A stretch of DNA of 64,000 bases from Weeksellaceae bacterium (GTDB lineage Bacteria; Bacteroidota; Bacteroidia; Flavobacteriales; Weeksellaceae), in contig JAIBEX010000022.1 in the NCBI GenBank assembly GCA_019459455.1, positions 1-64,000 of the forward strand, in the 5' to 3' direction. The notes beneath the pieces were generated by a model. That model did no database searches. It worked only from the letters and a program-made list of their open reading frames with translations, and was not told the DNA's origin. The translations under genes and the position numbers were made by a program. This document shows, in pieces, positions 1 to 64,000 of this stretch. Numbering within the stretch: the first letter of the stretch is position 1; each line of letters begins with the position of its first letter.

Positions 1-59
1 GTCTCGGATTGCTTCAAGGCGAAGACAATCTGACTTTCTGTAAATCTGCTTTTTTTCAT
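1..59 (-). CDS. IS3-family transposase OrfA, N-terminal fragment (cut by window edge)
   Basis: Reading leftward from an ATG at 57-59, the 19 visible residues begin MKKSRFTESQIVFALKQSE. This is the typical start of the helix-turn-helix OrfA protein of IS3-family elements (IS407-like group), which binds the terminal repeats and is joined to OrfB by frameshifting to make the transposase. Only the start is visible, so it cannot be said whether the copy is intact. The element end should lie within about 100 bases to the right. The stretch at 95-121 is a candidate terminal repeat, but the partner end is outside the window. Confidence 0.72.
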   Translation of the reverse strand, partial: MKKSRFTESQIVFALKQSE

Positions 60-470
60 TTGATTTTTCTTGTATTAAAGTTAATTACTTTATCGAAAAA
101 TCTCTACTTTTAGGTGTTACGGTTTTGTGGGAGAAGGTCAAGCGCAGTCGAAAGGCCCAAAAAATATTTGCACCGTGCCTATAGCTAAGTTAATGGTTTT
201 ACTGAACTGTTCAATAAAAATATTTTGATTCTTTAAAAGGCCTCCAAAAGCCACAAAAAAAGCAGTCCTTCCAAAAAACTGCTTTGTATCTCTAAATTCT
301 AAAAACGACAACTCCATAGACTTCCAAAAAACTACCGGCGGTCAACCTGTCCAGAGCGCAGCGAAGGATCTAATGGGCTTTCACTCCTGGTGTTGCAGTC
401 AAAACGACCCGAGGTGCAGCCGAACGGAGCGAAGCTAAAGCTTAGTTATTATTAGCAGAAGTATTTTTTT
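60..470. other. gene-free stretch with IS end and repeat-like debris
   Basis: No convincing coding sequence is visible. The left part probably holds the end of the IS3-type element. Around 130-160 and 335-445 there are GC-richer phrases such as GCGCAGTCGAA and AGCGCAGCGAAGGA that look like decayed dispersed intergenic repeats. A terminator hairpin lies at 253-285. Confidence 0.45.
253..285 (-). terminator. rho-independent terminator
   Basis: An 8-bp stem (AAAGCAGT at 259-266 with ACTGCTTT at 278-285) closes an 11-base loop. Read on the minus strand it is followed by a run of seven T. It is suitably placed to end transcription of the lipoprotein gene at 471-962, though about 185 bases away. 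Confidence 0.55.
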
Positions 471-962
471 TCAGTCGCAACTTCCATTACACATTGTTGC
501 ATTTTGATAATCAGACGCATTAATTGTATAGGTTTCAGTTGGAGTGTCATTATAAATGACATTAAATGGACTTCTTAAATTATCACTGTAAACTTCTCCA
601 CTTAAATGAGGACAGGTAGTGCAAGTCGAACCATAACTTGAATAAATCGACTTTTTTTCATTACCAAAAATTATTGCAATATGACTAATATTTGGCACAT
701 GCACAAAACCACTCATACTATAACCACTTAAATGTCCTGCAGGTGGTTCTATGTGATTCAATTGTTGTCCATTTTGAAGGATTACAGATTTTGACATATC
801 GATTACTCCATTTGAATATGGAACTAATTTTACTGTTTTCCCCGATTCATTGACTATAGTATAATTGTATTCAACCCCTGTGCCCATATCAGGACAAGCG
901 GTCAAAATTTGCAAGAAAATAAAGACAAAGAAAATTTTTGCTGTTAAATAGATTTTTTTCAT
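471..962 (-). CDS. predicted lipoprotein of unknown function
   Basis: 163 residues. The N-terminus has two lysines, a hydrophobic stretch and the lipobox LTAC, so Cys23 should be lipidated and the protein anchored to a membrane facing the periplasm or cell surface. The mature part has no motif I recognise. It carries two close cysteine pairs (TCTTC near the middle and CNGSC at the extreme C-terminus) that could form disulfides or bind a metal. The gene is clearly more AT-rich than the acs cluster next to it and lies beside an IS end, so recent acquisition is plausible. It is transcribed away from the acs terminator and appears to stand alone. Confidence 0.7.
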   Translation of the reverse strand: MKKIYLTAKIFFVFIFLQILTACPDMGTGVEYNYTIVNESGKTVKLVPYSNGVIDMSKSVILQNGQQLNHIEPPAGHLSGYSMSGFVHVPNISHIAIIFGNEKKSIYSSYGSTCTTCPHLSGEVYSDNLRSPFNVIYNDTPTETYTINASDYQNATMCNGSCD

Positions 963-1102
963 TTATTACTTTGTTTTTATGTTGTCACTACACTATAACT
1001 GCTAACCTCTCAAATATACACAATTAATCCAATCTTCAAAAGTCTTTACAGGACTTGAGTGCCATTGCTGTCTTATGTAACTACGTGCAGTTTCCAAAAA
1101 CC

Positions 1103-1129
1103 AAAAAACCTCACGTTTCCGTAAGGTTT
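1103..1129 (-). terminator. terminator of the acs cluster
   Basis: A 10-bp stem with one mismatch (1106-1115 with 1120-1129) closes a TTTC loop, followed on the minus strand by six T. It sits about 45 bases downstream of the acs stop and probably ends the whole carboxylate cluster. Confidence 0.75.
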
Positions 1130-1174
1130 CATGTTTAATTGGCCGCTCTTTCACATCACCACATCACCACATCA

Positions 1175-3082
1175 TCAAATCTTCTCATTCTTAATCTCCT
1201 CCACAATCTCCGGATTCAGCAGGGTAGAGGTATCCCCGAAATTGGCGTAATCACCTTCCGCAATTTTCCTTAAAATCCTTCTCATAATCTTGCCGGAACG
1301 GGTTTTAGGCAAAGCGGACACAAACTGGATCTTGTCGAGTTTCGCAATCGGCCCAATCGTATCGCTGATGACCTGGTTGATTTCTTTCCTCAGGTTCTCC
1401 CGGTCGCGGCTCTCGCCGGTGTCTTTCAGAATCACATAACCGTAAAGCGCACTTCCTTTAATGTCGTGCGGATAACCTACAATCGCCGATTCCGCCACCG
1501 CCGGATGCTGGTTAATGCTGTCTTCAATGGGTGCAGTTCCCAGGTTGTGTCCGGAAACGATGATCACGTCATCCACACGGCCGGTAATCCGGTAGTAGCC
1601 GACTTCATCGCGGAGCGCACCGTCGCCGGTAAAATATTTACCCGGAAAGGCCGTGAAATAGGTTTCTTTATACCTTTCATGGTCGCCCCAAATCGTTCTC
1701 GCAATTCCCGGCCACGGAAACCGGATGCACAGGTTACCGTCCACCTGGTTTCCGGTGATTTCATTGCGTTTGTCGTCCATCAGTACGGGCTGGATTCCAG
1801 GCAGTGGGAGCGTAGCATACGTCGGTTTCGTAGGCGTTACAAAAGGGATTGGGGAAATCATGATTCCACCCGTTTCGGTTTGCCACCAGGTATCTACGAT
1901 CGGGCATTTTTTCTTACCAACATGGTCGTTATACCAGTGCCAGGCTTCGTCGTTAATCGGTTCACCCACAGAACCGATGACCCTCAGACTCGACAGATCG
2001 TGTTCCTCCACCCATTCATAAGATTCTTTTGCCAGGGAGCGAATCGCGGTAGGAGCCGTGTAAAACTGCGTGATCTTATGTTTTTCAATAACTTCCCAGA
2101 AACGGTCGGGTTCCGGATAGGTCGGTACGCCCTCAAAAATGACCGTCGTCGCACCGTTTGCGAGCGGTCCGTACAGGATGTACGAATGCCCTGTAATCCA
2201 GCCGATGTCGGCCGTACACCAGTAGATATCGTTTTCCCGGTAATTGAATACGTTTTTGAAGGTATAGGCCGTGTACACCATATACCCGGCGCAGGTGTGC
2301 AGCATCCCTTTCGGTTTTCCCGTGGACCCGGAGGTGTACAGGATGAAAAGCGGGTCTTCGGCATCCATGATCACCGAAATGAAATCCAAAGGAGCCTTTT
2401 CATACAGCGGTTCGAGCCAGAAATCGCGGCCTTCCTTCATTTTCACTTCGCCGCCGGTCCTTTTAACAACGAGGACTTTTTCCACCGTCGGGCATTTTTC
2501 CACCGCTTCGTCAATGATTCCTTTCAGGTCAATCGCCTTGTTGCCGCGGTAACTGCCGTCGGAACAGATAATCATCTTCGCTTCGCAGTCGTTCACGCGG
2601 GAAGTAACCGCCGATGCCGAGAATCCTGCAAAAATCACCGAGTGTACAGCCCCAAGTCTGGCGCAGGCAAGCATCGTGACGGCCAGTTCGGGAATCATGG
2701 GCAGGTAAATGCACACCCGGTCGCCTTTCTGTATGCCCATATCGCGCAGGACATTGGCCATTTTGCAGACGCGGTCGCGAAGTTCGGAATAAGATATATG
2801 CTGCGCTTCTTCTTTCGGGTCGTTGGGTTCCCAAATGATCGCGGTCTTCTCGCCGCGGGTGTTCAGATGCCGGTCGATGCAGTTTTTGGTGATGTTGAGC
2901 TTGGCATTTTTAAACCATTTGATCTGCGCTTCCTGCATGTCATAATCCACGACCTTGCTCCACCGCTGGTACCAGACAAAATTTTCGTCGGCAATCTTAT
3001 CCCAGAATTTCTTCGGGTTCTTGATTGATTTTTTATACTGCTTAAAGTAATCCGGAAGATCATCAATGAAATAATTCTTCAT
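1175..3082 (-). CDS. acs: acetyl-CoA synthetase (AMP-forming)
   Basis: 635 residues, the usual length for Acs. It activates acetate with ATP and CoA through acetyl-AMP, in the cytoplasm. The N-terminal ACS domain is followed by the adenylate-forming core with the P-loop YTSGSTGKPKG (near residue 250), the acetate-pocket motif DTWWQTETGG, and the hinge/FTGDGA region. The C-terminal lid ends with PKTRSGK, whose last lysine (about residue 598) is catalytic and in many bacteria is switched off by acetylation. It is the last gene of the minus-strand cluster, about 150 bases after a propionate-type ligase. A dispersed repeat in that gap suggests that acs may also have its own transcript. Identification is firm. 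Confidence 0.97.
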   Translation of the reverse strand: MKNYFIDDLPDYFKQYKKSIKNPKKFWDKIADENFVWYQRWSKVVDYDMQEAQIKWFKNAKLNITKNCIDRHLNTRGEKTAIIWEPNDPKEEAQHISYSELRDRVCKMANVLRDMGIQKGDRVCIYLPMIPELAVTMLACARLGAVHSVIFAGFSASAVTSRVNDCEAKMIICSDGSYRGNKAIDLKGIIDEAVEKCPTVEKVLVVKRTGGEVKMKEGRDFWLEPLYEKAPLDFISVIMDAEDPLFILYTSGSTGKPKGMLHTCAGYMVYTAYTFKNVFNYRENDIYWCTADIGWITGHSYILYGPLANGATTVIFEGVPTYPEPDRFWEVIEKHKITQFYTAPTAIRSLAKESYEWVEEHDLSSLRVIGSVGEPINDEAWHWYNDHVGKKKCPIVDTWWQTETGGIMISPIPFVTPTKPTYATLPLPGIQPVLMDDKRNEITGNQVDGNLCIRFPWPGIARTIWGDHERYKETYFTAFPGKYFTGDGALRDEVGYYRITGRVDDVIIVSGHNLGTAPIEDSINQHPAVAESAIVGYPHDIKGSALYGYVILKDTGESRDRENLRKEINQVISDTIGPIAKLDKIQFVSALPKTRSGKIMRRILRKIAEGDYANFGDTSTLLNPEIVEEIKNEKI

Positions 3083-3121
3083 AATATTTTTGTTTTATTT
3101 TTTACTGTTTTCTTTTTTTTT

Positions 3122-3209
3122 GGGAGCCGGGAACCTGCTGTCCGCTCATACTCCTCCCCGCCTGTGGCGGGTGCGGGGTAACCGCTTCCATCAGGGCTAT
3201 GAAGCCGGA
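3122..3209. repeat. structured intergenic repeat-like element between prpE and acs
   Basis: A GC-rich island in an otherwise T-rich gap. The centre folds as CCCCGCC-TGT-GGCGGG. The outer parts pair through AGCC/GGCT and CCTG/CAGG, and phrases such as TGTCCGCT and ACCGCTTCCATCAGGG resemble dispersed palindromic repeats that I remember from flavobacterial intergenic regions. That resemblance is from memory and unverified. Confidence 0.45.
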
Positions 3210-3233
3210 AACATTATCAAATGACGGCTTCGA

Positions 3234-5135
3234 TTATATTTTCTCTTTTTTATATACATTCATCATGTCCTGAAGTTCCTCTACAATACTTTCATCATCA
3301 ATGGTGGACGGCATCTGGTATTCTTTTCCGTCCAGCATGGTCCGGATAAGTTTCCTTAAGATCTTCCCCGAGCGGGTTTTCGGCAGCCGGTTTACAACCA
3401 TTGCATTTTTAAGACACGCAACTGCACCAATTTTTTCTCTCACGAGGGCCACAATGTCTTTCTCCAGCTGTTCCTGGTTTGCTTTCGATCCGGATTTAAG
3501 CACGGCGATTGCAAAGGGGACCTGGCCTTTAAGCTCATCATCAATTCCAACGACGCAGCACTCTGCAACATCCTTGTGGGCCGCCACGACTTCTTCCATT
3601 TCAGCGGTGGAAAGGCGGTGGCCTGCTACATTAATCACATCATCCACCCGTCCGGTAACGAACACATATCCATCTTCATCCTTAATCGCGCCGTCGCCCG
3701 AGAAATAATATCCCGGAAACCTGGACAGGTATCCGAATTTAAAACGTTCGGGGTCGCCCCAGATTCCGGTCATGGCTCCGGGAGCAAGCGGAAGTTTGAT
3801 GACCAGATAGCCTTCATGGTGGGCCTCCAGTTCATATCCTTCCTCGCTGAATATCTTGATATCGTAACCGGGAATCGGTTTACCGGCAGATGCCCGTTTT
3901 ATTTTCACTTCTTCGACTCCGGGCATCAGTCCGAGCATGGGCCAACCCGATTCTGTTTGCCACCAGTGGTCTATGGCCGGAACTCCTACGAACTCTTCGT
4001 ACCAGTCCAGGGTAGCCACATCGCAGCGTTCACCGGCCAGAAACTGCGTCCGCAGTGAGGACAGGTCATATTTTTTAACGAATTCGCCATTCGGATCTTC
4101 TTTTTTAATGGCCCGGATTGCGGTCGGAGCCGTAAACATCACCGAAACGTTATGGTCCTGGATGACGCGCCAGAAAGTCCCCGCATCGGGTGTTCCAATG
4201 GGTTTTCCTTCAAAGATAATGGTTGTGTTCCGGTTGATGAGGGGTGCATATACCGAAAAACTATGCCCGACTGCCCAACCGATGTCGGAGGCCGCCCAAA
4301 AGGTTTCACCTTCGTTAGCTCCGTAAATATTTTTAATCGCAAACTTCATCGCCACTGCATGTCCACCGTTATCGCGCACAACCCCTTTTGGTTTTCCTGT
4401 GGTTCCGGAGGTATATAGGATGTAAAGGGGATGCGTTGACTCCACCGGAACGCATTCCGCAGGATCAGATTCTTCAATAAGTTTCTCGAAATCCGTAAGG
4501 TCTTTTTCGTTTTTAAAATCGACGCGGTTGCCCAAAAGTTTTCGGTCGAAAGCAACGATATGTTCAGGTTTATGCGTTGCGATGGAAATGGCCTCCCTAA
4601 CAAAAGGGAGATAAGGAATCCTGCGGGAGACTTCCATACCGGAACTGGCGGTAATGATTGCTTTGGGGTTGCAGTCATCAATCCTGATGGCCAGTTCGGT
4701 GGGTGCAAACCCGCCAAAAACAACAGAATGGGTAACGCCCAGCCGTGCACAGGCCAACATCGCAAACAAAGACTCCGGAATCATGGGCATATAGATGATG
4801 GCGGTATCGCCTTTCTCCAGACCCAGTTTTCTCAGACCGCCTGCCAGTTTTGAGACCTGCTCCTTTACCTCACTGTAGGTGTATTTAAGGATGCGGGAAG
4901 TTACAGGGGAATCGTAGATGATCGCCACCTGCTCCCCGAAACCGTCGTTGATGTGCTTGTCAAGTGCCAGATAACAGGTATTGAGTTCACCGTCGGCAAA
5001 CCAGCTTGGGTAATTCTCACCGTCATCGGTGAGGATTTTGGTAGGCTTTTTAAACCATTCAATATTTTTGGCCTGTGCTGCCCAAAACTGCTCTCTGTTT
5101 TCAACACTTTCGCGGAACATTTCCTGCGCTTTCAT
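3234..5135 (-). CDS. prpE: propionyl-CoA synthetase-like acyl-CoA ligase
   Basis: 633 residues. It belongs to the AMP-forming acyl-CoA synthetases and converts a short carboxylate to its CoA thioester. The core carries YTSGTTGKPKG, DHWWQTESGW and the lid lysine in PKTRSGK (residue 591). It resembles PrpE rather than Acs because of the RDNGGHAVA segment after the P-loop and the ASDIGWAVGHSFSVYAPL stretch. Propionate is the expected substrate, but acetate or another short acid cannot be excluded from sequence. It lies between a receiver protein and acs in the minus-strand cluster, which supports a role in using imported short-chain acids. The start ATG is preceded by a T-rich gap of about 90 bases after the receiver gene. 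Confidence 0.88.
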   Translation of the reverse strand: MKAQEMFRESVENREQFWAAQAKNIEWFKKPTKILTDDGENYPSWFADGELNTCYLALDKHINDGFGEQVAIIYDSPVTSRILKYTYSEVKEQVSKLAGGLRKLGLEKGDTAIIYMPMIPESLFAMLACARLGVTHSVVFGGFAPTELAIRIDDCNPKAIITASSGMEVSRRIPYLPFVREAISIATHKPEHIVAFDRKLLGNRVDFKNEKDLTDFEKLIEESDPAECVPVESTHPLYILYTSGTTGKPKGVVRDNGGHAVAMKFAIKNIYGANEGETFWAASDIGWAVGHSFSVYAPLINRNTTIIFEGKPIGTPDAGTFWRVIQDHNVSVMFTAPTAIRAIKKEDPNGEFVKKYDLSSLRTQFLAGERCDVATLDWYEEFVGVPAIDHWWQTESGWPMLGLMPGVEEVKIKRASAGKPIPGYDIKIFSEEGYELEAHHEGYLVIKLPLAPGAMTGIWGDPERFKFGYLSRFPGYYFSGDGAIKDEDGYVFVTGRVDDVINVAGHRLSTAEMEEVVAAHKDVAECCVVGIDDELKGQVPFAIAVLKSGSKANQEQLEKDIVALVREKIGAVACLKNAMVVNRLPKTRSGKILRKLIRTMLDGKEYQMPSTIDDESIVEELQDMMNVYKKEKI

Positions 5136-5223
5136 ATCTGTACGTTTTAATGGTTTTGAAGTTTTGGAAAAGGGAAGGCTAAAAGGTAATATAATGAGCC
5201 TGAACGTTCTCCTCCAAAACTGT

Positions 5224-5586
5224 TTATGCTAATAATTCTTCTACTTTTTCAGTGAGTTTCTTAATGGAATAGGGCTTCGTAACATATGCATCGGCACCCA
5301 GATCCAGGCCTTTTTTCATGTCGGCTTCCCCCGTCTTTGCAGAGAGGAAGATGACCTTGATGTTTTCATACGCTTTGTTTTTCCTGATTTCCGCCAGGGT
5401 GGTGTACCCGTCCACATTCGGCATCATGATGTCGAGCAGGATGAGGTCGGGAATCTCGGTTTTCAGGATTTCCAAGACTTCCGAACCGTCCCGTGCAATG
5501 AAGACCTCGTAACCTGCTTTTTTGAAAGCATATTCCAGGGTCATGATGATTTTGTGTTCGTCGTCTGCTATCAGTATCTTTTTCAT
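5224..5586 (-). CDS. single-domain response regulator (receiver only)
   Basis: 120 residues forming one CheY-like receiver. The acidic pair is Asp8/Asp9, the phosphoacceptor is Asp52 in LLDIMMP, and the switch residues are Ser82 and Lys104 (TKPYS). No DNA-binding or enzymatic output domain follows. The start overlaps the stop of the upstream symporter-kinase gene by four bases, so the two are translationally coupled and almost certainly partners. In the comparable CrbS/CrbR pair of gamma-proteobacteria the regulator has a LuxR-type HTH, which is missing here. The signal must therefore pass to a second protein or act by protein contact. Confidence 0.92.
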   Translation of the reverse strand: MKKILIADDEHKIIMTLEYAFKKAGYEVFIARDGSEVLEILKTEIPDLILLDIMMPNVDGYTTLAEIRKNKAYENIKVIFLSAKTGEADMKKGLDLGADAYVTKPYSIKKLTEKVEELLA

Positions 5587-8237
5587 ACATGTTCATTTTT
5601 GTTAGGCAAAAAAATCTCAAATGTCACCCCAATCTCTTTGTTTTTAGCTGTAATTTCGCCACCGTGCGCTTCAATAATCCTTTTGCAGATCGCGAGTCCA
5701 AGTCCGCTGCCAATGGGTTTGCGGAGGTTTTGGTTTTTACTCTGATAAAACTTTTCAAAGACGTATTCCAGGTCTTCTTCCGGGATGGTTTTGCCGGTGT
5801 TGAAGATTGAAATTTTGAGCCCGCCTTCCTTTTCCTGGAATTTAGCCTGCACCATTCCCTGTTCGCCGGCGAATTTCAGCGCATTCCCAAGGATGTTCTG
5901 GAACACCTGGATCATTTTCATCTCGTCATAGGGGAAAATCTCGTTGTGCATCAAATTCACTTTGGAGTGGTGGAGGTGTTTCTGTTCAAAAAGCTGCAAC
6001 AAGGGTTTTAGGGCCTTGTGATAGGTTGCCGAAATATTTCCGGTCTCTATGTTCAGAGGTGTAGTTCCGGCTTCCAGTTTGTCCAGGTACAGGATGTCAT
6101 TGATGATTTCGGCCAGCCGGTCGCTCTCGGAAATGATGTTTCCGAGAAAGTCTTTTTTGATTTCCAGAGGCATCTCTTCATCATCCATAAGCAGTTCACT
6201 GGTGGCACGGATCGCTGTGATTGGGGTCCGCAGTTCATGCGCCACTGAATCCAGGAAATCATCTTTCTGCCGGTCTTTTATGATTAGCGTTTCATTGGCA
6301 TTCTGCAGTTCTTCAGACATTTTCCTCAGCTGTTGGGAATGTTCGGTGAGTTGTTTGTTCATTGAAATGTTTTCTTTGGATTCCTCCAGAATTTTCAGCA
6401 CCTCCGGAAGCGTGATTTTATCTTCCTTTGTGACGCCTTCAATCAGAATCTTTGCGGAAGCAGTGCCAATCCGTCCGCTCAGCAGATTTTCGGAAAATTT
6501 GATGAAGCGGGAATCCGCGCTGTCGTTTTCGTCTGAGATATTATATTTCAGGTTGAATATTTTCAGCGCCTGTTTGGTTTTTATCTCTCCCAAAAATCGT
6601 GTCAGAATCTTGCGGATGTCAGAGATGTTTGCTGTTCCTTTCCAGATGTAGGCGTTTTCATGATTCTGTATGTAATCATTGATGTCCACATAAAGTTCCG
6701 CGAAATTCCGCTCCCGGTAATTGCCGGCACCGCTTGCAGAGATGATGACGAAGAGGCCGCCATTTGCCAGGAGACTCCAGAAAAACACATTGGCCACGGG
6801 CGAAAGATAATCCAGCTTGAAGAAGTTGAAGAACGCTGAGTCTTGGTAGACAGTGTCAAAATAATTAGGAAGGATAAGGTTGAAGTAACAGATTAGGACG
6901 CCCACAACAATTCCTGTTACCGCACCTGCAAAACTTCCGCGGCGCCAGAAAATCGCCCCGAAAAAAGAAGGTGCGAGCTGCGCAATGATTAAGAACGCAA
7001 TAAGACCGACTGAAAATAAAGTGGAACTGGTGATCAGAAACCTGTAAAACACAAAACCAAGGATGATGAGCGAGAATATGCTGAATTTCCGAATGTTCAC
7101 GATGGTTCTGTTGTTCGCATTTTCGGTTTCCGCCTTCAGACTGTTCAGCCACCCGTAGGGGATGATGATGTTGTTGGAAAGCATCACTGATAGGGAAATA
7201 CTGGCAATGATCATCATTGAGATACACGCACTGAGCCCGCCGAAAAAGACCATAGCTGCAATGAATATATTCCCGAATTTCTGCGGAATGAGAATGGAGT
7301 AAAACTCCGGATTTACGTTTTCGCCAAAAAAAAGGATTTTTCCGCCCCACGCAATGGGAAACACAAACAGGTTCATCAACAAAAGATAGAGTGGAAAGAG
7401 CCAGATGGCGGTCTTGAGATGCTTTTCTGTCCTGTTTTCTACAATGGTGGTGTGGAACTGCCGTGGAAGCAGGAAAATGGCCGTCATGGAGAGCAGGGAC
7501 ATCAGGAACCAGTTGAAGCCTCCTTCCAGACCGTTAAACGTGTTTTTCTGCTTAAAATCGGGAAGTCTGGAGGCTTTTTCATAGAGATCATCAAAACCGT
7601 TAAAAACGCCATAGACTACAAAAATTCCAAGAATCAGAAAGAAGATCAGTTTCAGGAAACTTTCAAATGCAACGGCGGAAATGATCCCGATGCGTTTTTC
7701 GGAAGCATCCACATAGCGGGTGCCGTAATATGCTGAAAATACCGCAATAATCAGTACTACGTACGTTGCAGTGTCAAGGAAGATATTGCTGGAATTCTGC
7801 GTAGAGGTCATCAGATGGAAAGTTTCTGAAATGGCCTTGATCTGCAAGCCAATGTATGGAATGACGGCCAGCATACAAACTATTGCAACCAAAGCGCCAA
7901 GAAATCTTCTGTTCCCGTAACGCAGGGAAATGAAATCTGCAATGCTGCTTATTTTGTTAACCCTGGAGATCCTGATAATCTTTGAATTGATATAAATCCA
8001 TGCAGGAATGATGATTACTGGGCCTATATAAACGGCCAGATATTCGAGTCCCTGGTTGGAGGCGACGCCGATGCTGCCGTAATAAGTCCACGCCGAGCAG
8101 TACACCGCCAGAGACAGCGAGTAGATATACGGGTTGTTTACCCAGAAGTTACTCTTCTTTTTTTCCGCCCAGAACGCAACGAAGAAGAGGATTCCCAGAT
8201 AAAGGATGACCAGCAAAAATAACAGCGGACTACTCAT
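5583..8237 (-). CDS. sodium:solute symporter-histidine kinase fusion (CbrA/CrbS type)
   Basis: 884 residues. The first 500 or so form a multi-pass SSS-family membrane domain starting with SPLLFLLVILYLGILFF. A linker follows (about 510-640) that looks like the STAC segment found in such fusions, including SAKILIEG. The C-terminus is a complete kinase: HELRTP with phosphoacceptor His667, an N-box around 780-790 (QNILGNALKFA), and GSGLGLA near 843-849. It probably senses or transports a small solute at the inner membrane and phosphorylates the receiver encoded immediately downstream. The cluster contents (acs, prpE, carboxylate-type carriers) suggest acetate or propionate as the signal, as for CrbS/MxtR, but this is inference. 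The start overlaps the upstream small gene by eight bases. Confidence 0.93.
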   Translation of the reverse strand: MSSPLLFLLVILYLGILFFVAFWAEKKKSNFWVNNPYIYSLSLAVYCSAWTYYGSIGVASNQGLEYLAVYIGPVIIIPAWIYINSKIIRISRVNKISSIADFISLRYGNRRFLGALVAIVCMLAVIPYIGLQIKAISETFHLMTSTQNSSNIFLDTATYVVLIIAVFSAYYGTRYVDASEKRIGIISAVAFESFLKLIFFLILGIFVVYGVFNGFDDLYEKASRLPDFKQKNTFNGLEGGFNWFLMSLLSMTAIFLLPRQFHTTIVENRTEKHLKTAIWLFPLYLLLMNLFVFPIAWGGKILFFGENVNPEFYSILIPQKFGNIFIAAMVFFGGLSACISMMIIASISLSVMLSNNIIIPYGWLNSLKAETENANNRTIVNIRKFSIFSLIILGFVFYRFLITSSTLFSVGLIAFLIIAQLAPSFFGAIFWRRGSFAGAVTGIVVGVLICYFNLILPNYFDTVYQDSAFFNFFKLDYLSPVANVFFWSLLANGGLFVIISASGAGNYRERNFAELYVDINDYIQNHENAYIWKGTANISDIRKILTRFLGEIKTKQALKIFNLKYNISDENDSADSRFIKFSENLLSGRIGTASAKILIEGVTKEDKITLPEVLKILEESKENISMNKQLTEHSQQLRKMSEELQNANETLIIKDRQKDDFLDSVAHELRTPITAIRATSELLMDDEEMPLEIKKDFLGNIISESDRLAEIINDILYLDKLEAGTTPLNIETGNISATYHKALKPLLQLFEQKHLHHSKVNLMHNEIFPYDEMKMIQVFQNILGNALKFAGEQGMVQAKFQEKEGGLKISIFNTGKTIPEEDLEYVFEKFYQSKNQNLRKPIGSGLGLAICKRIIEAHGGEITAKNKEIGVTFEIFLPNKNEHV

Positions 8238-8424
8238 CGAATTTCCTGAAGATTATAAAGGAGGCAACGCTTGAAGCGAACCATACGGCAAAGATGTAGG
8301 TGTAGATTAGTGGAAGCCCGGCAATCTTATCTGCATCATTGAACAAAAGCAGAACCGGCGCATTGAACATCACAAATAAGATGATGCTCAAAATAACCAG
8401 TTTCTGCTTGTGTCTTTTTTTCAT
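8230..8424 (-). CDS. small two-helix membrane protein
   Basis: 64 residues from the ATG at 8422-8424 (MKKRHKQKLV). An upstream in-frame start would add 22 unlikely residues. A basic N-terminus precedes two hydrophobic segments (about 10-30 and 38-58), then a short basic/acidic tail. The stop overlaps the start of the symporter-kinase gene by eight bases, so the two are likely translated together. I do not recognise a family. A small partner subunit of the SSS domain is the natural guess, since several SSS transporters have a short accessory protein encoded directly upstream. Confidence 0.78.
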   Translation of the reverse strand: MKKRHKQKLVILSIILFVMFNAPVLLLFNDADKIAGLPLIYTYIFAVWFASSVASFIIFRKFDE

Positions 8425-8496
8425 TTTTACTAAAATTGAAATAAATGGTGATGGGTTAAGGCTGAGAAATCCGGGTCTTCCGACACCCATTTTGCA

Positions 8497-8730
8497 CTAG
8501 TCCAGGATCTTCTCGTCGGAATATTCCCCTTTCAGCGAATACCACCCAAAAACAGCCAGTCCTCCGACGATAATTGGCACCAGGATGACGAGGATGATCC
8601 ATCCAAACACATTATCGTCCTGCTTGTCGGACATCACTTTTGGTATGCCGAATACGGTTAAGCCGTAATAAGCAACTACAAGGGCCAGAAGCAGCCACAC
8701 AATTCCCAATATTTTTTTTACTGTATCCAT
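8497..8730 (-). CDS. small membrane protein
   Basis: 77 residues from the ATG at 8728-8730 (MDTVKKILG). The longer reading frame upstream would overlap the previous spacer and look unnatural. Two membrane helices are evident (about 5-25 and 38-62), separated by a charged loop (SDKQDDN) and ending in an acidic tail. It lies between the MFS carrier (89-base gap) and the 64-residue membrane protein (72-base gap) and is transcribed with them. Function unknown. Its conserved-looking position in a transport cluster suggests an accessory to the carrier or to the kinase. Confidence 0.75.
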   Translation of the reverse strand: MDTVKKILGIVWLLLALVVAYYGLTVFGIPKVMSDKQDDNVFGWIILVILVPIIVGGLAVFGWYSLKGEYSDEKILD

Positions 8731-8818
8731 TCTTTTGTTTTTTAAAGTTAGTGAAAATCCGGAGACCACCATCGGTGATTAGACATTTGTACGGTCTCCG
8801 GAATTGATTTATTTTTAT

Positions 8819-10417
8819 TTACTGATGGTCTTCTGCCAGACTTTTATTCTTTGTTTTCAGATAAAGTGTTCCAATGACCAGGCATACACCAGCTACGATG
8901 ATGGGGTACCAGAGCCCCTGAAGATACCATTCGGAATGGCCTGCGTCTTTTCCTGAAGTAACGAGGTAGGTGGCAACCGCAGGAAGGAGCCCTCCAAAGA
9001 TTCCGTTACCGATGTGATAAGGTAGTGACATTGACGTGTAGCGGATTCTGATGGGGAACATCTCGACTAAAAATGCAGCGATAGGGCCGTACACCATGGT
9101 TACAAAGACCACCTGCACAAACACAAGAAAAACAAGCAGCCATCGGGTATCCGGATTTACGGTAATGCTTTCCCTGATCAGTGGTACTTCGGATTTTCCA
9201 TTCACGGTCGCATGCCCTGTAGCTGCCCAGTGTACAATGCTGTCGCGTTTCAGTAAGGTCCCATCGGTGAATGTCTTCTCTGCGTGGTAAGTGATGATAC
9301 TGTCGGTTGCAATCTTGTCATGCGCTTTCGCTGTTCTTTTTTCTTCCAAACCGTTCTTGGCCAGAACTTTATTCTCGATTTTAACAGAGTTGTACATGGT
9401 TTTGTAAATCGGGCGGTAGGCAAGGATCGCTACAAGCATTCCAATCATCATAATCGGTTTTCTCCCTACTTTGTCGGACAGCCATCCGAATAGTATGAAA
9501 AGCGGGGTACCCAGGAAGAGGGCCAGTGCCATCATGGAATCCACCTGTGCGGAATCGATGTTCATCACTTTTTGCATGAAACTCATGGCGTAGAACTGCC
9601 CGGTGTACCAAATAACGCCCTGTCCCATTACGGCACCGAATAGGGCCAGCAGGACGAACTTGAAGTTCAGTTTGTTCCCAAAACTTTCCTTCAGCGGATT
9701 CGTTGAGGTTTTTCCTTCCCTCTTTGCCTGCGCAAACAATGGAGATTCTTTCATATTCCGGCGGATTACATAAGATACACCCACCATCAGGATGGAGATC
9801 CAGAACGGAATCCTCCAGCCCCAGCTGTCAAATTCTTCTGGAGTAAGGGAGGTTTTGGTGACCAGGATAACGATCAGCGAGATAAACAGACCCGCGGTTG
9901 CAGTGGTCTGAATCCAGGAGGTCCAGTAGCCACGTCGGTGGGGTTGCGAATACTCCGCGACATAGGTTGCAGCGCCTCCGTATTCGCCCCCGAGGGCAAG
10001 ACCCTGTAAAAGTCTCAGGATTAAGACCAGGACCGGTGCGCCATAACCAATGGTCTCAAAACTTGGTACACAGCCAATGAGGAATGTAGAGAAGCCCATG
10101 ATGAGCAGGGTGACCAGGAAGGTATATTTCCTGCCGATGATATCGCCGAGTCTTCCAAAGAAGAGTGCTCCAAATGGTCTAACAACAAAACCTGCTGCAA
10201 AGGTAGCAAGCGTGGAAAGGAAAGCAGCGGTCGGGTTATCTGCCGGAAAGAATTTAGTTGCAAGAACTACTGCCAGACTTCCGAAAATATAGAAGTCATA
10301 CCACTCAATCAGGGTGCCCAGAGAGGAGGCCATGATGACGCCCCAAATCGTTTTGTTCTTTTTTTTCTCAGCGACATAGGCATCGTGCTCATGCCGGTTT
10401 TTAAATTTTTTGCTCAT
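8819..10417 (-). CDS. MFS transporter, metabolite:H+ symporter (MHS) type
   Basis: 532 residues, longer than the usual 430-450 of this family. The N-terminal half has the MHS hallmarks: SSLGTLIEWYDFYIFG in helix 1, the GRLGDIIGRKYTF loop after helix 2, and RLLQGLALGGEYGGA in helix 4. A second GWLSDKVGRKP loop marks the C-terminal half. The family includes ProP, KgtP and dicarboxylate or acetate-type carriers, so a carboxylate or compatible solute is the likely cargo. Unusually, residues about 336-424 form a hydrophilic insert of nearly 90 residues between two C-terminal helices, which accounts for the extra length. It lies downstream of a porin and upstream of the sensor kinase, fitting an uptake role at the inner membrane. 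Confidence 0.9.
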   Translation of the reverse strand: MSKKFKNRHEHDAYVAEKKKNKTIWGVIMASSLGTLIEWYDFYIFGSLAVVLATKFFPADNPTAAFLSTLATFAAGFVVRPFGALFFGRLGDIIGRKYTFLVTLLIMGFSTFLIGCVPSFETIGYGAPVLVLILRLLQGLALGGEYGGAATYVAEYSQPHRRGYWTSWIQTTATAGLFISLIVILVTKTSLTPEEFDSWGWRIPFWISILMVGVSYVIRRNMKESPLFAQAKREGKTSTNPLKESFGNKLNFKFVLLALFGAVMGQGVIWYTGQFYAMSFMQKVMNIDSAQVDSMMALALFLGTPLFILFGWLSDKVGRKPIMMIGMLVAILAYRPIYKTMYNSVKIENKVLAKNGLEEKRTAKAHDKIATDSIITYHAEKTFTDGTLLKRDSIVHWAATGHATVNGKSEVPLIRESITVNPDTRWLLVFLVFVQVVFVTMVYGPIAAFLVEMFPIRIRYTSMSLPYHIGNGIFGGLLPAVATYLVTSGKDAGHSEWYLQGLWYPIIVAGVCLVIGTLYLKTKNKSLAEDHQ

Positions 10418-10505
10418 AATATATTTGTTTTTTTATTTAAAGTGTTTTTTATCCTATAGTTTACAAGTAGCTATATCATAAATAATTGTAAAATTTTATT
10501 AAAGT

Positions 10506-11825
10506 TTAAAATGAATACATTACCCTTACCATGGCGCGTAGATTTCCAACGTCTTTGATGTTGTTTTCCGCGGTGGCTTCGGGACTCAGGTCTCCCCATT
10601 TGGCAGCAGTATATTCCACTTCCGGTGAGATGCTGAATTTGTTCTGTTTGAAATCCACCCGGGCGGCAGCACGCCAAACGTTATCCAGGATCCTGGTTCC
10701 GGAAACACCTCGCATGTACAGATTTTTGTACCCGGAATCAACACCGGAATTCCTGGTATAGCCAAAGAAAACTCCCGGCGCTATTTTCGGATGCGCGCTG
10801 GCAACATCGACCCAAAAAGCGGAAGTTTTTGTAGGTTTATAGGATTCTATCCCATTTGGATTCTCGTAACCTGCAAAACCACCGATCATCACCAGATGGT
10901 GGAGGTTCCCGCCCGTAATGCCGTATAGTTTTGCGATTATTTTCTCGTTGGCATATTTAAAATAACCAAAGAACATTTCAGAATTCACTTTTTCGTCAGA
11001 TGCCAAACCTCCGGACTCAATGACGGGTTTAAGCGACTGATATTCGGCACCGACACCTGCAAATACAGACTTGCCTTTGTATTGAAGCTGTCCGTGGAAG
11101 GTTGGGATGGATGAATTGAATGTAGCACTGTTTGCCGAAGCACCCGCGGCATTGGCAGTTTGGAATTCGCGGTCTTTGTAAGCTACGAGCGTGAAGGTGA
11201 ACTTAGGAGTGATTTTCTGACTGACTTTAACCTGTCCTGCCCATCCAAACGGATTGAAAAGGATTCCCGTGTTGAAATTGGCGACACCCGGAAAGACTTC
11301 GGGAACGAAAGTCGGATACCAAGTCTGACCGAATGTCACCGCCGTTTTCGGCCATGTTAAGGTAGCGGTGGCGTGGCGCAGGCGAAGCAGGCCAATGCTT
11401 CCCGATCCGGCTGAACTTTTGTTGAGTTCTGTATTTCCGAAGAAATCACCTTCCAGGTTTCCGGTTGCTTTGGCGCCCCAAACATCCGGTCCGCGGAATC
11501 TTATTCCCACCCTGGAGGTAATCGCGAGAAAATTACTGGCCCCGGTATCGTTAATGTCCTGTCCGTTGGCATCCAGTTTTTCGTCGAGTGGATACAGGTT
11601 AAGGTTGTACTCCCTGGTATAAGCCGACTGGCGGCTGTCGAAACTGTATTCCGTTCTCACCCAGCCGTAAAGGGACGCATCCCATTCTTTGGGTTTGTTT
11701 CTTTCCGTTTCCAGAGCCTCAATCCTTTTCAAAAGGTCTGCATTGGAAATTGTATCCTGGGCGTTTAACTGAGTGTTGAAGAGTAATGCAGGAAGCATTC
11801 CTAACAAAACGGTGAATTTCTTCAT
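10506..11825 (-). CDS. outer-membrane beta-barrel porin (DcaP-like)
   Basis: 439 residues with a cleavable signal peptide ending about NAQ (residue 22). A short predicted coiled coil (LLKRIEALETERNK) follows, then a long alternating beta-barrel that ends in a C-terminal phenylalanine (VRVMYSF), the usual outer-membrane insertion signal. The N-terminal coiled coil followed by a barrel resembles the DcaP family of trimeric porins for dicarboxylates. It would let small acids cross the outer membrane ahead of the MFS carrier encoded next. It is the first structural gene of the cluster. Its upstream region carries a 12-bp inverted repeat at 11834-11880. Confidence 0.82.
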   Translation of the reverse strand: MKKFTVLLGMLPALLFNTQLNAQDTISNADLLKRIEALETERNKPKEWDASLYGWVRTEYSFDSRQSAYTREYNLNLYPLDEKLDANGQDINDTGASNFLAITSRVGIRFRGPDVWGAKATGNLEGDFFGNTELNKSSAGSGSIGLLRLRHATATLTWPKTAVTFGQTWYPTFVPEVFPGVANFNTGILFNPFGWAGQVKVSQKITPKFTFTLVAYKDREFQTANAAGASANSATFNSSIPTFHGQLQYKGKSVFAGVGAEYQSLKPVIESGGLASDEKVNSEMFFGYFKYANEKIIAKLYGITGGNLHHLVMIGGFAGYENPNGIESYKPTKTSAFWVDVASAHPKIAPGVFFGYTRNSGVDSGYKNLYMRGVSGTRILDNVWRAAARVDFKQNKFSISPEVEYTAAKWGDLSPEATAENNIKDVGNLRAMVRVMYSF

Positions 11826-11833
11826 AGTTTGCT

Positions 11834-11880
11834 AATTTTTAGTTTGTTTCTTTGACAGAACGAAAGTGAAACTAAAAATT
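11834..11880. promoter_or_regulatory. 12-bp inverted repeat upstream of the porin gene
   Basis: AATTTTTAGTTT at 11834-11845 is perfectly repeated in inverse at 11869-11880, 23 bases apart, starting eight bases before the porin start. It could be the operator for the neighbouring HTH regulator or a leader hairpin that covers the start region. Confidence 0.5.
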
Positions 11881-11983
11881 TATTTGAAGAAATTTAATAT
11901 ATATTTATGCAAACAGTATAGTTAAATGGAGGGGGATGTCGTCCGGTATTTCCCGCTGCATTCCCGGAGATTGTATCACATCT

Positions 11984-12400
11984 TCACTTCTTAAACCGCT
12001 CCCATTTGATCATCATGTACTTATCGCCGAATTCGGTGATGATGAGGCCAGAACCTTTGATATTTTCTTCTTGCTGCATAAACTCAATAAGCTCAGCCTG
12101 TTTGAATACCCTGTAAGTCGTGTGAAACTCAGTGTGAGGTGGTCTTTTGATGTTATATTTCCTGACCCATGAACTGATGGTGACGTGGGAAACGCCGAGA
12201 ATCCTTTCAATTTCGCGGTAGGAAAGTCCTTCAAGATATAGTTGAAGTGCTTTGGTAACGTAATAGTCATCAATCTGTTTGCCCAGCTTCTTCACTGTAA
12301 AATAATAGTTGCAGTCCCGGCACAGGAACCGTTGTCTTTCTTTTACAATACCGCTTTTTACTACATTATGCTGCTGGCACTTGGGACACGTATTGGGCAT
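11984..12400 (-). CDS. zinc-ribbon/HTH DNA-binding protein related to IS1 InsA, probable regulator
   Basis: 138 residues. The N-terminus is a CxxC...CxxC zinc ribbon (Cys5, Cys8, Cys27, Cys30) followed by a helix-turn-helix (about 58-81, SYREIERILGVSHVTISSW). This architecture is that of IS1 InsA. However, there is no InsB reading frame, no flanking terminal repeats and an additional 55-residue C-terminal domain, so it looks like a domesticated regulator rather than a transposon gene. It lies directly upstream of the porin in the same direction and has its own good promoter at 12417-12448. It is a candidate for the missing transcriptional output of the sensor kinase/receiver pair, which is inference. 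Confidence 0.78.
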   Translation of the reverse strand: MPNTCPKCQQHNVVKSGIVKERQRFLCRDCNYYFTVKKLGKQIDDYYVTKALQLYLEGLSYREIERILGVSHVTISSWVRKYNIKRPPHTEFHTTYRVFKQAELIEFMQQEENIKGSGLIITEFGDKYMMIKWERFKK

Positions 12401-12416
12401 AACTATACTTTTTTAG

Positions 12417-12448
12417 CAAATATATATTAAATTAGCATTAATATCAAA
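12417..12448 (-). promoter_or_regulatory. Bacteroidota-type promoter of the HTH regulator
   Basis: Read on the minus strand: TTTG at 12445-12448, a 20-base spacer, then TATATTTG at 12417-12424, about 17 bases before the ATG. This matches the TTTG/TAnnTTTG consensus used by the Bacteroidota primary sigma factor. Confidence 0.65.
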
Positions 12449-12495
12449 TTTTGATTCGATTTGAACGTTTCGAAATGCCTTTCTGGAAATTCACT

Positions 12496-12526
12496 TTTGG
12501 TTTTCGGATAAAATTTCTATCTTTGC
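12496..12526 (+). promoter_or_regulatory. promoter of the pyrB leader
   Basis: TTTG at 12496-12499, a 19-base spacer and TATCTTTG at 12519-12526 match the consensus exactly. Transcription should begin around 12531, at or one base before the ATG of the leader ORF, which would make the message nearly leaderless. Confidence 0.78.
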
Positions 12527-12531
12527 AGCTA

Positions 12532-12606
12532 ATGAAAAGAACATTTCCATTAGACCATTTACAGGTTGGCAGCGATGCCGGTAACAACAATATTTATTTT
12601 ATTTAA
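12532..12606 (+). CDS. 24-residue leader peptide of pyrB attenuator
   Basis: A short ORF (begins [10 protein letters not shown], ends NNNIYFI) starting essentially at the predicted transcript start. Its last codons lie in a T-rich tract (12589-12606), and its stop codon overlaps the first bases of a terminator stem. This arrangement parallels the E. coli pyrBI leader. There, RNA polymerase pauses in U-rich RNA when UTP is low, the translating ribosome then catches up, covers the terminator stem and allows pyrB expression. With ample UTP, polymerase runs ahead and terminates. Translation of the ORF is inferred from architecture only. A fortuitous ORF is possible. Confidence 0.6.
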
Positions 12607-12634
12607 CGAAGTCATTTTGGCTTCGTTTTTTTTT
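12605..12634 (+). terminator. pyrB: intrinsic terminator/attenuator in the pyrB leader
   Basis: AACGAAG (12605-12611) pairs with CTTCGTT (12621-12627) around a nine-base loop, and the descending arm runs into nine T (12626-12634). It lies between the promoter and the pyrB ATG, so read-through must be regulated for pyrB to be expressed. Confidence 0.85.
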
Positions 12635-12653
12635 GACCTTAAACAAGAGAACT

Positions 12654-13544
12654 ATGCTTACAACCACCGACTTAACCGTAGAAAAGATCAATTCTTTATT
12701 GAAAACTGCTGAGGAATTTTCGAAAGGGAAGATGCTGAAAGCTAAGGAGGACATTTATGTATCGAACCTCTTTTTTGAAGACAGTACGAGGACTAAAACC
12801 AGTTTCGATATTGCAGAGCGCAGGCTGGGACTCAATGTAGTGCCGTTTGATGTAACCTCCAGTTCGGTGAACAAAGGCGAATCATTGTATGATACGGTTA
12901 AAACCCTTGAAAGTCTGGGCGTGAACCTGCTGGTGATCCGTCATAAACAGGACAAATACTATGATGATTTAAAGAATATCGATATCCCGGTAATCAATGG
13001 AGGCGACGGCCGTGGCCATCATCCTTCGCAGACCCTTTTAGACTTGATGACCATTCAGCAGGAATTCGGAAAGTTCAAAGGACTGAAAGTTGGGATTGTA
13101 GGCGATGTAAAGCACAGCAGGGTCGCAAATTCCAACGCGGAAGCATTGCGTAAACTAGGTGCGAAAGTATTTTTCTCCGGACCCGAAAAGTGGTTTGATG
13201 AAGGTACGATTATCAACGGGACCTACCAGTCCATCGACGATCTCGTTCGAGAAGTGGATGTGCTGATGCTGTTGAGGATACAGCACGAAAGACATGGTGA
13301 AAAGATGAAAATCTCCCTGGAGTCCTACCATAAAAAATTCGGACTCACCAAAGAACGCGAAAAGGTGATGAAGAAAGATGCAATTATCATGCATCCCGCA
13401 CCTATTAACCGCGGAGTGGAGATCGACAGTGAACTGGTGGAGTGTGACCGTTCCCGGATCTTCAAACAGATGGAGAATGGGGTTTTTGCCAGAATGGCTA
13501 TTTTGATAGACGCCCTGGAAGGGAAAGGGTTTAAGTTTAAATAG
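12654..13544 (+). CDS. pyrB: aspartate carbamoyltransferase, catalytic chain
   Basis: 296 residues from the ATG at 12654. A TTG further upstream lies inside the terminator T-run and is rejected. It condenses carbamoyl phosphate with aspartate in the second step of pyrimidine synthesis. The carbamoyl-phosphate loop is present as [17 protein letters not shown], followed by [14 protein letters not shown] and the aspartate-domain [11 protein letters not shown]. No pyrI regulatory subunit is nearby, so allosteric control through PyrI is not expected and the leader attenuator may carry the regulation. It heads a pyrB-carA-carB group that also makes the carbamoyl phosphate it uses. The gap to carA (132 bases) holds a decayed repeat element. 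Confidence 0.96.
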
Positions 13545-13547
13545 GAT

Positions 13548-13661
13548 CAAGAATCATGAGCCAAGAATCAGAAAGAATAAAGAGTGAGGAGTCGCAGGAT
13601 AAATTTTACCGGCGGTGGACTTTGGACAGGAAGGTCTTACATGTTGGTTCTGGGCTCTGAA
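13548..13661. repeat. degenerate pair of inverted AAGAAYC heptad arrays without a gene
   Basis: On the left (13548-13577) heptads such as AAGAATC, ATGAGCC and AAGAATC are visible. On the right (about 13636-13661) the inverse complement appears as GGTTCTGGGCTCTGAAATCT. The pair matches the arrays flanking the four-helix-bundle gene between carA and carB, but here only about 60 bases separate them. It looks like an internally deleted, non-autonomous copy, and in RNA the GAGCC/GGCTC parts can pair. Confidence 0.6.
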
Positions 13662-13676
13662 ATCTAAAATAAAAGA

Positions 13677-14783
13677 ATGAAAAAGAAATTAATATTAGAA
13701 TCCGGAGAGGTTTTTCACGGTGAAGGTTTCGGGGCCAACCTGGAAACCGACGGTGAGGTGGTCTTTAATACCGGAATGACCGGTTATCAGGAACTTATTT
13801 CAGATCCGTCTTACTGCGGGCAGATTGTCTGTATGACCTATCCGCTTATCGGTAATTACGGGATTAACCGCGATGATTATGAGAGCATTGAGCCCGCAAT
13901 CAAGGGTTTGATTGTGAAGGAACTTTGCGATTATCCCTCTAATTTCCGTAACCAGCTTACGCTGGATGAGTTTTTCCAAAAAAAGAAGCTGTCCGGTATC
14001 TCAGGAATTGATACAAGAAGGCTGACCCGTGTGCTGCGCAGCAAAGGCGTGGTAAAAGGTAAAATTGTGGATGAACATGCTGATGTGGATATCGTTATCG
14101 AAGGTTTAAAGCATACCGATTTCCCTATCAACCAAGTAGAACAGGTCTCCACCAAAACGGCTTATGCAAGCCCCGGCAGGGGATTGAAGGTGGTGCTGGT
14201 AGATTTCGGTTCAAAATTGGGAATTTTACGTGAACTTACCCAGAGAGACTGCGACGTTACCGTAGTTTCACAGGACGTTACGTCGGAAGAGATCCTGCTT
14301 ATGGATCCGGACGGGATCATGCTTTCCAACGGTCCCGGTGATCCGGAAGACGTAAAAGGAGCTTCAGAACTCATCAACGGTCTGCTTGGTAAGGTGCCGA
14401 TTTTCGGTATTTGTCTGGGTCATCAGCTCATTGGTCTGGCGTGCGGTGCGAAAACCTTCAAACTGAAGTTCGGGCACCGTGGCGGAAACCATCCGGTGCT
14501 TGATTTAGAGAAAAATAAGGTGGCGATAACTTCCCAGAATCACGGCTACGCTGTGGATCAGGAATCGCTGAAAGATACCGATCTGGAAGAAACCCACATC
14601 GCGCTCAACGACAGAACCAATGAAGGCCTAAGACATAAGATCCATCCGTGTTTCTCCGTGCAGTACCACCCCGAAGCAAGTCCCGGCCCGGAAGATGCCA
14701 ATTATCTGTTTGATGAGTTTATTGAGTTGATGGAGAATTTTAAGAACCAAGAACCAAGAACCAAGAATCAAGAATATGCATAA
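13677..14783 (+). CDS. carA: carbamoyl-phosphate synthase, small (glutamine-hydrolysing) subunit
   Basis: 368 residues. The N-terminal CPSase_sm domain (KKLILESGEVFHGEGFG) is followed by a class I glutamine amidotransferase. Its nucleophile is the Cys in GICLGHQLIGLACG and its partner His/Glu lie in HPEASPGP. It releases ammonia from glutamine and channels it to CarB. The true domain ends about residue 355 (DEFIELMENF). The last 13 residues (from KNQEPRT) are encoded by heptad repeats that flank the next gene, so the C-terminus seems to have been lengthened by an insertion. The stop overlaps the start of that gene. Together with pyrB and carB it forms the carbamoyl phosphate/pyrimidine block. 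Confidence 0.96.
   Translation: MKKKLILESGEVFHGEGFGANLETDGEVVFNTGMTGYQELISDPSYCGQIVCMTYPLIGNYGINRDDYESIEPAIKGLIVKELCDYPSNFRNQLTLDEFFQKKKLSGISGIDTRRLTRVLRSKGVVKGKIVDEHADVDIVIEGLKHTDFPINQVEQVSTKTAYASPGRGLKVVLVDFGSKLGILRELTQRDCDVTVVSQDVTSEEILLMDPDGIMLSNGPGDPEDVKGASELINGLLGKVPIFGICLGHQLIGLACGAKTFKLKFGHRGGNHPVLDLEKNKVAITSQNHGYAVDQESLKDTDLEETHIALNDRTNEGLRHKIHPCFSVQYHPEASPGPEDANYLFDEFIELMENFKNQEPRTKNQEYA
14742..14777. repeat. left heptad array (AAGAAYC)n of the four-helix-bundle cassette
   Basis: Five consecutive 7-bp units: AAGAACC three times, AAGAATC and AAGAATA. Being 7 bp, three units make 21 bases, so the array reads through carA as a 7-residue protein period (KNQEPRT, KNQE...). The inverse partner array lies just before carB. 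Confidence 0.85.
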
Positions 14784-15135
14784 TTTTGAAAAATTAATTT
14801 TCTGGCAGAAATCAATTTCTCTTGCAAAGAAAATATATCTTATTTCTCAAAAAATATCTTCTGACGAAAAGTATGGATTGATTTCCCAGATGAAGCGATC
14901 CGCAATTTCGATCCCATCAAATATCGCCGAAGGTTCAGGCCGGAACAGCGATAATGAATTCAATCATTTTCTGGCAATTTCGCTCGGATCGGCTTTTGAG
15001 ATGCAGACTCAGTTAATTTTATCTAAAGAACTGGAACTTTTGGATGATGTTACTGTTAATGACCTCATAGCAGATGTATCTGAAATCCAAAAAATGATTT
15101 ATTCCTTTAAAAACAATCTTCTAAAAAAGTCTTGA
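14776..15135 (+). CDS. four helix bundle protein (S23/23S rRNA intervening-sequence family)
   Basis: 119 residues, the typical size. The family signature is clear: an opening [19 protein letters not shown], the central [18 protein letters not shown], and later [14 protein letters not shown]. Members form pentameric four-helix bundles. Some are encoded in 23S rRNA intervening sequences, and a related fold is the Avd protein of diversity-generating retroelements. The molecular role of free-standing copies is unknown. Here the gene sits between carA and carB, overlaps the carA stop by eight bases and is bounded by inverted heptad arrays, so it looks like a mobile cassette that landed in a housekeeping operon in the sense orientation without breaking it. 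Confidence 0.9.
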
Positions 15136-15161
15136 ATCTCGGTTCTTGGCTCTTGAATCTA
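15133..15161. repeat. right heptad array, inverse to the one in carA
   Basis: The units GGTTCTT, GGCTCTT and GAATCT read, on the complementary strand, as AGATTC AAGAGCC AAGAACC. The array overlaps the last codon of the four-helix-bundle gene and ends seven bases before the carB ATG, so it also forms most of the carB ribosome-loading region. Confidence 0.8.
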
Positions 15162-15167
15162 CAAAAA

Positions 15168-18100
15168 ATGAAAAGAACAGACATAAAAACAATCCTCGTC
15201 ATCGGTTCTGGACCCATCATCATCGGGCAGGCGGCAGAATTCGATTACGCAGGAACCCAGGCTTGCCTGGCATTGAGGGAAGAAGGATATAAGGTGATTC
15301 TGATCAATTCCAATCCCGCCACCATCATGACCGATGTGGAGATTGCCGACAAGGTCTATATTGAACCCATTTCACTTCCATTTGTGAGTCACATCATCAG
15401 AAAGGAAAGGCCGGATGCGCTTTTGCCTACCTTAGGCGGACAGACGGGCCTTAATATGGCGGTAGAACTTGAAAAATCAGGTATTCTGGAAGAATGTAAA
15501 GTTGAGGTCCTGGGAACGAAACTTTCGGCCATCAATCAGGCAGAGGACCGGGATCTGTTCCGGGAACTCATGCGGGAACTGAACGAACCCGTTCCCGAAT
15601 CCGATATTGTAAATACCGTTCAGGGAGCTTTGGAATTTGCGCAGAACATCGGTTTTCCGGTGATTGTGCGTCCTGCATTTACAATGGGAGGGACCGGTGG
15701 CGGAATCGCCAGCAATGAAGAGGAACTGAAGGAAATCACAAGTTTTGGACTGAAATATTCGCCGGTAACCCAGTGTCTGATTGAAAAATCTATCGCCGGG
15801 TTCAAGGAAATTGAGTACGAGGTGATGCGCGACAAGAACGACAACGCGATCGTGGTCTGTAACATGGAAAACATCGATCCTGTGGGCGTGCATACCGGTG
15901 ATTCCATCGTAGTTGCGCCATCGCAGACTTTATCGGACCGCGAATACCAGATGCTTAGAAATTCTTCCCTGAAGATTATCCGCGCGCTGGGAATCGAAGG
16001 AGGCTGTAACGTACAGCTAGCTTTGGACCCGCATTCTTTTGATTATTTTATAATTGAAGTGAACCCGCGGGTTTCCCGTTCGTCGGCTTTGGCGAGTAAG
16101 GCTACCGGTTACCCGATTGCCAAGATTGCGGCCAAGATTGCGGTGGGTTTAACACTGGATGAAATCATGAACCCAGTAACAGGTAAGACTTACGCCTGCT
16201 TCGAACCGGCTTTGGACTATGTGGTAACGAAATTCCCAAGATTTCCGTTTGATAAATTTGAGACCGCAGACCGCCGTCTTTCCACCCAGATGAAAGCAAC
16301 GGGGGAAGTGATGGCAATAGGCAGAAACTTCGAGGAATCCCTTCAAAAAGCCATCCGTTCGCTGGAAACTGGCTTAAGACATATCGGTTTGAAATCGGCT
16401 CAGGCTGCAGCTCTTACTGACGAAGAAATCGAAAGAAGAATCCGGGTTTGCGATGACGAGAGGCTTTTTATCATCGGAGATGCCCTTAGAAGAGGCTATG
16501 ACTGGGAAAAAATTGTGGAATGGAGCAAAATAGACAAATTCTTCATCTACAAAATAAAGAAACTCATTGACTTTGAAAAAGTCATTGCAGACCATAAATT
16601 TGATACAGAAATCTTACTGAAAGCGAAAAAACTCGGTTTTTCAGATTTGAGCATCGCTCATTTGTGGAATTCGACCCAAAAGGAAATCTTTGAATTCAGA
16701 AAAGATAATTCGGTGATGCCTGTTTACAAAATGGTTGACACCTGCGCTGCTGAATTTGAAAGTGAAACGCCTTATTTCTACGGAACGTATGAGGAAGAAA
16801 ACGAAAGTATCCCTTCAAACCGCGAGAAGGTCATCGTGCTTGGATCAGGTCCGATCAGGATCGGTCAGGGTGTGGAGTTCGATTACGCGACGGTGCATTC
16901 GGTCTGGGCTATTAAGGAAATGGGGTATGAGGCGATCATCATCAACAATAATCCCGAAACAGTTTCCACCGATTTCTCGATCTCAGATAAACTCTATTTC
17001 GAACCTTTAACGGAAGAAGACGTTATGAACATCATCGAGCTGGAGAAACCCAAAGGGGTGGTGGTGCAGTTTGGCGGACAGACCGCAATCAATCTTGCCG
17101 ATAAACTTGCAGCGCACGGTGTACAGATTTTAGGAACTTCACTCGAAGACCTGGACCGTGCAGAAAACCGGAATAAATTCGAGGCTGCACTGCAGGAACT
17201 GGGTATTCCGCAGCCGCTTGGTAAGACCTGTTTCACCAAGGAGGAAGCTTTGGTCATTGCCAATGAAATCGGGTTCCCTGTACTGGTACGTCCGAGTTAC
17301 GTGTTAGGAGGAAGAGCGATGGAGATTGTGTATGATGAGAAGGAACTCGATTATTATATGACGAACGCGGTGAAGGAAAATTCGGAACATCCGATCCTTA
17401 TTGACCGCTATCTAACAGGGAAGGAAGTGGAGGTTGATGCCATTTCCGACGGTGAAACGGTGGTCATTCCGGGCATCATGGAACATATTGAAAGGGCAGG
17501 AGTGCACTCCGGAGATTCCATCGCGGTTTATCCACCCCAAAATATTGACCAGCGGCAGATTGATATGCTGGTTGATTATACGGTTAGGTTGGCGAAAGGC
17601 CTTAATGTCATTGGCTTGATGAACATCCAGTATGTGCTTTATCAGGGGGAAGTTTTCGTTATCGAGGTAAATCCGAGGTCAAGCCGGACTGTTCCGTTTC
17701 TTTCCAAAATCACAGAGATTCCGATGGCAAATCTGGCCACGAAAGTGATCCTTGGTCAAAAACTGAAGGACCTGGGCTATAAAAACGGACTGGCTCCCGT
17801 GAAGGAAGGAATTTTTGTGAAAGTGCCCGTATTTTCTTTCTCGAAACTGACAAAAGTGGATATCTCCCTCGGACCTGAAATGAAATCCACGGGAGAGGTA
17901 ATGGGGAAAGACACGACGTTGGAAAAAGCACTCTATAAAGGACTGATCGGTTCCGGCAGAAAGATGCCGCTGCACGGTGCCATTCTCTTCACGGTTGCCG
18001 ACAAGCACAAGGAGGAGGCCTGCGAACTGGCCAGGCGCTTCCAGGAAATCGGATTTAAGATCTGGGCGACAGAGGGCACCGCGAACTATTTTGAGGAGCA

Positions 18101-18350
18101 CGGCGTGCGTACAAAAATCGGTTACAAAATAGAAGAGAATCCGGAAATCAACCTTATCGACCTGATCCAGACCGGAAAGGTGCAGTACATTGTAAACACA
18201 ATGACCAAAGGAAAGCAATCGGAACGCGACGGTTTCCAGATCCGACGGACTTCTGTGGAGAACGGTGTCCCGTGTCTTACTTCCATGGATACAGTGGAAG
18301 CGATACTGAAGGTGATTGAAAGCATGAGCTTCAAGATGGAGAAGATGTAA
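15168..18350 (+). CDS. carB: carbamoyl-phosphate synthase, large subunit
   Basis: 1060 residues from the ATG at 15168 ([10 protein letters not shown]). An earlier TTG would read the repeat array as protein and is rejected. It makes carbamoyl phosphate from bicarbonate, ammonia delivered by CarA and two ATP. The duplicated ATP-grasp halves are evident: [17 protein letters not shown] begins the first and [16 protein letters not shown] the second, each with a glycine-rich ATP loop ([17 protein letters not shown]). The C-terminal MGS-like domain, which binds allosteric effectors such as UMP or ornithine in relatives, spans about 940-1060. It is separated from carA by the repeat-flanked four-helix-bundle gene. 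A strong terminator follows. Confidence 0.97.
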
Positions 18351-18375
18351 CATCTGAAATTATGATTTATCTCAT

Positions 18376-18402
18376 AGCGCACTGAAAAGTGCGCTTTTTT
18401 TG
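18376..18402 (+). terminator. terminator after carB
   Basis: AGCGCAC (18376-18382) and GTGCGCT (18389-18395) form a 7-bp stem with a TGAAAA loop, followed by seven T. It closes the pyrimidine/car transcript 26 bases after the carB stop. Confidence 0.88.
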
Positions 18403-18460
18403 TCAAAAATATCTTTCATCCAAATAAAAAAGGATAAATTTGTCTTAATTAGATTCCCAG

Positions 18461-18862
18461 ATGAAAGATCAGCATAAAATATTGATTTTCACACTGCTTG
18501 CGGTAAGCTTTTTCAGTTATTCCGGTTTTCTTTACAGTGCCAATTCTGCATACAAAACCGCTGAGGGGACTTCCTCAGACCGGGGAAAAAGGCTCTGGCA
18601 GGAAAAAAACTGCATTGCCTGTCATCAGATTTACGGCCTCGGCGGATATCTGGGTCCCGACCTCACAAATTCCTATTCCCAGCGGGGACCGGACTATATA
18701 AAAGCCTTTTTAAGAAGCGGTACCATGGTCATGCCCAATTATGGTTTCACTGAGATTGAGATTCAAGACCTGGCCCAATACATGAAAAGCATTGACGAAA
18801 GTGGTATCGGGATGCCCAGCAAATTAAAAATAAACTATGATGGAACAGTTCAGCAGCCTTAA
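18461..18862 (+). CDS. norC: nitric oxide reductase, cytochrome c subunit
   Basis: 133 residues. An N-terminal hydrophobic anchor (about 8-28) is followed by a periplasmic class I cytochrome c with CIACH (Cys51, Cys54, His55). An axial methionine lies in GTMVMPNYG (Met89 or Met91). GLGGYLGPDLTN is typical of NorC. It passes electrons to NorB for reduction of NO to N2O. It overlaps norB by 26 bases, indicating tight coupling. A TAAATTTG box at 18434-18441 just upstream is a plausible promoter element. No other denitrification gene (norD, norQ, nirK) is within the window, so NO detoxification is as likely as respiration. Confidence 0.93.
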   Translation: MKDQHKILIFTLLAVSFFSYSGFLYSANSAYKTAEGTSSDRGKRLWQEKNCIACHQIYGLGGYLGPDLTNSYSQRGPDYIKAFLRSGTMVMPNYGFTEIEIQDLAQYMKSIDESGIGMPSKLKINYDGTVQQP

Positions 18863-20159
18863 AAACCGCCCGGCATTTAAGTTTTTCTTTTTCGGACTGT
18901 TTCTGCTGGGCTTTCTGCTGTTTTTTGGCCTGATTGGCGCTTTACAGTATCTGGTGCCCGGTTTATTTAAGGATTATATGTCCTTCGAAAAAAGCCGTCC
19001 ACTGCACGTAACCGCGGCGGTTTTCTGGATTATTTTCTCTGCGGTGGGCACAGTATACACCTATCTGGAGCAAAGGAAACCCGACAGAATCTTTTCCCTG
19101 AAACTGATGAACATTCAGTTTTATATCATGTCGATTGCAGTGATTGTAATCCTCATCACCTACTTCTTCGGAATCTTTGGCGGCAGGGAATATTGGGAAT
19201 TCCATCCCGTCCTCGCCGTTCCGGTGGGAATCGGTTGGGTACTGTTTATTACAAATGTGGTAAAATCTGTCGGTACCATAAAGAAACAACCGGTGTATGT
19301 ATGGATGTGGTTAACCGGAGCCGTATTCTTTCTCTTTACCTTCCTGGAATCCTACCTTTGGCTCATCCCTTATTTCCGGTCCGGAATTGTGGGGGATATG
19401 ACCGTGCAGTGGAAGTCTTACGGTTCTATGGTTGGATGCTGGAACATGCTGATATACGGAAGCAGTATCTATCTTATGGATAAAATAAGCGGAAACGACC
19501 GGTACAGTTATTCCAAAATCGGTTTTCTGATCTATTTTCTCGGTCTTTTCAATCTGATGTTTAACTGGGGACATCATATCTATACCCTGCCTGCGCCTAA
19601 ATATGTTCAGTATATCAGTTATGGCGTAAGCATGACCGAACTGCTTCTGCTGGGAAGGATCATTATGTTGTGGCGGTCCTCGCTCACTACTGCCAAGAAG
19701 AACTATCATCTCTATTCCTACCGCTTCCTGCTTGCTGCCGACGTCTGGATCCTGCTCAACCTGATTCTTGCAATTATGATGTCGGTGCCGGCCATCAATG
19801 TGTACACCCATGGAACGCACATTACCGTGGCCCACGCCATGGGCACGACCATTGGTATTAATTCCTTCCTGTTGCTTTCCTTTATTTTTGATGCTTTTGG
19901 AATTAAGGAGAAAATTTCTGCCAGGCGGTTCACTTTTGCTTACCTCACCGTCAACATCAGTCTGCTCATTTTCTGGGTGGCTCTTATCGTTGCGGGCATC
20001 CTTAAAGCGGACTGGCAGATGCATCAACCCGAAAAACCCTTTGCCGAAATGATGAGTATGCTCAGACCGGCGTTCATTGTATTCTTCGCCGCCGGCGCAG
20101 GCCTGGCTGTCGGTTTTCTGATCATCGTCTATAAAATAGTGAAACATTACCGGCCGTAG
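18837..20159 (+). CDS. norB: nitric oxide reductase, catalytic subunit
   Basis: 440 residues and about 12 membrane helices, the size of short cNOR NorB rather than quinol-fed NorZ, which carries an N-terminal extension. Conserved heme and metal ligands are visible as histidines in FEKSRPLHVTAAVFW (low-spin heme region), NWGHHIYTLP and YTHGTHITVAHAMGTT (heme b3/FeB site). With NorC it reduces two NO to N2O at the membrane. Two ATG codons occur in tandem at 18837 and 18840, and either could be used. It overlaps norC and is followed after 34 bases by an unrelated secreted protein gene. Confidence 0.94.
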   Translation: MMEQFSSLKNRPAFKFFFFGLFLLGFLLFFGLIGALQYLVPGLFKDYMSFEKSRPLHVTAAVFWIIFSAVGTVYTYLEQRKPDRIFSLKLMNIQFYIMSIAVIVILITYFFGIFGGREYWEFHPVLAVPVGIGWVLFITNVVKSVGTIKKQPVYVWMWLTGAVFFLFTFLESYLWLIPYFRSGIVGDMTVQWKSYGSMVGCWNMLIYGSSIYLMDKISGNDRYSYSKIGFLIYFLGLFNLMFNWGHHIYTLPAPKYVQYISYGVSMTELLLLGRIIMLWRSSLTTAKKNYHLYSYRFLLAADVWILLNLILAIMMSVPAINVYTHGTHITVAHAMGTTIGINSFLLLSFIFDAFGIKEKISARRFTFAYLTVNISLLIFWVALIVAGILKADWQMHQPEKPFAEMMSMLRPAFIVFFAAGAGLAVGFLIIVYKIVKHYRP

Positions 20160-20193
20160 CGATAATATTTTTATCTTTATCAAAATTGATTTT

Positions 20194-20796
20194 ATGATTA
20201 AAAAACTAATATTAGCAGGTTTCCTGGCATTATCGGTCACGGTCTATTCACAGTACACGCTTCCGGCAGCAAGTCCGCGACAGAAAGTGGAACAGCAGTT
20301 CTCCACCTCCAAAATTACGGTTGATTACAGCAGACCCGGTGTGAAGGGCAGAAAAATCTTCGGTGAACTTGTTCCTTTCGGGAAAGTGTGGAGAGCAGGT
20401 GCTAACTCCGCAACAAAAATCACCTTTGAACAGTCGGTTACGGTAGGCGGAAAAGTAGTTCCTGCAGGTTCTTACGGAATGTTCGTTGTTCCAACGGATA
20501 AGGAATGGAAAATAATTTTAAATAAGGATGCACAGCAGTGGGGTGCCTACCAGTATGATGAAAAACTGAACGTTGTCGATATTACGGTCCCTGTTCAGAA
20601 ACTTATGGATAAGCAGGAATGGTTTGAAATAGAGCTGAATCCGGTGGATGATCATGCAGTAGATATGGTCATTAAATGGGATGTGGCAAAAGTGACCGTT
20701 CCTGTAAAGGTCAGTAATCCCGAAATGGTGTCAAAACTTGTGGATAAACTAAAAGAGATGAAACAGATTGAGCGCGATGCTGCGGCTAAAAAGTAA
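20194..20796 (+). CDS. DUF2911 family secreted protein
   Basis: 200 residues with a signal peptide (IKKLILAGFLALSVTVYSQ). The mature part matches the DUF2911 family common in Bacteroidota, recognised by VDYSRPGVKGRKIFGELVPFG, WRAGANSATKITF and the GSYGMFVVP/NKDAQQWGAYQY segments. The fold is probably beta-rich and periplasmic. No biochemical role is established that I know of. It follows norB by 34 bases in the same direction and could be co-transcribed, though the spacer carries a possible TATCTTTA promoter box. A good terminator lies downstream. Confidence 0.9.
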   Translation: MIKKLILAGFLALSVTVYSQYTLPAASPRQKVEQQFSTSKITVDYSRPGVKGRKIFGELVPFGKVWRAGANSATKITFEQSVTVGGKVVPAGSYGMFVVPTDKEWKIILNKDAQQWGAYQYDEKLNVVDITVPVQKLMDKQEWFEIELNPVDDHAVDMVIKWDVAKVTVPVKVSNPEMVSKLVDKLKEMKQIERDAAAKK

Positions 20797-20836
20797 TTGA
20801 TTGCAGATCGTTGGTCAGGCAGCTGACGGGAAATTT

Positions 20837-20879
20837 GAAAGAGGCTGTTTTCACCAGTGGTGAGGCAGTCTCTTTCTTA
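20837..20879 (+). terminator. terminator after the DUF2911 gene
   Basis: An 11-bp stem (GAAAGAGGCTG with CAGTCTCTTTC, one G-U pair) encloses a second small stem, CACC-AGT-GGTG, and is followed by a T-rich tail. Confidence 0.75.
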
Positions 20880-20934
20880 ATCCTGTAAGACATCTTCTGT
20901 TGCCCGTTATGCACCTCCAGCTGGCTGCGGTAGG

Positions 20935-21441
20935 TCATGCAAGGACCTTTTCAAAGGCTTTTCTCGTACTTCCGCGGAAGAATACTTCACCACAATAGGT
21001 ATATCCTAAATTGTTTAAGATCTTTAGCATCGCAGCGTTATCATAATTGGTATCCACCCTTATGCTGAAAATCTTACTTTTTAACGCAACTTCTTCAATC
21101 CTTCTGAATAAAATGGTGGCGACCCCTTTTCCTGCAGCTTCATCGGCCACTGCAACCCTGTGCACCACGTAAAACTCATTATTGGTAAGCCATTTCCCTT
21201 CAATCTTTTCGTAGGCCGGCTCATCGTTGAATATAAGGGCGGCATAGGCTATGATTTTCTCGTCATAGGTAAGGACGTATCCTAAACAATTGGCGATATC
21301 GGTCTGTACTGTTTCCGGATTAGGATAGCCATCCTGCCATTGGCTGGAACCTTCATTCTTTCTTCGTTTTATGGCCTGCTGCAGGATGTCCCATATTCTT
21401 TCTGTATCAGCAAACAGCGCCTTTCTTAAATGGATTTTCAT
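20935..21441 (-). CDS. GNAT-family N-acetyltransferase
   Basis: 168 residues covering one GNAT fold. Beta strands and the acetyl-CoA loop are visible around VHRVAVADEAAGKGVATILFRRIEE (about 112-137, with the Q/RxxGxG/A-like AAGKGVA), followed by the IRVDTNYDNAAMLKILNNLGY segment typical of small-molecule acetyltransferases. The N-terminus MKIHLRKALFADTERIWDIL is the usual first strand and helix. The substrate cannot be inferred. The gene stands alone and converges with the DUF2911 gene. Confidence 0.9.
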   Translation of the reverse strand: MKIHLRKALFADTERIWDILQQAIKRRKNEGSSQWQDGYPNPETVQTDIANCLGYVLTYDEKIIAYAALIFNDEPAYEKIEGKWLTNNEFYVVHRVAVADEAAGKGVATILFRRIEEVALKSKIFSIRVDTNYDNAAMLKILNNLGYTYCGEVFFRGSTRKAFEKVLA

Positions 21442-21527
21442 GAAGAAGTTTTAATGTTGTAAAAAGAAAGAACCGGAAATCCCAATGGTTCCGGTTCAAA
21501 AAAGTAGTAAAATTTAAAATAATGAAG

Positions 21528-21761
21528 TTATTGGGGTTTATCGTGTTTATCATTCTCCTGCAGCCAGGTGTCAATGATTTTAAATGCTTGCTGTTCATCC
21601 TGCAGATTTACTGCCAAGGTGAGCAGAATATCCTCATCATTACTCAAAAGGTCAGGTGTGGTTGCTCCTGTTTCCGCATCAATCCACGCCGATTCCAGTT
21701 TGGCTTTCAACAACTTTATTTCTTCAGGGGAGTCACTTTCAAAAACCGATACGCGGGTCAT
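21528..21761 (-). CDS. DUF2007-like small protein
   Basis: 77 residues from the ATG at 21759-21761; a GTG one codon earlier is less likely. It begins TRVSVFESDSPEEIKLLKAKLESAWIDAE, resembling the PII-like/DUF2007 putative signal-transducing domain, in which a small alpha/beta protein moves between strands and helices. No catalytic residues are evident. It lies between the GNAT gene and a methyltransferase gene, all on the minus strand, and a 7-1-7 palindrome (GTAGGAT/ATCCTAC at 21843-21857) lies about 80 bases upstream. Confidence 0.72.
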   Translation of the reverse strand: MTRVSVFESDSPEEIKLLKAKLESAWIDAETGATTPDLLSNDEDILLTLAVNLQDEQQAFKIIDTWLQENDKHDKPQ

Positions 21762-21842
21762 CACTTTGTTTGAGTTTGTGACTTCTAAGTTATGAAAATA
21801 TTTCAGAAATAAAAAGTGAAATTAATTTTGCTTAAGGTTTTT

Positions 21843-21857
21843 GTAGGATAATCCTAC
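21843..21857. promoter_or_regulatory. perfect 7-1-7 palindrome
   Basis: GTAGGAT and ATCCTAC flank one A, upstream of the DUF2007-like gene and just past the stop of the methyltransferase gene. The T-run is on the wrong side for a terminator in either direction, so a protein-binding dyad is more likely. Confidence 0.35.
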
Positions 21858-21895
21858 CACGCTAACTTAAAATTGTAACAGTTTCGGATTAAGAA

Positions 21896-22651
21896 TTATC
21901 TGTTCAGTTCGTCCAACACGTGCGTTTTTTTCTTTAAAAATTTTAAAACGAGGTAACTTAAACCGGTCAGGACGCACATCGTGATGAGGAAGTAATTGTA
22001 ATCCGCTTTCGTTTCTACGATTTCCCCCAAAATATCGAATGCACAAAAGATGAGGAAAAGCGCAAAAAGTCCGTTTTTCTCCTTCTTCAAAACCTTTTTC
22101 CAGCTAAAGTCCAGGTCAGCTTTTTGGAATTTTTTAAAGGCGGGGAAAAAAGCAGGGACGTTTTCTGCCCATTCTAAATACTGCTCTCCAAACTTTCTTC
22201 TTAGGAACTGCTCCTCTGCGTACATAATCCTCTCGTAATAAACCCAGTAAAAAAGAACAAAAGCGATGATGAACCAAAAGTGTCCTGTTAGTAGGGCAGG
22301 CCCAAACCACATTAAAAAATTGCCCAAATAGAGTGGATGTCTCACTATGGAATAGATGTCGGTGGTGTTTAAGCTGTCAGCCACCTGACCTTCGTTTGTA
22401 TTCCTTCCCGAGGTATTTTTAGGAGTATGCCCTACGGTATACATTCTTACAGAAAGTCCCACCAAACTGATCAGTAAGGCAAACATCTCATAGTAAATTT
22501 CATACGGCGTTTCTTCTAAGAAGAAGGTCTCCGGATATATTTCGGTACGGATATATAATATGGTACCGACAAATAAAACGATTAGGGGTAAATAACTTCT
22601 GTACTTAAAAAGCCAGTTGCCCTGTTCTTCAAATTCCTCCTGTAGAGCCAT
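21896..22651 (-). CDS. isoprenylcysteine carboxyl methyltransferase-like membrane methyltransferase
   Basis: 251 residues with about six membrane segments. The SAM-binding hallmark of the ICMT/PEMT group is present: YSIVRHPLYLGNFLMWFG (about 112-129), then FYWVYYERIMYAEEQFLRRKFGEQYLEW, including the conserved E-E-x-L-x-x-x-F-G-x-x-Y pattern. Members methylate lipids, prenylated peptides or lipid A phosphate. A role as a lipid A phosphate methyltransferase is possible, but the substrate is not determined by sequence alone. The C-terminal third has two additional helices. It is transcribed alone, 130 bases before the DUF2007-like gene. Confidence 0.8.
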   Translation of the reverse strand: MALQEEFEEQGNWLFKYRSYLPLIVLFVGTILYIRTEIYPETFFLEETPYEIYYEMFALLISLVGLSVRMYTVGHTPKNTSGRNTNEGQVADSLNTTDIYSIVRHPLYLGNFLMWFGPALLTGHFWFIIAFVLFYWVYYERIMYAEEQFLRRKFGEQYLEWAENVPAFFPAFKKFQKADLDFSWKKVLKKEKNGLFALFLIFCAFDILGEIVETKADYNYFLITMCVLTGLSYLVLKFLKKKTHVLDELNR

Positions 22652-22849
22652 TCTTTATAAATTTAAGTTGTTTTTCCCAGTCATAGACTTTCCATTTAAT
22701 CTACTTGTGACACTCGGGAGCAAATCAGATTTGACCCGGGGTTATTAAAAAACTGCTTCATCAAATTTACTGAATTCGCTTCTGTTTTGGTAAAAAAATT
22801 ACAAAATTGAACTGTCTTGAATCATTATCCCGGAAAGATAACTGTAAAA

Positions 22850-22878
22850 TAAAAAAACCTACTGAAAATCAGTAGGTT
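22850..22878 (-). terminator. terminator after tRNA-Ser
   Basis: On the minus strand an ACCTACTGA/TCAGTAGGT stem is followed by seven T. It lies 15 bases beyond the mature 3' end of the tRNA. Confidence 0.85.
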
Positions 22879-22892
22879 AATCAAATGTTGAG

Positions 22893-22977
22893 CGGAGAAA
22901 GAGGGATTCGAACCCCCGGACCTGTTACAGTCAACAGTTTTCAAGACTGCCGCAATCGACCACTCTGCCATTTCTCC
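22893..22977 (-). tRNA. tRNA-Ser (anticodon UGA)
   Basis: 85 bases. The acceptor stem GGAGAAA/TTTCTCC carries discriminator G, and CCA is not encoded. The anticodon loop CTTGAAA carries TGA, the T arm has GGTTCGAATCC, and a long class II variable arm is present, as expected for serine tRNA. It is a lone tRNA gene with its own terminator. Confidence 0.95.
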
Positions 22978-23290
22978 ATGAACGAGTTTGTCGTTTTCAG
23001 TGGTGCAAATATAGGATACTCCGCTATTTCTTCAAAATTTTTTTCAAACTAATTTAGATCCTTTGTTTAACAGCTTATAAATCAACCGCGTGAACTCTTG
23101 CTTTTTTTCGATTTATGGAGATTGGAAAAATTTATTCTGATACATGAACTGCTTGTCAGTTAAGATTGTTGCTGTAATTGAGGAAGATTTCTCTTTTTAG
23201 ATGTTAAATATCGTAATAGACAAAACAAATGATGTCGGTTCGGTTAGTTCTGAACTAATATTTATATTTGCGGTAATATTACGCCAGCAC
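22978..23290. other. intergenic region between tRNA-Ser and the efflux operon
   Basis: About 310 bases. It holds the tRNA promoter on the left and, at 23244-23270, the operator and promoter of the efflux operon. An in-frame extension of the regulator gene up to 23201 exists but lies upstream of the promoter and is not used. Nothing else is recognised. Confidence 0.5.
23244..23270 (+). promoter_or_regulatory. operator palindrome and -7 box of the RND efflux operon
   Basis: TTAGTTC-T-GAACTAA (23244-23258) is a perfect 7-1-7 palindrome placed just before TATATTTG (23263-23270), the -7 element. A repressor bound there would block polymerase, so autoregulation by the GbsR/MarR-type protein encoded next is the simplest reading. 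Confidence 0.65.
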
Positions 23291-23734
23291 ATGACCAAAA
23301 GCCTTTTAATAGACAATGATATATTCCAGGATTTGGTGAAATTCTACAGCGAAACATTCAGTTTGCCGCCACTTGCTGCGAAAATTTATGCCTACCTCCT
23401 ATTTGATTTTGAGAAGAAAGGAATCAGCTTTGATGAATTTGTAGAGATTTTTTCTGTCAGTAAAAGTTCTGTCTCTTCCAATATTAATGTCCTCTTAAAC
23501 CTTAAAATCATTAAAGACTACAGTAAGATAAATGAAAGGAAGCGGTATTTTGTGGTGAACGATAATTTTCTGAAGATGCGCTTCACCCAAATCATTGACC
23601 GCCTGAACAGAGAAATCGAGATATTGGACAGTATCCAGGAATTCCGCGGAAAAACCGACGAAAAATATGAGGTTTACAAAGAACTCATGACCAAAAACAT
23701 CAATAATATTAAGAATTCATTAAGCAAGTTATAA
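23291..23734 (+). CDS. GbsR/MarR-family transcriptional regulator
   Basis: 147 residues from the ATG at 23291, which follows a -7 box by 20 bases; an upstream extension would begin before the promoter. A winged HTH spans about 25-90: LPPLAAKIYAYLLFDFEKKG leads into the recognition part EIFSVSKSSVSSNINVLLN, then the wing YSKINERKRYFVV. The C-terminal helix pair (about 95-147) would dimerise it. It belongs to the GbsR-like branch that often governs drug efflux operons in Bacteroidota. The next gene starts two bases after its stop, so it is the first gene of the operon it probably represses. Confidence 0.87.
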   Translation: MTKSLLIDNDIFQDLVKFYSETFSLPPLAAKIYAYLLFDFEKKGISFDEFVEIFSVSKSSVSSNINVLLNLKIIKDYSKINERKRYFVVNDNFLKMRFTQIIDRLNREIEILDSIQEFRGKTDEKYEVYKELMTKNINNIKNSLSKL

Positions 23735-23735
23735 A

Positions 23736-24965
23736 ATGCAAAAGAGAATCATCATTTTTACATTAGCCGCACTCGCGATTACTTCATGCAAAAAAAAGGA
23801 CGAAAAGCCGCCCCAGGGTCCGAAAGGGGTAGCAACCGTAAAAGTGGAAACCAGAAACGTTACCGGATATACGGAATTCCCGGCATCCATACAGGGACGG
23901 GTAAACAATGAGGTACGTGCAAAGATCCAGGGGTATATAACCCAGGTTTTGGTGGATGAGGGACAGTACGTGAGTAAAGGTCAGCCCCTGTTCCGCCTGG
24001 AGACCAATACGCTGAACCAGGCTGCAATTGCAGCGAACGCGGGTGTAGGTGCTGCAAGGTCCAATGTTTCTGCAGCAGATGCAAATGTAAAAGCAGCACA
24101 ATCCGCGGTGAATGTAGCACAAGTGGAGGTGAGCAAACTGCGTCCGTTGGTAGAGAAGAATATCATCAGCAGTGTGCAGTTACAGACCGCACAGGCCAAC
24201 CTATCCAGGGCTCAGGCGCAGCTGCAGCAGGCCATTGCCGGAAGGCAGCAGGCGAGTGCAGGCGTTTCTCAGGCCCAGGCCAATTACCAGGGCGTACGGG
24301 AAAACATTAATTATTCTGTGATCCGGTCTCCAATCTCCGGAATTTTGGGCAAAATTAACATGAGAAACGGAAGTCTCGTAGGTCCGGCAGACCCAACGCC
24401 CATTTCCACCGTTTCCGATACGAGTGGACTTTATGCCTATTTTTCAATGAACGAAAGAGAATATCTGAATTTTCTGAAGAATTCATACGGTGCGACGGTT
24501 CCAGAAAAACTGAAGAATATGCCGATGGTGGAACTCGTGTTGGCCAACGGTGATGTATATGCTGAAAAAGGGAGGATTGAGGCCGTAACCGGCGGGATTG
24601 ATGCCGCGACAGGAAGTATACAGTTCCGCGTTTCACTTCCAAATCCGGAAAAACTGCTGAACAATGGTAACAGCGGCACGATCCGCGTCCCCAAGGCTTA
24701 CAGCAATGCCCTCGTAGTTCCGGAAAGCGCTACCTACGAGCAGCAGGGATTGGTGTATGTATACAAAGTGGAGAAGGACACTGCTAAAACCGCGGTGATT
24801 GATGTGATAGACCGTGTCGGGAATATGGTGATAATAAAGGAAGGAGTCAAAAAAGGAGAAACAGTGGTTGCGCAGGGAATTGGTGGTCTTAAGTCCGGTG
24901 CGCCGGTCAAACCGAAGCCTGCAAATTTTGACGAGATCGTAAACGCTATAAAGCCAATATTTTAA
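23736..24965 (+). CDS. RND efflux periplasmic adaptor (membrane fusion protein)
   Basis: 409 residues with a lipobox ITSC (Cys18), so it is a lipoprotein in the inner membrane. The order is a lipoyl half-motif (VRAKIQGYITQVLVDEGQYVSKGQPLFRLE), a long alpha-helical hairpin rich in Ala/Gln (about 85-185), the second lipoyl half (YSVIRSPISGILGK), a beta-barrel and a membrane-proximal domain. It bridges the pump and the outer-membrane channel encoded downstream. The start codon is two bases after the regulator stop and the permease follows nine bases after its own stop, showing one operon. Confidence 0.95.
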   Translation: MQKRIIIFTLAALAITSCKKKDEKPPQGPKGVATVKVETRNVTGYTEFPASIQGRVNNEVRAKIQGYITQVLVDEGQYVSKGQPLFRLETNTLNQAAIAANAGVGAARSNVSAADANVKAAQSAVNVAQVEVSKLRPLVEKNIISSVQLQTAQANLSRAQAQLQQAIAGRQQASAGVSQAQANYQGVRENINYSVIRSPISGILGKINMRNGSLVGPADPTPISTVSDTSGLYAYFSMNEREYLNFLKNSYGATVPEKLKNMPMVELVLANGDVYAEKGRIEAVTGGIDAATGSIQFRVSLPNPEKLLNNGNSGTIRVPKAYSNALVVPESATYEQQGLVYVYKVEKDTAKTAVIDVIDRVGNMVIIKEGVKKGETVVAQGIGGLKSGAPVKPKPANFDEIVNAIKPIF

Positions 24966-24974
24966 GCGAGAGCT

Positions 24975-27900
24975 ATGATTAAAAAATTTATAAACCGGCC
25001 GGTACTGTCCACGGTTATCTCAATACTTATTGTGATCCTTGGAATCCTGGGTCTTATTGCCTTGCCAGTGACCCAATACCCGGACATTGCACCTCCAACC
25101 GTCAGAATTTCAGCCAATTATACCGGTGCAAATGCGCAGACTGTCATGAACAGTGTCATCGTTCCGATAGAGGAACAGGTCAATGGTGTGGAAGGTATGG
25201 ACTACATTTCCTCCTCGGCTGGTAATAACGGCTCTGCATCCATCCAGGTTTTCTTCAAGCAGGGTATAGATCCTGATATCGCGGCTGTGAATGTCCAGAA
25301 CCAGGTTCAGCGGGCGCTGCCGCTTCTTCCGTCAGAAGTGACGCGGTCCGGCGTGCAGGTGAACAAACAGCAGACCAGTGCGCTCATGTTCCTCTCCTTC
25401 TACACCTCCAATCCGGATTTGGATGAGGTATGGCTGCAGAATTACATGAACATCAACATTATTCCGGCGATTAAAAGGGTCAATGGAGTAGGTGATGCCT
25501 CTGCTTTCGGGGGCAAAACGTATGCGATGCGGATCTGGCTGGATCCCTCGAAGATGGCAGCATACGGCCTGGAACCTTCAGAAGTTTCGGCGGCTATTAA
25601 TGAGCAGTCGCGCGAAGCCGCTGCAGGTCAGCTGGGAGAGAACAGCGGAAGCTCTTTCCAGTATGTCATTACTTATAAAGGCAAGCATGACGAGGTAAGT
25701 GAATATGAAAACATCGTGGTACGTGCCCTTGGAAACGGAGACTATCTGCGTTTGAAAGATATCGCAGACATTAAACTGGATGCCCAGTCTTATGGAGGTA
25801 TTGGAGAAAACAACGGAAGGCGGTCCATCAGCATGGGTATTTTTCAGACTCCCGGTTCAAATGCTCAGGACATCATCAGAGAAATCAAAACCCTTCTTGA
25901 AGAGACCGAAAAAACCCTTCCGGAAGGAATTGGCTACAGCATAAACTTTGATACCAACGATTTCCTGGAGGCATCCATCAGCAAGGTAATTACTACCCTC
26001 ATCGAAGCATTTATCCTCGTGTTTCTGGTTGTGTTCATTTTTCTGGAGGACTTCCGGTCCACGTTAATCCCTGCCATAGCTGTTCCGGTTTCCATCATTG
26101 GAACCCTGTTTTTTCTGAATCTTCTGGGCTACTCGCTGAACTTACTGACGCTCTTTGCACTTGTACTGGCCATCGGTATCGTGGTGGATGATGCCATTGT
26201 GGTGGTAGAGGCCGTGCATGCCAAGATGGAGCACGGAATCACCGATGCCAAAAAAGCAACCGTGTCGGCTATGGATGAAATCACCGGTGCGATTATTTCG
26301 ATTACGCTCGTGATGGCTGCAGTATTCATACCCGTAACCTTTTTGCAGGGACCGACCGGCGTGTTCTATCAGCAGTTCGGGATTACGTTAATCATTGCCA
26401 TCCTTATTTCTGCGGTAAACGCGCTGACCTTAAGCCCGGTGCTTTGTTCACTGTTTCTGAAACCCCCGCAGCATCACAGCAAAGCCTATGCGGAAATGAA
26501 TTTTGCGCAGAAGTTCTTTACAAAGTTCAATACCGGTTTCCGGGCGGCTACCCATAAGTATGGCCGTTCATTTGTTTTCCTTTTGAGACACAAATGGGTC
26601 ACCCTATTGATTTTCATTGCAGGAGGGCTGAGTTTCTGGTGGGCAAATTCAACCATGCCGACAGGATTTATCCCAAAAGAGGACCGGGGAATCATCTTTA
26701 CAGATGTTTTGCTGCCGCCGGGTTCATCCATGGAAAGGACGTATAACATCCTGAAAGACCTTCAGCAGGAGGCCCGTAAAATACCCGGGGTAATGAACGT
26801 TACCTTCACGGCGAGCCGTGGGTTCATGTCCGGGCAGGGTTCCAATGTCGGGCAGGGTTTTGTCCGGCTTAAACCTTTTGATGAAAGAGGCAAGGATTCC
26901 GAACAGAGCGTGGAGGAGATTACCAAAAAACTATTCGGCGTTGCAGCGAAGTATCCGGATGCAAAAATTGTCTTCTTCTCGCCACCCAGCGTCCCCGGCT
27001 TTGGCCAGAGTGACGGGTTCTCTGCGGTCCTTCTCGATAAATCGGGCGGTGAACTTACCGAACTGAACTCGGTGACCCAGGAGTTTATCGGTTCGTTAAT
27101 GCAGCGGCCTGAAATACAGTTTGCCTCAACCTCCTTTAACACCAATTATCCGCAATATGAAATGGTGATCAACGTTCCGCGTGCAAAGGAAAGTGGGGTC
27201 TCTGTAAACAATATTCTGAGCACGATGCAGGGGTATATTGGCGGAATTTACTCCTCCGATTTCACCAAGTACGGAAAACAGTTCCGCGTGATGATTCAGG
27301 CGTTGCCGGACAGCAGGAAGACCCCGGAAAACCTGAACAGCCTCTATGTGAAGACCAATACAGGTGCAATGGCACCTATCTCTCAGTTTCTGACGCTGGA
27401 AAGGTCATTCGGTCCGCAGTCCATTGAGCGGTATAACCTTTTTACTTCCGTAAGTATCTCCGGCTCCACCAATCCAGGATTTTCTACGGGTGATGCGATA
27501 AAAGCAGTGGAGGAAACCGCAGCAAGTTTACCAGGTGACTATGATGTAGAATTCACTGGTCTTACGAAGGAGGAAATGAAGGCAGGGTCGCAGACTTACG
27601 TCATTTTCCTGCTGAGCTTTATCTTTGTGTATTTCATTCTCGCTGCCCAGTACGAAAGTTACATTTTACCCTTTGCAGTAATTATTTCCCTGCCTTTGGG
27701 AGTAATGGGTGCATTCTTTGGGCAACGGATATTCGGTCTGGAAAACAACATCTATTTCCAGATTGCCATCATCATGCTCATAGGCCTCCTTGCGAAAAAT
27801 GCGATCCTTATAGTTGAATTTGCACTCCAGCGCAGGCACCACGGAGAGTCGCTGGCGATGTCAGCGATTAATGCGGCAAAAGCAAGGCTCCGACCTATCC

Positions 27901-28121
27901 TTATGACTTCATTTGCATTTATTTTCGGGATGTTACCGCTTGTTTTTGCGAGCGGAATTGGTTCGGTTGGTAACCGCTCCATCGGTACCGGTGCGGCTAT
28001 GGGTCTCCTGATTGGAACAGTCTTCGGACTTCTGACCATTCCCGTACTGTTTGTTATTTTTCAGGCAATTCATGAGAAAATTGTTCCGGTGAAAGCGGAA
28101 AAGGTTAATCTGGGTGAGTAA
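24975..28121 (+). CDS. RND multidrug efflux permease (HAE-1 type)
   Basis: 1048 residues, the standard length for AcrB-like trimeric pumps. It begins MIKKFINRPVLSTVISI as usual. Twelve helices, two large periplasmic loops and the proton-relay aspartates in GIVVDDAIVVVEAVHAKME (helix 4) are visible, and the second relay region GLLAKNAILIVEFALQ supplies the conserved lysine. It exports hydrophobic or amphiphilic compounds with the adaptor upstream and the channel downstream. The HAE-1 type is favoured over the heavy-metal type because of the helix 4 DD motif and the general AcrB-like layout. Substrates are unknown. Confidence 0.96.
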   Translation: MIKKFINRPVLSTVISILIVILGILGLIALPVTQYPDIAPPTVRISANYTGANAQTVMNSVIVPIEEQVNGVEGMDYISSSAGNNGSASIQVFFKQGIDPDIAAVNVQNQVQRALPLLPSEVTRSGVQVNKQQTSALMFLSFYTSNPDLDEVWLQNYMNINIIPAIKRVNGVGDASAFGGKTYAMRIWLDPSKMAAYGLEPSEVSAAINEQSREAAAGQLGENSGSSFQYVITYKGKHDEVSEYENIVVRALGNGDYLRLKDIADIKLDAQSYGGIGENNGRRSISMGIFQTPGSNAQDIIREIKTLLEETEKTLPEGIGYSINFDTNDFLEASISKVITTLIEAFILVFLVVFIFLEDFRSTLIPAIAVPVSIIGTLFFLNLLGYSLNLLTLFALVLAIGIVVDDAIVVVEAVHAKMEHGITDAKKATVSAMDEITGAIISITLVMAAVFIPVTFLQGPTGVFYQQFGITLIIAILISAVNALTLSPVLCSLFLKPPQHHSKAYAEMNFAQKFFTKFNTGFRAATHKYGRSFVFLLRHKWVTLLIFIAGGLSFWWANSTMPTGFIPKEDRGIIFTDVLLPPGSSMERTYNILKDLQQEARKIPGVMNVTFTASRGFMSGQGSNVGQGFVRLKPFDERGKDSEQSVEEITKKLFGVAAKYPDAKIVFFSPPSVPGFGQSDGFSAVLLDKSGGELTELNSVTQEFIGSLMQRPEIQFASTSFNTNYPQYEMVINVPRAKESGVSVNNILSTMQGYIGGIYSSDFTKYGKQFRVMIQALPDSRKTPENLNSLYVKTNTGAMAPISQFLTLERSFGPQSIERYNLFTSVSISGSTNPGFSTGDAIKAVEETAASLPGDYDVEFTGLTKEEMKAGSQTYVIFLLSFIFVYFILAAQYESYILPFAVIISLPLGVMGAFFGQRIFGLENNIYFQIAIIMLIGLLAKNAILIVEFALQRRHHGESLAMSAINAAKARLRPILMTSFAFIFGMLPLVFASGIGSVGNRSIGTGAAMGLLIGTVFGLLTIPVLFVIFQAIHEKIVPVKAEKVNLGE

Positions 28122-28173
28122 GTGAACCCTTGGGCTTTAAACTTTGTTTTTGCAGTAAAAAAGTAAGTATTCT

Positions 28174-29589
28174 ATGAGAAACCATTTAAATTTTAAAACT
28201 ATATTAATTGCATTTTTAGCACTGTTAGTACTGGGATCGTGTGCAGCGAAACAGTCCTACGAAAGAAGTGATACGCTGATAAATGAAAACCTCTTCCGCA
28301 CCGACCGGATTTCTGCCGACAGTGTCAGCATTGCTGCGGTTTCCTGGCGTGAGATTTTTACTGATCCTCTCCTTCAAAAGCACATTCAGAAAGGACTGGA
28401 AAACAATTTGGACATACGGATTGCACTCCAGAATATCAGCATCGCGGAATCGTATCTGAAACAGCGCAAAGCAGCTTACCAGCCCACAGTGGCGGTAGGA
28501 CCGAATTATACTTTCCAGACACAGTCTTTAAATACGCAGTTGGGCCAGATCTCTGGTGGTAACCGCAGATACAACAGCATCTTTGATTTGAGCGGCGACC
28601 TTTCCTGGGAAGTGGATGTATGGGGAAAATTAAAATCTGAAGAGAAAGCCCAAATGGCTGAATATCTTGGAACCACTGCAGCGCATAAGGCAGTGAAAAC
28701 AGACCTTGTGGCAGCCATTGCCTCCGCCTACTACCAACTGCTGACCTTCGACGAGCAGAAAAGGATCATCAGCCAAACGATTGCTCTGCGGAGTAAGAAC
28801 CTGGAGACCACACGCGCCCTGAAAACTGCCGGCGTATTGACCGAAGTGGCGGTACAGCAAAGTGAAGCCCTGGTATACAATGCCGAAGCACTCCTGATTG
28901 ATATTGACACCCAGATCACGCTGCTTGAAAACACGATGAGTCTGCTTATGGCACAGCCTTCACAGCCGATCCACAGAACCACGATGGCTCAACAACAAAT
29001 GCCGCAACGCTATGCACTGGGATTCACGGCAAATCTTTTGTCCAACCGTGCGGATGTAATGGAAGCCGAAGCAGGACTCATGGGGGCATATGAACTTACG
29101 AACGCGGCAAAAGCACAGTTTTACCCAAGTTTCAGGATTTCGGGCAGCACGGGACTGCAAAGTATTGATATTGATAAATTCTTCAGTATCAACTCCCTGT
29201 TTGCTACCGTAGTCGGAAGTTTGGTCCAGCCCATTTTAAATAAGAGACAAATCCGTACGAATTATGAAGTAAGTCTGGCCAACCGGCAGATTGCATATCT
29301 CAATTTCCGTAAAGCATTGCTGAATGCAGGAAAGGAAGTTTCGGATGCGCTTAAGGTGTATGAAACCCAGGACCGGTTTATTGGCTTAAAGCAAAAGGAG
29401 CTTACGGCGTACCGGAATTCCGTGGACTATTCTCAGGAACTCGTTAATTATGGCATGGCCAACTATCTGGAGGTTCTCAACTCCAGTGTAAATGCACTGA
29501 ATGCCGAACTTAACATTTCCAACGCACAGTATGCCAAAATGAAATCAGCGGTGGAACTCTATCAGGCACTTGGCGGCGGCTGGCGATAA
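28174..29589 (+). CDS. outer-membrane efflux channel, TolC/OprM (NodT) family lipoprotein
   Basis: 471 residues. The lipobox LGSC gives lipidated Cys23, followed by an OEP repeat architecture: two tandem helical/beta units, each beginning with patterns such as NLDIRIALQNISIAESYLKQRKAAYQP and ANRQIAYLNFRKALLNAGKEVSDAL. DLSWEVDVWGKLKSE is the signature of the OprM/NodT group. It completes the tripartite pump with the two preceding genes (53-base gap). A Crp/Fnr-type regulator follows after 29 bases. Confidence 0.95.
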   Translation: MRNHLNFKTILIAFLALLVLGSCAAKQSYERSDTLINENLFRTDRISADSVSIAAVSWREIFTDPLLQKHIQKGLENNLDIRIALQNISIAESYLKQRKAAYQPTVAVGPNYTFQTQSLNTQLGQISGGNRRYNSIFDLSGDLSWEVDVWGKLKSEEKAQMAEYLGTTAAHKAVKTDLVAAIASAYYQLLTFDEQKRIISQTIALRSKNLETTRALKTAGVLTEVAVQQSEALVYNAEALLIDIDTQITLLENTMSLLMAQPSQPIHRTTMAQQQMPQRYALGFTANLLSNRADVMEAEAGLMGAYELTNAAKAQFYPSFRISGSTGLQSIDIDKFFSINSLFATVVGSLVQPILNKRQIRTNYEVSLANRQIAYLNFRKALLNAGKEVSDALKVYETQDRFIGLKQKELTAYRNSVDYSQELVNYGMANYLEVLNSSVNALNAELNISNAQYAKMKSAVELYQALGGGWR

Positions 29590-29617
29590 ATTAATTATCT
29601 TTACGTAAAATTTTTAC

Positions 29618-30199
29618 ATGGAAAACATCGAACATTATCTTTCCGAAATACTGGAAATACCTTTAGAAAATATTTCCATGTGCGGATCTCACTACACGGT
29701 CCGGAATTTCGGTAAGGGTGAATTGCTGTTGAGCGCCGGAGAAGTCTGTAATGCGACTTATTTTGTTGAGGAAGGCCTGCTCAGAATGTTTTCAACAGAC
29801 CGGAATGGTAAGGAACACATCATACAGTTTGCCCCGGAAAAATGGCTTATGTCCGACCGGAGTTCACTGTATTTCAGTGAGAAGTCCAATTATTATATTG
29901 AAGCAGTGGAAAATACGAAAGTGCTGCTGCTTACTCCCGATTTCTTCCAGAATCTGAACATGCAGTTTCCCGGAACCATTGCCAACAACGACCTTCTTTT
30001 GCAGAAACACATCCGGAATCTGCAGAACCGGGTGAATTCGCTGCTGTCAGATACCGCACAGGAGCGCTATGTGGACTTCATCAAAATGTATCCCGATCTT
30101 ATGCAGCGCGTGCCGCAGTGGATGGTGGCATCTTACTTGGGCATAACTCCTGAAAGCCTGAGTCGTGTAAGGAAGGAACTCGTAAAGAAAAAAGTATAG
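29618..30199 (+). CDS. Crp/Fnr-family transcriptional regulator
   Basis: 193 residues. The N-terminal two-thirds form a cyclic-nucleotide-binding-type beta roll (FGKGELLLSAGEVCNATYFVEEGLLRMF), and a dimerisation helix (about 120-150) leads to a short C-terminal HTH whose recognition helix is in YLGITPESLSRVRKEL. The RxRxx-type cAMP contacts are not evident, and there is no cysteine cluster for an Fe-S centre, so the ligand is unknown. Many Bacteroidota relatives regulate stress or redox genes. It lies 29 bases after the efflux channel and may be co-transcribed, though a TATCTTTA box in the gap could also drive it. Confidence 0.88.
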   Translation: MENIEHYLSEILEIPLENISMCGSHYTVRNFGKGELLLSAGEVCNATYFVEEGLLRMFSTDRNGKEHIIQFAPEKWLMSDRSSLYFSEKSNYYIEAVENTKVLLLTPDFFQNLNMQFPGTIANNDLLLQKHIRNLQNRVNSLLSDTAQERYVDFIKMYPDLMQRVPQWMVASYLGITPESLSRVRKELVKKKV

Positions 30200-30292
30200 A
30201 AATTCCACGACAGAAATTAAATCTTAATTGCAAAAGAAAAGGAACCCATTTCTGAGTCCCTTTTTTTGGCATTTTCATGCAAAATTGATATT

Positions 30293-31159
30293 TTACTTCC
30301 CGAGATAAGATTTCAAAATCTTACTCCTCGTATTGTGCTTCAGTCTCTTGATGGCTTTTTCCTTAATCTGGCGAACCCTTTCCCTTGTAAGGTCAAAAGT
30401 TTCCCCAATTTCCTCCAAAGTCATCGGATGCTTTCCATTCAGGCCGAAATAAAGACGGACCAAATCCGCTTCCCTCGGGGTCAGCGTTTGCAGTGCCCTC
30501 TCGATTTCAATCTGCAGTGATTCCAACATGAGGTCCTTATCGGGACTCGGCGATTCGCCTGATCTCAATACATCATAAAGGTTGGAATCCTCACCTTCCA
30601 CAAGGGGTGCATCCATGGAAAGATGTCTTCCGCTGTTCTTCATCGATTCCTTGATGTCCTCTTCGCTCATGTCCAGAACTTCAGCCAATTCTTCCGGGGA
30701 AGGAGGTCTTTCGTTCTCCTGCTCCAGGTGAGCGTAGGCTTTGTTAATCTTGTTGATTGAACCGATTTTGTTAAGCGGCAGCCTTACAATCCTGGACTGC
30801 TCCGCCAACGCCTGAAGAATTGACTGACGGATCCACCATACCGCGTAGGAAATGAATTTAAAACCTCTGGTTTCATCATACCTCTTGGCAGCCTTCATCA
30901 GTCCGAGGTTTCCCTCGTTGATAAGATCGGGGAGCGAAAGTCCCTGGTTTTGGTACTGTTTGGATACGGAAACCACGAAACGGAGGTTGGCTTTAATCAG
31001 TTTTTCCAGTGCGGCCCTGTCGCCGGCGCGGATCTTTTGTGCCAATTCCACCTCTTCGTCGGCAGTGATGAGTTCCACTTTTCCGATTTCCTGAAGATAC
31101 TTGTCCAGTGATGCAGTTTCCCTGTTGGTAACCTGCTTTGTGATTTTTAACTGTCTCAT
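30293..31159 (-). CDS. rpoD: primary RNA polymerase sigma factor
   Basis: 288 residues, the compact form of the housekeeping sigma factor typical of Bacteroidota, without region 1.1 or the non-conserved insertion. Region 1.2 ([18 protein letters not shown]), region 2 ([20 protein letters not shown] and [16 protein letters not shown], containing the -10-type recognition helix), region 3 and region 4 ([21 protein letters not shown]-like HTH) are all present. It recognises the TTTG/TAnnTTTG promoters seen across the window. The gene is monocistronic and converges with the Crp/Fnr-type gene. The shared spacer contains an imperfect hairpin near 30236-30262. Confidence 0.97.
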
Positions 31160-31399
31160 GTATAAAAAACACCCGTTTATCGTCGGGCTCTAATTATATA
31201 TACGTCCGCAGAGTGAGAAAGGTTACACCATGAAGTCTTTTTTCAAATATTAACTATTCTGATTAATAGTTCTAGGTCTTTAGTTTTCTGACAATATTCA
31301 TTTATATAATCAAAGTGGCTCTTCACCACAGAGTTTCATCGCTACATTATCGCTTAACTTTTTTGCCACTCTGCAAAATCTTAGTATCTTTAAGCGCAT

Positions 31400-32965
31400 A
31401 TGAAAACAGAGAAAATGGTAAAAAAAGAAAAGGATTTCGGGATCGAAAAATCTCTAAAGAATTTAGGAATTACAAAAGAAAATAAGGGAGTTTCCACAGG
31501 TGGAAAATATTTTGCAAACGGTGATGTGCTGGAAAGCTATTCCCCGACCGACGGAAAACTCATTGCAAAGATAAAAACAGGCAGCGCCGCGGATTACGAT
31601 ACCGTGATTGCCAACGCAAAAGAGGCATTTCTGGAATTCCGGATGATGCCGGCACCAAAAAGAGGCGAACTCGTAAGACAGTTCGGAAATAAATTAAGGG
31701 AAAAGAAAGATGATTTGGGTAAACTCGTCTCTTATGAAATGGGTAAATCCCTGCAGGAAGGTCTTGGGGAAGTCCAGGAAATGATCGATATCTGCGACTT
31801 TGCCGTTGGACTGTCCCGTCAGCTGCACGGATATACCATGCATTCCGAGCGGCCGCTGCACCGGATGTATGAGCAGTACCATCCGTTGGGAATCGTCGGA
31901 ATCATCTCCGCCTTTAATTTTCCGGTTGCGGTCTGGAGTTGGAACACCGCACTGGCGTGGATATGCGGAAACGTAACTGTTTGGAAGCCTTCAGAAAAGG
32001 TTGGTCTTTGCGCCATTGCCTGTCAGAACATCATCGCGGAGGTTCTCAAGGAAAATAACATGCCTAAAGGAATTTCCGGAATGATTGTGGGTGACCATAC
32101 CATCGGTGAAAAACTCGTGCAGGACAAAAATATTTCGCTCGTATCCTTTACCGGTTCCACAAGGGTGGGCAGGATCGTAGGTACCACAGTCGCCCAACGT
32201 TTCGGAAAGTCGATCCTTGAACTTGGCGGGAACAATGCCATCATCATCTCAGAACATGCCGACCTGGACATGTCCATCATCGGAGCTGTATTTGGTGCTG
32301 TAGGTACTGCGGGACAAAGATGTACCTCTACGAGAAGACTCATTATCCATGAATCGGTGTATGACGAAGTGAAAAACCGTTTGATCAAGGCGTATGGCCA
32401 ACTTAAAATTGGGAATCCCCTTGACGAAAAAAATCATGTAGGCCCTTTAATCGATAAGGAGGCAGTGAAACAGTATCTTGATTCCATTGAAAAATGTAAG
32501 AGCGAAGGCGGAACTTTTGTCGTGGAAGGCGGCGTTCTGAAAGGAAAAGCTTACGAATCCGGCTGCTACGTGAAACCGTGCATTGCCGAAGTTGAGAATT
32601 CGTTTGAAATAGTGCAGCATGAAACCTTTGCCCCAATACTTTATTTAATGAAGTACGGAGACCTGGACGAGGCCATAGCGATGCAGAACGATGTTCCGCA
32701 GGGTTTGAGCTCCGCAATCATGACGCAGAATCTTCGGGAAGCTGAACTTTTCCTTTCGCAGGCAGGATCGGACTGCGGTATTGCCAACGTAAACATCGGG
32801 ACTTCCGGTGCGGAGATAGGTGGTGCTTTTGGTGGCGAGAAAGAGACCGGCGGCGGACGTGAGTCCGGATCCGATGTGTGGAAATACTATATGAGACGGC
32901 AGACCAACACCATCAACTACAGTACGACGCTGCCACTGGCGCAGGGAATTAAATTTGATATATAG
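31400..32965 (+). CDS. amaB: alpha-aminoadipic semialdehyde / piperideine-6-carboxylate dehydrogenase (antiquitin type)
   Basis: 521 residues of the aldehyde dehydrogenase superfamily, antiquitin branch. The NAD-binding region (FTGSTRVG), [10 protein letters not shown] with the general-base glutamate, and the catalytic cysteine in [12 protein letters not shown] are intact, and [15 protein letters not shown] near the C-terminus is typical of antiquitins. It oxidises aminoadipate semialdehyde, the product of lysine 6-transamination, to 2-aminoadipate. The neighbouring gene, 81 bases downstream in the same direction, encodes that transaminase, which strongly supports the assignment. Confidence 0.92.
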
Positions 32966-33046
32966 AATTCTTTTCCCTATTTCATAAGTGCAACATTCAA
33001 AAAATAATAAAACTGAAGTTAACTGACTTCTTAATATCTGTAAATA

Positions 33047-34381
33047 ATGAACAACGCAATTGCTTCTCATCCTGAAACCACCAACAAAGTGAAACAGGTC
33101 CTTTCCAGACACATTCTTGCCGATGGATTTGATTTTGTAATGGACATCGAAAAATCACACGGTTCCTATATTTCGGACAAAGTAACAGGCTCCGAATTTC
33201 TGGACATGTTTTCCATGTTTGCCTCAGCGTCCATTGGGTATAACCATCCCTATCTTCTTAAGCATTCCGACTGGCTCGGCAAAATGGCCATCAACAAACC
33301 GACTTTAGCCGACGTTTATTCCGAAGAATACGCCGATTTTATGCAGGTCTTCGAAAGGGTGGCAATCCCGAAAGAGCTTCAGTACTGCTTCTTTATTGAA
33401 GGTGGAACCCTGGGCGTGGAGAATGCCATGAAAGCCTGCTTCGACTGGAAAACACGGAAGAATTTTGAGAAGGATCTTACCACAGAAGGTGATATCTGCA
33501 TCCATTTCCGTCAGTCCTTTCACGGGCGCAGCGGCTATACCCTGAGTCTGACCAATACCTCCGACCCGAGGAAACACATGTATTTTCCGAAGTTCGACTG
33601 GCCGCGGATTATTAATCCCCACCTTACCTTTCCCATAACCGATGAAAATCTGGAAGCGACCATTAAAAATGAACAGCTGGCACTTCTGAACATTGAAGAA
33701 GCGATTCTCTCCAATCCAAACAGGGTGGCGTGTATTATCATAGAGCCAATTCAGGCCGAAGGAGGTGATAATCATTTCCGCGATGAGTTTTTTACCGGTT
33801 TACGGAAAATATGTGACGAAAATGAAGTACTGCTGATCTTTGATGAAGTGCAGACCGGCATCGGCATTACAGGAAAGATGTGGGCGTTCCAGCATTTTAC
33901 CGCGAAACCGGACATTATTTCTTTCGGTAAGAAGGCGCAGGTATGCGGTGTTTTGGCCAATAAGGAAAAATTTGATGAGGTGCCGAACAACGTATTCCGC
34001 GAAAGCTCCCGGATCAACTCGACTTTTGGCGGAAACTTCATCGATATGATGCGTTTTAAACTCGTACTGGAAGTGATCGAAAGCGAAAACCTGTGCGAGA
34101 ATGCGAGGGTAGTGGGCGATTATCTTCTCGATGGACTGAAGAATCTGGAAACCAAATACCCGGAAAAACTTTCCAACGCAAGGGGCAGGGGACTGATGTG
34201 TGCCATTGACCTTCCGAATGGAGCAGAACGGGATGCTGTACGCGATGAACTTTACCGGGAAAACCTAATCATTTTAGGTTGTGGGGACCAGTCCCTGCGT
34301 TTCAGACCGCATCTGAATGTAACCGAAACCGAAATCCAGATGGCACTCGATAAAATAGAAAGTGTAATCACAAGGATATAA
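33047..34381 (+). CDS. lat: L-lysine 6-transaminase
   Basis: 444 residues, class III aminotransferase. The signature of lysine 6-aminotransferase is recognisable in FIEGGTLGVENAMKACFDWK, HFRQSFHGRSGYTLSLTNT and LLIFDEVQTGIGITGKMWA. The PLP lysine lies in FGKKAQVCG. It moves the epsilon-amino group of lysine to 2-oxoglutarate, giving aminoadipate semialdehyde, which the dehydrogenase encoded upstream oxidises. Together they form the first half of lysine degradation by the aminoadipate route. A terminator follows. Confidence 0.94.
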   Translation: MNNAIASHPETTNKVKQVLSRHILADGFDFVMDIEKSHGSYISDKVTGSEFLDMFSMFASASIGYNHPYLLKHSDWLGKMAINKPTLADVYSEEYADFMQVFERVAIPKELQYCFFIEGGTLGVENAMKACFDWKTRKNFEKDLTTEGDICIHFRQSFHGRSGYTLSLTNTSDPRKHMYFPKFDWPRIINPHLTFPITDENLEATIKNEQLALLNIEEAILSNPNRVACIIIEPIQAEGGDNHFRDEFFTGLRKICDENEVLLIFDEVQTGIGITGKMWAFQHFTAKPDIISFGKKAQVCGVLANKEKFDEVPNNVFRESSRINSTFGGNFIDMMRFKLVLEVIESENLCENARVVGDYLLDGLKNLETKYPEKLSNARGRGLMCAIDLPNGAERDAVRDELYRENLIILGCGDQSLRFRPHLNVTETEIQMALDKIESVITRI

Positions 34382-34387
34382 AAAGTT

Positions 34388-34414
34388 GGCCGGACGTTGT
34401 TCCGGCCATTTTTA
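34388..34414. terminator. bidirectional terminator between lat and the aminotransferase gene
   Basis: GGCCGGA and TCCGGCC form a 7-bp GC-rich stem with a six-base loop, followed by ATTTTTAT. It lies between two convergent genes. Confidence 0.8.
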
Positions 34415-35554
34415 TAGACTGTTCTTAAGAAGCCGGGCAGCTTCAAGCATGGTTTCTTCTTTTTTTGCAAAACAGAACCGTACTTTTCCGGTGTTATGCT
34501 GGTCGTGATAAAAAGCGGATACAGGAATTGAGCACACCTTCTTTTCCGTAGTAAGCCATACGGCAAAATCCTCGTCATTAAGGTCAGAAATGCTTTCGTA
34601 TCCTAATGTCTGAAAGTAACCGCCTTCTGCTTTTGCGGAGACCGTAAATGGCAGGCCACTGAACTCGGAAAGGAAAAAATCCCGCTTCTCCTGCAATAAC
34701 CGGGTATTGGCCTCCGCATCAAAAACCTCCAGGTATTTCGCAAGCGCATACTGTGCTGGTGCATTCACACAAAAACTGAGGTACTGGTGCACCCGTTTGA
34801 ACGCCAGAGTCAGTTCCTCAGACGCCAGTACGTAACCCACCTTCCATCCGGTCGCATGAAACATCTTCCCAAAAGAAAATACAGCATAGGTCCGCTCGCG
34901 CAGTTTTGGATGGTGAAACGCACTCGTGAACTGCCGCCCGTCATAGCAGAGCAGGTCATATACTTCATCTGAGATCACGATGATTTCTGTGTCTTTAACG
35001 ATATCCCAAAGCAGGTCCCAGTAAGCTGCGGTCCACACGGTTCCGGAAGGGTTATGGGGCGTATTCACGATGATGGCTCTGGTCTTCTCAGATACCGCCG
35101 CTCTTATTTTAGCAAAGTCCGGCCGGAAATCGCCGTCCAGGCTCACAAACACCGGTGTTCCGCCGTTCACTTCAATGGCCGGTACATAGCTGTCGTAGCT
35201 GGGTTCCAGGACAATCACTTCATCTCCGGGAGTCAGGATGGCCGCGAGTGCGCAGTAGATCCCGTAGGAGGCGCCAGGCGTCACCACAATCTCATCAGTG
35301 CTAATAACGATTGGATTTTTCCGCTGTGCGTTGAAAGTGACAAGATTATCAAGAAGGAGGGGACTGCCGGCGAGCGGGGCATACTGGTTCAGGTCCTTGT
35401 CGGTGGCTTCGGGCAGCAGTTTCTTCAGTCGGTTATCGATGGCAAAGTCCGGGAAACCCTGGGAGAGGTTTACGGCCTGATGTTTTATTGCAAGTGCCGT
35501 CATTTCTGAAAAAATAGTAAGGTCTTTACCACTGTGTCTGCGTGCTGTTCTCAT
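34412..35554 (-). CDS. class I/II aminotransferase, methionine-aminotransferase (YbdL) type
   Basis: 380 residues from the ATG at 35552-35554. An in-frame ATG at 35602 would lie upstream of the best promoter box (TACATTTG at 35570-35577, minus strand), so the shorter start is preferred. It is a fold type I PLP enzyme: NLSQGFPDF opens the core, NTPHNPSGTVW and ISDEVYDLLCYDG contact PLP, and the Schiff-base lysine is in SFGKMFHATGWKVGY. These features match the YbdL/methionine aminotransferase subgroup, which acts on methionine and related aromatic acids and often takes part in methionine salvage. No other salvage gene is adjacent. Confidence 0.88.
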   Translation of the reverse strand: MRTARRHSGKDLTIFSEMTALAIKHQAVNLSQGFPDFAIDNRLKKLLPEATDKDLNQYAPLAGSPLLLDNLVTFNAQRKNPIVISTDEIVVTPGASYGIYCALAAILTPGDEVIVLEPSYDSYVPAIEVNGGTPVFVSLDGDFRPDFAKIRAAVSEKTRAIIVNTPHNPSGTVWTAAYWDLLWDIVKDTEIIVISDEVYDLLCYDGRQFTSAFHHPKLRERTYAVFSFGKMFHATGWKVGYVLASEELTLAFKRVHQYLSFCVNAPAQYALAKYLEVFDAEANTRLLQEKRDFFLSEFSGLPFTVSAKAEGGYFQTLGYESISDLNDEDFAVWLTTEKKVCSIPVSAFYHDQHNTGKVRFCFAKKEETMLEAARLLKNSL

Positions 35555-35737
35555 ATCCGCATGTTTTTTCAAATGTACATTTTTTTTAAACCAATGTTTC
35601 ATGATTTTTATTGGAGAATTGATACTTATCCGCCCTCACACGGTCACAGGAATTACCCGGATTTTATTTTTGAAAGCCGAATTTGAACCGTTTCATTATC
35701 AATTACTTATCCCCAGTAAAAACTTTTATCCATAATC

Positions 35738-35768
35738 TTTCCACTCTCAATTAAAAAAACTACTTTTG
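35738..35768 (+). promoter_or_regulatory. typA: typA promoter
   Basis: TTTC at 35738-35741, a 19-base spacer and TACTTTTG at 35761-35768 fit the Bacteroidota consensus (one mismatch in the -33 box). The typA ATG follows 18 bases after the -7 box. Confidence 0.65.
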
Positions 35769-35786
35769 CACCGTCAAAAATTATTT

Positions 35787-37592
35787 ATGCAAAACATTAG
35801 AAATATCGCAATCATTGCGCACGTTGACCACGGTAAGACCACTTTGGTTGACAAAATTATTCACGCTACCAGTGTTTTCCGGGAAAATCAGGAATCCGGG
35901 GATTTAATTATGGATAATAACGATCTTGAAAGAGAACGTGGAATTACCATTCTGTCCAAAAACATTTCTGTTACCTACAAGGACACAAAAATTAATGTAA
36001 TCGATACTCCGGGTCACGCCGATTTTGGTGGTGAGGTGGAGAGAGTCCTGAAAATGGCCGATGGTGTTTTGCTTTTAGTTGATGCCTTTGAAGGACCGAT
36101 GCCGCAAACCCGTTTCGTACTTCAGAAAGCTTTGGAATTGGGATTAAGACCTGTTGTCGTTATCAATAAAGTGGATAAGCCAAACTGTCGTCCGGATGAG
36201 GTTCATGACCAGGTTTTCGACCTGTTCTTCAACCTTGATGCAACCGAGGAGCAGTTGGATTTCCCGACATTCTACGGTTCATCTAAACATGGCTGGTTCA
36301 ATACCTCTCTGGAGGAGACCGAGAATATTTTCCCGCTGCTGGACGGTATTTTAGAGCACGTTCCGGCCCCGGAAGCGAAAGAGGGACCGCTCAGGATGCA
36401 GATTGTATCTTTGGATTTCTCTTCCTTTTTAGGAAGGATAGCAATCGGAAAAATAAACCAGGGTTCCGTAAAGGAATCAGAATGGATTGGTCTTGCTCAG
36501 GAAGACGGCAAAATTATTAAAGGAAAAGTAAAGGAATTATACGTTTTTGAAGGTCTTGGAAAGAAGAAAGTTCAGGAAGTGAAAGCAGGGGATATCTGCG
36601 CAATCGTTGGTTTCGACAAATTCCAGATCGGGGATTCCTTCGTAGACCTGGAGAATCCGGATCCGTTGCCAAGAACGGCGATTGACGAGCCTACGCTCAA
36701 CATGACTTTCTCAATCAACAACTCTCCCTTCTTCGGGAAGGACGGTAAATTTGTAACTTCAAATCACCTGAAGGAAAGGCTGATGAAGGAGTTAGAGAAA
36801 AATTTAGCTCTGCGAGTGGAGCCTACCGAGGATGCGAACACCTTCCTGGTATTCGGCAGGGGTATCCTTCACCTTTCTGTTCTGATCGAGACGATGAGAA
36901 GGGAAGGGTATGAGATGACCATTGGTCAGCCGCAGGTAATATTAAGAGAAATCGACGGGACGAAATGCGAACCTTACGAATCCATGGTTGTTGATGTACC
37001 CGAGGAATATGCTTCCAGGGTAATCGATTTGGCGACTCAGAGAAAGGGTGACCTTCACATCATGGAAACCAAAGGCGAAATGCAGCATCTGGAGTTCGAG
37101 ATTCCTTCCAGAGGATTAATCGGATTGAGATCACAGATGTTAACCGCTACTGCAGGTGAAGCTATCATGGCGCACCGTTTCACGGAGTACAAACCTTTCA
37201 AAGGTACCATCCCGGGAAGGTCAGTTGGTGTTCTGGTTAGTAAATCACAGGGACCTGCAACAGAATATTCCATTGCAAAATTGCAGGACAGAGGCAAGTT
37301 CTTTGTTGATCCGGGCGAAGAAATCTACGCCGGTATGATCATCGGGGAGCAAAACAAGCCGGGAGATCTGGTCGTAAACATTGTGGAAGCCAAACAGCTG
37401 AACAACATGCGTGCCTCCGGAAAGGATAAAGATGGCGGTATTGCTCCTAAAATCCTTTTCTCACTGGAAGAATGTATGGAATACATACAGGGCGACGAAG
37501 CCATTGAGGTAACGCCTAACTTCATCAGAATGCGTAAGAAAGTACTTTCTGAAGAAGAAAGAAAACGTACCGAAAGAAACGCAAAAGGATAA
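35787..37592 (+). CDS. typA: ribosome-associated translational GTPase TypA/BipA
   Basis: 601 residues from the ATG at 35787; an earlier TTG lies inside the promoter box and is rejected. The GTPase domain carries G1 [11 protein letters not shown]3 [10 protein letters not shown] and G4 [13 protein letters not shown]-like domains II, III and V and the BipA-specific C-terminal domain ([21 protein letters not shown]...) follow. It binds the ribosome under stress or cold and assists 50S assembly in other bacteria. The gene is monocistronic, with its own promoter and a strong terminator. Confidence 0.97.
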
Positions 37593-37622
37593 TATTAGAT
37601 TATACCATCAAATTTAGAATAA

Positions 37623-37652
37623 AAAAGTTCCCGATACGGGAACTTTTTTTTA
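37623..37652 (+). terminator. terminator after typA
   Basis: A near-perfect stem (AAAGTTCCCG with CGGGAACTTT) and a short ATA loop are followed by eight T. A TATCTTTG promoter box for the next gene begins at the end of the T-run. Confidence 0.9.
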
Positions 37653-37658
37653 TCTTTG
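37651..37658 (+). promoter_or_regulatory. -7 promoter box of the higBA operon
   Basis: TATCTTTG lies nine bases before the higB-like ATG, so the transcript would have a leader of only a few bases. No convincing -33 element is visible because the preceding bases belong to the typA terminator. Confidence 0.5.
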
Positions 37659-37666
37659 GTTAGGAA

Positions 37667-37963
37667 ATGAAAAGAATAATTGCAAAGCGAACCTTAAAAG
37701 ATTTTTGGGAGAAACATCCTGATGCGGAGCAGTATTTAAAAACATGGTTTGATGTTGCTAAAAGCAATACCTGGAAATCACCGGCCGACGTAAAGCAAAA
37801 CTTTGCCAATGCAAGTATATTGAGAGACAGCCGGGTTGTTTTTAATATAAAAGGTAATTCATACAGACTGATTGTAAAATTTAATTATGAAAGAGAATGG
37901 GCCTTCATCCGATTTATTGGGACACATTCTGAATACGACAAAATAAACGCGAACGATATATAA
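37667..37963 (+). CDS. higB: HigB-type toxin (mRNA interferase)
   Basis: 98 residues, the size of RelE/HigB-superfamily toxins. It begins MKRIIAKRTLKDFWEKHPDAE and contains WKSPADVKQNFANASIL and GNSYRLIVKFNYEREWAFIRFIGTHSEYDKI, diagnostic of the HigB_toxin family. Such toxins cleave mRNA on the ribosome. The toxin gene precedes the antitoxin gene, the order typical for hig loci. The antitoxin starts 11 bases after its stop. The pair opens a small accessory patch between typA and the GH10-like gene. Confidence 0.93.
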   Translation: MKRIIAKRTLKDFWEKHPDAEQYLKTWFDVAKSNTWKSPADVKQNFANASILRDSRVVFNIKGNSYRLIVKFNYEREWAFIRFIGTHSEYDKINANDI

Positions 37964-37973
37964 ATTCAGTACA

Positions 37974-38342
37974 ATGAACATAAAACCGATAAAGACTGAA
38001 GTTCAGTATTCAGAAGCATTAGAAAGATTGGAGAAAATTTTTGATGCCAAAGAAAACACGCCACTGGGAGACGAAGCTGAGATTTTGTCTCTACTTATTG
38101 ATAATTATGAGAATGAACATTATAAAATTGACCCGCCTGATCCTATTGAGGCCATTAGAATCAGGATGGAGGAAATGGATTTGAAGCAGAAAGATATGGT
38201 GCAAATTATCGGGTCCAAAAGCAAAACATCGGAAGTGCTGAACCGCAAAAAGAAACTTACCGTCGAGATGATCAGAAATCTACAGGAAAAATTGCACTTG
38301 TCCGCAGCTCTTTTAATTTCCAATTACCCAATCAAAAATTAG
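37974..38342 (+). CDS. higA: HigA-type antitoxin with HTH
   Basis: 122 residues. The N-terminal half probably wraps the toxin (IKPIKTEVQYSEALERLEKIFD...). The C-terminal half holds an Xre-like HTH (IRIRMEEMDLKQKDMVQIIG-SKSKTSEVLNRKKKLTVEMIRNL, about 58-100). It would neutralise HigB and repress the operon promoter. The N-terminal part resembles the HigA variant with an additional helical domain before the HTH. Confidence 0.92.
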   Translation: MNIKPIKTEVQYSEALERLEKIFDAKENTPLGDEAEILSLLIDNYENEHYKIDPPDPIEAIRIRMEEMDLKQKDMVQIIGSKSKTSEVLNRKKKLTVEMIRNLQEKLHLSAALLISNYPIKN

Positions 38343-38545
38343 GACAACATTTACCTTTCGTACGCATATTAACCAAGTCTTCCACTATACAATTAAAGGT
38401 TTTTTGCTTTTTTAAATCTGAATAGCGGCTGAATTTTTCATTTTTTAGCCAGTAAAACGCACATGATGGCGTGACAACCCTATGGAGCGACTTGGTTACC
38501 ATCGGGGTGAGACTTGGCTTAGACGCTTGACAAATAAAAAGCTTG

Positions 38546-38576
38546 TTTCGTTGGTGAGCATATTTTACTATATTTG
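38546..38576 (+). promoter_or_regulatory. promoter in front of the structured element
   Basis: TTTC at 38546-38549, 19 bases, then TATATTTG at 38569-38576. The predicted start (about 38581-38584) coincides with the first base of the inverted repeat at 38584. Confidence 0.55.
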
Positions 38577-38583
38577 GTTGACA

Positions 38584-38720
38584 AATGACCGCCCGGCTCC
38601 GCCGCCAGTCGGGAACCATCGTTCCATTCGCACGACGTTACCGCAACTGCTGCCTTTTGCTCGTTCCGAAACGGAGCTAAAAAGCTCCTTCGGGAAGGCC
38701 GATAACGACGGGCGGTCATT
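38584..38720. repeat. 137-bp structured element closed by a 12-bp perfect inverted repeat
   Basis: AATGACCGCCCG at 38584-38595 returns in inverse at 38709-38720. The GC-richer core folds further into GTCG-GGAAC-CATC-GTTCC...CGAC and CGGAGC-TAAAAA-GCTCC hairpins, giving a multi-branched fold. It may be a small RNA or structured leader for the DUF3592 gene, a MITE or a recombination site. The surrounding DNA is AT-rich, so it stands out. Confidence 0.6.
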
Positions 38721-38751
38721 AGTTGTAATTGTATTGCAGAGCGCACAATAA

Positions 38752-39240
38752 ATGAAAACACTAGAAAAATATTGGACATATATTGTAATATTTTTTGCAA
38801 TTTTTATGTTTGTAAAACCTGTAGTTTGTCTTCTAATTCTTGGATTTATTTTTTCTTTTATTGGAGTTCATTACTTAAGTGTTGTTACTAATCTCAAAAA
38901 TTTTGGTCTTACTATAAATGGGAAAATTTCAAAATACAGTAGAGATGGGAAAGGTTATCAAACTCCAGTAATAAAGTATACAACTTTTGATGGAAAAATA
39001 ATTGAGAACGAACCTTATATTTTTTCAACTTCAGATTTGAATAAAATAACGAATTTCAAAAATCAAATCGATAAAACTATTGTTATTAGATATAATTCCC
39101 AAAATCCAGATGAATTCTTGCTTCAGAAGCAAGTGATTTTCACAAAAGTTATAAGCTATTTTTTTACAATTTTTGGAATTGTCATCACAACAGTCGGAAT
39201 TGTGGACATATTTGGATTTATCAACATAAATTTTAAATAA
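38752..39240 (+). CDS. DUF3592-domain membrane protein
   Basis: 162 residues. Membrane helices lie near 9-45 (two segments) and at the C-terminus (about 133-156). Between them is the small beta-rich soluble domain of DUF3592, seen in GKISKYSRDGKGYQTPVIKYTTFDG and VIRYNSQNPDEFLL. Function unknown. These proteins are common in accessory regions. Codon use is strongly AT-rich compared with the flanking typA and GH10-like genes, which suggests transfer. It is bracketed by two palindromic elements (38584-38720 and 39236-39296). Confidence 0.82.
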   Translation: MKTLEKYWTYIVIFFAIFMFVKPVVCLLILGFIFSFIGVHYLSVVTNLKNFGLTINGKISKYSRDGKGYQTPVIKYTTFDGKIIENEPYIFSTSDLNKITNFKNQIDKTIVIRYNSQNPDEFLLQKQVIFTKVISYFFTIFGIVITTVGIVDIFGFININFK

Positions 39241-39296
39241 CAACTACAGCTAATAATATCTTCAACTTCGCTATCAGCTGTAGGATTTGTTATATT
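39236..39296. repeat. palindromic element after the DUF3592 gene
   Basis: CTACAGCT (39244-39251) and AGCTGTAG (39276-39283) pair, extended by AATAACAA on the left and TTTGTTAT on the right with a small asymmetry. It may be a terminator or a recombination site. Its ACAACTA/ATTTGTTA ends resemble those of the complement of the element at 38584-38720. Confidence 0.5.
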
Positions 39297-39335
39297 AATT
39301 CATCCACAACATTATTGTATTTATTTAAAAAATTT

Positions 39336-39824
39336 ATGAAACAACTGAAACAAACTGCAGTGTTTATATTGATGGTGATTATTTTTCAACAATGTCATAA
39401 TCCAAATGACCGGATTTATGCCACTGTTGAACATCAGTTTGAAGACTCTGTTAAAAAATATGATGCGGAAGAATTTCACTTTACGTATGATGGGTTAAGT
39501 CCGCAGACTTCATTTTTTGTAAATTCCAAATTGAAATTCTTGACCCTAAAATCCAGTGGTGAATTCTGTGATAGCGAGAGAAAATACATGTTTGCAGTCC
39601 ACGGTGATTCGGTGATTTGGACCGCGGAAAGGGTGGTTTGTAACGGTTTTGAAGGAGTGCAGGGAAAGTCGGACACAGTTCGGGTTGTTGATTACCTAAG
39701 TAACCTCGAAACTAACTATGCTGATGGAAAAAAAGTGTCCACAAAAAAAATTGAGGATGTTTTAGACAGGTCTTATTTAGACCGAATAATCAGAGAAACA
39801 GAAAAAGCATATAACAGTAAATAG
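39336..39824 (+). CDS. predicted lipoprotein of unknown function
   Basis: 162 residues from the ATG at 39336; an earlier in-frame ATG at 39315 would add seven residues before the signal peptide. A hydrophobic stretch ends in the lipobox-like FQQC (Cys20). The mature part is polar and contains two further cysteines (SGEFCDSE and RVVCNGFEG) that could pair. I recognise no family. It is AT-rich like the preceding DUF3592 gene and in the same direction. A palindromic element separates them. Confidence 0.68.
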   Translation: MKQLKQTAVFILMVIIFQQCHNPNDRIYATVEHQFEDSVKKYDAEEFHFTYDGLSPQTSFFVNSKLKFLTLKSSGEFCDSERKYMFAVHGDSVIWTAERVVCNGFEGVQGKSDTVRVVDYLSNLETNYADGKKVSTKKIEDVLDRSYLDRIIRETEKAYNSK

Positions 39825-39893
39825 CAGAACATGTGGTCGGTGGAGGGTTGAACCGTTGACCAACTGAATGACCTGTCATAAATAAAATAGAAA

Positions 39894-40070
39894 ATGTCCA
39901 AAAGAGAGAAAACCATTCTGATTATTTTAACCGTACTGAACGCTGTAGTTCTGCTGGGACAGATTTATCCGGAAGGGGCTCCGCCATTTGCAGCATGGGT
40001 AAACATTGTTTTTCTTGTCGCCAGTCTAATTTATTTTATATCAAGGTTCAGTTCAAAGGATAAGTCATAA
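39894..40070 (+). CDS. 58-residue membrane protein
   Basis: Starts MSKREKTILIILTVLNAVVL and ends RFSSKDKS. Two hydrophobic helices (about 8-24 and 34-50) flank a short loop with YPEGAPPFAAW. Basic residues at both ends predict both termini in the cytoplasm. Codon use is normal for the chromosome, unlike the AT-rich genes before it, which supports it being real. Function unknown. A structured terminator begins within its last codons. Confidence 0.68.
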   Translation: MSKREKTILIILTVLNAVVLLGQIYPEGAPPFAAWVNIVFLVASLIYFISRFSSKDKS

Positions 40071-40158
40071 AACGGGGGAGAGACAAGCCTGAAACACGGA
40101 AGTCGGCTCTCCAAATTCTGTTTCAGCCACAAGATCAATTACGGTGGCCCGTTTTTTT
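40069..40158 (+). terminator. long structured terminator
   Basis: The outer arms AAAACGGG (40069-40076) and CCCGTTTT (40148-40155) enclose about 70 bases that hold further complementary pieces (GCCTGAAAC with GTTTCAG; GGAGAG with CTCTCC). Seven T follow. The next gene's promoter begins immediately after. Confidence 0.5.
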
Positions 40159-40174
40159 CTTCCTGTAATAATCC

Positions 40175-40182
40175 TATTTTTG
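40175..40182 (+). promoter_or_regulatory. -7 box of the GH10-like lipoprotein gene
   Basis: TATTTTTG ends only four bases before the ATG at 40187. If used, the message would begin at or inside the start codon, so it would be leaderless or start slightly downstream. Confidence 0.5.
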
Positions 40183-40186
40183 TCCC

Positions 40187-41761
40187 ATGAACATCCGCAA
40201 CTTAAAATATTTAGCCTTCGCAGGAGCAGTCGCCCTGTCCTGTTCAACTCAGAAACCTGCAGAAAAACCCCGGACAGATGCCAGGAAAACACCGGTTGTT
40301 AAGCCGGTAACCACCACTCCTGTTACCGCCCCAACACCGGTTATCTCGCCAATCGTACTGCCGGAAATCAAACGGGAATTCCGCGGGGCGTGGATCGCAA
40401 CAGTGGCCAACATTAACTGGCCTTCCAGGAACAACCTGAGCACGGAACAGCAGAAGGCCGAAGCCATACGCATGCTTGACCTGCTTCAGGACCTCAATTT
40501 CAATGCGGTGATATTCCAGGCCCGGCCATCCGCAGATGCGCTCTACAACAGTCCCTACGAACCGTGGTCCTATTTCCTGACCGGTGAAACCGGAAAAGCC
40601 CCGAACTCCTATTATGACCCGCTCGAGTTCTGGATTGCCGAGTCCCACAAAAGAGGGATGGAACTTCACGTTTGGCTTAATCCGTACCGCGCCTTTCATA
40701 CAACAGGGGGAACGGTGACGAGTCAGTCCATGGTGAAAAAGATGCCTTCTGAAATCGTAAGGCTCCGCAACGGAACCTACTGGTTCGACCCTGCTAATCC
40801 GAAAACCCAGGACCATGTGTCCAATGTGGTAAAGGACCTTGTGAAAAGGTATGATATTGACGGTCTTCATTTCGACGATTATTTTTATCCGTATCGGGAA
40901 TACAACGGTGGCCGTGATTTTCCCGATGATGCTTCGTGGAAGACCTATCTGAACTCCGGCGGAACTCTAACCCGTCCGGACTGGCGGCGTGCGAACGTAA
41001 ATAAGTTCATCAAGAGGATTTATGACGAGATCAAACTGGAGAAAAATTATGTAAAATTCGGCATTTCGCCTTTCGGTATCTGGAAGCCCGGTTATCCTGG
41101 GGATGTTACGGGATCCTCGCAGTACGACGAACTTTTTGCCGATGCAAAACTGTGGCTCAACGAAGGTTGGGTGGATTATTTTTCACCGCAACTCTACTGG
41201 AAGGAAGAAGGGCCGCAGCGGTTCAGTTCACTGCTGAAATGGTGGGATTCCGAGAACCACCGGAAACGTCACTTGTGGCCGGGCCTTAATACCGTTGCTA
41301 TAAAAGATGTCCCGGACAGGCCCACCGAAATTGTAAACCAAATCAGTATCTCACGTGGTATTCTGAAGGAAAGTGATGGCGAAATTCACTACAGCATCGC
41401 GGGGCTTACGCAAAACCCGAAAATGGCCACCGCGCTTAAGGATGGTCCGTACCGGGATAAAGCCCTCGTACCGAAAACATCCTGGCTCCAAACTGACCTT
41501 CAGGCAAAACCAATGCTGAAGATAACGAACGACGGAGCATCTGCGGTCGCCGAATGGTCTTCAAAAGACTTGTTGAAAGTGAAAAACTGGGTGCTCTACA
41601 GCAAATACGGCGAAAGCTGGGAAACGGAAATCTTGGACCCGCAGAACCTTTCACGAACCTTGGCAATGACGAAATCAGGTAAAAAACTGAATAGCGTTGC
41701 AATAAGGGGCATAGACCGCCTTGGGAATGAAAGCGAGTTTGACCTAAAAGTCCTGAAGTAA
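40187..41761 (+). CDS. GH10-like (GHL10/DUF187) lipoprotein glycosidase
   Basis: 524 residues. The lipobox ALSC (Cys19) is followed by a Pro/Thr-rich linker and a TIM barrel starting REFRGAWIATVANINWPS. Features of the GHL10 family include LNFNAVIFQARPSADALYNS, MELHVWLNPYRAFHT and DIDGLHFDDYFYPY, which carries acidic residues likely to be catalytic. VDYFSPQLYWKEEGP follows later. Relatives such as YngK act on cell-wall or other surface polysaccharides. A short C-terminal beta domain (about 430-524) completes it. It is anchored to a membrane. Substrate unknown. Confidence 0.9.
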   Translation: MNIRNLKYLAFAGAVALSCSTQKPAEKPRTDARKTPVVKPVTTTPVTAPTPVISPIVLPEIKREFRGAWIATVANINWPSRNNLSTEQQKAEAIRMLDLLQDLNFNAVIFQARPSADALYNSPYEPWSYFLTGETGKAPNSYYDPLEFWIAESHKRGMELHVWLNPYRAFHTTGGTVTSQSMVKKMPSEIVRLRNGTYWFDPANPKTQDHVSNVVKDLVKRYDIDGLHFDDYFYPYREYNGGRDFPDDASWKTYLNSGGTLTRPDWRRANVNKFIKRIYDEIKLEKNYVKFGISPFGIWKPGYPGDVTGSSQYDELFADAKLWLNEGWVDYFSPQLYWKEEGPQRFSSLLKWWDSENHRKRHLWPGLNTVAIKDVPDRPTEIVNQISISRGILKESDGEIHYSIAGLTQNPKMATALKDGPYRDKALVPKTSWLQTDLQAKPMLKITNDGASAVAEWSSKDLLKVKNWVLYSKYGESWETEILDPQNLSRTLAMTKSGKKLNSVAIRGIDRLGNESEFDLKVLK

Positions 41762-41848
41762 GGTTGGCATAATCGGGGCGGACCTCTAATCGCAGCAGGT
41801 GGTTATTAAAAGAACCCGTGGGTGCTGCCGTCATTCCAAAATGAGCAG

Positions 41849-42613
41849 ATGAATTTTGAAGAGCTGAAAAATTTCCTTGATGAAAAAGCGGATCAATACA
41901 ACCATGCCGGCTTCATTGAGCAGGATCCCGTACAGGTCCCGCACCGCTTTTCGCTAAAACAGGACATTGAAATCGCGGGATTTTTAACCGCCACCATATC
42001 CTGGGGAAACCGGAAGTCCATCCTAAATTCTGCTGAAAAAATGCTTTCTTTCATGGACCATGCACCCTATGATTTTGTGATGAATTTTTCTGAAAAGGAT
42101 TTGCAACCAATAACGGGGAAACCTCTTCACCGGACCTTTAATGGAGACGATCTCGCACAGTTTATCCGCAATCTGGGCAGGGTGTACCGCGAAAATAGGA
42201 GCCTGGAAGAACTTTTCCTGCTTCACGATGGCGAAACAAATTTTTACCACAGTCTGGAACGCTTCCGGACGGTTTTTTTGGGCACTGAAAATCACCGTTC
42301 CTTTAAACATGTAAGTTCTACTTATAAAAACTCTTCGGCAAAAAGGCTGATGATGTTTTTGCGCTGGATGGTGCGCAACGACGGCAGGAAGGTTGATTTC
42401 GGCATCTGGCCGCAGCTGGACCAGAAATTCCTCTCTGTACCGCTGGATGTACATACCGGGAATGTATCGCGAAAACTGGAACTCATCACCAGGAAACAGA
42501 ACGACTGGAAAACGGTGGAGGAAATGGACCTGACTTTAAGGCGTTTCGATGCCTCCGATCCGGCCAGATACGATTTTGCCCTCTTTGGGATGGGGGTTGC
42601 GAAAGAAATTTAA
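41849..42613 (+). CDS. TIGR02757 (DUF2400) family protein
   Basis: 254 residues from the ATG at 41849; a GTG at 41822 would add nine residues. The family is recognised by DPVQVPHRFSLKQDIEIAGFLTATISWGNRKSI near the N-terminus and by KRLMMFLRWMVRNDGRKVDFGIW and PLDVHTGNVSRKL later. It is a conserved alpha-helical protein of Bacteroidota and a few other phyla with a distant likeness to DNA glycosylase (HhH-GPD) folds, but its activity is not known. It is followed after 23 bases by a membrane coiled-coil gene in the same direction. Confidence 0.9.
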   Translation: MNFEELKNFLDEKADQYNHAGFIEQDPVQVPHRFSLKQDIEIAGFLTATISWGNRKSILNSAEKMLSFMDHAPYDFVMNFSEKDLQPITGKPLHRTFNGDDLAQFIRNLGRVYRENRSLEELFLLHDGETNFYHSLERFRTVFLGTENHRSFKHVSSTYKNSSAKRLMMFLRWMVRNDGRKVDFGIWPQLDQKFLSVPLDVHTGNVSRKLELITRKQNDWKTVEEMDLTLRRFDASDPARYDFALFGMGVAKEI

Positions 42614-42636
42614 TACATTTATAAAAAATTTGGACG

Positions 42637-43179
42637 ATGAAGGTTACGGAGAAAAATGAGGAAAAACTTACCTTCCTGGAAGGGATTGCAAACGGCATTA
42701 TTTGGTGGATTGGGTCCATTCCGTCGCTGATCGTTCATACCCTTCTTTTCCTTAGCGCATTTCTGCTGCCTCTTACCGGCGTTGTTGAGTATGACAAGAT
42801 GCTGCTTGTTCTTACGACCGTACTTTCGCTGGAGGCCATCTATCTGGCCATCTTTATCCAGATGTCCGTGAACAAAAGTTCAGAACATATCGAAATACTG
42901 AGGGATGATGTAACGGAAATCCAGGAAGATATCGAAGACATTCAGGAGGATATTGAAGAAATTTCTGAAGACCTGGAAGAAATCAGCGACGATATTGAGG
43001 ATATCCAGGAAGATATAGAAGACATTGCCGAGGATGAAGACAATGAAGACCATAATGAGCGCGCCAAGAATGTTATGCTCAAAAGTAACGTTTCAACAAA
43101 CAAATCAGCAATCAAAAGTTTACGTGATAAAATAGAGGAACTGGAAGGTCAGATTGAAAACCTCAAAAGCGAGGACTGA
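42637..43179 (+). CDS. membrane protein with acidic heptad-repeat coiled coil
   Basis: 180 residues. Two membrane helices (about 22-48 and 55-76) resemble the short two-helix module of DUF1003- or low-affinity-iron-permease-like proteins, a weak likeness. Residues 88-135 are a nearly perfect acidic heptad repeat (EDIEDIQ, EDIEEIS, EDLEEIS, DDIEDIQ, EDIEDIA), which should form a parallel coiled coil. A second short coil (SLRDKIEELEGQIENL) ends the protein. The repeat is visible in DNA at about 42900-43041. It would be an oligomeric inner-membrane protein with a long negatively charged cytoplasmic stalk. Function unknown. Confidence 0.78.
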   Translation: MKVTEKNEEKLTFLEGIANGIIWWIGSIPSLIVHTLLFLSAFLLPLTGVVEYDKMLLVLTTVLSLEAIYLAIFIQMSVNKSSEHIEILRDDVTEIQEDIEDIQEDIEEISEDLEEISDDIEDIQEDIEDIAEDEDNEDHNERAKNVMLKSNVSTNKSAIKSLRDKIEELEGQIENLKSED

Positions 43180-43311
43180 TGCATTATTCGGTACATAATA
43201 AATTATTGTTCTTTAACATAATGCGTTAAAAACGTCCATATAAAGAAAATTTAAAAACATTTATTGGGAAAAAAATATAAAAAATTATATATTTGTTGAA
43301 AACTTCCCAAA

Positions 43312-45939
43312 ATGTTAAATTATCGATTGAAAAACTACTTTAGTATTGCTTTTGTCGCTCTGTTGCTGTTTTCTTCAAATGCTGCATTTGGACAAACAAG
43401 GCCGCCGGCAAAAAAAGAAATTAATCCTTTAGCAAAGGCAGGGACCTTCATTGATGTGAATGTCGCTCCCTATCCTGAATCCAACTACACTCCCACGCAA
43501 TTGGTTACTGATGTGTTGGTAGGTGCGTCTCCGACCTGTGGTACGCCAAATATTTCCAATGTTTCCATTTCGCCCAATCAGCCGGTAACGAACAACGACC
43601 GTTTTTGGGGCTATTTCCACAAAACCACTTCTCAGTTTCCTTTTCAGGAAGGGATTGTGCTGACCACAGGATTCGCCCGGAAGGCAGGAAACGTTGCTGA
43701 ATCCAATGTCCTGGGTGACGTTACAGGGACCAACAGTGATCCTGATCTGGTAGCTGCTATAAACGCCACCTCTACGTTATATAATGCCGTAGTACTGGAA
43801 TTCGATTTTGTACCGGCCAGTACGCAGATGAAATTTAACTACATCTTCGCCTCTGAGGAATATACCGGGGGTTTTCCCTGCAGTGGATATGAAGATGCCT
43901 TCGCACTCCTCTTAAAACCTAATACACCGGGATCCACATATACGAATCTGGCGATACTGCCGGGTGGTGCCGGTCCGGTAACTGCTACGAACATTGTTCC
44001 TGCAAGTTTTACCTGCGGACCGATTAATGCACAGTATTTTGGCTCTTTACCGCCCAACCAAACCAATTATTACGGAAGAACAATACCTTTAACCGCACAG
44101 GCAAACGTGATACCCGGGCAGTCCTACCACATCAAAATGGTTCTTGCTGATGCAAGGGACAGCAGCTACGACTCAGCGGTATTTCTGGAGGCGGGTTCAT
44201 TTGATATAGGGGTGCAGATTTTAAATCCAAGTGGTGTAGCCTTACCTCCAGAGATTGAGATGTGCGACCTTGCGCCTCAGTCTTTAACAGCTTCGGTGCA
44301 GGTTGCGGGTTCAACTTACCAGTGGTCTTTAAATGGAGCACCAATACCTGGTGCGACTAATCCAACCTACGTGGCTACCGCACCCGGGATTTATGCTGTT
44401 CAGGTTTTTGTTCCTGGCAACCAGTGTCCTGGCGAAGCTTCGGTTACGATTCTGGGAGGTACGTCTCCGGTGGTTAACAATATAACGTATACCCAGTGTT
44501 ATGGACCGGGCAATGTTACTTTTAACCTTAACCTTACGCAGCCGCATGTAAGTGCTACGCCAGGAGTAACTTACCAGTATTATGTGAATCTGGCCGATGC
44601 ACAGGCACAGAATGCAAACTTTATTGCAAATCCGGCAGCGTTCTCCAGCGCGGGAAATCAGACCATCTATGCACTGGTGAAATCCACCTTCTGTCCGAAG
44701 ATCGCAGAAATTGCACTCGTAAAAGCCCCTCAAATCATTGTTGACATTGCCCAGCCGCCTTCCATCAACTGTACCAATCCCCAGGTTACGCTTAATGCGA
44801 TCAGTTCCACGTATCCTGCGGGCTCAGTGTTCAGTTGGGTAGCTTCCAACGGTGGATATATCTTCTCAGGAGCCAATACTTTAACTCCGGTAGTTGCATC
44901 AGGAGGTAATTACACCTTAACAATAACGAAGGCTTATCAGCCGGGAGATGTGGTTTGCTCAGCCTCAGGAACTGTTACCGTTCAGGAGAACTTCACACCG
45001 CCAACGGTTACCGTAATGGCTTCAGACACGAAGATTTGTGCAGGCGAAACCGTGATCTTAAATGCAACGGGAGGCGCCACCTATGTGTGGAATACCAATG
45101 CATCCCCATTAAGCATGATTACGGTCGCTCCAACTCAAACCACCACCTTTACTGTTTATTCAGTAGGTGCCAACGGATGTCAGTCCACCAATCCGGCAAC
45201 TGTAACCATAGAAGTTATACCTGCAATTACGACCATCCTACAGCCGGTTTCAGGTCAAATTTGCGTAGGTGACAGTATTGTACTCGACGCTGGTGCAGGA
45301 ACAAATTACACCTATGTGTGGACAGATCCAGATGATTTAGTTATTGGCAATTCCCAAACCGTGACCGTCGATGAAATTGGAATTTACACCGTGACCATTA
45401 ACAATGGAGAATGTACGGCTTCATTTACAACCCAAGTTGTTCAGGCTCAAATTCCTCAGATCATCAACGCGGATTTTCAGACCAACACGCTTACCATAAC
45501 TGCAAGTAATCCGAGCAACGGTCCTCTGGAATACTCCATTGACAATGGATTTACATGGCAGGATTCCAACGTGTTCAACAATGTGGCTCCAAACACGACC
45601 ATTACGATACAGGTTCGGGTAAAACATACTTCTTGTGTGGGATCCCTGCTGTTCTTCACCCTGCACGTGCAGAATGTGATTACACCAAACGGTGACGGAG
45701 TTAATGATGTCCTGGACCTTAGCGGTATCAGCCGTTACAAGGACTTTGCATCGTCTGTGTTTGACCGTTATGGTAAAGAGATATGGAGAGGCACAAAAGA
45801 GGCGCCAATCTGGATCGGAAGATTCCAGGGCAAAACGCTTCCGACCTCGACCTACTGGTATCAGATCAAATATGAAGATCCTGCAAACAAGAATCCGGTG
45901 CAGAAATCCGGATGGATCATGTTGAAAAACAGAGAATAG
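43312..45939 (+). CDS. T9SS-secreted protein with choice-of-anchor L domain
   Basis: 875 residues. A signal peptide (ending near AAFGQ) is followed by a choice-of-anchor L domain (about 50-290; IVLTTGFARKAGN, FNYIFASEEYTGGFPCSGYEDAFALLL). Several Ig/PKD-like beta modules follow, with recurring QWSLNGAPIPGATNPTY-type and TVMASDTKICAGETVILNATGG-type segments. The C-terminus is the gliding-motility-type (type B) T9SS sorting domain, NVITPNGDGVNDVLDLSG...VFDRYGKEIW. It is exported by type IX secretion and attached to or released from the surface, probably as an adhesin or matrix protein. A perfect terminator follows. Confidence 0.93.
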   Translation: MLNYRLKNYFSIAFVALLLFSSNAAFGQTRPPAKKEINPLAKAGTFIDVNVAPYPESNYTPTQLVTDVLVGASPTCGTPNISNVSISPNQPVTNNDRFWGYFHKTTSQFPFQEGIVLTTGFARKAGNVAESNVLGDVTGTNSDPDLVAAINATSTLYNAVVLEFDFVPASTQMKFNYIFASEEYTGGFPCSGYEDAFALLLKPNTPGSTYTNLAILPGGAGPVTATNIVPASFTCGPINAQYFGSLPPNQTNYYGRTIPLTAQANVIPGQSYHIKMVLADARDSSYDSAVFLEAGSFDIGVQILNPSGVALPPEIEMCDLAPQSLTASVQVAGSTYQWSLNGAPIPGATNPTYVATAPGIYAVQVFVPGNQCPGEASVTILGGTSPVVNNITYTQCYGPGNVTFNLNLTQPHVSATPGVTYQYYVNLADAQAQNANFIANPAAFSSAGNQTIYALVKSTFCPKIAEIALVKAPQIIVDIAQPPSINCTNPQVTLNAISSTYPAGSVFSWVASNGGYIFSGANTLTPVVASGGNYTLTITKAYQPGDVVCSASGTVTVQENFTPPTVTVMASDTKICAGETVILNATGGATYVWNTNASPLSMITVAPTQTTTFTVYSVGANGCQSTNPATVTIEVIPAITTILQPVSGQICVGDSIVLDAGAGTNYTYVWTDPDDLVIGNSQTVTVDEIGIYTVTINNGECTASFTTQVVQAQIPQIINADFQTNTLTITASNPSNGPLEYSIDNGFTWQDSNVFNNVAPNTTITIQVRVKHTSCVGSLLFFTLHVQNVITPNGDGVNDVLDLSGISRYKDFASSVFDRYGKEIWRGTKEAPIWIGRFQGKTLPTSTYWYQIKYEDPANKNPVQKSGWIMLKNRE

Positions 45940-45948
45940 TTATAAACT

Positions 45949-45981
45949 AAAAAGCCTTTCAAATTTGAAAGGCTTTTTTTT
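45949..45981. terminator. bidirectional terminator between the adhesin gene and rsmA
   Basis: A perfect palindrome of AAAAAGCCTTTCAAA with its inverse. It has a run of T on one strand and A on the other, so it works for both convergent genes. It overlaps the rsmA stop. Confidence 0.92.
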
Positions 45982-46750
45982 AACGTTGATTTTTCCAGAG
46001 GTTGGCGAAGCTGATAAAATCTTCGACCGAAAGTTCCTCCGCTCTTTTATCCATAAACTCATTCGTTTGCAGTGCTTCCGGAATCTCCAGTATTTTAAGC
46101 GAGTTGGAAAGTTTTTTCCGTCGCTGGTTGAATCCTGCCTTCACAATCTGCTTGAAAAGTACTTCATTGCCTTCCAGTCCGGGTTTCAGGTTCCGGGTGA
46201 GCCTGATCACTCCGGATTTCACCTTTGGCGGCGGGTTGAAGACATTTTCGTGAACGGTAAACAGGTACTTCACCTCATAATACGCCTGCACCAGGACGGA
46301 GAGTATTCCGTAGCTTTTGGTGCGGGGCACTGCAGCAGTCCTCTCCGCGACCTCTTTCTGGAACATGCCCACCATTTCCGGTATCAGATAATGATAGTCT
46401 ATGATCTTGAAGAGGATCTGGGAAGAGATGTTGTAAGGGAAATTCCCGATGACTGCGATCTGCTTTTCCGCGGAAAATTCAAAATCAGTTTTAAGAAAAT
46501 CTCCTATAAAGGAGGCTTCCTGAAGTTTCGGGTAATTATTCTGTAGATAGGAGATGGACTCCCGGTCAATCTCGGCGAGGTAGAGTTCCTTGTCCAGATC
46601 CAGCAGATATTTCGTGAGTACACCCATCCCGGGACCTACTTCAATGATGGAGGGGTAACCCACCGTACTCAGACCTTCGACAATGTTCCTGGCGATATTT
46701 TCGTCGGTCAGGAAGTGTTGCCCCAGGTGTTTCTTTGCTCTTACGCTCAT
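45980..46750 (-). CDS. rsmA: 16S rRNA dimethyladenosine methyltransferase
   Basis: 256 residues (also called KsgA). It begins KKHLGQHFLTDENIARNIV. The SAM loop is EVGPGMGVLTKYLL and the catalytic NFPYNIS motif is intact, with a C-terminal helical domain that grips the rRNA. It dimethylates two adenines of the 16S rRNA 3' hairpin late in 30S assembly. It is transcribed divergently from ftsX (170-base gap). The gene ends inside the shared terminator. Confidence 0.97.
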   Translation of the reverse strand: MSVRAKKHLGQHFLTDENIARNIVEGLSTVGYPSIIEVGPGMGVLTKYLLDLDKELYLAEIDRESISYLQNNYPKLQEASFIGDFLKTDFEFSAEKQIAVIGNFPYNISSQILFKIIDYHYLIPEMVGMFQKEVAERTAAVPRTKSYGILSVLVQAYYEVKYLFTVHENVFNPPPKVKSGVIRLTRNLKPGLEGNEVLFKQIVKAGFNQRRKKLSNSLKILEIPEALQTNEFMDKRAEELSVEDFISFANLWKNQR

Positions 46751-46919
46751 TTAGATTTAATTTGATTTGATTGGGAAAAGAAGCGCTTTCAGAACGCCTG
46801 TTTAAGAATGTTTTTCACTTTCCCGCTTTTCCCTTTTATGTTTTTTTTAACACCGATTTTTCGGCGTTTCCGGGCAAATTTCGGAAGTTTTTTTCTATTT
46901 TAGCCAAAAATTTTGATTA

Positions 46920-47816
46920 ATGGCAAGAACAGTGGAGGATTTTAACCGGAGAAGGCTTAGATCAAGTAACATAACCGTAGTGATCAGTATTGCGCTGGTG
47001 CTTTTTCTGGTCGGACTGTCCGGTCTGATTTTAATCAATGCCCAGAAATATTCTGATTATCTGAAGGAACAACTGGTTGTAAATGCCTATTTTGATCAGG
47101 ATTACGATTCCAAAGACTCACTGAAACTTGCCAAACAGGAGCAAGCGGCGGTTCAGAAAATCCAGGGTCTTGCTCCGGTAAAAAGAGCGACCTACATCAG
47201 CAGGGAGCAGGCTTCTAAGGAAGCACGTACCAGTTTGGGTATTGACACCGAGAAACTGTTCGATGCGCATATTTTCCCATCATCTATCGAGATTGCCCTG
47301 AAGCCCGAATATGTAGATCCGGCGAAGGTGAATGACGCTATAAAGCAGATTTCTACCGTTCCAGGTATCGTGGATGTGAAGAACAACTCCGAATCCCAGC
47401 AGATTTATGAAAACCTGAACAAAATCCTGAAATGGATTCTTGCATCTTCAATATTATTCCTTGTGCTGGCGATTGTGTTGATTAACAATTCGATACGGCT
47501 TAAGATTTTCTCAAAAAGATTCATCATAAAGACCATGCAGCTTGTAGGCGCGAAACGGAGGTTTATCCTCCTGCCTTTTATCAAAGAGGCTATCATCCTC
47601 GGTGTTTTGGGAGCCCTGCTGGGAATCTTGGCACTGTTTGGAGTGTGGTACTATTTTACATCCACCATACAGACTCCGTTTGTGCAGGATACGAATCAGT
47701 ATATCTGGCTCGTTGCGCTCATTGCCTTCATCGGAATATTCATTACGGTTCTGAGTACAATTTTTGCAACCTGGAGGTTCCTGAGGTCAAATATTGATGA
47801 TTTATACTATTCTTAA
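46920..47816 (+). CDS. ftsX: cell division permease FtsX
   Basis: 298 residues with four membrane helices and a large periplasmic loop between the first two (about 45-170, including QYSDYLKEQLVV-like and RATYISREQASKEA segments). That loop is the part that activates peptidoglycan hydrolases or amidases. The C-terminal FtsX permease domain contains SIRLKIFSKRFIIKTMQLVGAK. It works with the ATPase FtsE, but ftsE is not adjacent here, as is common in Bacteroidota. It heads a five-gene group ending with rluF, with gaps of 2, 31, 3 and 31 bases. A TATTTTAG box precedes it. Confidence 0.92.
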   Translation: MARTVEDFNRRRLRSSNITVVISIALVLFLVGLSGLILINAQKYSDYLKEQLVVNAYFDQDYDSKDSLKLAKQEQAAVQKIQGLAPVKRATYISREQASKEARTSLGIDTEKLFDAHIFPSSIEIALKPEYVDPAKVNDAIKQISTVPGIVDVKNNSESQQIYENLNKILKWILASSILFLVLAIVLINNSIRLKIFSKRFIIKTMQLVGAKRRFILLPFIKEAIILGVLGALLGILALFGVWYYFTSTIQTPFVQDTNQYIWLVALIAFIGIFITVLSTIFATWRFLRSNIDDLYYS

Positions 47817-47818
47817 AG

Positions 47819-48121
47819 ATGGCAAAAAACACAGGCAAATTCTCAGCTGATGATTTTGGTACTGCGGAGCAGGCAACCAAAAACAACAGCGCTTTTTACT
47901 TCGGTAAAGAAAACTATAAATGGATGCTGATCGGGCTTGCGCTCACCGTGGTGGGCTTCCTTCTCATGATGGGGGCTGATGCCAACACCGTAGACGGGAA
48001 ATTCGATCCCAACACCTGGAATGAAGGAATCTTTTCCTTCCGGCGGATCCGGCTTGCACCCTTTCTTGTCGTTGCCGGCTTTGCCGTGCAGGTGTACGCT
48101 ATCCTGAAACGGAACCGGTAA
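47819..48121 (+). CDS. DUF3098 membrane protein
   Basis: 100 residues. After a hydrophilic N-terminus (about 1-35) two membrane helices follow (KWMLIGLALTVVGFLLMMG and LAPFLVVAGFAVQVYAILK), separated by DANTVDGKFDPNTWNEGIFSFRRIR. This is the DUF3098 family of Bacteroidota, almost always found between ftsX and uppP. Function unknown. The conserved position suggests a role in cell envelope or division. It starts two bases after ftsX stops. Confidence 0.9.
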   Translation: MAKNTGKFSADDFGTAEQATKNNSAFYFGKENYKWMLIGLALTVVGFLLMMGADANTVDGKFDPNTWNEGIFSFRRIRLAPFLVVAGFAVQVYAILKRNR

Positions 48122-48152
48122 CGGAACCGCCATTCTTTAACTTATATTTTAC

Positions 48153-48968
48153 ATGGATTTAATAAAAGCAATTGTAATTGCGATTGTGGAGGGACTTACG
48201 GAATACCTTCCGGTTTCCTCAACCGCGCATATGATTTTTACCAGCTCACTGTATGGCATTCAGGAAGATGAGTTCGTAAAGATGTTTCAGGTTTCCATAC
48301 AGTTTGGTGCCATACTCGCGGTGGTTTTTCTTTACTGGAAAAAATTTCTGGATTTTACGAACCTTAAATTTTACTTAAAGCTGGGAGTTGCCGTGATTCC
48401 CGCATTGGTGTTGGGCTATATTTTTGACGATATGATTGAATCGGTACTGGGAGATCCTGTTCCGATCGCCATTGTCCTCATACTGGGCGGTGTGATACTG
48501 CTCTTCATTGATAAACTGTTCACGGTGCATACCGTAAACGACGAAAAGGAAATCAGCTACAAAAAAGCCTTCACCATCGGGATATGGCAGTGTCTTGCGA
48601 TGATGCCGGGTGTAAGCCGGAGTGCTGCCTCCATCATCGGAGGTATGCAGCAAAAACTGACCAGGGTAGCCGCAGCGGAATTCTCCTTCTTTCTTGCTGT
48701 TCCCACTATGCTTGCCGTAACCACGTATTCCATCTTTCTGAAGAAATGGAATCACCATGGGGTTGAGCAGAAGGGTTATGAAATGATTTTTAAAAGTTCG
48801 GAGAATACGCTCAGCTTTTTTGTCGGCAATATTGTCGCCTTTGTGGTGGCCGTGATTGCAATCAAATTCTTTATTGGTGTTCTTACGAAATATGGTTTCA
48901 AACCGTGGGGTTGGTACAGGATCATTGTGGGAATTGTTTTGCTGATTTACTTTACGCAGTTTGCATAA
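48153..48968 (+). CDS. uppP: undecaprenyl-diphosphatase
   Basis: 271 residues (BacA family) with about eight membrane helices. Motif 1 (VEGLTEYLPVSSTAH) and motif 2 (MPGVSRSAASIIGG) carry the glutamate, serine and arginine residues needed for catalysis. It recycles undecaprenyl pyrophosphate to the monophosphate carrier for peptidoglycan and O-antigen synthesis, and overproduction gives bacitracin resistance in other bacteria. It is the third gene of the ftsX group, three bases before truB. Confidence 0.97.
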   Translation: MDLIKAIVIAIVEGLTEYLPVSSTAHMIFTSSLYGIQEDEFVKMFQVSIQFGAILAVVFLYWKKFLDFTNLKFYLKLGVAVIPALVLGYIFDDMIESVLGDPVPIAIVLILGGVILLFIDKLFTVHTVNDEKEISYKKAFTIGIWQCLAMMPGVSRSAASIIGGMQQKLTRVAAAEFSFFLAVPTMLAVTTYSIFLKKWNHHGVEQKGYEMIFKSSENTLSFFVGNIVAFVVAVIAIKFFIGVLTKYGFKPWGWYRIIVGIVLLIYFTQFA

Positions 48969-48971
48969 CTG

Positions 48972-49673
48972 ATGACAGCAGAAAATTTCCTGGAAGGGCA
49001 GATTATTTTACTGGACAAACCACTGGACTGGACGAGCTTCCAGGCCGTGAATAAACTCAAGTATAAGCTGAAGAGCGAATTCAACCTCCCAAAGAAGTTC
49101 AAGATCGGGCATGCAGGGACTTTGGATCCGCGCGCAACTGGCCTGTTGATTGTGTGCACCGGTAAATTCACCAAAAAAATATCGGAAATTCAGGACGCGC
49201 CCAAGGAATATCTAACGGAAATCAAAATTGGTGTCCAAACGGAATCCTATGACACCGAGAAACCGGAAATCCTTCATCAGGACTTTTCACATATTTCAGC
49301 GGAATTCATCCGGGAAACTTTAGCTAAATTTGTAGGAGAGATCGAGCAGAAACCGCCGGTTTTTTCGGCCATAAAGATTGAGGGGCAGCGTGCCTATGAT
49401 CTTGCCAGAAAAGGGCAGGAGGTGGAGATGAAATCGCGGCCAACGACCATTCACTACCTTACTGATATTGAGATAGACCTGCCTTATGTAAGTTTTACCG
49501 TGGGCTGTGCCAAAGGCACGTATATCAGGAGCCTTGCACATGATATCGGCCAGCAGCTCGGAGTGGGAGCGTATCTTACCAACCTCCGGCGAACGAAAAT
49601 CGGGGAGTATTCCGTAGAAGATGCATCTGCAGATTTACTTAAGAACGAATTCCGTTTTTCTGAAAATACATAA
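48972..49673 (+). CDS. truB: tRNA pseudouridine-55 synthase
   Basis: 233 residues, shorter than E. coli TruB because the C-terminal PUA domain is missing, as in many Bacteroidota. The catalytic aspartate lies in KIGHAGTLDPRATGLL. The DKPLDWTSFQAV start, KPPVFSAIKIEGQRAYDLAR and the CAKGTYIRSLAHDIGQQLG motif are typical. It converts uridine 55 in the T loop of tRNAs to pseudouridine. It is transcribed with uppP upstream and rluF downstream. Confidence 0.96.
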   Translation: MTAENFLEGQIILLDKPLDWTSFQAVNKLKYKLKSEFNLPKKFKIGHAGTLDPRATGLLIVCTGKFTKKISEIQDAPKEYLTEIKIGVQTESYDTEKPEILHQDFSHISAEFIRETLAKFVGEIEQKPPVFSAIKIEGQRAYDLARKGQEVEMKSRPTTIHYLTDIEIDLPYVSFTVGCAKGTYIRSLAHDIGQQLGVGAYLTNLRRTKIGEYSVEDASADLLKNEFRFSENT

Positions 49674-49704
49674 TTTTTTGTCCACTGCTTATTTCTCATA
49701 AAAA

Positions 49705-50427
49705 ATGGAAAAGACTCGCATCAACAAATACCTTTCAGAAGTTGGTTTCTGCTCGCGCAGGGAAGCTGACCGGCTGCTGGAGCAGGGCAGCATTACTGTA
49801 AATGGAACCGTTCCGGAAATGGGCACAAAGGTTTCTGATGAAGATGAAATCCTTGTAAACGGAGTTTCGATTAAAAAAACCGAAGAGGAGCACGTATACA
49901 TTGCCCTGAACAAGCCTGTCGGAATTGTTTGCACTACGGACACAAGGCGCGAAAGGAACAACATTGTGGACTTCATCAACCATCCGAAGAGGATATTCCC
50001 GATCGGCCGGCTGGACAAACCCAGCGAAGGCCTGATCCTGCTGACCTCCGACGGCGATATTGTGAACAAGATCCTTCGTGCCCGCAACAACCACGAAAAG
50101 GAGTATATCGTACGGGTGGACCGGCCTATTACTCCTCAGTTCCTGCATAAAATGCGCAACGGAGTTCCCATTCTGGATACTGTGACAAAAAAATGTGAAG
50201 TGGAACAGATTGATACCCTGTCCTTCCGGATCGTTCTGACCCAAGGCCTGAACCGCCAGATTCGCCGCATGTGCGAGTATTTGGGCTACGAGGTTAAAAA
50301 GCTGAAGCGCATCCGCATTATGAACATTAAACTGGACCTGCCCGTGGGCAAATGGCGGGATTTAACCCCGGAAGAAATGAAAGCGCTTGATAACCTGCTG
50401 CAAGATTCTGCCAAAACAACCGATTAA
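49705..50427 (+). CDS. rluF: 23S rRNA pseudouridine synthase, RluF-like
   Basis: 240 residues. An S4 RNA-binding domain ([24 protein letters not shown], about 5-65) precedes the RsuA/RluB-type catalytic domain with the active-site aspartate in [18 protein letters not shown] and the [20 protein letters not shown] motif. The RluF subgroup modifies U2604 of 23S rRNA (and tRNA-Tyr U35 in E. coli). It could act at a neighbouring position instead. It is the last gene of the ftsX group. Confidence 0.9.
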
Positions 50428-50546
50428 TTCGGGGATAAAATGCCGGCCTGAAAATCAAGATATTTTCTTTCATTCTCAAGATCCGCTGTTAAAATATTTC
50501 TGCATCCGCATAATCATCCGCATTAAACGTAGTCCGATTTACGTTG

Positions 50547-51917
50547 TTATTTAAGATATAACCGCATCTTTTGCTCATATTCCGGCTTCACCTTTATCAG
50601 TTTCCAGATTTTCTTCTCGTCGGTATTGCTTAGACGGTAATAGATGATTTTATCTGCAGAGTATCGGAAGTAAGGATGCGTCTTCAGCCAGCTTTCCGGA
50701 GCGTCCGTAAGCGTATATTTTTCAACCTTCGACATGTTCAGCATTGTGGTAGCTGCAAGTTTTTCAGCCAAAATCCGGTCAATATCATAGCTTTCGAAGA
50801 TCTGGTTCGCATGTGCGAAACCGCCCAGTTTCTTTCTGAAACCGAGGAAGTTCCGCGCGGCCCTCTCATCAAAACCAAATTCAGTGAGTTGGTCGAAGGT
50901 GATTTCATTAAGGTCTACTTTTGAAAAGTCTGTTTTCAGCTGCGCAGTCTGTGTTTTTCCTGTTGTAGTAGCTGCTTTGCGGCCAAAATTTTCCGGATTT
51001 AGTTGGATGTAGGGCCTCAGTTCCTCAAATTTCTTTTCAGAAATCACAAAACAGTTTTTGATTTCGTCCAGAGTCCTGAAATTTCCTTTGAGAATCCGCT
51101 CCCGGTAGTTAAGAATGACATTGGCCTGCTTCTCGGAGAAGCCCAATGATTTCCAACCGTCCAAGTCCAGAAGGTTAGGGTCAAAATTTTGTAGTGGAGC
51201 CTTAGTAACTGCTTTTGCTGGAAGCTGGTGCCCTATCATTCGTTTTTCCTGTCCCTCCGGAGTACGTTCCGGCAACACCAGGTAGGGCTCCAGTTTTTCA
51301 TAATTTTCTGAACTGATGATGAAACATTCCCTGAACTTCTCCTTGCTGATGAAACTTCCACCTAGATAACTCCTGTATTTCAGTATAGCGGCTGCCTGTT
51401 TTGCACTGAATCCTAGGCTTTCCCAATCCTGCTGACCATAGGTGTCCGGATTGAACCTGCCCGGAATCCTGAGTTCTTTTTTTGCGAACGTGGCAGGTCT
51501 GAAAACCGTATAGCTGGACCTTTGTTTTGTTGCGGCTGGATGTGTCTCCGGTAGCATAAGATAAGGCTCAAGCGCGCTGAATTTCTCCTCTGAAACGGCA
51601 TAGCATTTTTTGAACTGCTGTTTAGAGGTGAATGCACCTCCTACCACGTCACGGTACTTTAATATTGTGGCCGCCTGTTTTTCCGAAAAGCCCAGACTCA
51701 TCCATTGTTCTGCATCCAGATCATTGGGGTCAAAATCGGTAAGTTGAACGGATGGTACTGCGGATTCCGCTTCCGCAAACTGCAAATCAGTGGGGGATGG
51801 TCTCGAGTCTGTTGTAGAATTGCTGAAAAGTAAGAAACCTCCTGTTAAGATGATTCCCAGTAAAATCAGTGCGAAAAATGTTTTTTTTGCAACTGAAAAT
51901 TGTAGCTTCGATTTCAT
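50547..51917 (-). CDS. helix-hairpin-helix repeat protein with N-terminal membrane anchor
   Basis: 456 residues. One hydrophobic segment (about 11-30) anchors or exports it, followed by a low-complexity linker. Three clear copies of an HhH unit (LGFSEKQAATILKYR, LGFSAKQAAAILKYRS, LGFSEKQANVILNYRE) are each paired with a CFVIS/CYAVS...FEELEPY segment. A fourth, diverged unit (FGFDERAARNFLGFRKKLGG) and a last partial copy follow. This is the ComEA-like HhH fold used for non-specific DNA binding or protein assembly. Surface DNA binding in uptake is possible, but no competence genes are nearby. It seems monocistronic. The protein is longer and more repetitive than ComEA. Confidence 0.8.
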   Translation of the reverse strand: MKSKLQFSVAKKTFFALILLGIILTGGFLLFSNSTTDSRPSPTDLQFAEAESAVPSVQLTDFDPNDLDAEQWMSLGFSEKQAATILKYRDVVGGAFTSKQQFKKCYAVSEEKFSALEPYLMLPETHPAATKQRSSYTVFRPATFAKKELRIPGRFNPDTYGQQDWESLGFSAKQAAAILKYRSYLGGSFISKEKFRECFIISSENYEKLEPYLVLPERTPEGQEKRMIGHQLPAKAVTKAPLQNFDPNLLDLDGWKSLGFSEKQANVILNYRERILKGNFRTLDEIKNCFVISEKKFEELRPYIQLNPENFGRKAATTTGKTQTAQLKTDFSKVDLNEITFDQLTEFGFDERAARNFLGFRKKLGGFAHANQIFESYDIDRILAEKLAATTMLNMSKVEKYTLTDAPESWLKTHPYFRYSADKIIYYRLSNTDEKKIWKLIKVKPEYEQKMRLYLK

Positions 51918-51961
51918 CTGTTTAATTTTTCAGTAAAATTAACAGGCTGACACTACATGAT

Positions 51962-52007
51962 TTACAGGAAAAACACCCTTTTTATTACAGGAAAAACACC
52001 CTTTTTT
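51962..52007. repeat. 23-bp direct tandem duplication
   Basis: Two nearly identical 23-base units, each starting TTACAGGAAAAACACCC, abut at 51984/51985. The second ends at the stop codon of the MerR-type gene. This looks like a recent slippage duplication and has no clear role. Confidence 0.8.
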
Positions 52008-52348
52008 TACTCCGGATTCTCGCTAAGCGATTCCTTAAGCTTCTGAAGTTCGGCTTTTACGAACTCCAGCCGGTCTATGATCGAGATGGTTTCGGAAATT
52101 TTGCTGTTGGTGGTAAGAGCCACACGGGCGCCATCAAGCGTATAGCCTTTTTCCTTAACCAAATGATAGATGATTTTAAGGTTCTTGAGGTCTTCGGGTG
52201 TAAAATATCGGTTTCCCTTCTTGTTTTTCTTCGGACGCAGAATTGGAAATTCCTGCTCCCAATACCGGATAAGTGAAGTGTTCACATTGAACGCCTTCGC
52301 AACCTCACCTATGGAATAGTATAGTTTGTCGGGTAAATTAAGTTTCAT
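52007..52348 (-). CDS. MerR-family transcriptional regulator
   Basis: 113 residues. The winged HTH occupies about 8-75: YYSIGEVAKAFNVNTSLIRYWEQEF then the wing (RPKKNKKGNRYFTPEDLKNL) and a second helix pair. A short C-terminal helix (about 85-110) is likely to dimerise it. No effector-binding cysteines or domain follow, so the signal is unknown. This compact MerR type is widely conserved in Bacteroidota and often stands alone. The M23-type or HhH context does not reveal a target. About 47 bases separate its start from the stop of the helicase gene, which is in the same direction. Confidence 0.87.
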   Translation of the reverse strand: MKLNLPDKLYYSIGEVAKAFNVNTSLIRYWEQEFPILRPKKNKKGNRYFTPEDLKNLKIIYHLVKEKGYTLDGARVALTTNSKISETISIIDRLEFVKAELQKLKESLSENPE

Positions 52349-52395
52349 AGAGGGAAATTCTCAGTTTCAAAGATAAATATTTTTGAAGTAAAACA

Positions 52396-53703
52396 TCAGT
52401 AGGCAACTTCCATTTTTACTTTCTTTCCCTTTAATTTTTCATTCTGCAGCCTTTTCAGCAAATCTTTCACTTTTTTCCTGTCCACCGCTACATACGAAGT
52501 GGTATCCTTCACTTCTATAAGTCCAATGTCAGCCATGGTCATACCACCTTTTTTAATGAGATAACCCACCACATCCACTTTATTCACCTTGTCTTTTTTT
52601 CCGGCGCTGATGTAAATGGTCTGAAAAGGAGTTGGCGCCGGGATTCTGCTGCTTTCGGAGACATTTTCTTCGGGTGTATTGTTTTTGATGAAAGGGAAGT
52701 TTTCGTCCTCGGTCATGATTAGATAGGAAAACCCTTTAGCGTTCATCCGGGCAGTCCTGCCGTTGCGGTGTATGAAGGCATCCTCTTTGGGGGGCAGCTG
52801 ATAATGGACTATGGATTCAACTTCAGGAATATCAAGTCCCCTGGATGCCAAATCGGTCGTAATAAGGATGCGCGCCGAATCGTTGCGGAACTTTAGCAAG
52901 GCGCGTTCCCTTTCGTCCTGCTCCATACCGCCATGGAATGTTTCGCGGTCAATGCCCTTTTCCCGCAAAAGTTCAGAAATCCGGTCCACCGCATCGCGGT
53001 GATTGCAAAAGATTAAAGTTCTCTTGTTCCCTATTTTGCAGATCAGGCGGAACAGGGTATCCAGTTTTTCCTCAGAGGTCGTCATCACTTTCCTGAGCTG
53101 TACGTTGGGTTTGGATTCGTGGACGTTTAAAAAGTTGATGATTTTTTCGTCTTTCAGGCCTGTAAAGGCTGGAATCTTCTCCATTGCCGTCGCCGAAGTC
53201 AGGATGCGCTGTGAAAGACCATCCATAGAGGCAATGATATATTCCATGTCCTCCTGGAATCCCAACTCCAAGGACTTATCGAATTCATCCAGGACAAGGG
53301 TTTTTATTGTAGAAGGGTCGAAGTTCTCATTCTTTAAATGATAACTGATTCGGCCGGGAGTTCCTATCAGCAGGGCAGGAGCCTGGGTAAGGTTGTTCAC
53401 TTCAATTTTTTTATCATGCCCGCCGTAACATACCGAGACTTTGAAATCAGTACCCATTGTTTTAAAGACCTGTTCAATCTGTAAGGCGAGTTCCCGTGCC
53501 GGAACAAGGACCAAAGCCTGAATCCCTTCAGCATTGGCTTCAAAATCCCTCAGAAGCGGAAAGAGAAATGCCAGGGTTTTACCTGAACCGGTCGGCGATA
53601 GCAGAATGACATCATTCCCCTTTTCAGTGGTGGTGTAGGTTGATTTCTGCATCTGATTCATGTCCTGAATCTGCAGTTTTGTATATATTGGTTCTAGATC
53701 CAT
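52396..53703 (-). CDS. DEAD-box RNA helicase, DbpA type
   Basis: 435 residues. The core has Q motif-like LQIQDMNQMQKST, motif I SPTGSGKTLAF, motif II DEFDKS (a DEFD variant of DEAD), motif III SAT and motif VI HRNGRTARM. The C-terminal domain (about 365-435; VDVVGYLIKKGGMTMADIGLIEVKDTTSYVAV) is the DbpA RNA-binding fold that targets hairpin 92 of 23S rRNA, so a role in 50S assembly is likely. The motif II change of A to F is worth noting but occurs elsewhere in this group. Divergent from rpsA. Confidence 0.9.
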   Translation of the reverse strand: MDLEPIYTKLQIQDMNQMQKSTYTTTEKGNDVILLSPTGSGKTLAFLFPLLRDFEANAEGIQALVLVPARELALQIEQVFKTMGTDFKVSVCYGGHDKKIEVNNLTQAPALLIGTPGRISYHLKNENFDPSTIKTLVLDEFDKSLELGFQEDMEYIIASMDGLSQRILTSATAMEKIPAFTGLKDEKIINFLNVHESKPNVQLRKVMTTSEEKLDTLFRLICKIGNKRTLIFCNHRDAVDRISELLREKGIDRETFHGGMEQDERERALLKFRNDSARILITTDLASRGLDIPEVESIVHYQLPPKEDAFIHRNGRTARMNAKGFSYLIMTEDENFPFIKNNTPEENVSESSRIPAPTPFQTIYISAGKKDKVNKVDVVGYLIKKGGMTMADIGLIEVKDTTSYVAVDRKKVKDLLKRLQNEKLKGKKVKMEVAY

Positions 53704-53809
53704 GCTGCAAAGATAATTGAAACTGCGAAGGGATGAAATTTAAAATTCAAACGCGGATTGATTACTTAGTACAATGCGTGAGAAGCCGGGTAATTGATCT
53801 TCTTTTATT

Positions 53810-53840
53810 ATTGCGGATATGGAATTATTTCGTAATTTTG
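53810..53840 (+). promoter_or_regulatory. rpsA: rpsA promoter
   Basis: ATTG at 53810-53813, a 19-base spacer and TAATTTTG at 53833-53840 fit the Bacteroidota consensus with one mismatch. Transcription should start near 53846, leaving a leader of about 115 bases before the rpsA ATG. Confidence 0.6.
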
Positions 53841-53960
53841 CACGACTTTTTGTGGGAGTATTTTGGCAAAGTTAAAATATTAACAATTAACATCTTCCGT
53901 ATTTTTCATCAGCCACATTAAGCCAGACGCTGAAAGAGAAGGAATACAAATTTTTTATTT

Positions 53961-55745
53961 ATGTCTGAAACTAAAGACACGGTTCTTTTGAACCAAAACG
54001 TAGCACCTGAACAATTTGACTGGGATTCTTTTGAATCCGGCCTTGATGCAGATGCAAGAAAAGAAAAAAGTGATCTTGAAGAAATTTACAACGGATCACT
54101 TACAAGCCTTGCTGACAATGATGTACTGACCGGAAAAGTAGTTAGACTTACCGACAAAGAAGCAATTGTTGACATCAACTTCAAGTCTGAAGGAGTCATT
54201 TCTCTTAACGAATTCCGTTACAACCAGGGTCTCGCAGTGGGCGATGAGGTTGAAGTAATGGTGGACAGAAGAGAGGACAAAAGCGGACAGCTACAGTTAT
54301 CTCACAAAAAAGCAAGAACACTTAAGGCTTGGGACAGGGTAAACGAACTTCACGAAACCGGCGAAATCGTAAACGGTTACGTTAAATCAAGAACCAAAGG
54401 AGGTATGATCGTGGATATTCACGGTATTGAAGCCTTCTTGCCAGGATCTCAGATCGACGTGAAGCCTATTAAAGATTACGATCAGTTTGTTGGTAAAACA
54501 ATGGAATTCAAAGTTGTTAAGATCAACCCGGAATTCAAGAACGTTGTTGTTTCTCACAAAGCACTTATCGAAGCAGATCTTGAAGGTCAGAAAAAAGAGA
54601 TCATCGCTCAACTTGAAAAAGGACAGGTTCTTGAGGGAACTGTTAAAAATATTACATCATACGGTGTATTCGTAGACCTTGGAGGTGTTGACGGACTTAT
54701 CCACATCACCGACCTTTCCTGGAGCCGTGTTAACCATCCGTCAGAAATTCTGGAAGATGGCCAAACTGTTAAGGTGGTTATCCTTGATTTTGATGATGAA
54801 AAAACAAGAATCCAATTGGGTATGAAGCAGCTTGAAGCTCATCCTTGGGATGCACTTTCTGCCGATATGAAAGTTGGTGACAAAGTAAAAGGAAGAGTAG
54901 TTGTACTGGCTGACTATGGTGCGTTTGTAGAAATCGCTCCGGGTGTTGAAGGTCTGATTCACGTTTCTGAAATGTCATGGTCAACTCACTTAAGAAGTGC
55001 AGGTGATTTCGTGAAAGTAGGAGACGAGGTGGAAGCTGAAGTTCTTACACTGGACAGAAGCGACAGAAAAATATCTTTAGGTATCAAACAACTTAACAAA
55101 GATCCTTGGGAAAATATCGAAGCTAAGTATCCGGTAGGTTCTCAGCATGTAGGTACGGTAAGAAACTTTACCAACTTTGGTGTATTTGTAGAACTTGAAG
55201 AAGGGATTGACGGACTGATCTATATCTCTGACCTTTCATGGACCAGAAAGATCAAGCACCCGTCTGAGTTCTGCGCAGTAGGAGACAAACTGGACGTTAT
55301 CGTTCTTGAACTCGACACTGCTTCCAGAAGACTTTCTTTGGGTCACAAACAACTTCAGGAGAATCCTTGGGATAAGTTTGAAACCAAATATGCTGAAGGA
55401 ACAGTACACGCAGGTAAGGCAACTGATGTTTTCGACAAAGGAGCTCAGGTTCAGTTCGAAGATGTAGAAGTTGAAGCTTTCTGTCCTTCTAGATTACTTG
55501 AAAAAGAAGACGGATCCAAAATCAAGAAAGGAGAAGATGCACAGTTCAAGGTGATTGAATTCAACAAAGAATTCAAGAGAGTTGTAGTTTCGCACACCGG
55601 TATCTTCAGAGATGAGGAGAAAAGGAATGCAAGAGAAGCAAGCTCAAAACCGCAGGTTACCTCATCCGGTAACGAAGAAAGATCTACACTTGGAGATATT
55701 GACGCGTTAGCTGAATTGAAGAAGAGAATGGAAGGAGGCGAATAA
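53961..55745 (+). CDS. rpsA: 30S ribosomal protein S1
   Basis: 594 residues. Six S1 (OB-fold) domains are visible, starting about residues 50, 135, 220, 305, 392 and 475, with typical cores such as GVFVDLGGVDGLIHITDLSW, GAFVEIAPGVEGLIHVSEMSW and GVFVELEEGIDGLIYISDLSW. It helps mRNA bind the 30S subunit, which is interesting here since Bacteroidota use few Shine-Dalgarno sequences. The gene has a long leader that could fold for autoregulation. A strong terminator with a GAAA loop follows. Confidence 0.97.
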   Translation: MSETKDTVLLNQNVAPEQFDWDSFESGLDADARKEKSDLEEIYNGSLTSLADNDVLTGKVVRLTDKEAIVDINFKSEGVISLNEFRYNQGLAVGDEVEVMVDRREDKSGQLQLSHKKARTLKAWDRVNELHETGEIVNGYVKSRTKGGMIVDIHGIEAFLPGSQIDVKPIKDYDQFVGKTMEFKVVKINPEFKNVVVSHKALIEADLEGQKKEIIAQLEKGQVLEGTVKNITSYGVFVDLGGVDGLIHITDLSWSRVNHPSEILEDGQTVKVVILDFDDEKTRIQLGMKQLEAHPWDALSADMKVGDKVKGRVVVLADYGAFVEIAPGVEGLIHVSEMSWSTHLRSAGDFVKVGDEVEAEVLTLDRSDRKISLGIKQLNKDPWENIEAKYPVGSQHVGTVRNFTNFGVFVELEEGIDGLIYISDLSWTRKIKHPSEFCAVGDKLDVIVLELDTASRRLSLGHKQLQENPWDKFETKYAEGTVHAGKATDVFDKGAQVQFEDVEVEAFCPSRLLEKEDGSKIKKGEDAQFKVIEFNKEFKRVVVSHTGIFRDEEKRNAREASSKPQVTSSGNEERSTLGDIDALAELKKRMEGGE

Positions 55746-55770
55746 GTCCTGCTGAAATTTTATATACAGA

Positions 55771-55798
55771 ACCACTTCGAAAGAAGTGGTTTTTTTTA
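55771..55798 (+). terminator. terminator after rpsA
   Basis: ACCACTTC and GAAGTGGT form an 8-bp stem capped by a GAAA tetraloop, followed by eight T. It lies 25 bases after the stop. Confidence 0.93.
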
Positions 55799-55854
55799 TT
55801 GGACAAAGTTTGGTATATGCGTAAATATTGTAAATTCGGTATTATTTTAAGACA

Positions 55855-58413
55855 ATGAAAAAAATAGTTCTATCGGTTTCCCTTCTTTTAATCTCCGGTG
55901 CGATATTCGGCCAGGATTACCACCAGATCGTCGAAGACCATCTGGTGAAGAATCATGCGCACGCATTTAAAAAAGCAGCATTGCTTGATTTCGTAGTCCA
56001 GCAGGAAGATTTTTCGAGGTCGATGAAGGCGACGGTCGTGAAAATTCAGCAAACGGTAAATGGCGTACCAATCTACAACGGAGTTGCTACAGCCTTGGTG
56101 AAAGGAGAGAAAGTTCGTCACTTTTCCGATAATCTGGAGAAAAACTATAACCGTATTTCGCCTAAAACCGGCATTATGTCACCCGAAGTCGCGCTCACAG
56201 CCCTGTTCCGCAGAAAAAACCTTCAAAATCATGAAAACTACCGCATTGCAGGTTTCAGTGATCCCGACGATGACCATTTACCTACCGCAAAACAGCGCCT
56301 GGTTTATTTCAGGAAAGATGGTGATCTGCTTTTGTGTTACGAATATCATTTTCACGACTCCAACAGCAGTAATTACTGGGATATTCTTGTTGATGCCGTT
56401 TCCGGAGAGATTGTACACGAACAGAACCTGACTTTGGCGTGCAGTTTCAATCATGAAGGATTGGAATCACAGAAGACTGCGGTTTCAACATCAGCGAAAA
56501 TCGAAAAGGCAGGTCATTATGCCCCCGATAATGCTTCCTATAACGTGTTTGCTTTGCCGGTGGAAAGTCCCAACTTTGGACCCCGATCCCTGGTTTCCAA
56601 TCCCTGGTTTCACGATGCCTCGCCGGAGGGTTGGCATTCCGATGGTAGCACGCATTACACCATTACCAGAGGAAATAATGTGTATGCATACGAAGATCTG
56701 GACGCAAACAACAGTGCCGGGTTTTCCCCGGATGGTGGCCCGGCACGAAATTTTGACTTTCCCTACACTCCGGGTGCACCTGCTCAGAACAACATATCCG
56801 CTGCGATTACCAATCTTTTCTATATAGGAAACAAGACGCATGATATTTTCTACAGACTCGGCTTTACAGAATCTGCCCGTAATTTTCAAACCAATAATTT
56901 TGGAAAGGGAGGGCTCGGCAATGACGAGGTTTTGGCTGAAGCGCAGGACAGCTCGGAACTGAACAATTCCAATTTCTTTACTCCTCCCGACGGTACTAAA
57001 CCGCGCATGCAGATGTTTCTCTGGAGTCCGCCCTTTGTACAGCGTGTCTTCTACAACAGCCCCCTAAGTGCAGTAAGCCGTCAGCCCAACTCGCGCCCGG
57101 CTGAATTCGGGCCCTCGCTAACTCCAACAGGAATCACCGCCGATGTAATCATCTCACCGGTTTTAGATGCCTGTGTGCCGATGGCGGCGGGTTTTTTCGC
57201 CGGAAAGATTGGGCTGGCAGAACGTGGGAACTGTAATTTTACTGTTAAAGTAAAGAATATGCAGGATGCCGGTGCAGTTGGTGCCCTCATTTATAATGCA
57301 ACCACATCTGCAAACTTTATCAGCATGGGCGGAACCGATGCATCAATTACCATCCCCTCCATACTTATTGAAAATTCAGAAGGGGAGTTCATTAAAACCA
57401 CCATTAATTCCGGTACAAATGTAAATGTAACCCTGAAACATGACCCGACGCAAGATGCGAATGCGGATGGAAGTTTTGACAACGGCATCATTGTCCACGA
57501 ATATGGTCATGGCATATCAACGCGTCTTACTGGTAACGGGTACTCCTGCCTCAACAAGGATGTTTCTAAGGAACAAATGGGAGAGGGATGGTCAGATTTC
57601 TTTACCCTCATGCTCACCAATCAGCCTAATGCCACTGCCGCAGTACCACGCTCAGTCGCAACTTTTGCCGCCGGGCAGTATGCTGCCGGAATTGGTATAA
57701 GGCCTGCAAAGTATTCACCGGATTTCACCGTCAACAACTATACGTATGGTAAAACGAACGGCATGGAATTCATGGAAGATGGGGTTATGGCTCCTCATGT
57801 GCATTCCATCGGGTTTGTATGGGCCACGATATTGTGGGATCTGCACTGGAGGTATGCCGAAAAATATGGTTACGCTTCGGATGTAATGAGCAATGCCACC
57901 AACGGCAGCACGAGGGTTTTACAGACCGTCCTGGACGGTTTGAAACTTCAGGAATGTAACCCGACCTTTCCGTCAGGTAGGGATGCCATCATTGCCGCTG
58001 ACCTTGCAGCAACAGGAGGAGAGAACCGGTGTATGATCTGGGAGTCCTTTGCCAAACGTGGCGTGGGTCTGAATGCTTCTGCCGGCAGCAAAACCAATAT
58101 TAATGACCAAACGGAAGATTTTACGGTTCCCGCAGAGTGCAAAGGCGGGATCGGTGTTTCAGAAACTGAATTTATCCTGTACCCAAATCCAGTCAGTAGC
58201 AGTTATTCCATTAATTTTCCACTGAATATGCTGGGGAAAATGAAGATTGAAACCTACGACGCATCCGGGAGGCTTGTTGCAGCTCAGGAAAAACTGGTCG
58301 TGAATGTAAAACAGAACTTCTCGGCCCAGCGGTTGACAAACGGGGTTTATTTCCTGAAAATTACCGGCAACGGCAGGGAACAAATCCTTAAACTAATTGT
58401 GGCAAAAAAATAG
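55855..58413 (+). CDS. M36 (fungalysin) metalloprotease, T9SS-secreted
   Basis: 852 residues. A signal peptide (ending about IFGQ) is followed by a propeptide with FTP-like and PepSY-like parts (about 30-200) and the M36 catalytic domain. The zinc motif is HEYGH with His548, Glu549 and His552, and EQMGEGWSDFF supplies the third ligand glutamate. A protease-associated domain (about 430-535) is inserted in the catalytic domain, seen in RGNCNFTVKVKNMQDAGAVGALIYN. The C-terminus is a type A T9SS sorting domain (YPNPVSSSY...GRLVAAQEK...LTNGVYFLKI). It is exported by type IX secretion and degrades proteins outside the cell. Monocistronic. Confidence 0.94.
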   Translation: MKKIVLSVSLLLISGAIFGQDYHQIVEDHLVKNHAHAFKKAALLDFVVQQEDFSRSMKATVVKIQQTVNGVPIYNGVATALVKGEKVRHFSDNLEKNYNRISPKTGIMSPEVALTALFRRKNLQNHENYRIAGFSDPDDDHLPTAKQRLVYFRKDGDLLLCYEYHFHDSNSSNYWDILVDAVSGEIVHEQNLTLACSFNHEGLESQKTAVSTSAKIEKAGHYAPDNASYNVFALPVESPNFGPRSLVSNPWFHDASPEGWHSDGSTHYTITRGNNVYAYEDLDANNSAGFSPDGGPARNFDFPYTPGAPAQNNISAAITNLFYIGNKTHDIFYRLGFTESARNFQTNNFGKGGLGNDEVLAEAQDSSELNNSNFFTPPDGTKPRMQMFLWSPPFVQRVFYNSPLSAVSRQPNSRPAEFGPSLTPTGITADVIISPVLDACVPMAAGFFAGKIGLAERGNCNFTVKVKNMQDAGAVGALIYNATTSANFISMGGTDASITIPSILIENSEGEFIKTTINSGTNVNVTLKHDPTQDANADGSFDNGIIVHEYGHGISTRLTGNGYSCLNKDVSKEQMGEGWSDFFTLMLTNQPNATAAVPRSVATFAAGQYAAGIGIRPAKYSPDFTVNNYTYGKTNGMEFMEDGVMAPHVHSIGFVWATILWDLHWRYAEKYGYASDVMSNATNGSTRVLQTVLDGLKLQECNPTFPSGRDAIIAADLAATGGENRCMIWESFAKRGVGLNASAGSKTNINDQTEDFTVPAECKGGIGVSETEFILYPNPVSSSYSINFPLNMLGKMKIETYDASGRLVAAQEKLVVNVKQNFSAQRLTNGVYFLKITGNGREQILKLIVAKK

Positions 58414-58460
58414 TAGGGTTCATAAACCAATAACCTGACAGTAAAGTAATGGCTAAATAA

Positions 58461-58493
58461 ACTTCGGCGGGTCACTGTTAGTGATCCGACGAA
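58461..58493. terminator. long hairpin between the M36 gene and the 598-residue gene
   Basis: A 15-bp stem with two G-U pairs closes a GTT loop (arms around CGGGTCACT and AGTGATCCG). It lies between two convergent genes. T-runs are weak, so it may be a terminator or only a 3'-end stabilising hairpin. Confidence 0.55.
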
Positions 58494-58517
58494 GGACTTT
58501 CATATGCTCAATACCGG

Positions 58518-60314
58518 TTATGAAGGCTGCAGTTTCAGCAGTTCTGCTTCATGATCGGAAAGCTGACTTAGGATTCCGGAATGGTCATTTGCAAAAAATA
58601 CCGAATTCTGAAAAAGTTCTTTATAATACGATATACCCGATAACAGATTGGATTGGAAAGCCTCCCACTTCTTTATTTGTTGCGGCGTAATCTCCACTCT
58701 GTCCTTGAGCTGACCGGCCAGATTTTCTATATACAGATTCAGTTCCTTAAGCATCATATTGGGTCGCTCTGTATGATCTTCGCCGGATTTCTCACCATAA
58801 ATGTGGTGGATCATCTCTTTCAGCGAGTAGGTTTTTGAGAAGTACGCTATGTTTGGGCCGGGGCAGACCACGACACCCTGAGCCTGGCCCTTAATAGGGA
58901 TTCCCAGTTCCAGGTGCGAAGCATTGGCCAAACCGACACAAAGACAGGATTTTTCGGTGATGGTAGCGTGTGCTTTGTTATAATGTTCCGGAGAAAGGTC
59001 GCTTTGCCGCTCATTCAGCTCGTGTATTTTTCTGTCCTGATATTTTCTGGACGCCGTGCAGATTCCTTCTGCTTCATACTCTTTGCTCAGGGCCAAGTAT
59101 TTCTTCGGACACGAACTTCCGGCCTTGCCTGAGGTAGCACGTCTGCTTTTCAGCAACTCATTGCTGGTACCGCGCACGGTATTGAACGGCACACCCAACG
59201 GTGAGATATTGCTCAGATAAAGATCTTCTTTTTTTGCGTTTGCAAGCAGTTCCCTTGTTTCCTGATCAACAGAAGTGGCCTCCGGCACCAGCAGGAACGG
59301 GGATCCCCAACCGACCGAATCCATTTCATAGTGTGTCAGTAAAAACTGGTGCTCCTCTGCAGTTCCGACCCCTCCCTGAACGGTGTATTTAACCGTTGGG
59401 ATATTATTCGGAAGCACTTTTCCCTTCGATTCTAAAGCCTTTGAAAACAAATCGTAGGAAACCTGTTCCAGTTCCTTTCTTCTTGCTTTGAATTCTTCCA
59501 GAATTGGTCCCAACAGATGACCATCGGTAGCAAATGCATGTCCGCCGCAATTCAGGCCGGATTCTATACGGAATTCCGAAACCCAAAGCCCTTTCTTCGC
59601 CAGGAAATTCGCCTGTACCATTGCAGAACGGAAATCGCTCACCTTCAGGATGATTTTCTTTCTGAATCCTCCTTTTATATCGGGATAAAAATCCTCAAAA
59701 GCTTCAATGTAACTGTACAACCGAGGGTTCATTCCGGCAGAGAAAACCACGGAAGATCTGGTTGTGCTGTTGGCATAGCCCCGAAGTGCAGCATGCGCGT
59801 CGTTATAAATGATTGGCAGCTGCTCTTTTTTGCGGAAGTTGTCCTTGTCCACTTTCGTCATAATGTTCACATCAATGCTTCCCGGACGGAAATACTCGTC
59901 CAATACCGATTTAATCTCACTGAAATTCTGCTTCCCGGCAGTAACGGCCTGCGCGAGCTTTAATTTTAATTCAGAGGATGATGGTAAGAAAGACATGAAT
60001 TCCTCGAGTTTATGCTGCTTTTCGGTAAGTTCCTGTTTATAGGTTTCAAATTTTTCAGCAATCACCGAATCCATTAAATTCAGATAGTTGGTAATGCGTT
60101 TTGCGCGGAAGTCCTCCATTTTTTGGGTAACTTCCATATAAGGGCGCCTGAATTTATCCGAGTAGAATGCGGTCATTTTTTCAATAAAATCATCGTCCAT
60201 GATGGAGATTACGGAATCGATACCGTACTGGGCAACCCGCAAAGGACTGTCGATGGTGAAGGCCAATCCCATTACCGGGATGTGAAAAGTGTGGGCGTTT
60301 TTAATTTCGGTCAT
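58518..60314 (-). CDS. uncharacterised protein with FMN-dependent TIM-barrel-like motifs
   Basis: 598 residues, no signal peptide, cytoplasmic. I do not recognise a named family. The start HIPVMGLAFTIDSPLRVAQYG, the middle GLNCGGHAFATDGH (about 253-266) and QGGVGTAEEHQFLLTHYEMDSVGWGSPFLLVPEA (about 313-346) resemble the first strand, glycine loop and phosphate-binding loop of FMN-binding barrels such as nitronate monooxygenase or FabK. An additional helical stretch (about 45-145) and a C-terminal half with cysteines 402, 419, 457, 459 and 484 are unusual and could bind an Fe-S cluster. The oxidoreductase idea is inference. It stands alone between the M36 gene and rplS. Confidence 0.6.
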   Translation of the reverse strand: MTEIKNAHTFHIPVMGLAFTIDSPLRVAQYGIDSVISIMDDDFIEKMTAFYSDKFRRPYMEVTQKMEDFRAKRITNYLNLMDSVIAEKFETYKQELTEKQHKLEEFMSFLPSSSELKLKLAQAVTAGKQNFSEIKSVLDEYFRPGSIDVNIMTKVDKDNFRKKEQLPIIYNDAHAALRGYANSTTRSSVVFSAGMNPRLYSYIEAFEDFYPDIKGGFRKKIILKVSDFRSAMVQANFLAKKGLWVSEFRIESGLNCGGHAFATDGHLLGPILEEFKARRKELEQVSYDLFSKALESKGKVLPNNIPTVKYTVQGGVGTAEEHQFLLTHYEMDSVGWGSPFLLVPEATSVDQETRELLANAKKEDLYLSNISPLGVPFNTVRGTSNELLKSRRATSGKAGSSCPKKYLALSKEYEAEGICTASRKYQDRKIHELNERQSDLSPEHYNKAHATITEKSCLCVGLANASHLELGIPIKGQAQGVVVCPGPNIAYFSKTYSLKEMIHHIYGEKSGEDHTERPNMMLKELNLYIENLAGQLKDRVEITPQQIKKWEAFQSNLLSGISYYKELFQNSVFFANDHSGILSQLSDHEAELLKLQPS

Positions 60315-60523
60315 AAAGATATAATGGTGTTATTGAAATGAAACAAATGGACACCCCGAAAACAATGTTCCTGTGTCCCATGCTAAAAAATATATTATGC
60401 TGTACACAAATTTAACAGTTTAGTGAGTGGTGATCACTGCTTCATTACCTGATATTTATCTGTTTCCGGAAAATTCTCTTAACCACCTGCACCTCGATGG
60501 GCATTTATTTTGGCTTAAAAACG

Positions 60524-60557
60524 AAAAACCACCTGAACGGTTCCAGGTGGTTTTTCT
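60524..60557. terminator. terminator after rplS
   Basis: AAAAACCACCTG pairs perfectly with CAGGTGGTTTTT around an eight-base loop. The minus strand also ends in a T-run, so it serves rplS (minus) and could act in both directions. Confidence 0.9.
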
Positions 60558-60573
60558 ATTGTTGTTGTCTGAA

Positions 60574-60927
60574 TTACTTTTTGTATGAAGCGTCTTTGAT
60601 TCTCGCTTTCTTACCTCTAAGATCACGGAAGTAATAGATTCTTGCTCTTCTTACTTTACCTTTTCTGTCGAGTTCAATTTTCTGCAGGGCAGGAAGGTTG
60701 ATTGGGAATACTCTTTCTACCCCAACATCACCGCTCATCTTTCTGATGGTGAAGGTTTTGGTAGCGCCTGTTCCTCTAAGCTGAATTACGGTTCCTTTAA
60801 AGAACTGGGTTCTTGTTTTGGCACCTTCTTTAATCTCGTAATACACAGTGATGGTGTCACCGGCTTTGAATTCTGGGAATTCTTTCTTAGCAATGTACTT
60901 TTCCTGTACGTACTTTAATAAATCCAT
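60574..60927 (-). CDS. rplS: 50S ribosomal protein L19
   Basis: 117 residues. The L19 beta-barrel is recognised by FKAGDTITVYYEIKEGAKTRTQFFKGTVIQLRG, TFTIRKMSGDVGVERVFPINLP and the C-terminal KVRRARIYYFRDLRGKKARI. It lies at the 30S/50S interface. Here it is on its own and not in the rpsP-rimM-trmD-rplS operon known from many other phyla. A terminator follows 17 bases downstream. Confidence 0.98.
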   Translation of the reverse strand: MDLLKYVQEKYIAKKEFPEFKAGDTITVYYEIKEGAKTRTQFFKGTVIQLRGTGATKTFTIRKMSGDVGVERVFPINLPALQKIELDRKGKVRRARIYYFRDLRGKKARIKDASYKK

Positions 60928-61188
60928 TTTTTATATAAAAAATTTTTTGTCAAGCTAAGCAACATTCACGTCCTTCGTCAGAGGTTGATTAACAGGTTGC
61001 AAAAATAAAACAATTTATTCTATCACACAACAACTTATAAAACAATTTCCGCAAAGTGTATTGCCGCACCGCGGTCCGTTTCCCGCCTGCACCCTTAGTC
61101 CCATATACCCGTCCTCATCCTTAACCTTAACATTACCTCAATTCCAAAAAAAACCTTAATTTTAGTCGCAGAAAAATCAGACCTGAAT

Positions 61189-61902
61189 ATGATTGATAAA
61201 AGAGTTAAGAATGCAAAGGAAGCCATAAGCGGCATCACCGATGGAATGACTTTAATGCTGGGCGGATTCGGCCTTTGCGGCATCCCCGAGAATTCCATTA
61301 ATGCCTTGGTTGAAAGCAACATCACGGACCTTACCTGCATATCCAATAATGCAGGAGTTGATGATTTCGGCCTCGGACTGTTGCTTCAGAAGCGGCAGAT
61401 AAAGAAAATGATTTCCTCCTACGTGGGCGAAAACGCAGAGTTCGAACGCCAGATGCTTTCCGGTGAACTTGAGGTAGAGTTGATTCCGCAGGGAACCTTA
61501 GCCGAAAGAAGCCGTGCCGCGCAGGCCGGAATTCCTGCGTTTTACACACCCGCAGGTTACGGCACCGAGGTCGCTGAAGGCAAGGAAACCAAAGAGTTTA
61601 ACGGCAAGATGCACATCCTGGAGCACGCCTTTGACGCTGATTTTTCAATAGTAAAAGCCTGGAAAGGCGATCACGCCGGTAATTTGATATTCAAAGGTTC
61701 CGCCCGTAACTTCAATGCACCCATGGCCGGGGCAGGAAAGATCACCATTGCTGAAGTGGAAGAACTCGTGGAGCCCGGTGAACTGGATCCCAACGAAATA
61801 CATATTCCCGGAATTATGGTCCAGCGGATTTTTCAGGGTGAAAAATTCGAGAAAAGAATTGAACAGAGAACGGTAAGGAAAAGGAGTCCGGAATCTTTAT
61901 AG
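61189..61902 (+). CDS. scoA: 3-oxoacid CoA-transferase subunit A
   Basis: 237 residues, family I CoA-transferase alpha subunit. It begins [34 protein letters not shown] with the glycine-rich CoA loop and contains [19 protein letters not shown] and [13 protein letters not shown], all typical. It pairs with subunit B, which carries the catalytic glutamate, to transfer CoA between succinate and acetoacetate or similar acids. No subunit B gene follows in this window: 122 bases later an HU-like gene begins. The partner must lie elsewhere, or was lost. A TAATTTTAG-like promoter box is about 25 bases upstream. Confidence 0.93.
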
Positions 61903-62024
61903 CTCCGTACGGCAGCAGGTTTATGTGAAAGGAGGGGCCAGAGGAAAGGACCGTTCAAAGGTTTTATCACAGCATTTAAGTGGACATTTTCAAATAGTAT
62001 GTTTAACCTTTAAAAACACAGATT

Positions 62025-62408
62025 ATGCCAGTTAATTATTCACTTTCCGAGAAGGGGAATCCCAGTAACCCCAACATCCCCAAGAAGTTTTATGCCAATG
62101 CGAAATCGAGTGGCGAAGTAACCTTCCGCAGCCTGAGCAAAGAGATTGCCGCAGGATCCACCGTAAGCGACACCGATGTGCTCGCTGTCCTGAATGATCT
62201 TAGCAAGGTCCTGGCTAGGCACCTGAGTGAGGGTAAAATCGTCCGGTTCGGTACCTTTGGTTCTTTCAGTCTCTCACTGAGCAGTGAAGGTGCCGAGACC
62301 GCAGCAAAGTTCCGGAGTTCAATGATCAAAGGCGCGAAGATTGCGTTCCGCCCTGGAATTGACCTGAAAGAGATGATGAACAACCTGAGTTTTGAAAAGG
62401 AGAAATAA
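62025..62408 (+). CDS. HU-family DNA-binding protein (HU-HIG type)
   Basis: 127 residues. The N-terminal extension (about 1-20, VNYSLSEKGNPSNPN) and the HU core with VTFRSLSKEIAAGSTVSDTDVLAVLNDLSKVLARHLSEGKIVRFGTFG-type helices and beta arms (FRSSMIKGAKIAFRPG) match the histone-like HU-HIG proteins that are abundant in Bacteroidota genomes. It should bend or coat DNA as a homodimer. Several paralogues usually exist per genome, and this one is not associated with an obvious operon. Two palindromic hairpins follow directly. Confidence 0.9.
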   Translation: MPVNYSLSEKGNPSNPNIPKKFYANAKSSGEVTFRSLSKEIAAGSTVSDTDVLAVLNDLSKVLARHLSEGKIVRFGTFGSFSLSLSSEGAETAAKFRSSMIKGAKIAFRPGIDLKEMMNNLSFEKEK

Positions 62409-62416
62409 AGCTTCTC

Positions 62417-62478
62417 AAAAGCAGGCTTGCTTTTACCCAAATCCTTTCGTCGTTTTCCAGAAAAGCAAGCTTGCTTTT
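62417..62478 (+). terminator. pair of palindromic hairpins after the HU-like gene
   Basis: 62417-62434 and 62461-62478 are nearly identical palindromes with stem AAAAGCA/TGCTTTT; the second is perfect over 18 bases. Both end in TTTT, and the first is eight bases after the HU stop. They probably form tandem terminators. Confidence 0.6.
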
Positions 62479-62601
62479 CCGGAAGTGCTTGCTTGCTTGT
62501 GGACTGATGTGGTATGAGCACAGCGGATTTGAAAAATCTGCATCTCCCGAAGGAACCGCCGGCCTGCATCTTTTATTGATTAATAGGAAACTGATTATAG
62601 G

Positions 62602-62625
62602 AACGGGCTTTTGCCCGTTTTCCCC
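62602..62625 (+). terminator. GC-rich hairpin
   Basis: AACGGGC-TTTT-GCCCGTT, followed by TT and five C. It lies in the gap between the HU-like gene and the convergent ABC exporter gene. The T-run is short, so the terminator role is uncertain. Confidence 0.4.
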
Positions 62626-62741
62626 CAATGTGCTAGCCGGCTTCAGCAAAAACTTCCTATCTTCATTTAATTATTAATGAAGAGTCCGGCGCGGAATTGC
62701 AAAGTAACGTATAGACGAAGCGATTAAATTTTCTGACATTT

Positions 62742-64000
62742 CTAAATCCTCTCCATCGATTTCCTTTCCCCGATCTGCTGCCTCCACATGGCGTAATAAA
62801 GTCCTTTTTCAGCAATGAGATTGAGGTGCGAACCGGTTTCAATCACGTTGCCGCGCTCCAGCACAAAGATCCGGTCGGCATGCATAATGGTGCTCAGCCG
62901 GTGCGCAATCAGTACGGTGATTTGCTCTTTTTCACGGGAAATCTCTCGGATCGTAGACGTTATTTCCTCTTCAGTGATGCTGTCCAGCGCAGAGGTGGCT
63001 TCATCAAAAATCAGGAGGTGAGGTTTTCTTAATAACGCTCTCGCAATAGCAATCCGCTGTTTCTCACCACCGCTCAGTTTCAGTCCGCCTTCACCAATTA
63101 CGGTTTCAATCCCTTTTTCCGCCCGCTCAAGCAGCGCGGTACAGCTGGCTTTCTGCAAAGCGGTTTGCAGGTCTTTCTCTGTCGCTTCCGGATTTACAAA
63201 GAGCAGGTTTTCCCTTATGGTCCCGGCAAAAAGCTGCGTATCCTGCGTTACAAAGCCAATCTGATTCCTCAACTCATCAAAATCAAATTCTTTCCCGTTT
63301 ATCCTGTTGTAGTAAATTGCCCCTTCTTTCGGACGGTAGAGGCCTACAAGCAACTTGACGAGTGTGCTTTTTCCCGAACCACTAGGGCCTACAAAAGCGA
63401 TGGTTTCGCCACTTTTCACATCAAAAGAAATGTTGTTGAGGGCTTTGTACTGCGCCGTCTGGTGCTGGAATGATACATTTTTGAATTCCAGTTCCTCTAT
63501 GGCACCGATCTTTTTAGGGGTAAGCGGTTTTTCCTCTGCCGGTTTTTCCATTAAACGGTCAAAGTTATGAAGTGAGGCCTGCGCTTCGCGGTAGGAAATG
63601 ATGATGTTGCCGATTTCCTGCATAGGGCCGAAAATAAAGAAACCATAGAACATAAGGGAGAGATACTGACCCGGTGTCACGATATCGCGGAAGATCAGGA
63701 ACAGCAGGGTGAAGGTGATCATCTGCTGCAGGAAGTTCACCATCGTACCCTGGATGAAACTCAGGGAGCGGATTCTTTTTACCTTTTTCAGTTCCAGGCC
63801 GAGGATCTTATAGGTATTGTTGTTCAGGCGGTTCACTTCCTGACGGGTGAGGCCGAGACTTTTTACGATTTCAATATTTCTTAGGCTTTCGGTGGTACTT
63901 CCGGCCAGACTGGTGGTTTCGCCCACGATTGTCTTCTGGATGTTCTTGATCCTTTTGCTGAGCAAATTGGTCACAAAGGCGATCAGGAAGATGCCGACAA
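62742..64000 (-). CDS. ABC exporter (fused permease-ATPase), N-terminus outside window
   Basis: At least 419 residues are visible and the frame stays open to the right edge, so the first membrane helices are missing. The visible permease part includes coupling-helix-like segments (VGETTSLAGSTTESLRNIEIVKSLGLT) and two further helices. The ATPase has Walker A GPSGSGKST, the Q-loop in IGFVTQDTQLFAG, the signature LSGGEKQR, Walker B LLIFDEATSALD and the H-loop AHRLST, all intact. It is a type IV half-transporter like MsbA or peptide/lipid exporters. The substrate cannot be read from this part. It converges with the HU-like gene. Confidence 0.93.
   Translation of the reverse strand, partial: VGIFLIAFVTNLLSKRIKNIQKTIVGETTSLAGSTTESLRNIEIVKSLGLTRQEVNRLNNNTYKILGLELKKVKRIRSLSFIQGTMVNFLQQMITFTLLFLIFRDIVTPGQYLSLMFYGFFIFGPMQEIGNIIISYREAQASLHNFDRLMEKPAEEKPLTPKKIGAIEELEFKNVSFQHQTAQYKALNNISFDVKSGETIAFVGPSGSGKSTLVKLLVGLYRPKEGAIYYNRINGKEFDFDELRNQIGFVTQDTQLFAGTIRENLLFVNPEATEKDLQTALQKASCTALLERAEKGIETVIGEGGLKLSGGEKQRIAIARALLRKPHLLIFDEATSALDSITEEEITSTIREISREKEQITVLIAHRLSTIMHADRIFVLERGNVIETGSHLNLIAEKGLYYAMWRQQIGERKSMERI

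Follow-up and report, generated by a model that had tools for sequence, protein, structure and literature searches.

The leader upstream of pyrB in a Weeksellaceae bacterium is composed of a promoter, a short open reading frame, a T-rich tract and an intrinsic terminator, and with a probability of roughly 78% we consider it to be a UTP-sensing, ribosome-coupled attenuator of the pyrBI/pyrE kind, which would be near-leaderless and equipped with a pause hairpin. The coupling part is well supported by the sequences of the family, and UTP is suggested as the signal by the nature of the controlled gene, by the T-rich tract and by the E. coli precedent. Polymerase would start about 2 nt upstream of the leader ATG, so a ribosome could load at the front of the emerging transcript almost immediately; a small hairpin would form, and polymerase entering the T-rich tract would be held in a pause. 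At low UTP, polymerase would be slow in the T-rich tract while the ribosome melts the hairpin, trails close behind and, at its stop codon, covers the left arm of the terminator, so that the terminator could not fold and pyrB-carA-carB would be transcribed, presumably as one transcript. At high UTP, polymerase would escape early, the terminator would form behind it and transcription would stop.

The pyrB leader of the window

The window, i.e., the whole stretch of 64,000 nucleotides that was analysed, contains the following features around pyrB:

12496..12525 (+), promoter of the Bacteroidota primary-sigma type, with TTTG at 12496-12499 and TATCTTTG at 12518-12525, read in the sequence
12530 (+/- 2 nt) (+), probable transcription start, from the -12 to -5 rule for TAnnTTTG
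12532..12606 (+), leader ORF of 24 codons plus TAA, with ATG at 12532-12534 and stop at 12604-12606
12529..12553 (+), 5' hairpin CTAATG...CATTAG around the start codon, a predicted fold
12568..12579 (+), pause-type hairpin GGCA-GCGA-TGCC, from paired changes and a positional test
12589..12604 (+), T-rich tract, the interval from hairpin to terminator, from its T fraction
12605..12634 (+), intrinsic terminator, with stem 12605-12627 and T run 12626-12634
12654..13544 (+), pyrB, aspartate carbamoyltransferase catalytic chain (NCBIfam models TIGR00670 and NF002032 over cut-off)
13677..14783 (+), carA, carbamoyl phosphate synthase small subunit (NCBIfam model TIGR01368 over cut-off)
15168..18350 (+), carB, carbamoyl phosphate synthase large subunit (NCBIfam model TIGR01369 over cut-off)

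Direct reading of the window bore out the initial annotation, in which a promoter, a 24-codon ORF with a T-rich end and a terminator had been placed before pyrB; the overlap of the stop codon with the left arm of the terminator, also claimed there, was found again and amounts to 2 nt. The terminator stem has 10 bp, of which 4 are G-C pairs, a point against the attenuator reading, and the leader as a whole folds more stably than its shuffles (z -2.35).

Two neighbouring genes were observed besides. A gene for a four-helix-bundle protein (TIGR02436, 14776-15135, forward strand) stands between the two car genes and shares 8 nt with the end of carA. A 138-aa IS1-transposase-like protein is encoded divergently from pyrB at 11984-12400 on the reverse strand; its zinc-binding N-terminal domain scored over cut-off and the whole IS1 model below cut-off, and its relatives were found near pyrB in 33 of 123 loci, with some genomes counted twice. 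This neighbour may be a domesticated DNA-binding protein with a possible role in pyr control.

The window promoter type agrees with the promoter consensus reported for Bacteroidota (PMC7366714), and in F. psychrophilum the TAnnTTTG box is reported at -12 to -5 (PMC9723704). When this box position is applied to the window, the start would fall close to 12530, with the ATG at about +3, and the leader would be near-leaderless. A possibly leaderless ORF at +1/+2 had been proposed at first; our estimate shifts it slightly downstream, and +1/+2 still falls within the error of the start position. Leaderless mRNAs are described as rare in F. psychrophilum (5.5%; PMC9723704), about 3.7% of the 5' UTRs of B. 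thetaiotaomicron are given as shorter than 10 nt (PMC7366714), and the mRNAs of the phylum are reported to be without Shine-Dalgarno sequences (PMC6847099).

Conservation of the leader frame in Weeksellaceae

The PyrB search covered 197 genomes of the same GTDB family (Weeksellaceae) and gave a match at E<=0.001 in 166 of them, some matches being very weak (e.g. 3e-4) and probably paralogues. Upstream DNA was taken from 110 places in 109 genomes of this search (30 loci and 80 regions), from 80 named loci and from 13 of 14 further genomes (G057 was left out because its PyrB is a fragment); the family genomes without an upstream reading belong mostly to genera g8 and g20. The named relatives include Chryseobacterium, Riemerella, Soonwooa and Kaistella, the last of which belongs to Weeksellaceae. 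Many named loci are the same genomes as those of the family search, and distinct leaders were therefore used for the counts.

One architecture was found in 194 rows with 127 distinct leaders of Weeksellaceae, nine genomes of genus g16 apart, and its shared order is TAnnTTTG, 5-7 nt, ATG, frame, T-rich tract, terminator and pyrB. Throughout these rows the terminator lies 66-84 nt after the leader ATG; the script located it in 189 of 190 rows, and those of L070 and L238-L241 were assigned by hand. The leader frame has 18-43 codons (median 23), two of the longest frames having no stop before the PyrB match. The box is present in 194/194 rows and was demanded by the script, which also required an ATG 3-11 nt after it, so the presence of this ATG is not an independent count; where there were several ATG candidates, the one closest to 75 nt from the stem was taken, and such an ATG is present in 11% of random windows from the same upstream DNA. 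A TTG stands 15-26 nt ahead of the -7 box in only 80 of the 127 distinct leaders, and a -33 element was for this reason dropped as a general feature.

Up to 15 nt before the stem, where the ORF test ends, the leader frame is free of stops in 127 of 127 distinct leaders, versus 2 and 32 for the +1 and +2 frames, respectively. After clustering of 190 rows at 70% identity, all 26 clusters were open in frame, compared with 8.0 expected from dinucleotide shuffles (P 1.4e-14), and at 60% identity six of six clusters were open, compared with 1.8 expected (P 0.0005). Of the 127 leaders, 111 have the stop codon at -5 to +3 nt from the stem, 14 have it in or past the terminator, and two stop early (L055 at -13 nt, L058 at -8 nt), which counts against the attenuator reading. 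The initial annotation had suggested the pyrB upstream regions of Weeksellaceae as the place to look for a conserved frame and stop position, and both were found there. It had also named frameshifts in close relatives as evidence that would speak against the leader; the indel-bearing relatives L017, L028 and L029 keep the frame open to or through the terminator, and the frames of L017 and L029 continue into or through it with no early closure.

The peptide sequence has little in common between genera, and pN/pS was 0.79, 2.0 and 0.71 in three groups; since open frames are kept while the peptides diverge, it is the open frame up to the terminator that is conserved, and hardly the peptide. These values bear on another reading, namely a small-protein gene or a small RNA with its own terminator, which stands by chance before a separately promoted pyrB. 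Promoter, ORF and terminator do make up a complete small transcription unit, but the peptide varies as described, and TAnnTTTG occurs between the terminator and the start of the PyrB match in only 2 of 127 distinct leaders, so that we regard this reading as very improbable. The same count bears on a transcript start downstream of the terminator, which the initial annotation had named as adverse to the leader. The rows were gathered via pyrB and their linkage to pyrB is given by the sampling, the exception being a pattern search of the window's own genome, in which TTTG-N5/6-ATG-N72-100-T7 gave 21 matches (overlapping ones counted) versus 8 for the reversed control. Among these matches TANN precedes TTTG at pyrB only, leaders of other lengths lying outside the pattern.

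The picture of a uniform leader holds for the 127 distinct leaders and fails for genus g16, which has no short leader and a longer TTG-started frame instead. Of its 9 genomes (L242-L250; PyrB 52-55% identical), 8 carry a frame of 64-89 codons that crosses the terminator and has its end between -21 and +23 nt relative to the pyrB start. These frames are the longest of three, with TTG start codons assigned by us, and for each of the eight genomes 2-7 of 500 shuffles gave a frame as long; the genomes are related, so the eight frames are not independent events. L246 has no clear leader, and 85 of 500 shuffles reach its frame.

Hairpins, terminator control and the candidate signal

A second hairpin, which was absent from the initial annotation, is variable in sequence and constant in place, about 10 nt before the T-rich tract, and its position argues that it is part of the device. 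A best hairpin above the score threshold, with its end 16-26 nt ahead of the terminator, was obtained for 21 of the 26 clusters, compared with 2.7 expected from shuffles in which the T-rich tail was kept and only the upstream part was shuffled (P 6e-18); in the other clusters the hairpin is weak or placed elsewhere, e.g. in L064. The T frequency after the hairpin is 0.12-0.23 at +1 to +7 and 0.46-0.85 at +9 to +19, and the last 16 nt before the stem have a mean T fraction of 0.60 versus 0.28 elsewhere, the fraction being higher in 26/26 clusters; that the DNA is AT-rich in any case weakens this T content as a pointer to UTP.

Covariation was read from an alignment of 34 of the 127 distinct leaders that were judged alignable, in which the first columns of L056 and L067 are out of register. 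Both partners of a pair had changed in 3 of 4 pairs of the pause-type hairpin and in 2 of 5 inner pairs of the 5' hairpin. For the whole structure, four of five measures lay above all 500 shuffles, a control that does not remove relatedness, and the fifth, which counts further pair types, was not above the shuffles (319/500). The region of the 5' hairpin had z<-1 in only 8 of 26 clusters (Stouffer -4.1), and this hairpin was therefore taken as lineage-specific. Once formed around the start codon in some genera, it should slow initiation, for which simple coupling does not account. Nor does simple coupling explain the constraint on the Kaistella-like leaders, in which the codons CCA, TTA and GAC are invariant at the wobble base (27/27).

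These invariant wobble positions and the paired changes in both hairpins could be expected of a riboswitch or protein-bound element, in which a ligand or an RNA-binding protein reads one or both leader hairpins and controls the terminator, the ORF being incidental; the left-arm complementarity of L067 (z -4.7), an outlier far above chance, points the same way. We consider such an element unlikely. The hairpin sequence varies by genus while its place is constant, and over the 26 clusters the leader complements the left arm no better than expected by chance (mean z -0.04, Stouffer -0.19). An Rfam scan (cmscan, 11000-14000, up to E 5) returned two unrelated families, both below the gathering score, and the 127 open frames, versus 2 in frame +1, would be left unexplained. 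An RNA antiterminator was rejected on the cluster result, with L067 as the one outlier.

Without an antiterminator, the ribosome is the obvious candidate for preventing termination. In E. coli a terminator few bp past a stop codon is described as almost completely repressed by the ribosome, and for amino-acid attenuators more than 20 bp from leader ORF to terminator are given in the same source (PMC4824070). The stop positions found here would be of the direct-blocking kind, unlike those of amino-acid attenuators.

The coupling evidence is identical for an attenuator that senses not UTP but an amino acid (asparagine, arginine), general translation speed or ppGpp. Three consecutive Asn codons do occur in 17 of 127 leaders, that of the window included, and carAB supplies arginine too. 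On the other hand, the Asn runs are found in only 3 of 26 clusters and are therefore not the shared signal, 101 of 127 leaders lack any run of three identical residues, and what the leaders have in common from hairpin to terminator is a high T content. The distance from stop to stem conflicts with the amino-acid design as it is described in PMC4824070. A signal other than UTP thus appears quite improbable to us. Amino-acid attenuation in particular is not favoured, with the stop at the stem in 111/127 leaders and no antiterminator; the Asn runs keep it alive.

Comparison with known systems of pyr control

PyrR controls pyr operons. None of the 197 Weeksellaceae genomes gave a match to its model (NF003549) at E<=1e-12, the window's own genome giving two weak matches only, both under cut-off, and no PyrR-binding RNA element was found by cmscan before pyrB in 11000-14000. 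Control by PyrR was rejected on these two results. The gene pyrI, encoding the ATCase regulatory chain, was likewise found in 0 of 197 family genomes. The initial annotation had noted for the window the lack of a PyrR-type anti-antiterminator and of pyrI; the absence of PyrR and of pyrI now holds at the genome level, and its argument for a pyrBI-like coupling logic instead of a PyrR-RNA system is strengthened by the missing PyrR together with the frame that runs to the terminator.

In the order-wide sample PyrR was found in 128 of 196 genomes, 118 of these over the curated cut-off, and the PyrR-less genomes are all Weeksellaceae among the 20 listed, 48 more existing. Directly before pyrB and on the same strand, pyrR was found in 70 of 70 genomes of other families with pairable listed coordinates. 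The Weeksellaceae attenuator apparently takes over the part that a regulator protein plays in neighbouring families; it is similar to the RNA-binding attenuation of PyrR in acting on a pyr operon, and different in that PyrR is missing from 197/197 Weeksellaceae genomes. Among the matches listed for the order- and class-wide samples, no PyrB from another family exceeds 48% identity to that of the window, and the leader was accordingly traced within the family.

For F. psychrophilum, strong indications are described that amino-acid operons are preceded by leader-peptide attenuators (PMC9723704), and coupling-based control is therefore not new to Flavobacteriales. Those attenuators concern amino-acid operons, whereas the gene concerned here is pyrB, which has no occurrence in the main text of that paper. 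No report of ribosome-coupled pyrB attenuation in Bacteroidota was found in the literature searched, most subscription journals lying outside it. If UTP-sensing attenuation is true of this leader, a purely kinetic switch has taken over from an RNA-binding regulator in one bacterial family, and the leader would serve as a natural reporter of ribosome-polymerase co-movement in a phylum without Shine-Dalgarno sequences.

The pause hairpins of the his and trp leaders likewise lie about 10 nt upstream of where polymerase would pause, a 10-nt spacer being reported for the pause hairpin (PMC9291695); those leaders differ from the present one, for which neither alternative antiterminator structures nor a shared regulatory codon run were found. 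We tentatively propose, at slightly less than even odds, that a regulator-free, near-leaderless attenuator replaced PyrR, in which the start-codon hairpin limits loading to the pioneer ribosome, a his/trp-like hairpin synchronises the two machines and the T-rich stretch is the UTP meter. The gating of the pioneer ribosome by the start-codon hairpin is speculation on our part. If this hybrid reading is true, it would define a hybrid attenuator class and would be genetic evidence that transcription and translation are tightly coupled in Bacteroidota.

Ribosome-coupled sensing of UTP is a known mechanism in E. coli. The pyrLBI leader is similar to that of the window in its promoter, leader ORF, T-rich tract and terminator before pyrB, and coupling to translation is reported to be needed in pyrBI to prevent termination (PMC5021804). 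The likeness to pyrBI that had been claimed at first stands for this coupling layout and does not extend to the frame itself, since pyrL has 44 codons and crosses the terminator, whereas the window ORF has 24 codons, starts near the RNA 5' end and ends at the base of the stem. E. coli also has pyrI, which is missing from 197/197 Weeksellaceae genomes. The leaders of g16, on the other hand, have the same layout as pyrL in the MG1655 record, through the terminator to pyrB. RNA structure is reported as unlikely to be needed for the pyrL pause, though stem mutations shortened it (PMC9291695), and the positioned hairpin would therefore distinguish the device of the window from pyrL.

Upstream of pyrE in the window's genome, no comparable leader was seen in the stretch read by eye. 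In E. coli rph-pyrE, intact rph has its stop codon a short distance upstream of the attenuator, and a ribosome that reaches this codon covers the stem. The annotated, truncated rph of the MG1655 record ends 34 nt before the stem, as counted by eye, and the intact geometry may differ. The Weeksellaceae leader is similar to this system in the proposed covering of the stem by a ribosome at the stop codon, and different from it in that the frame of rph-pyrE is a gene and its target is pyrE.
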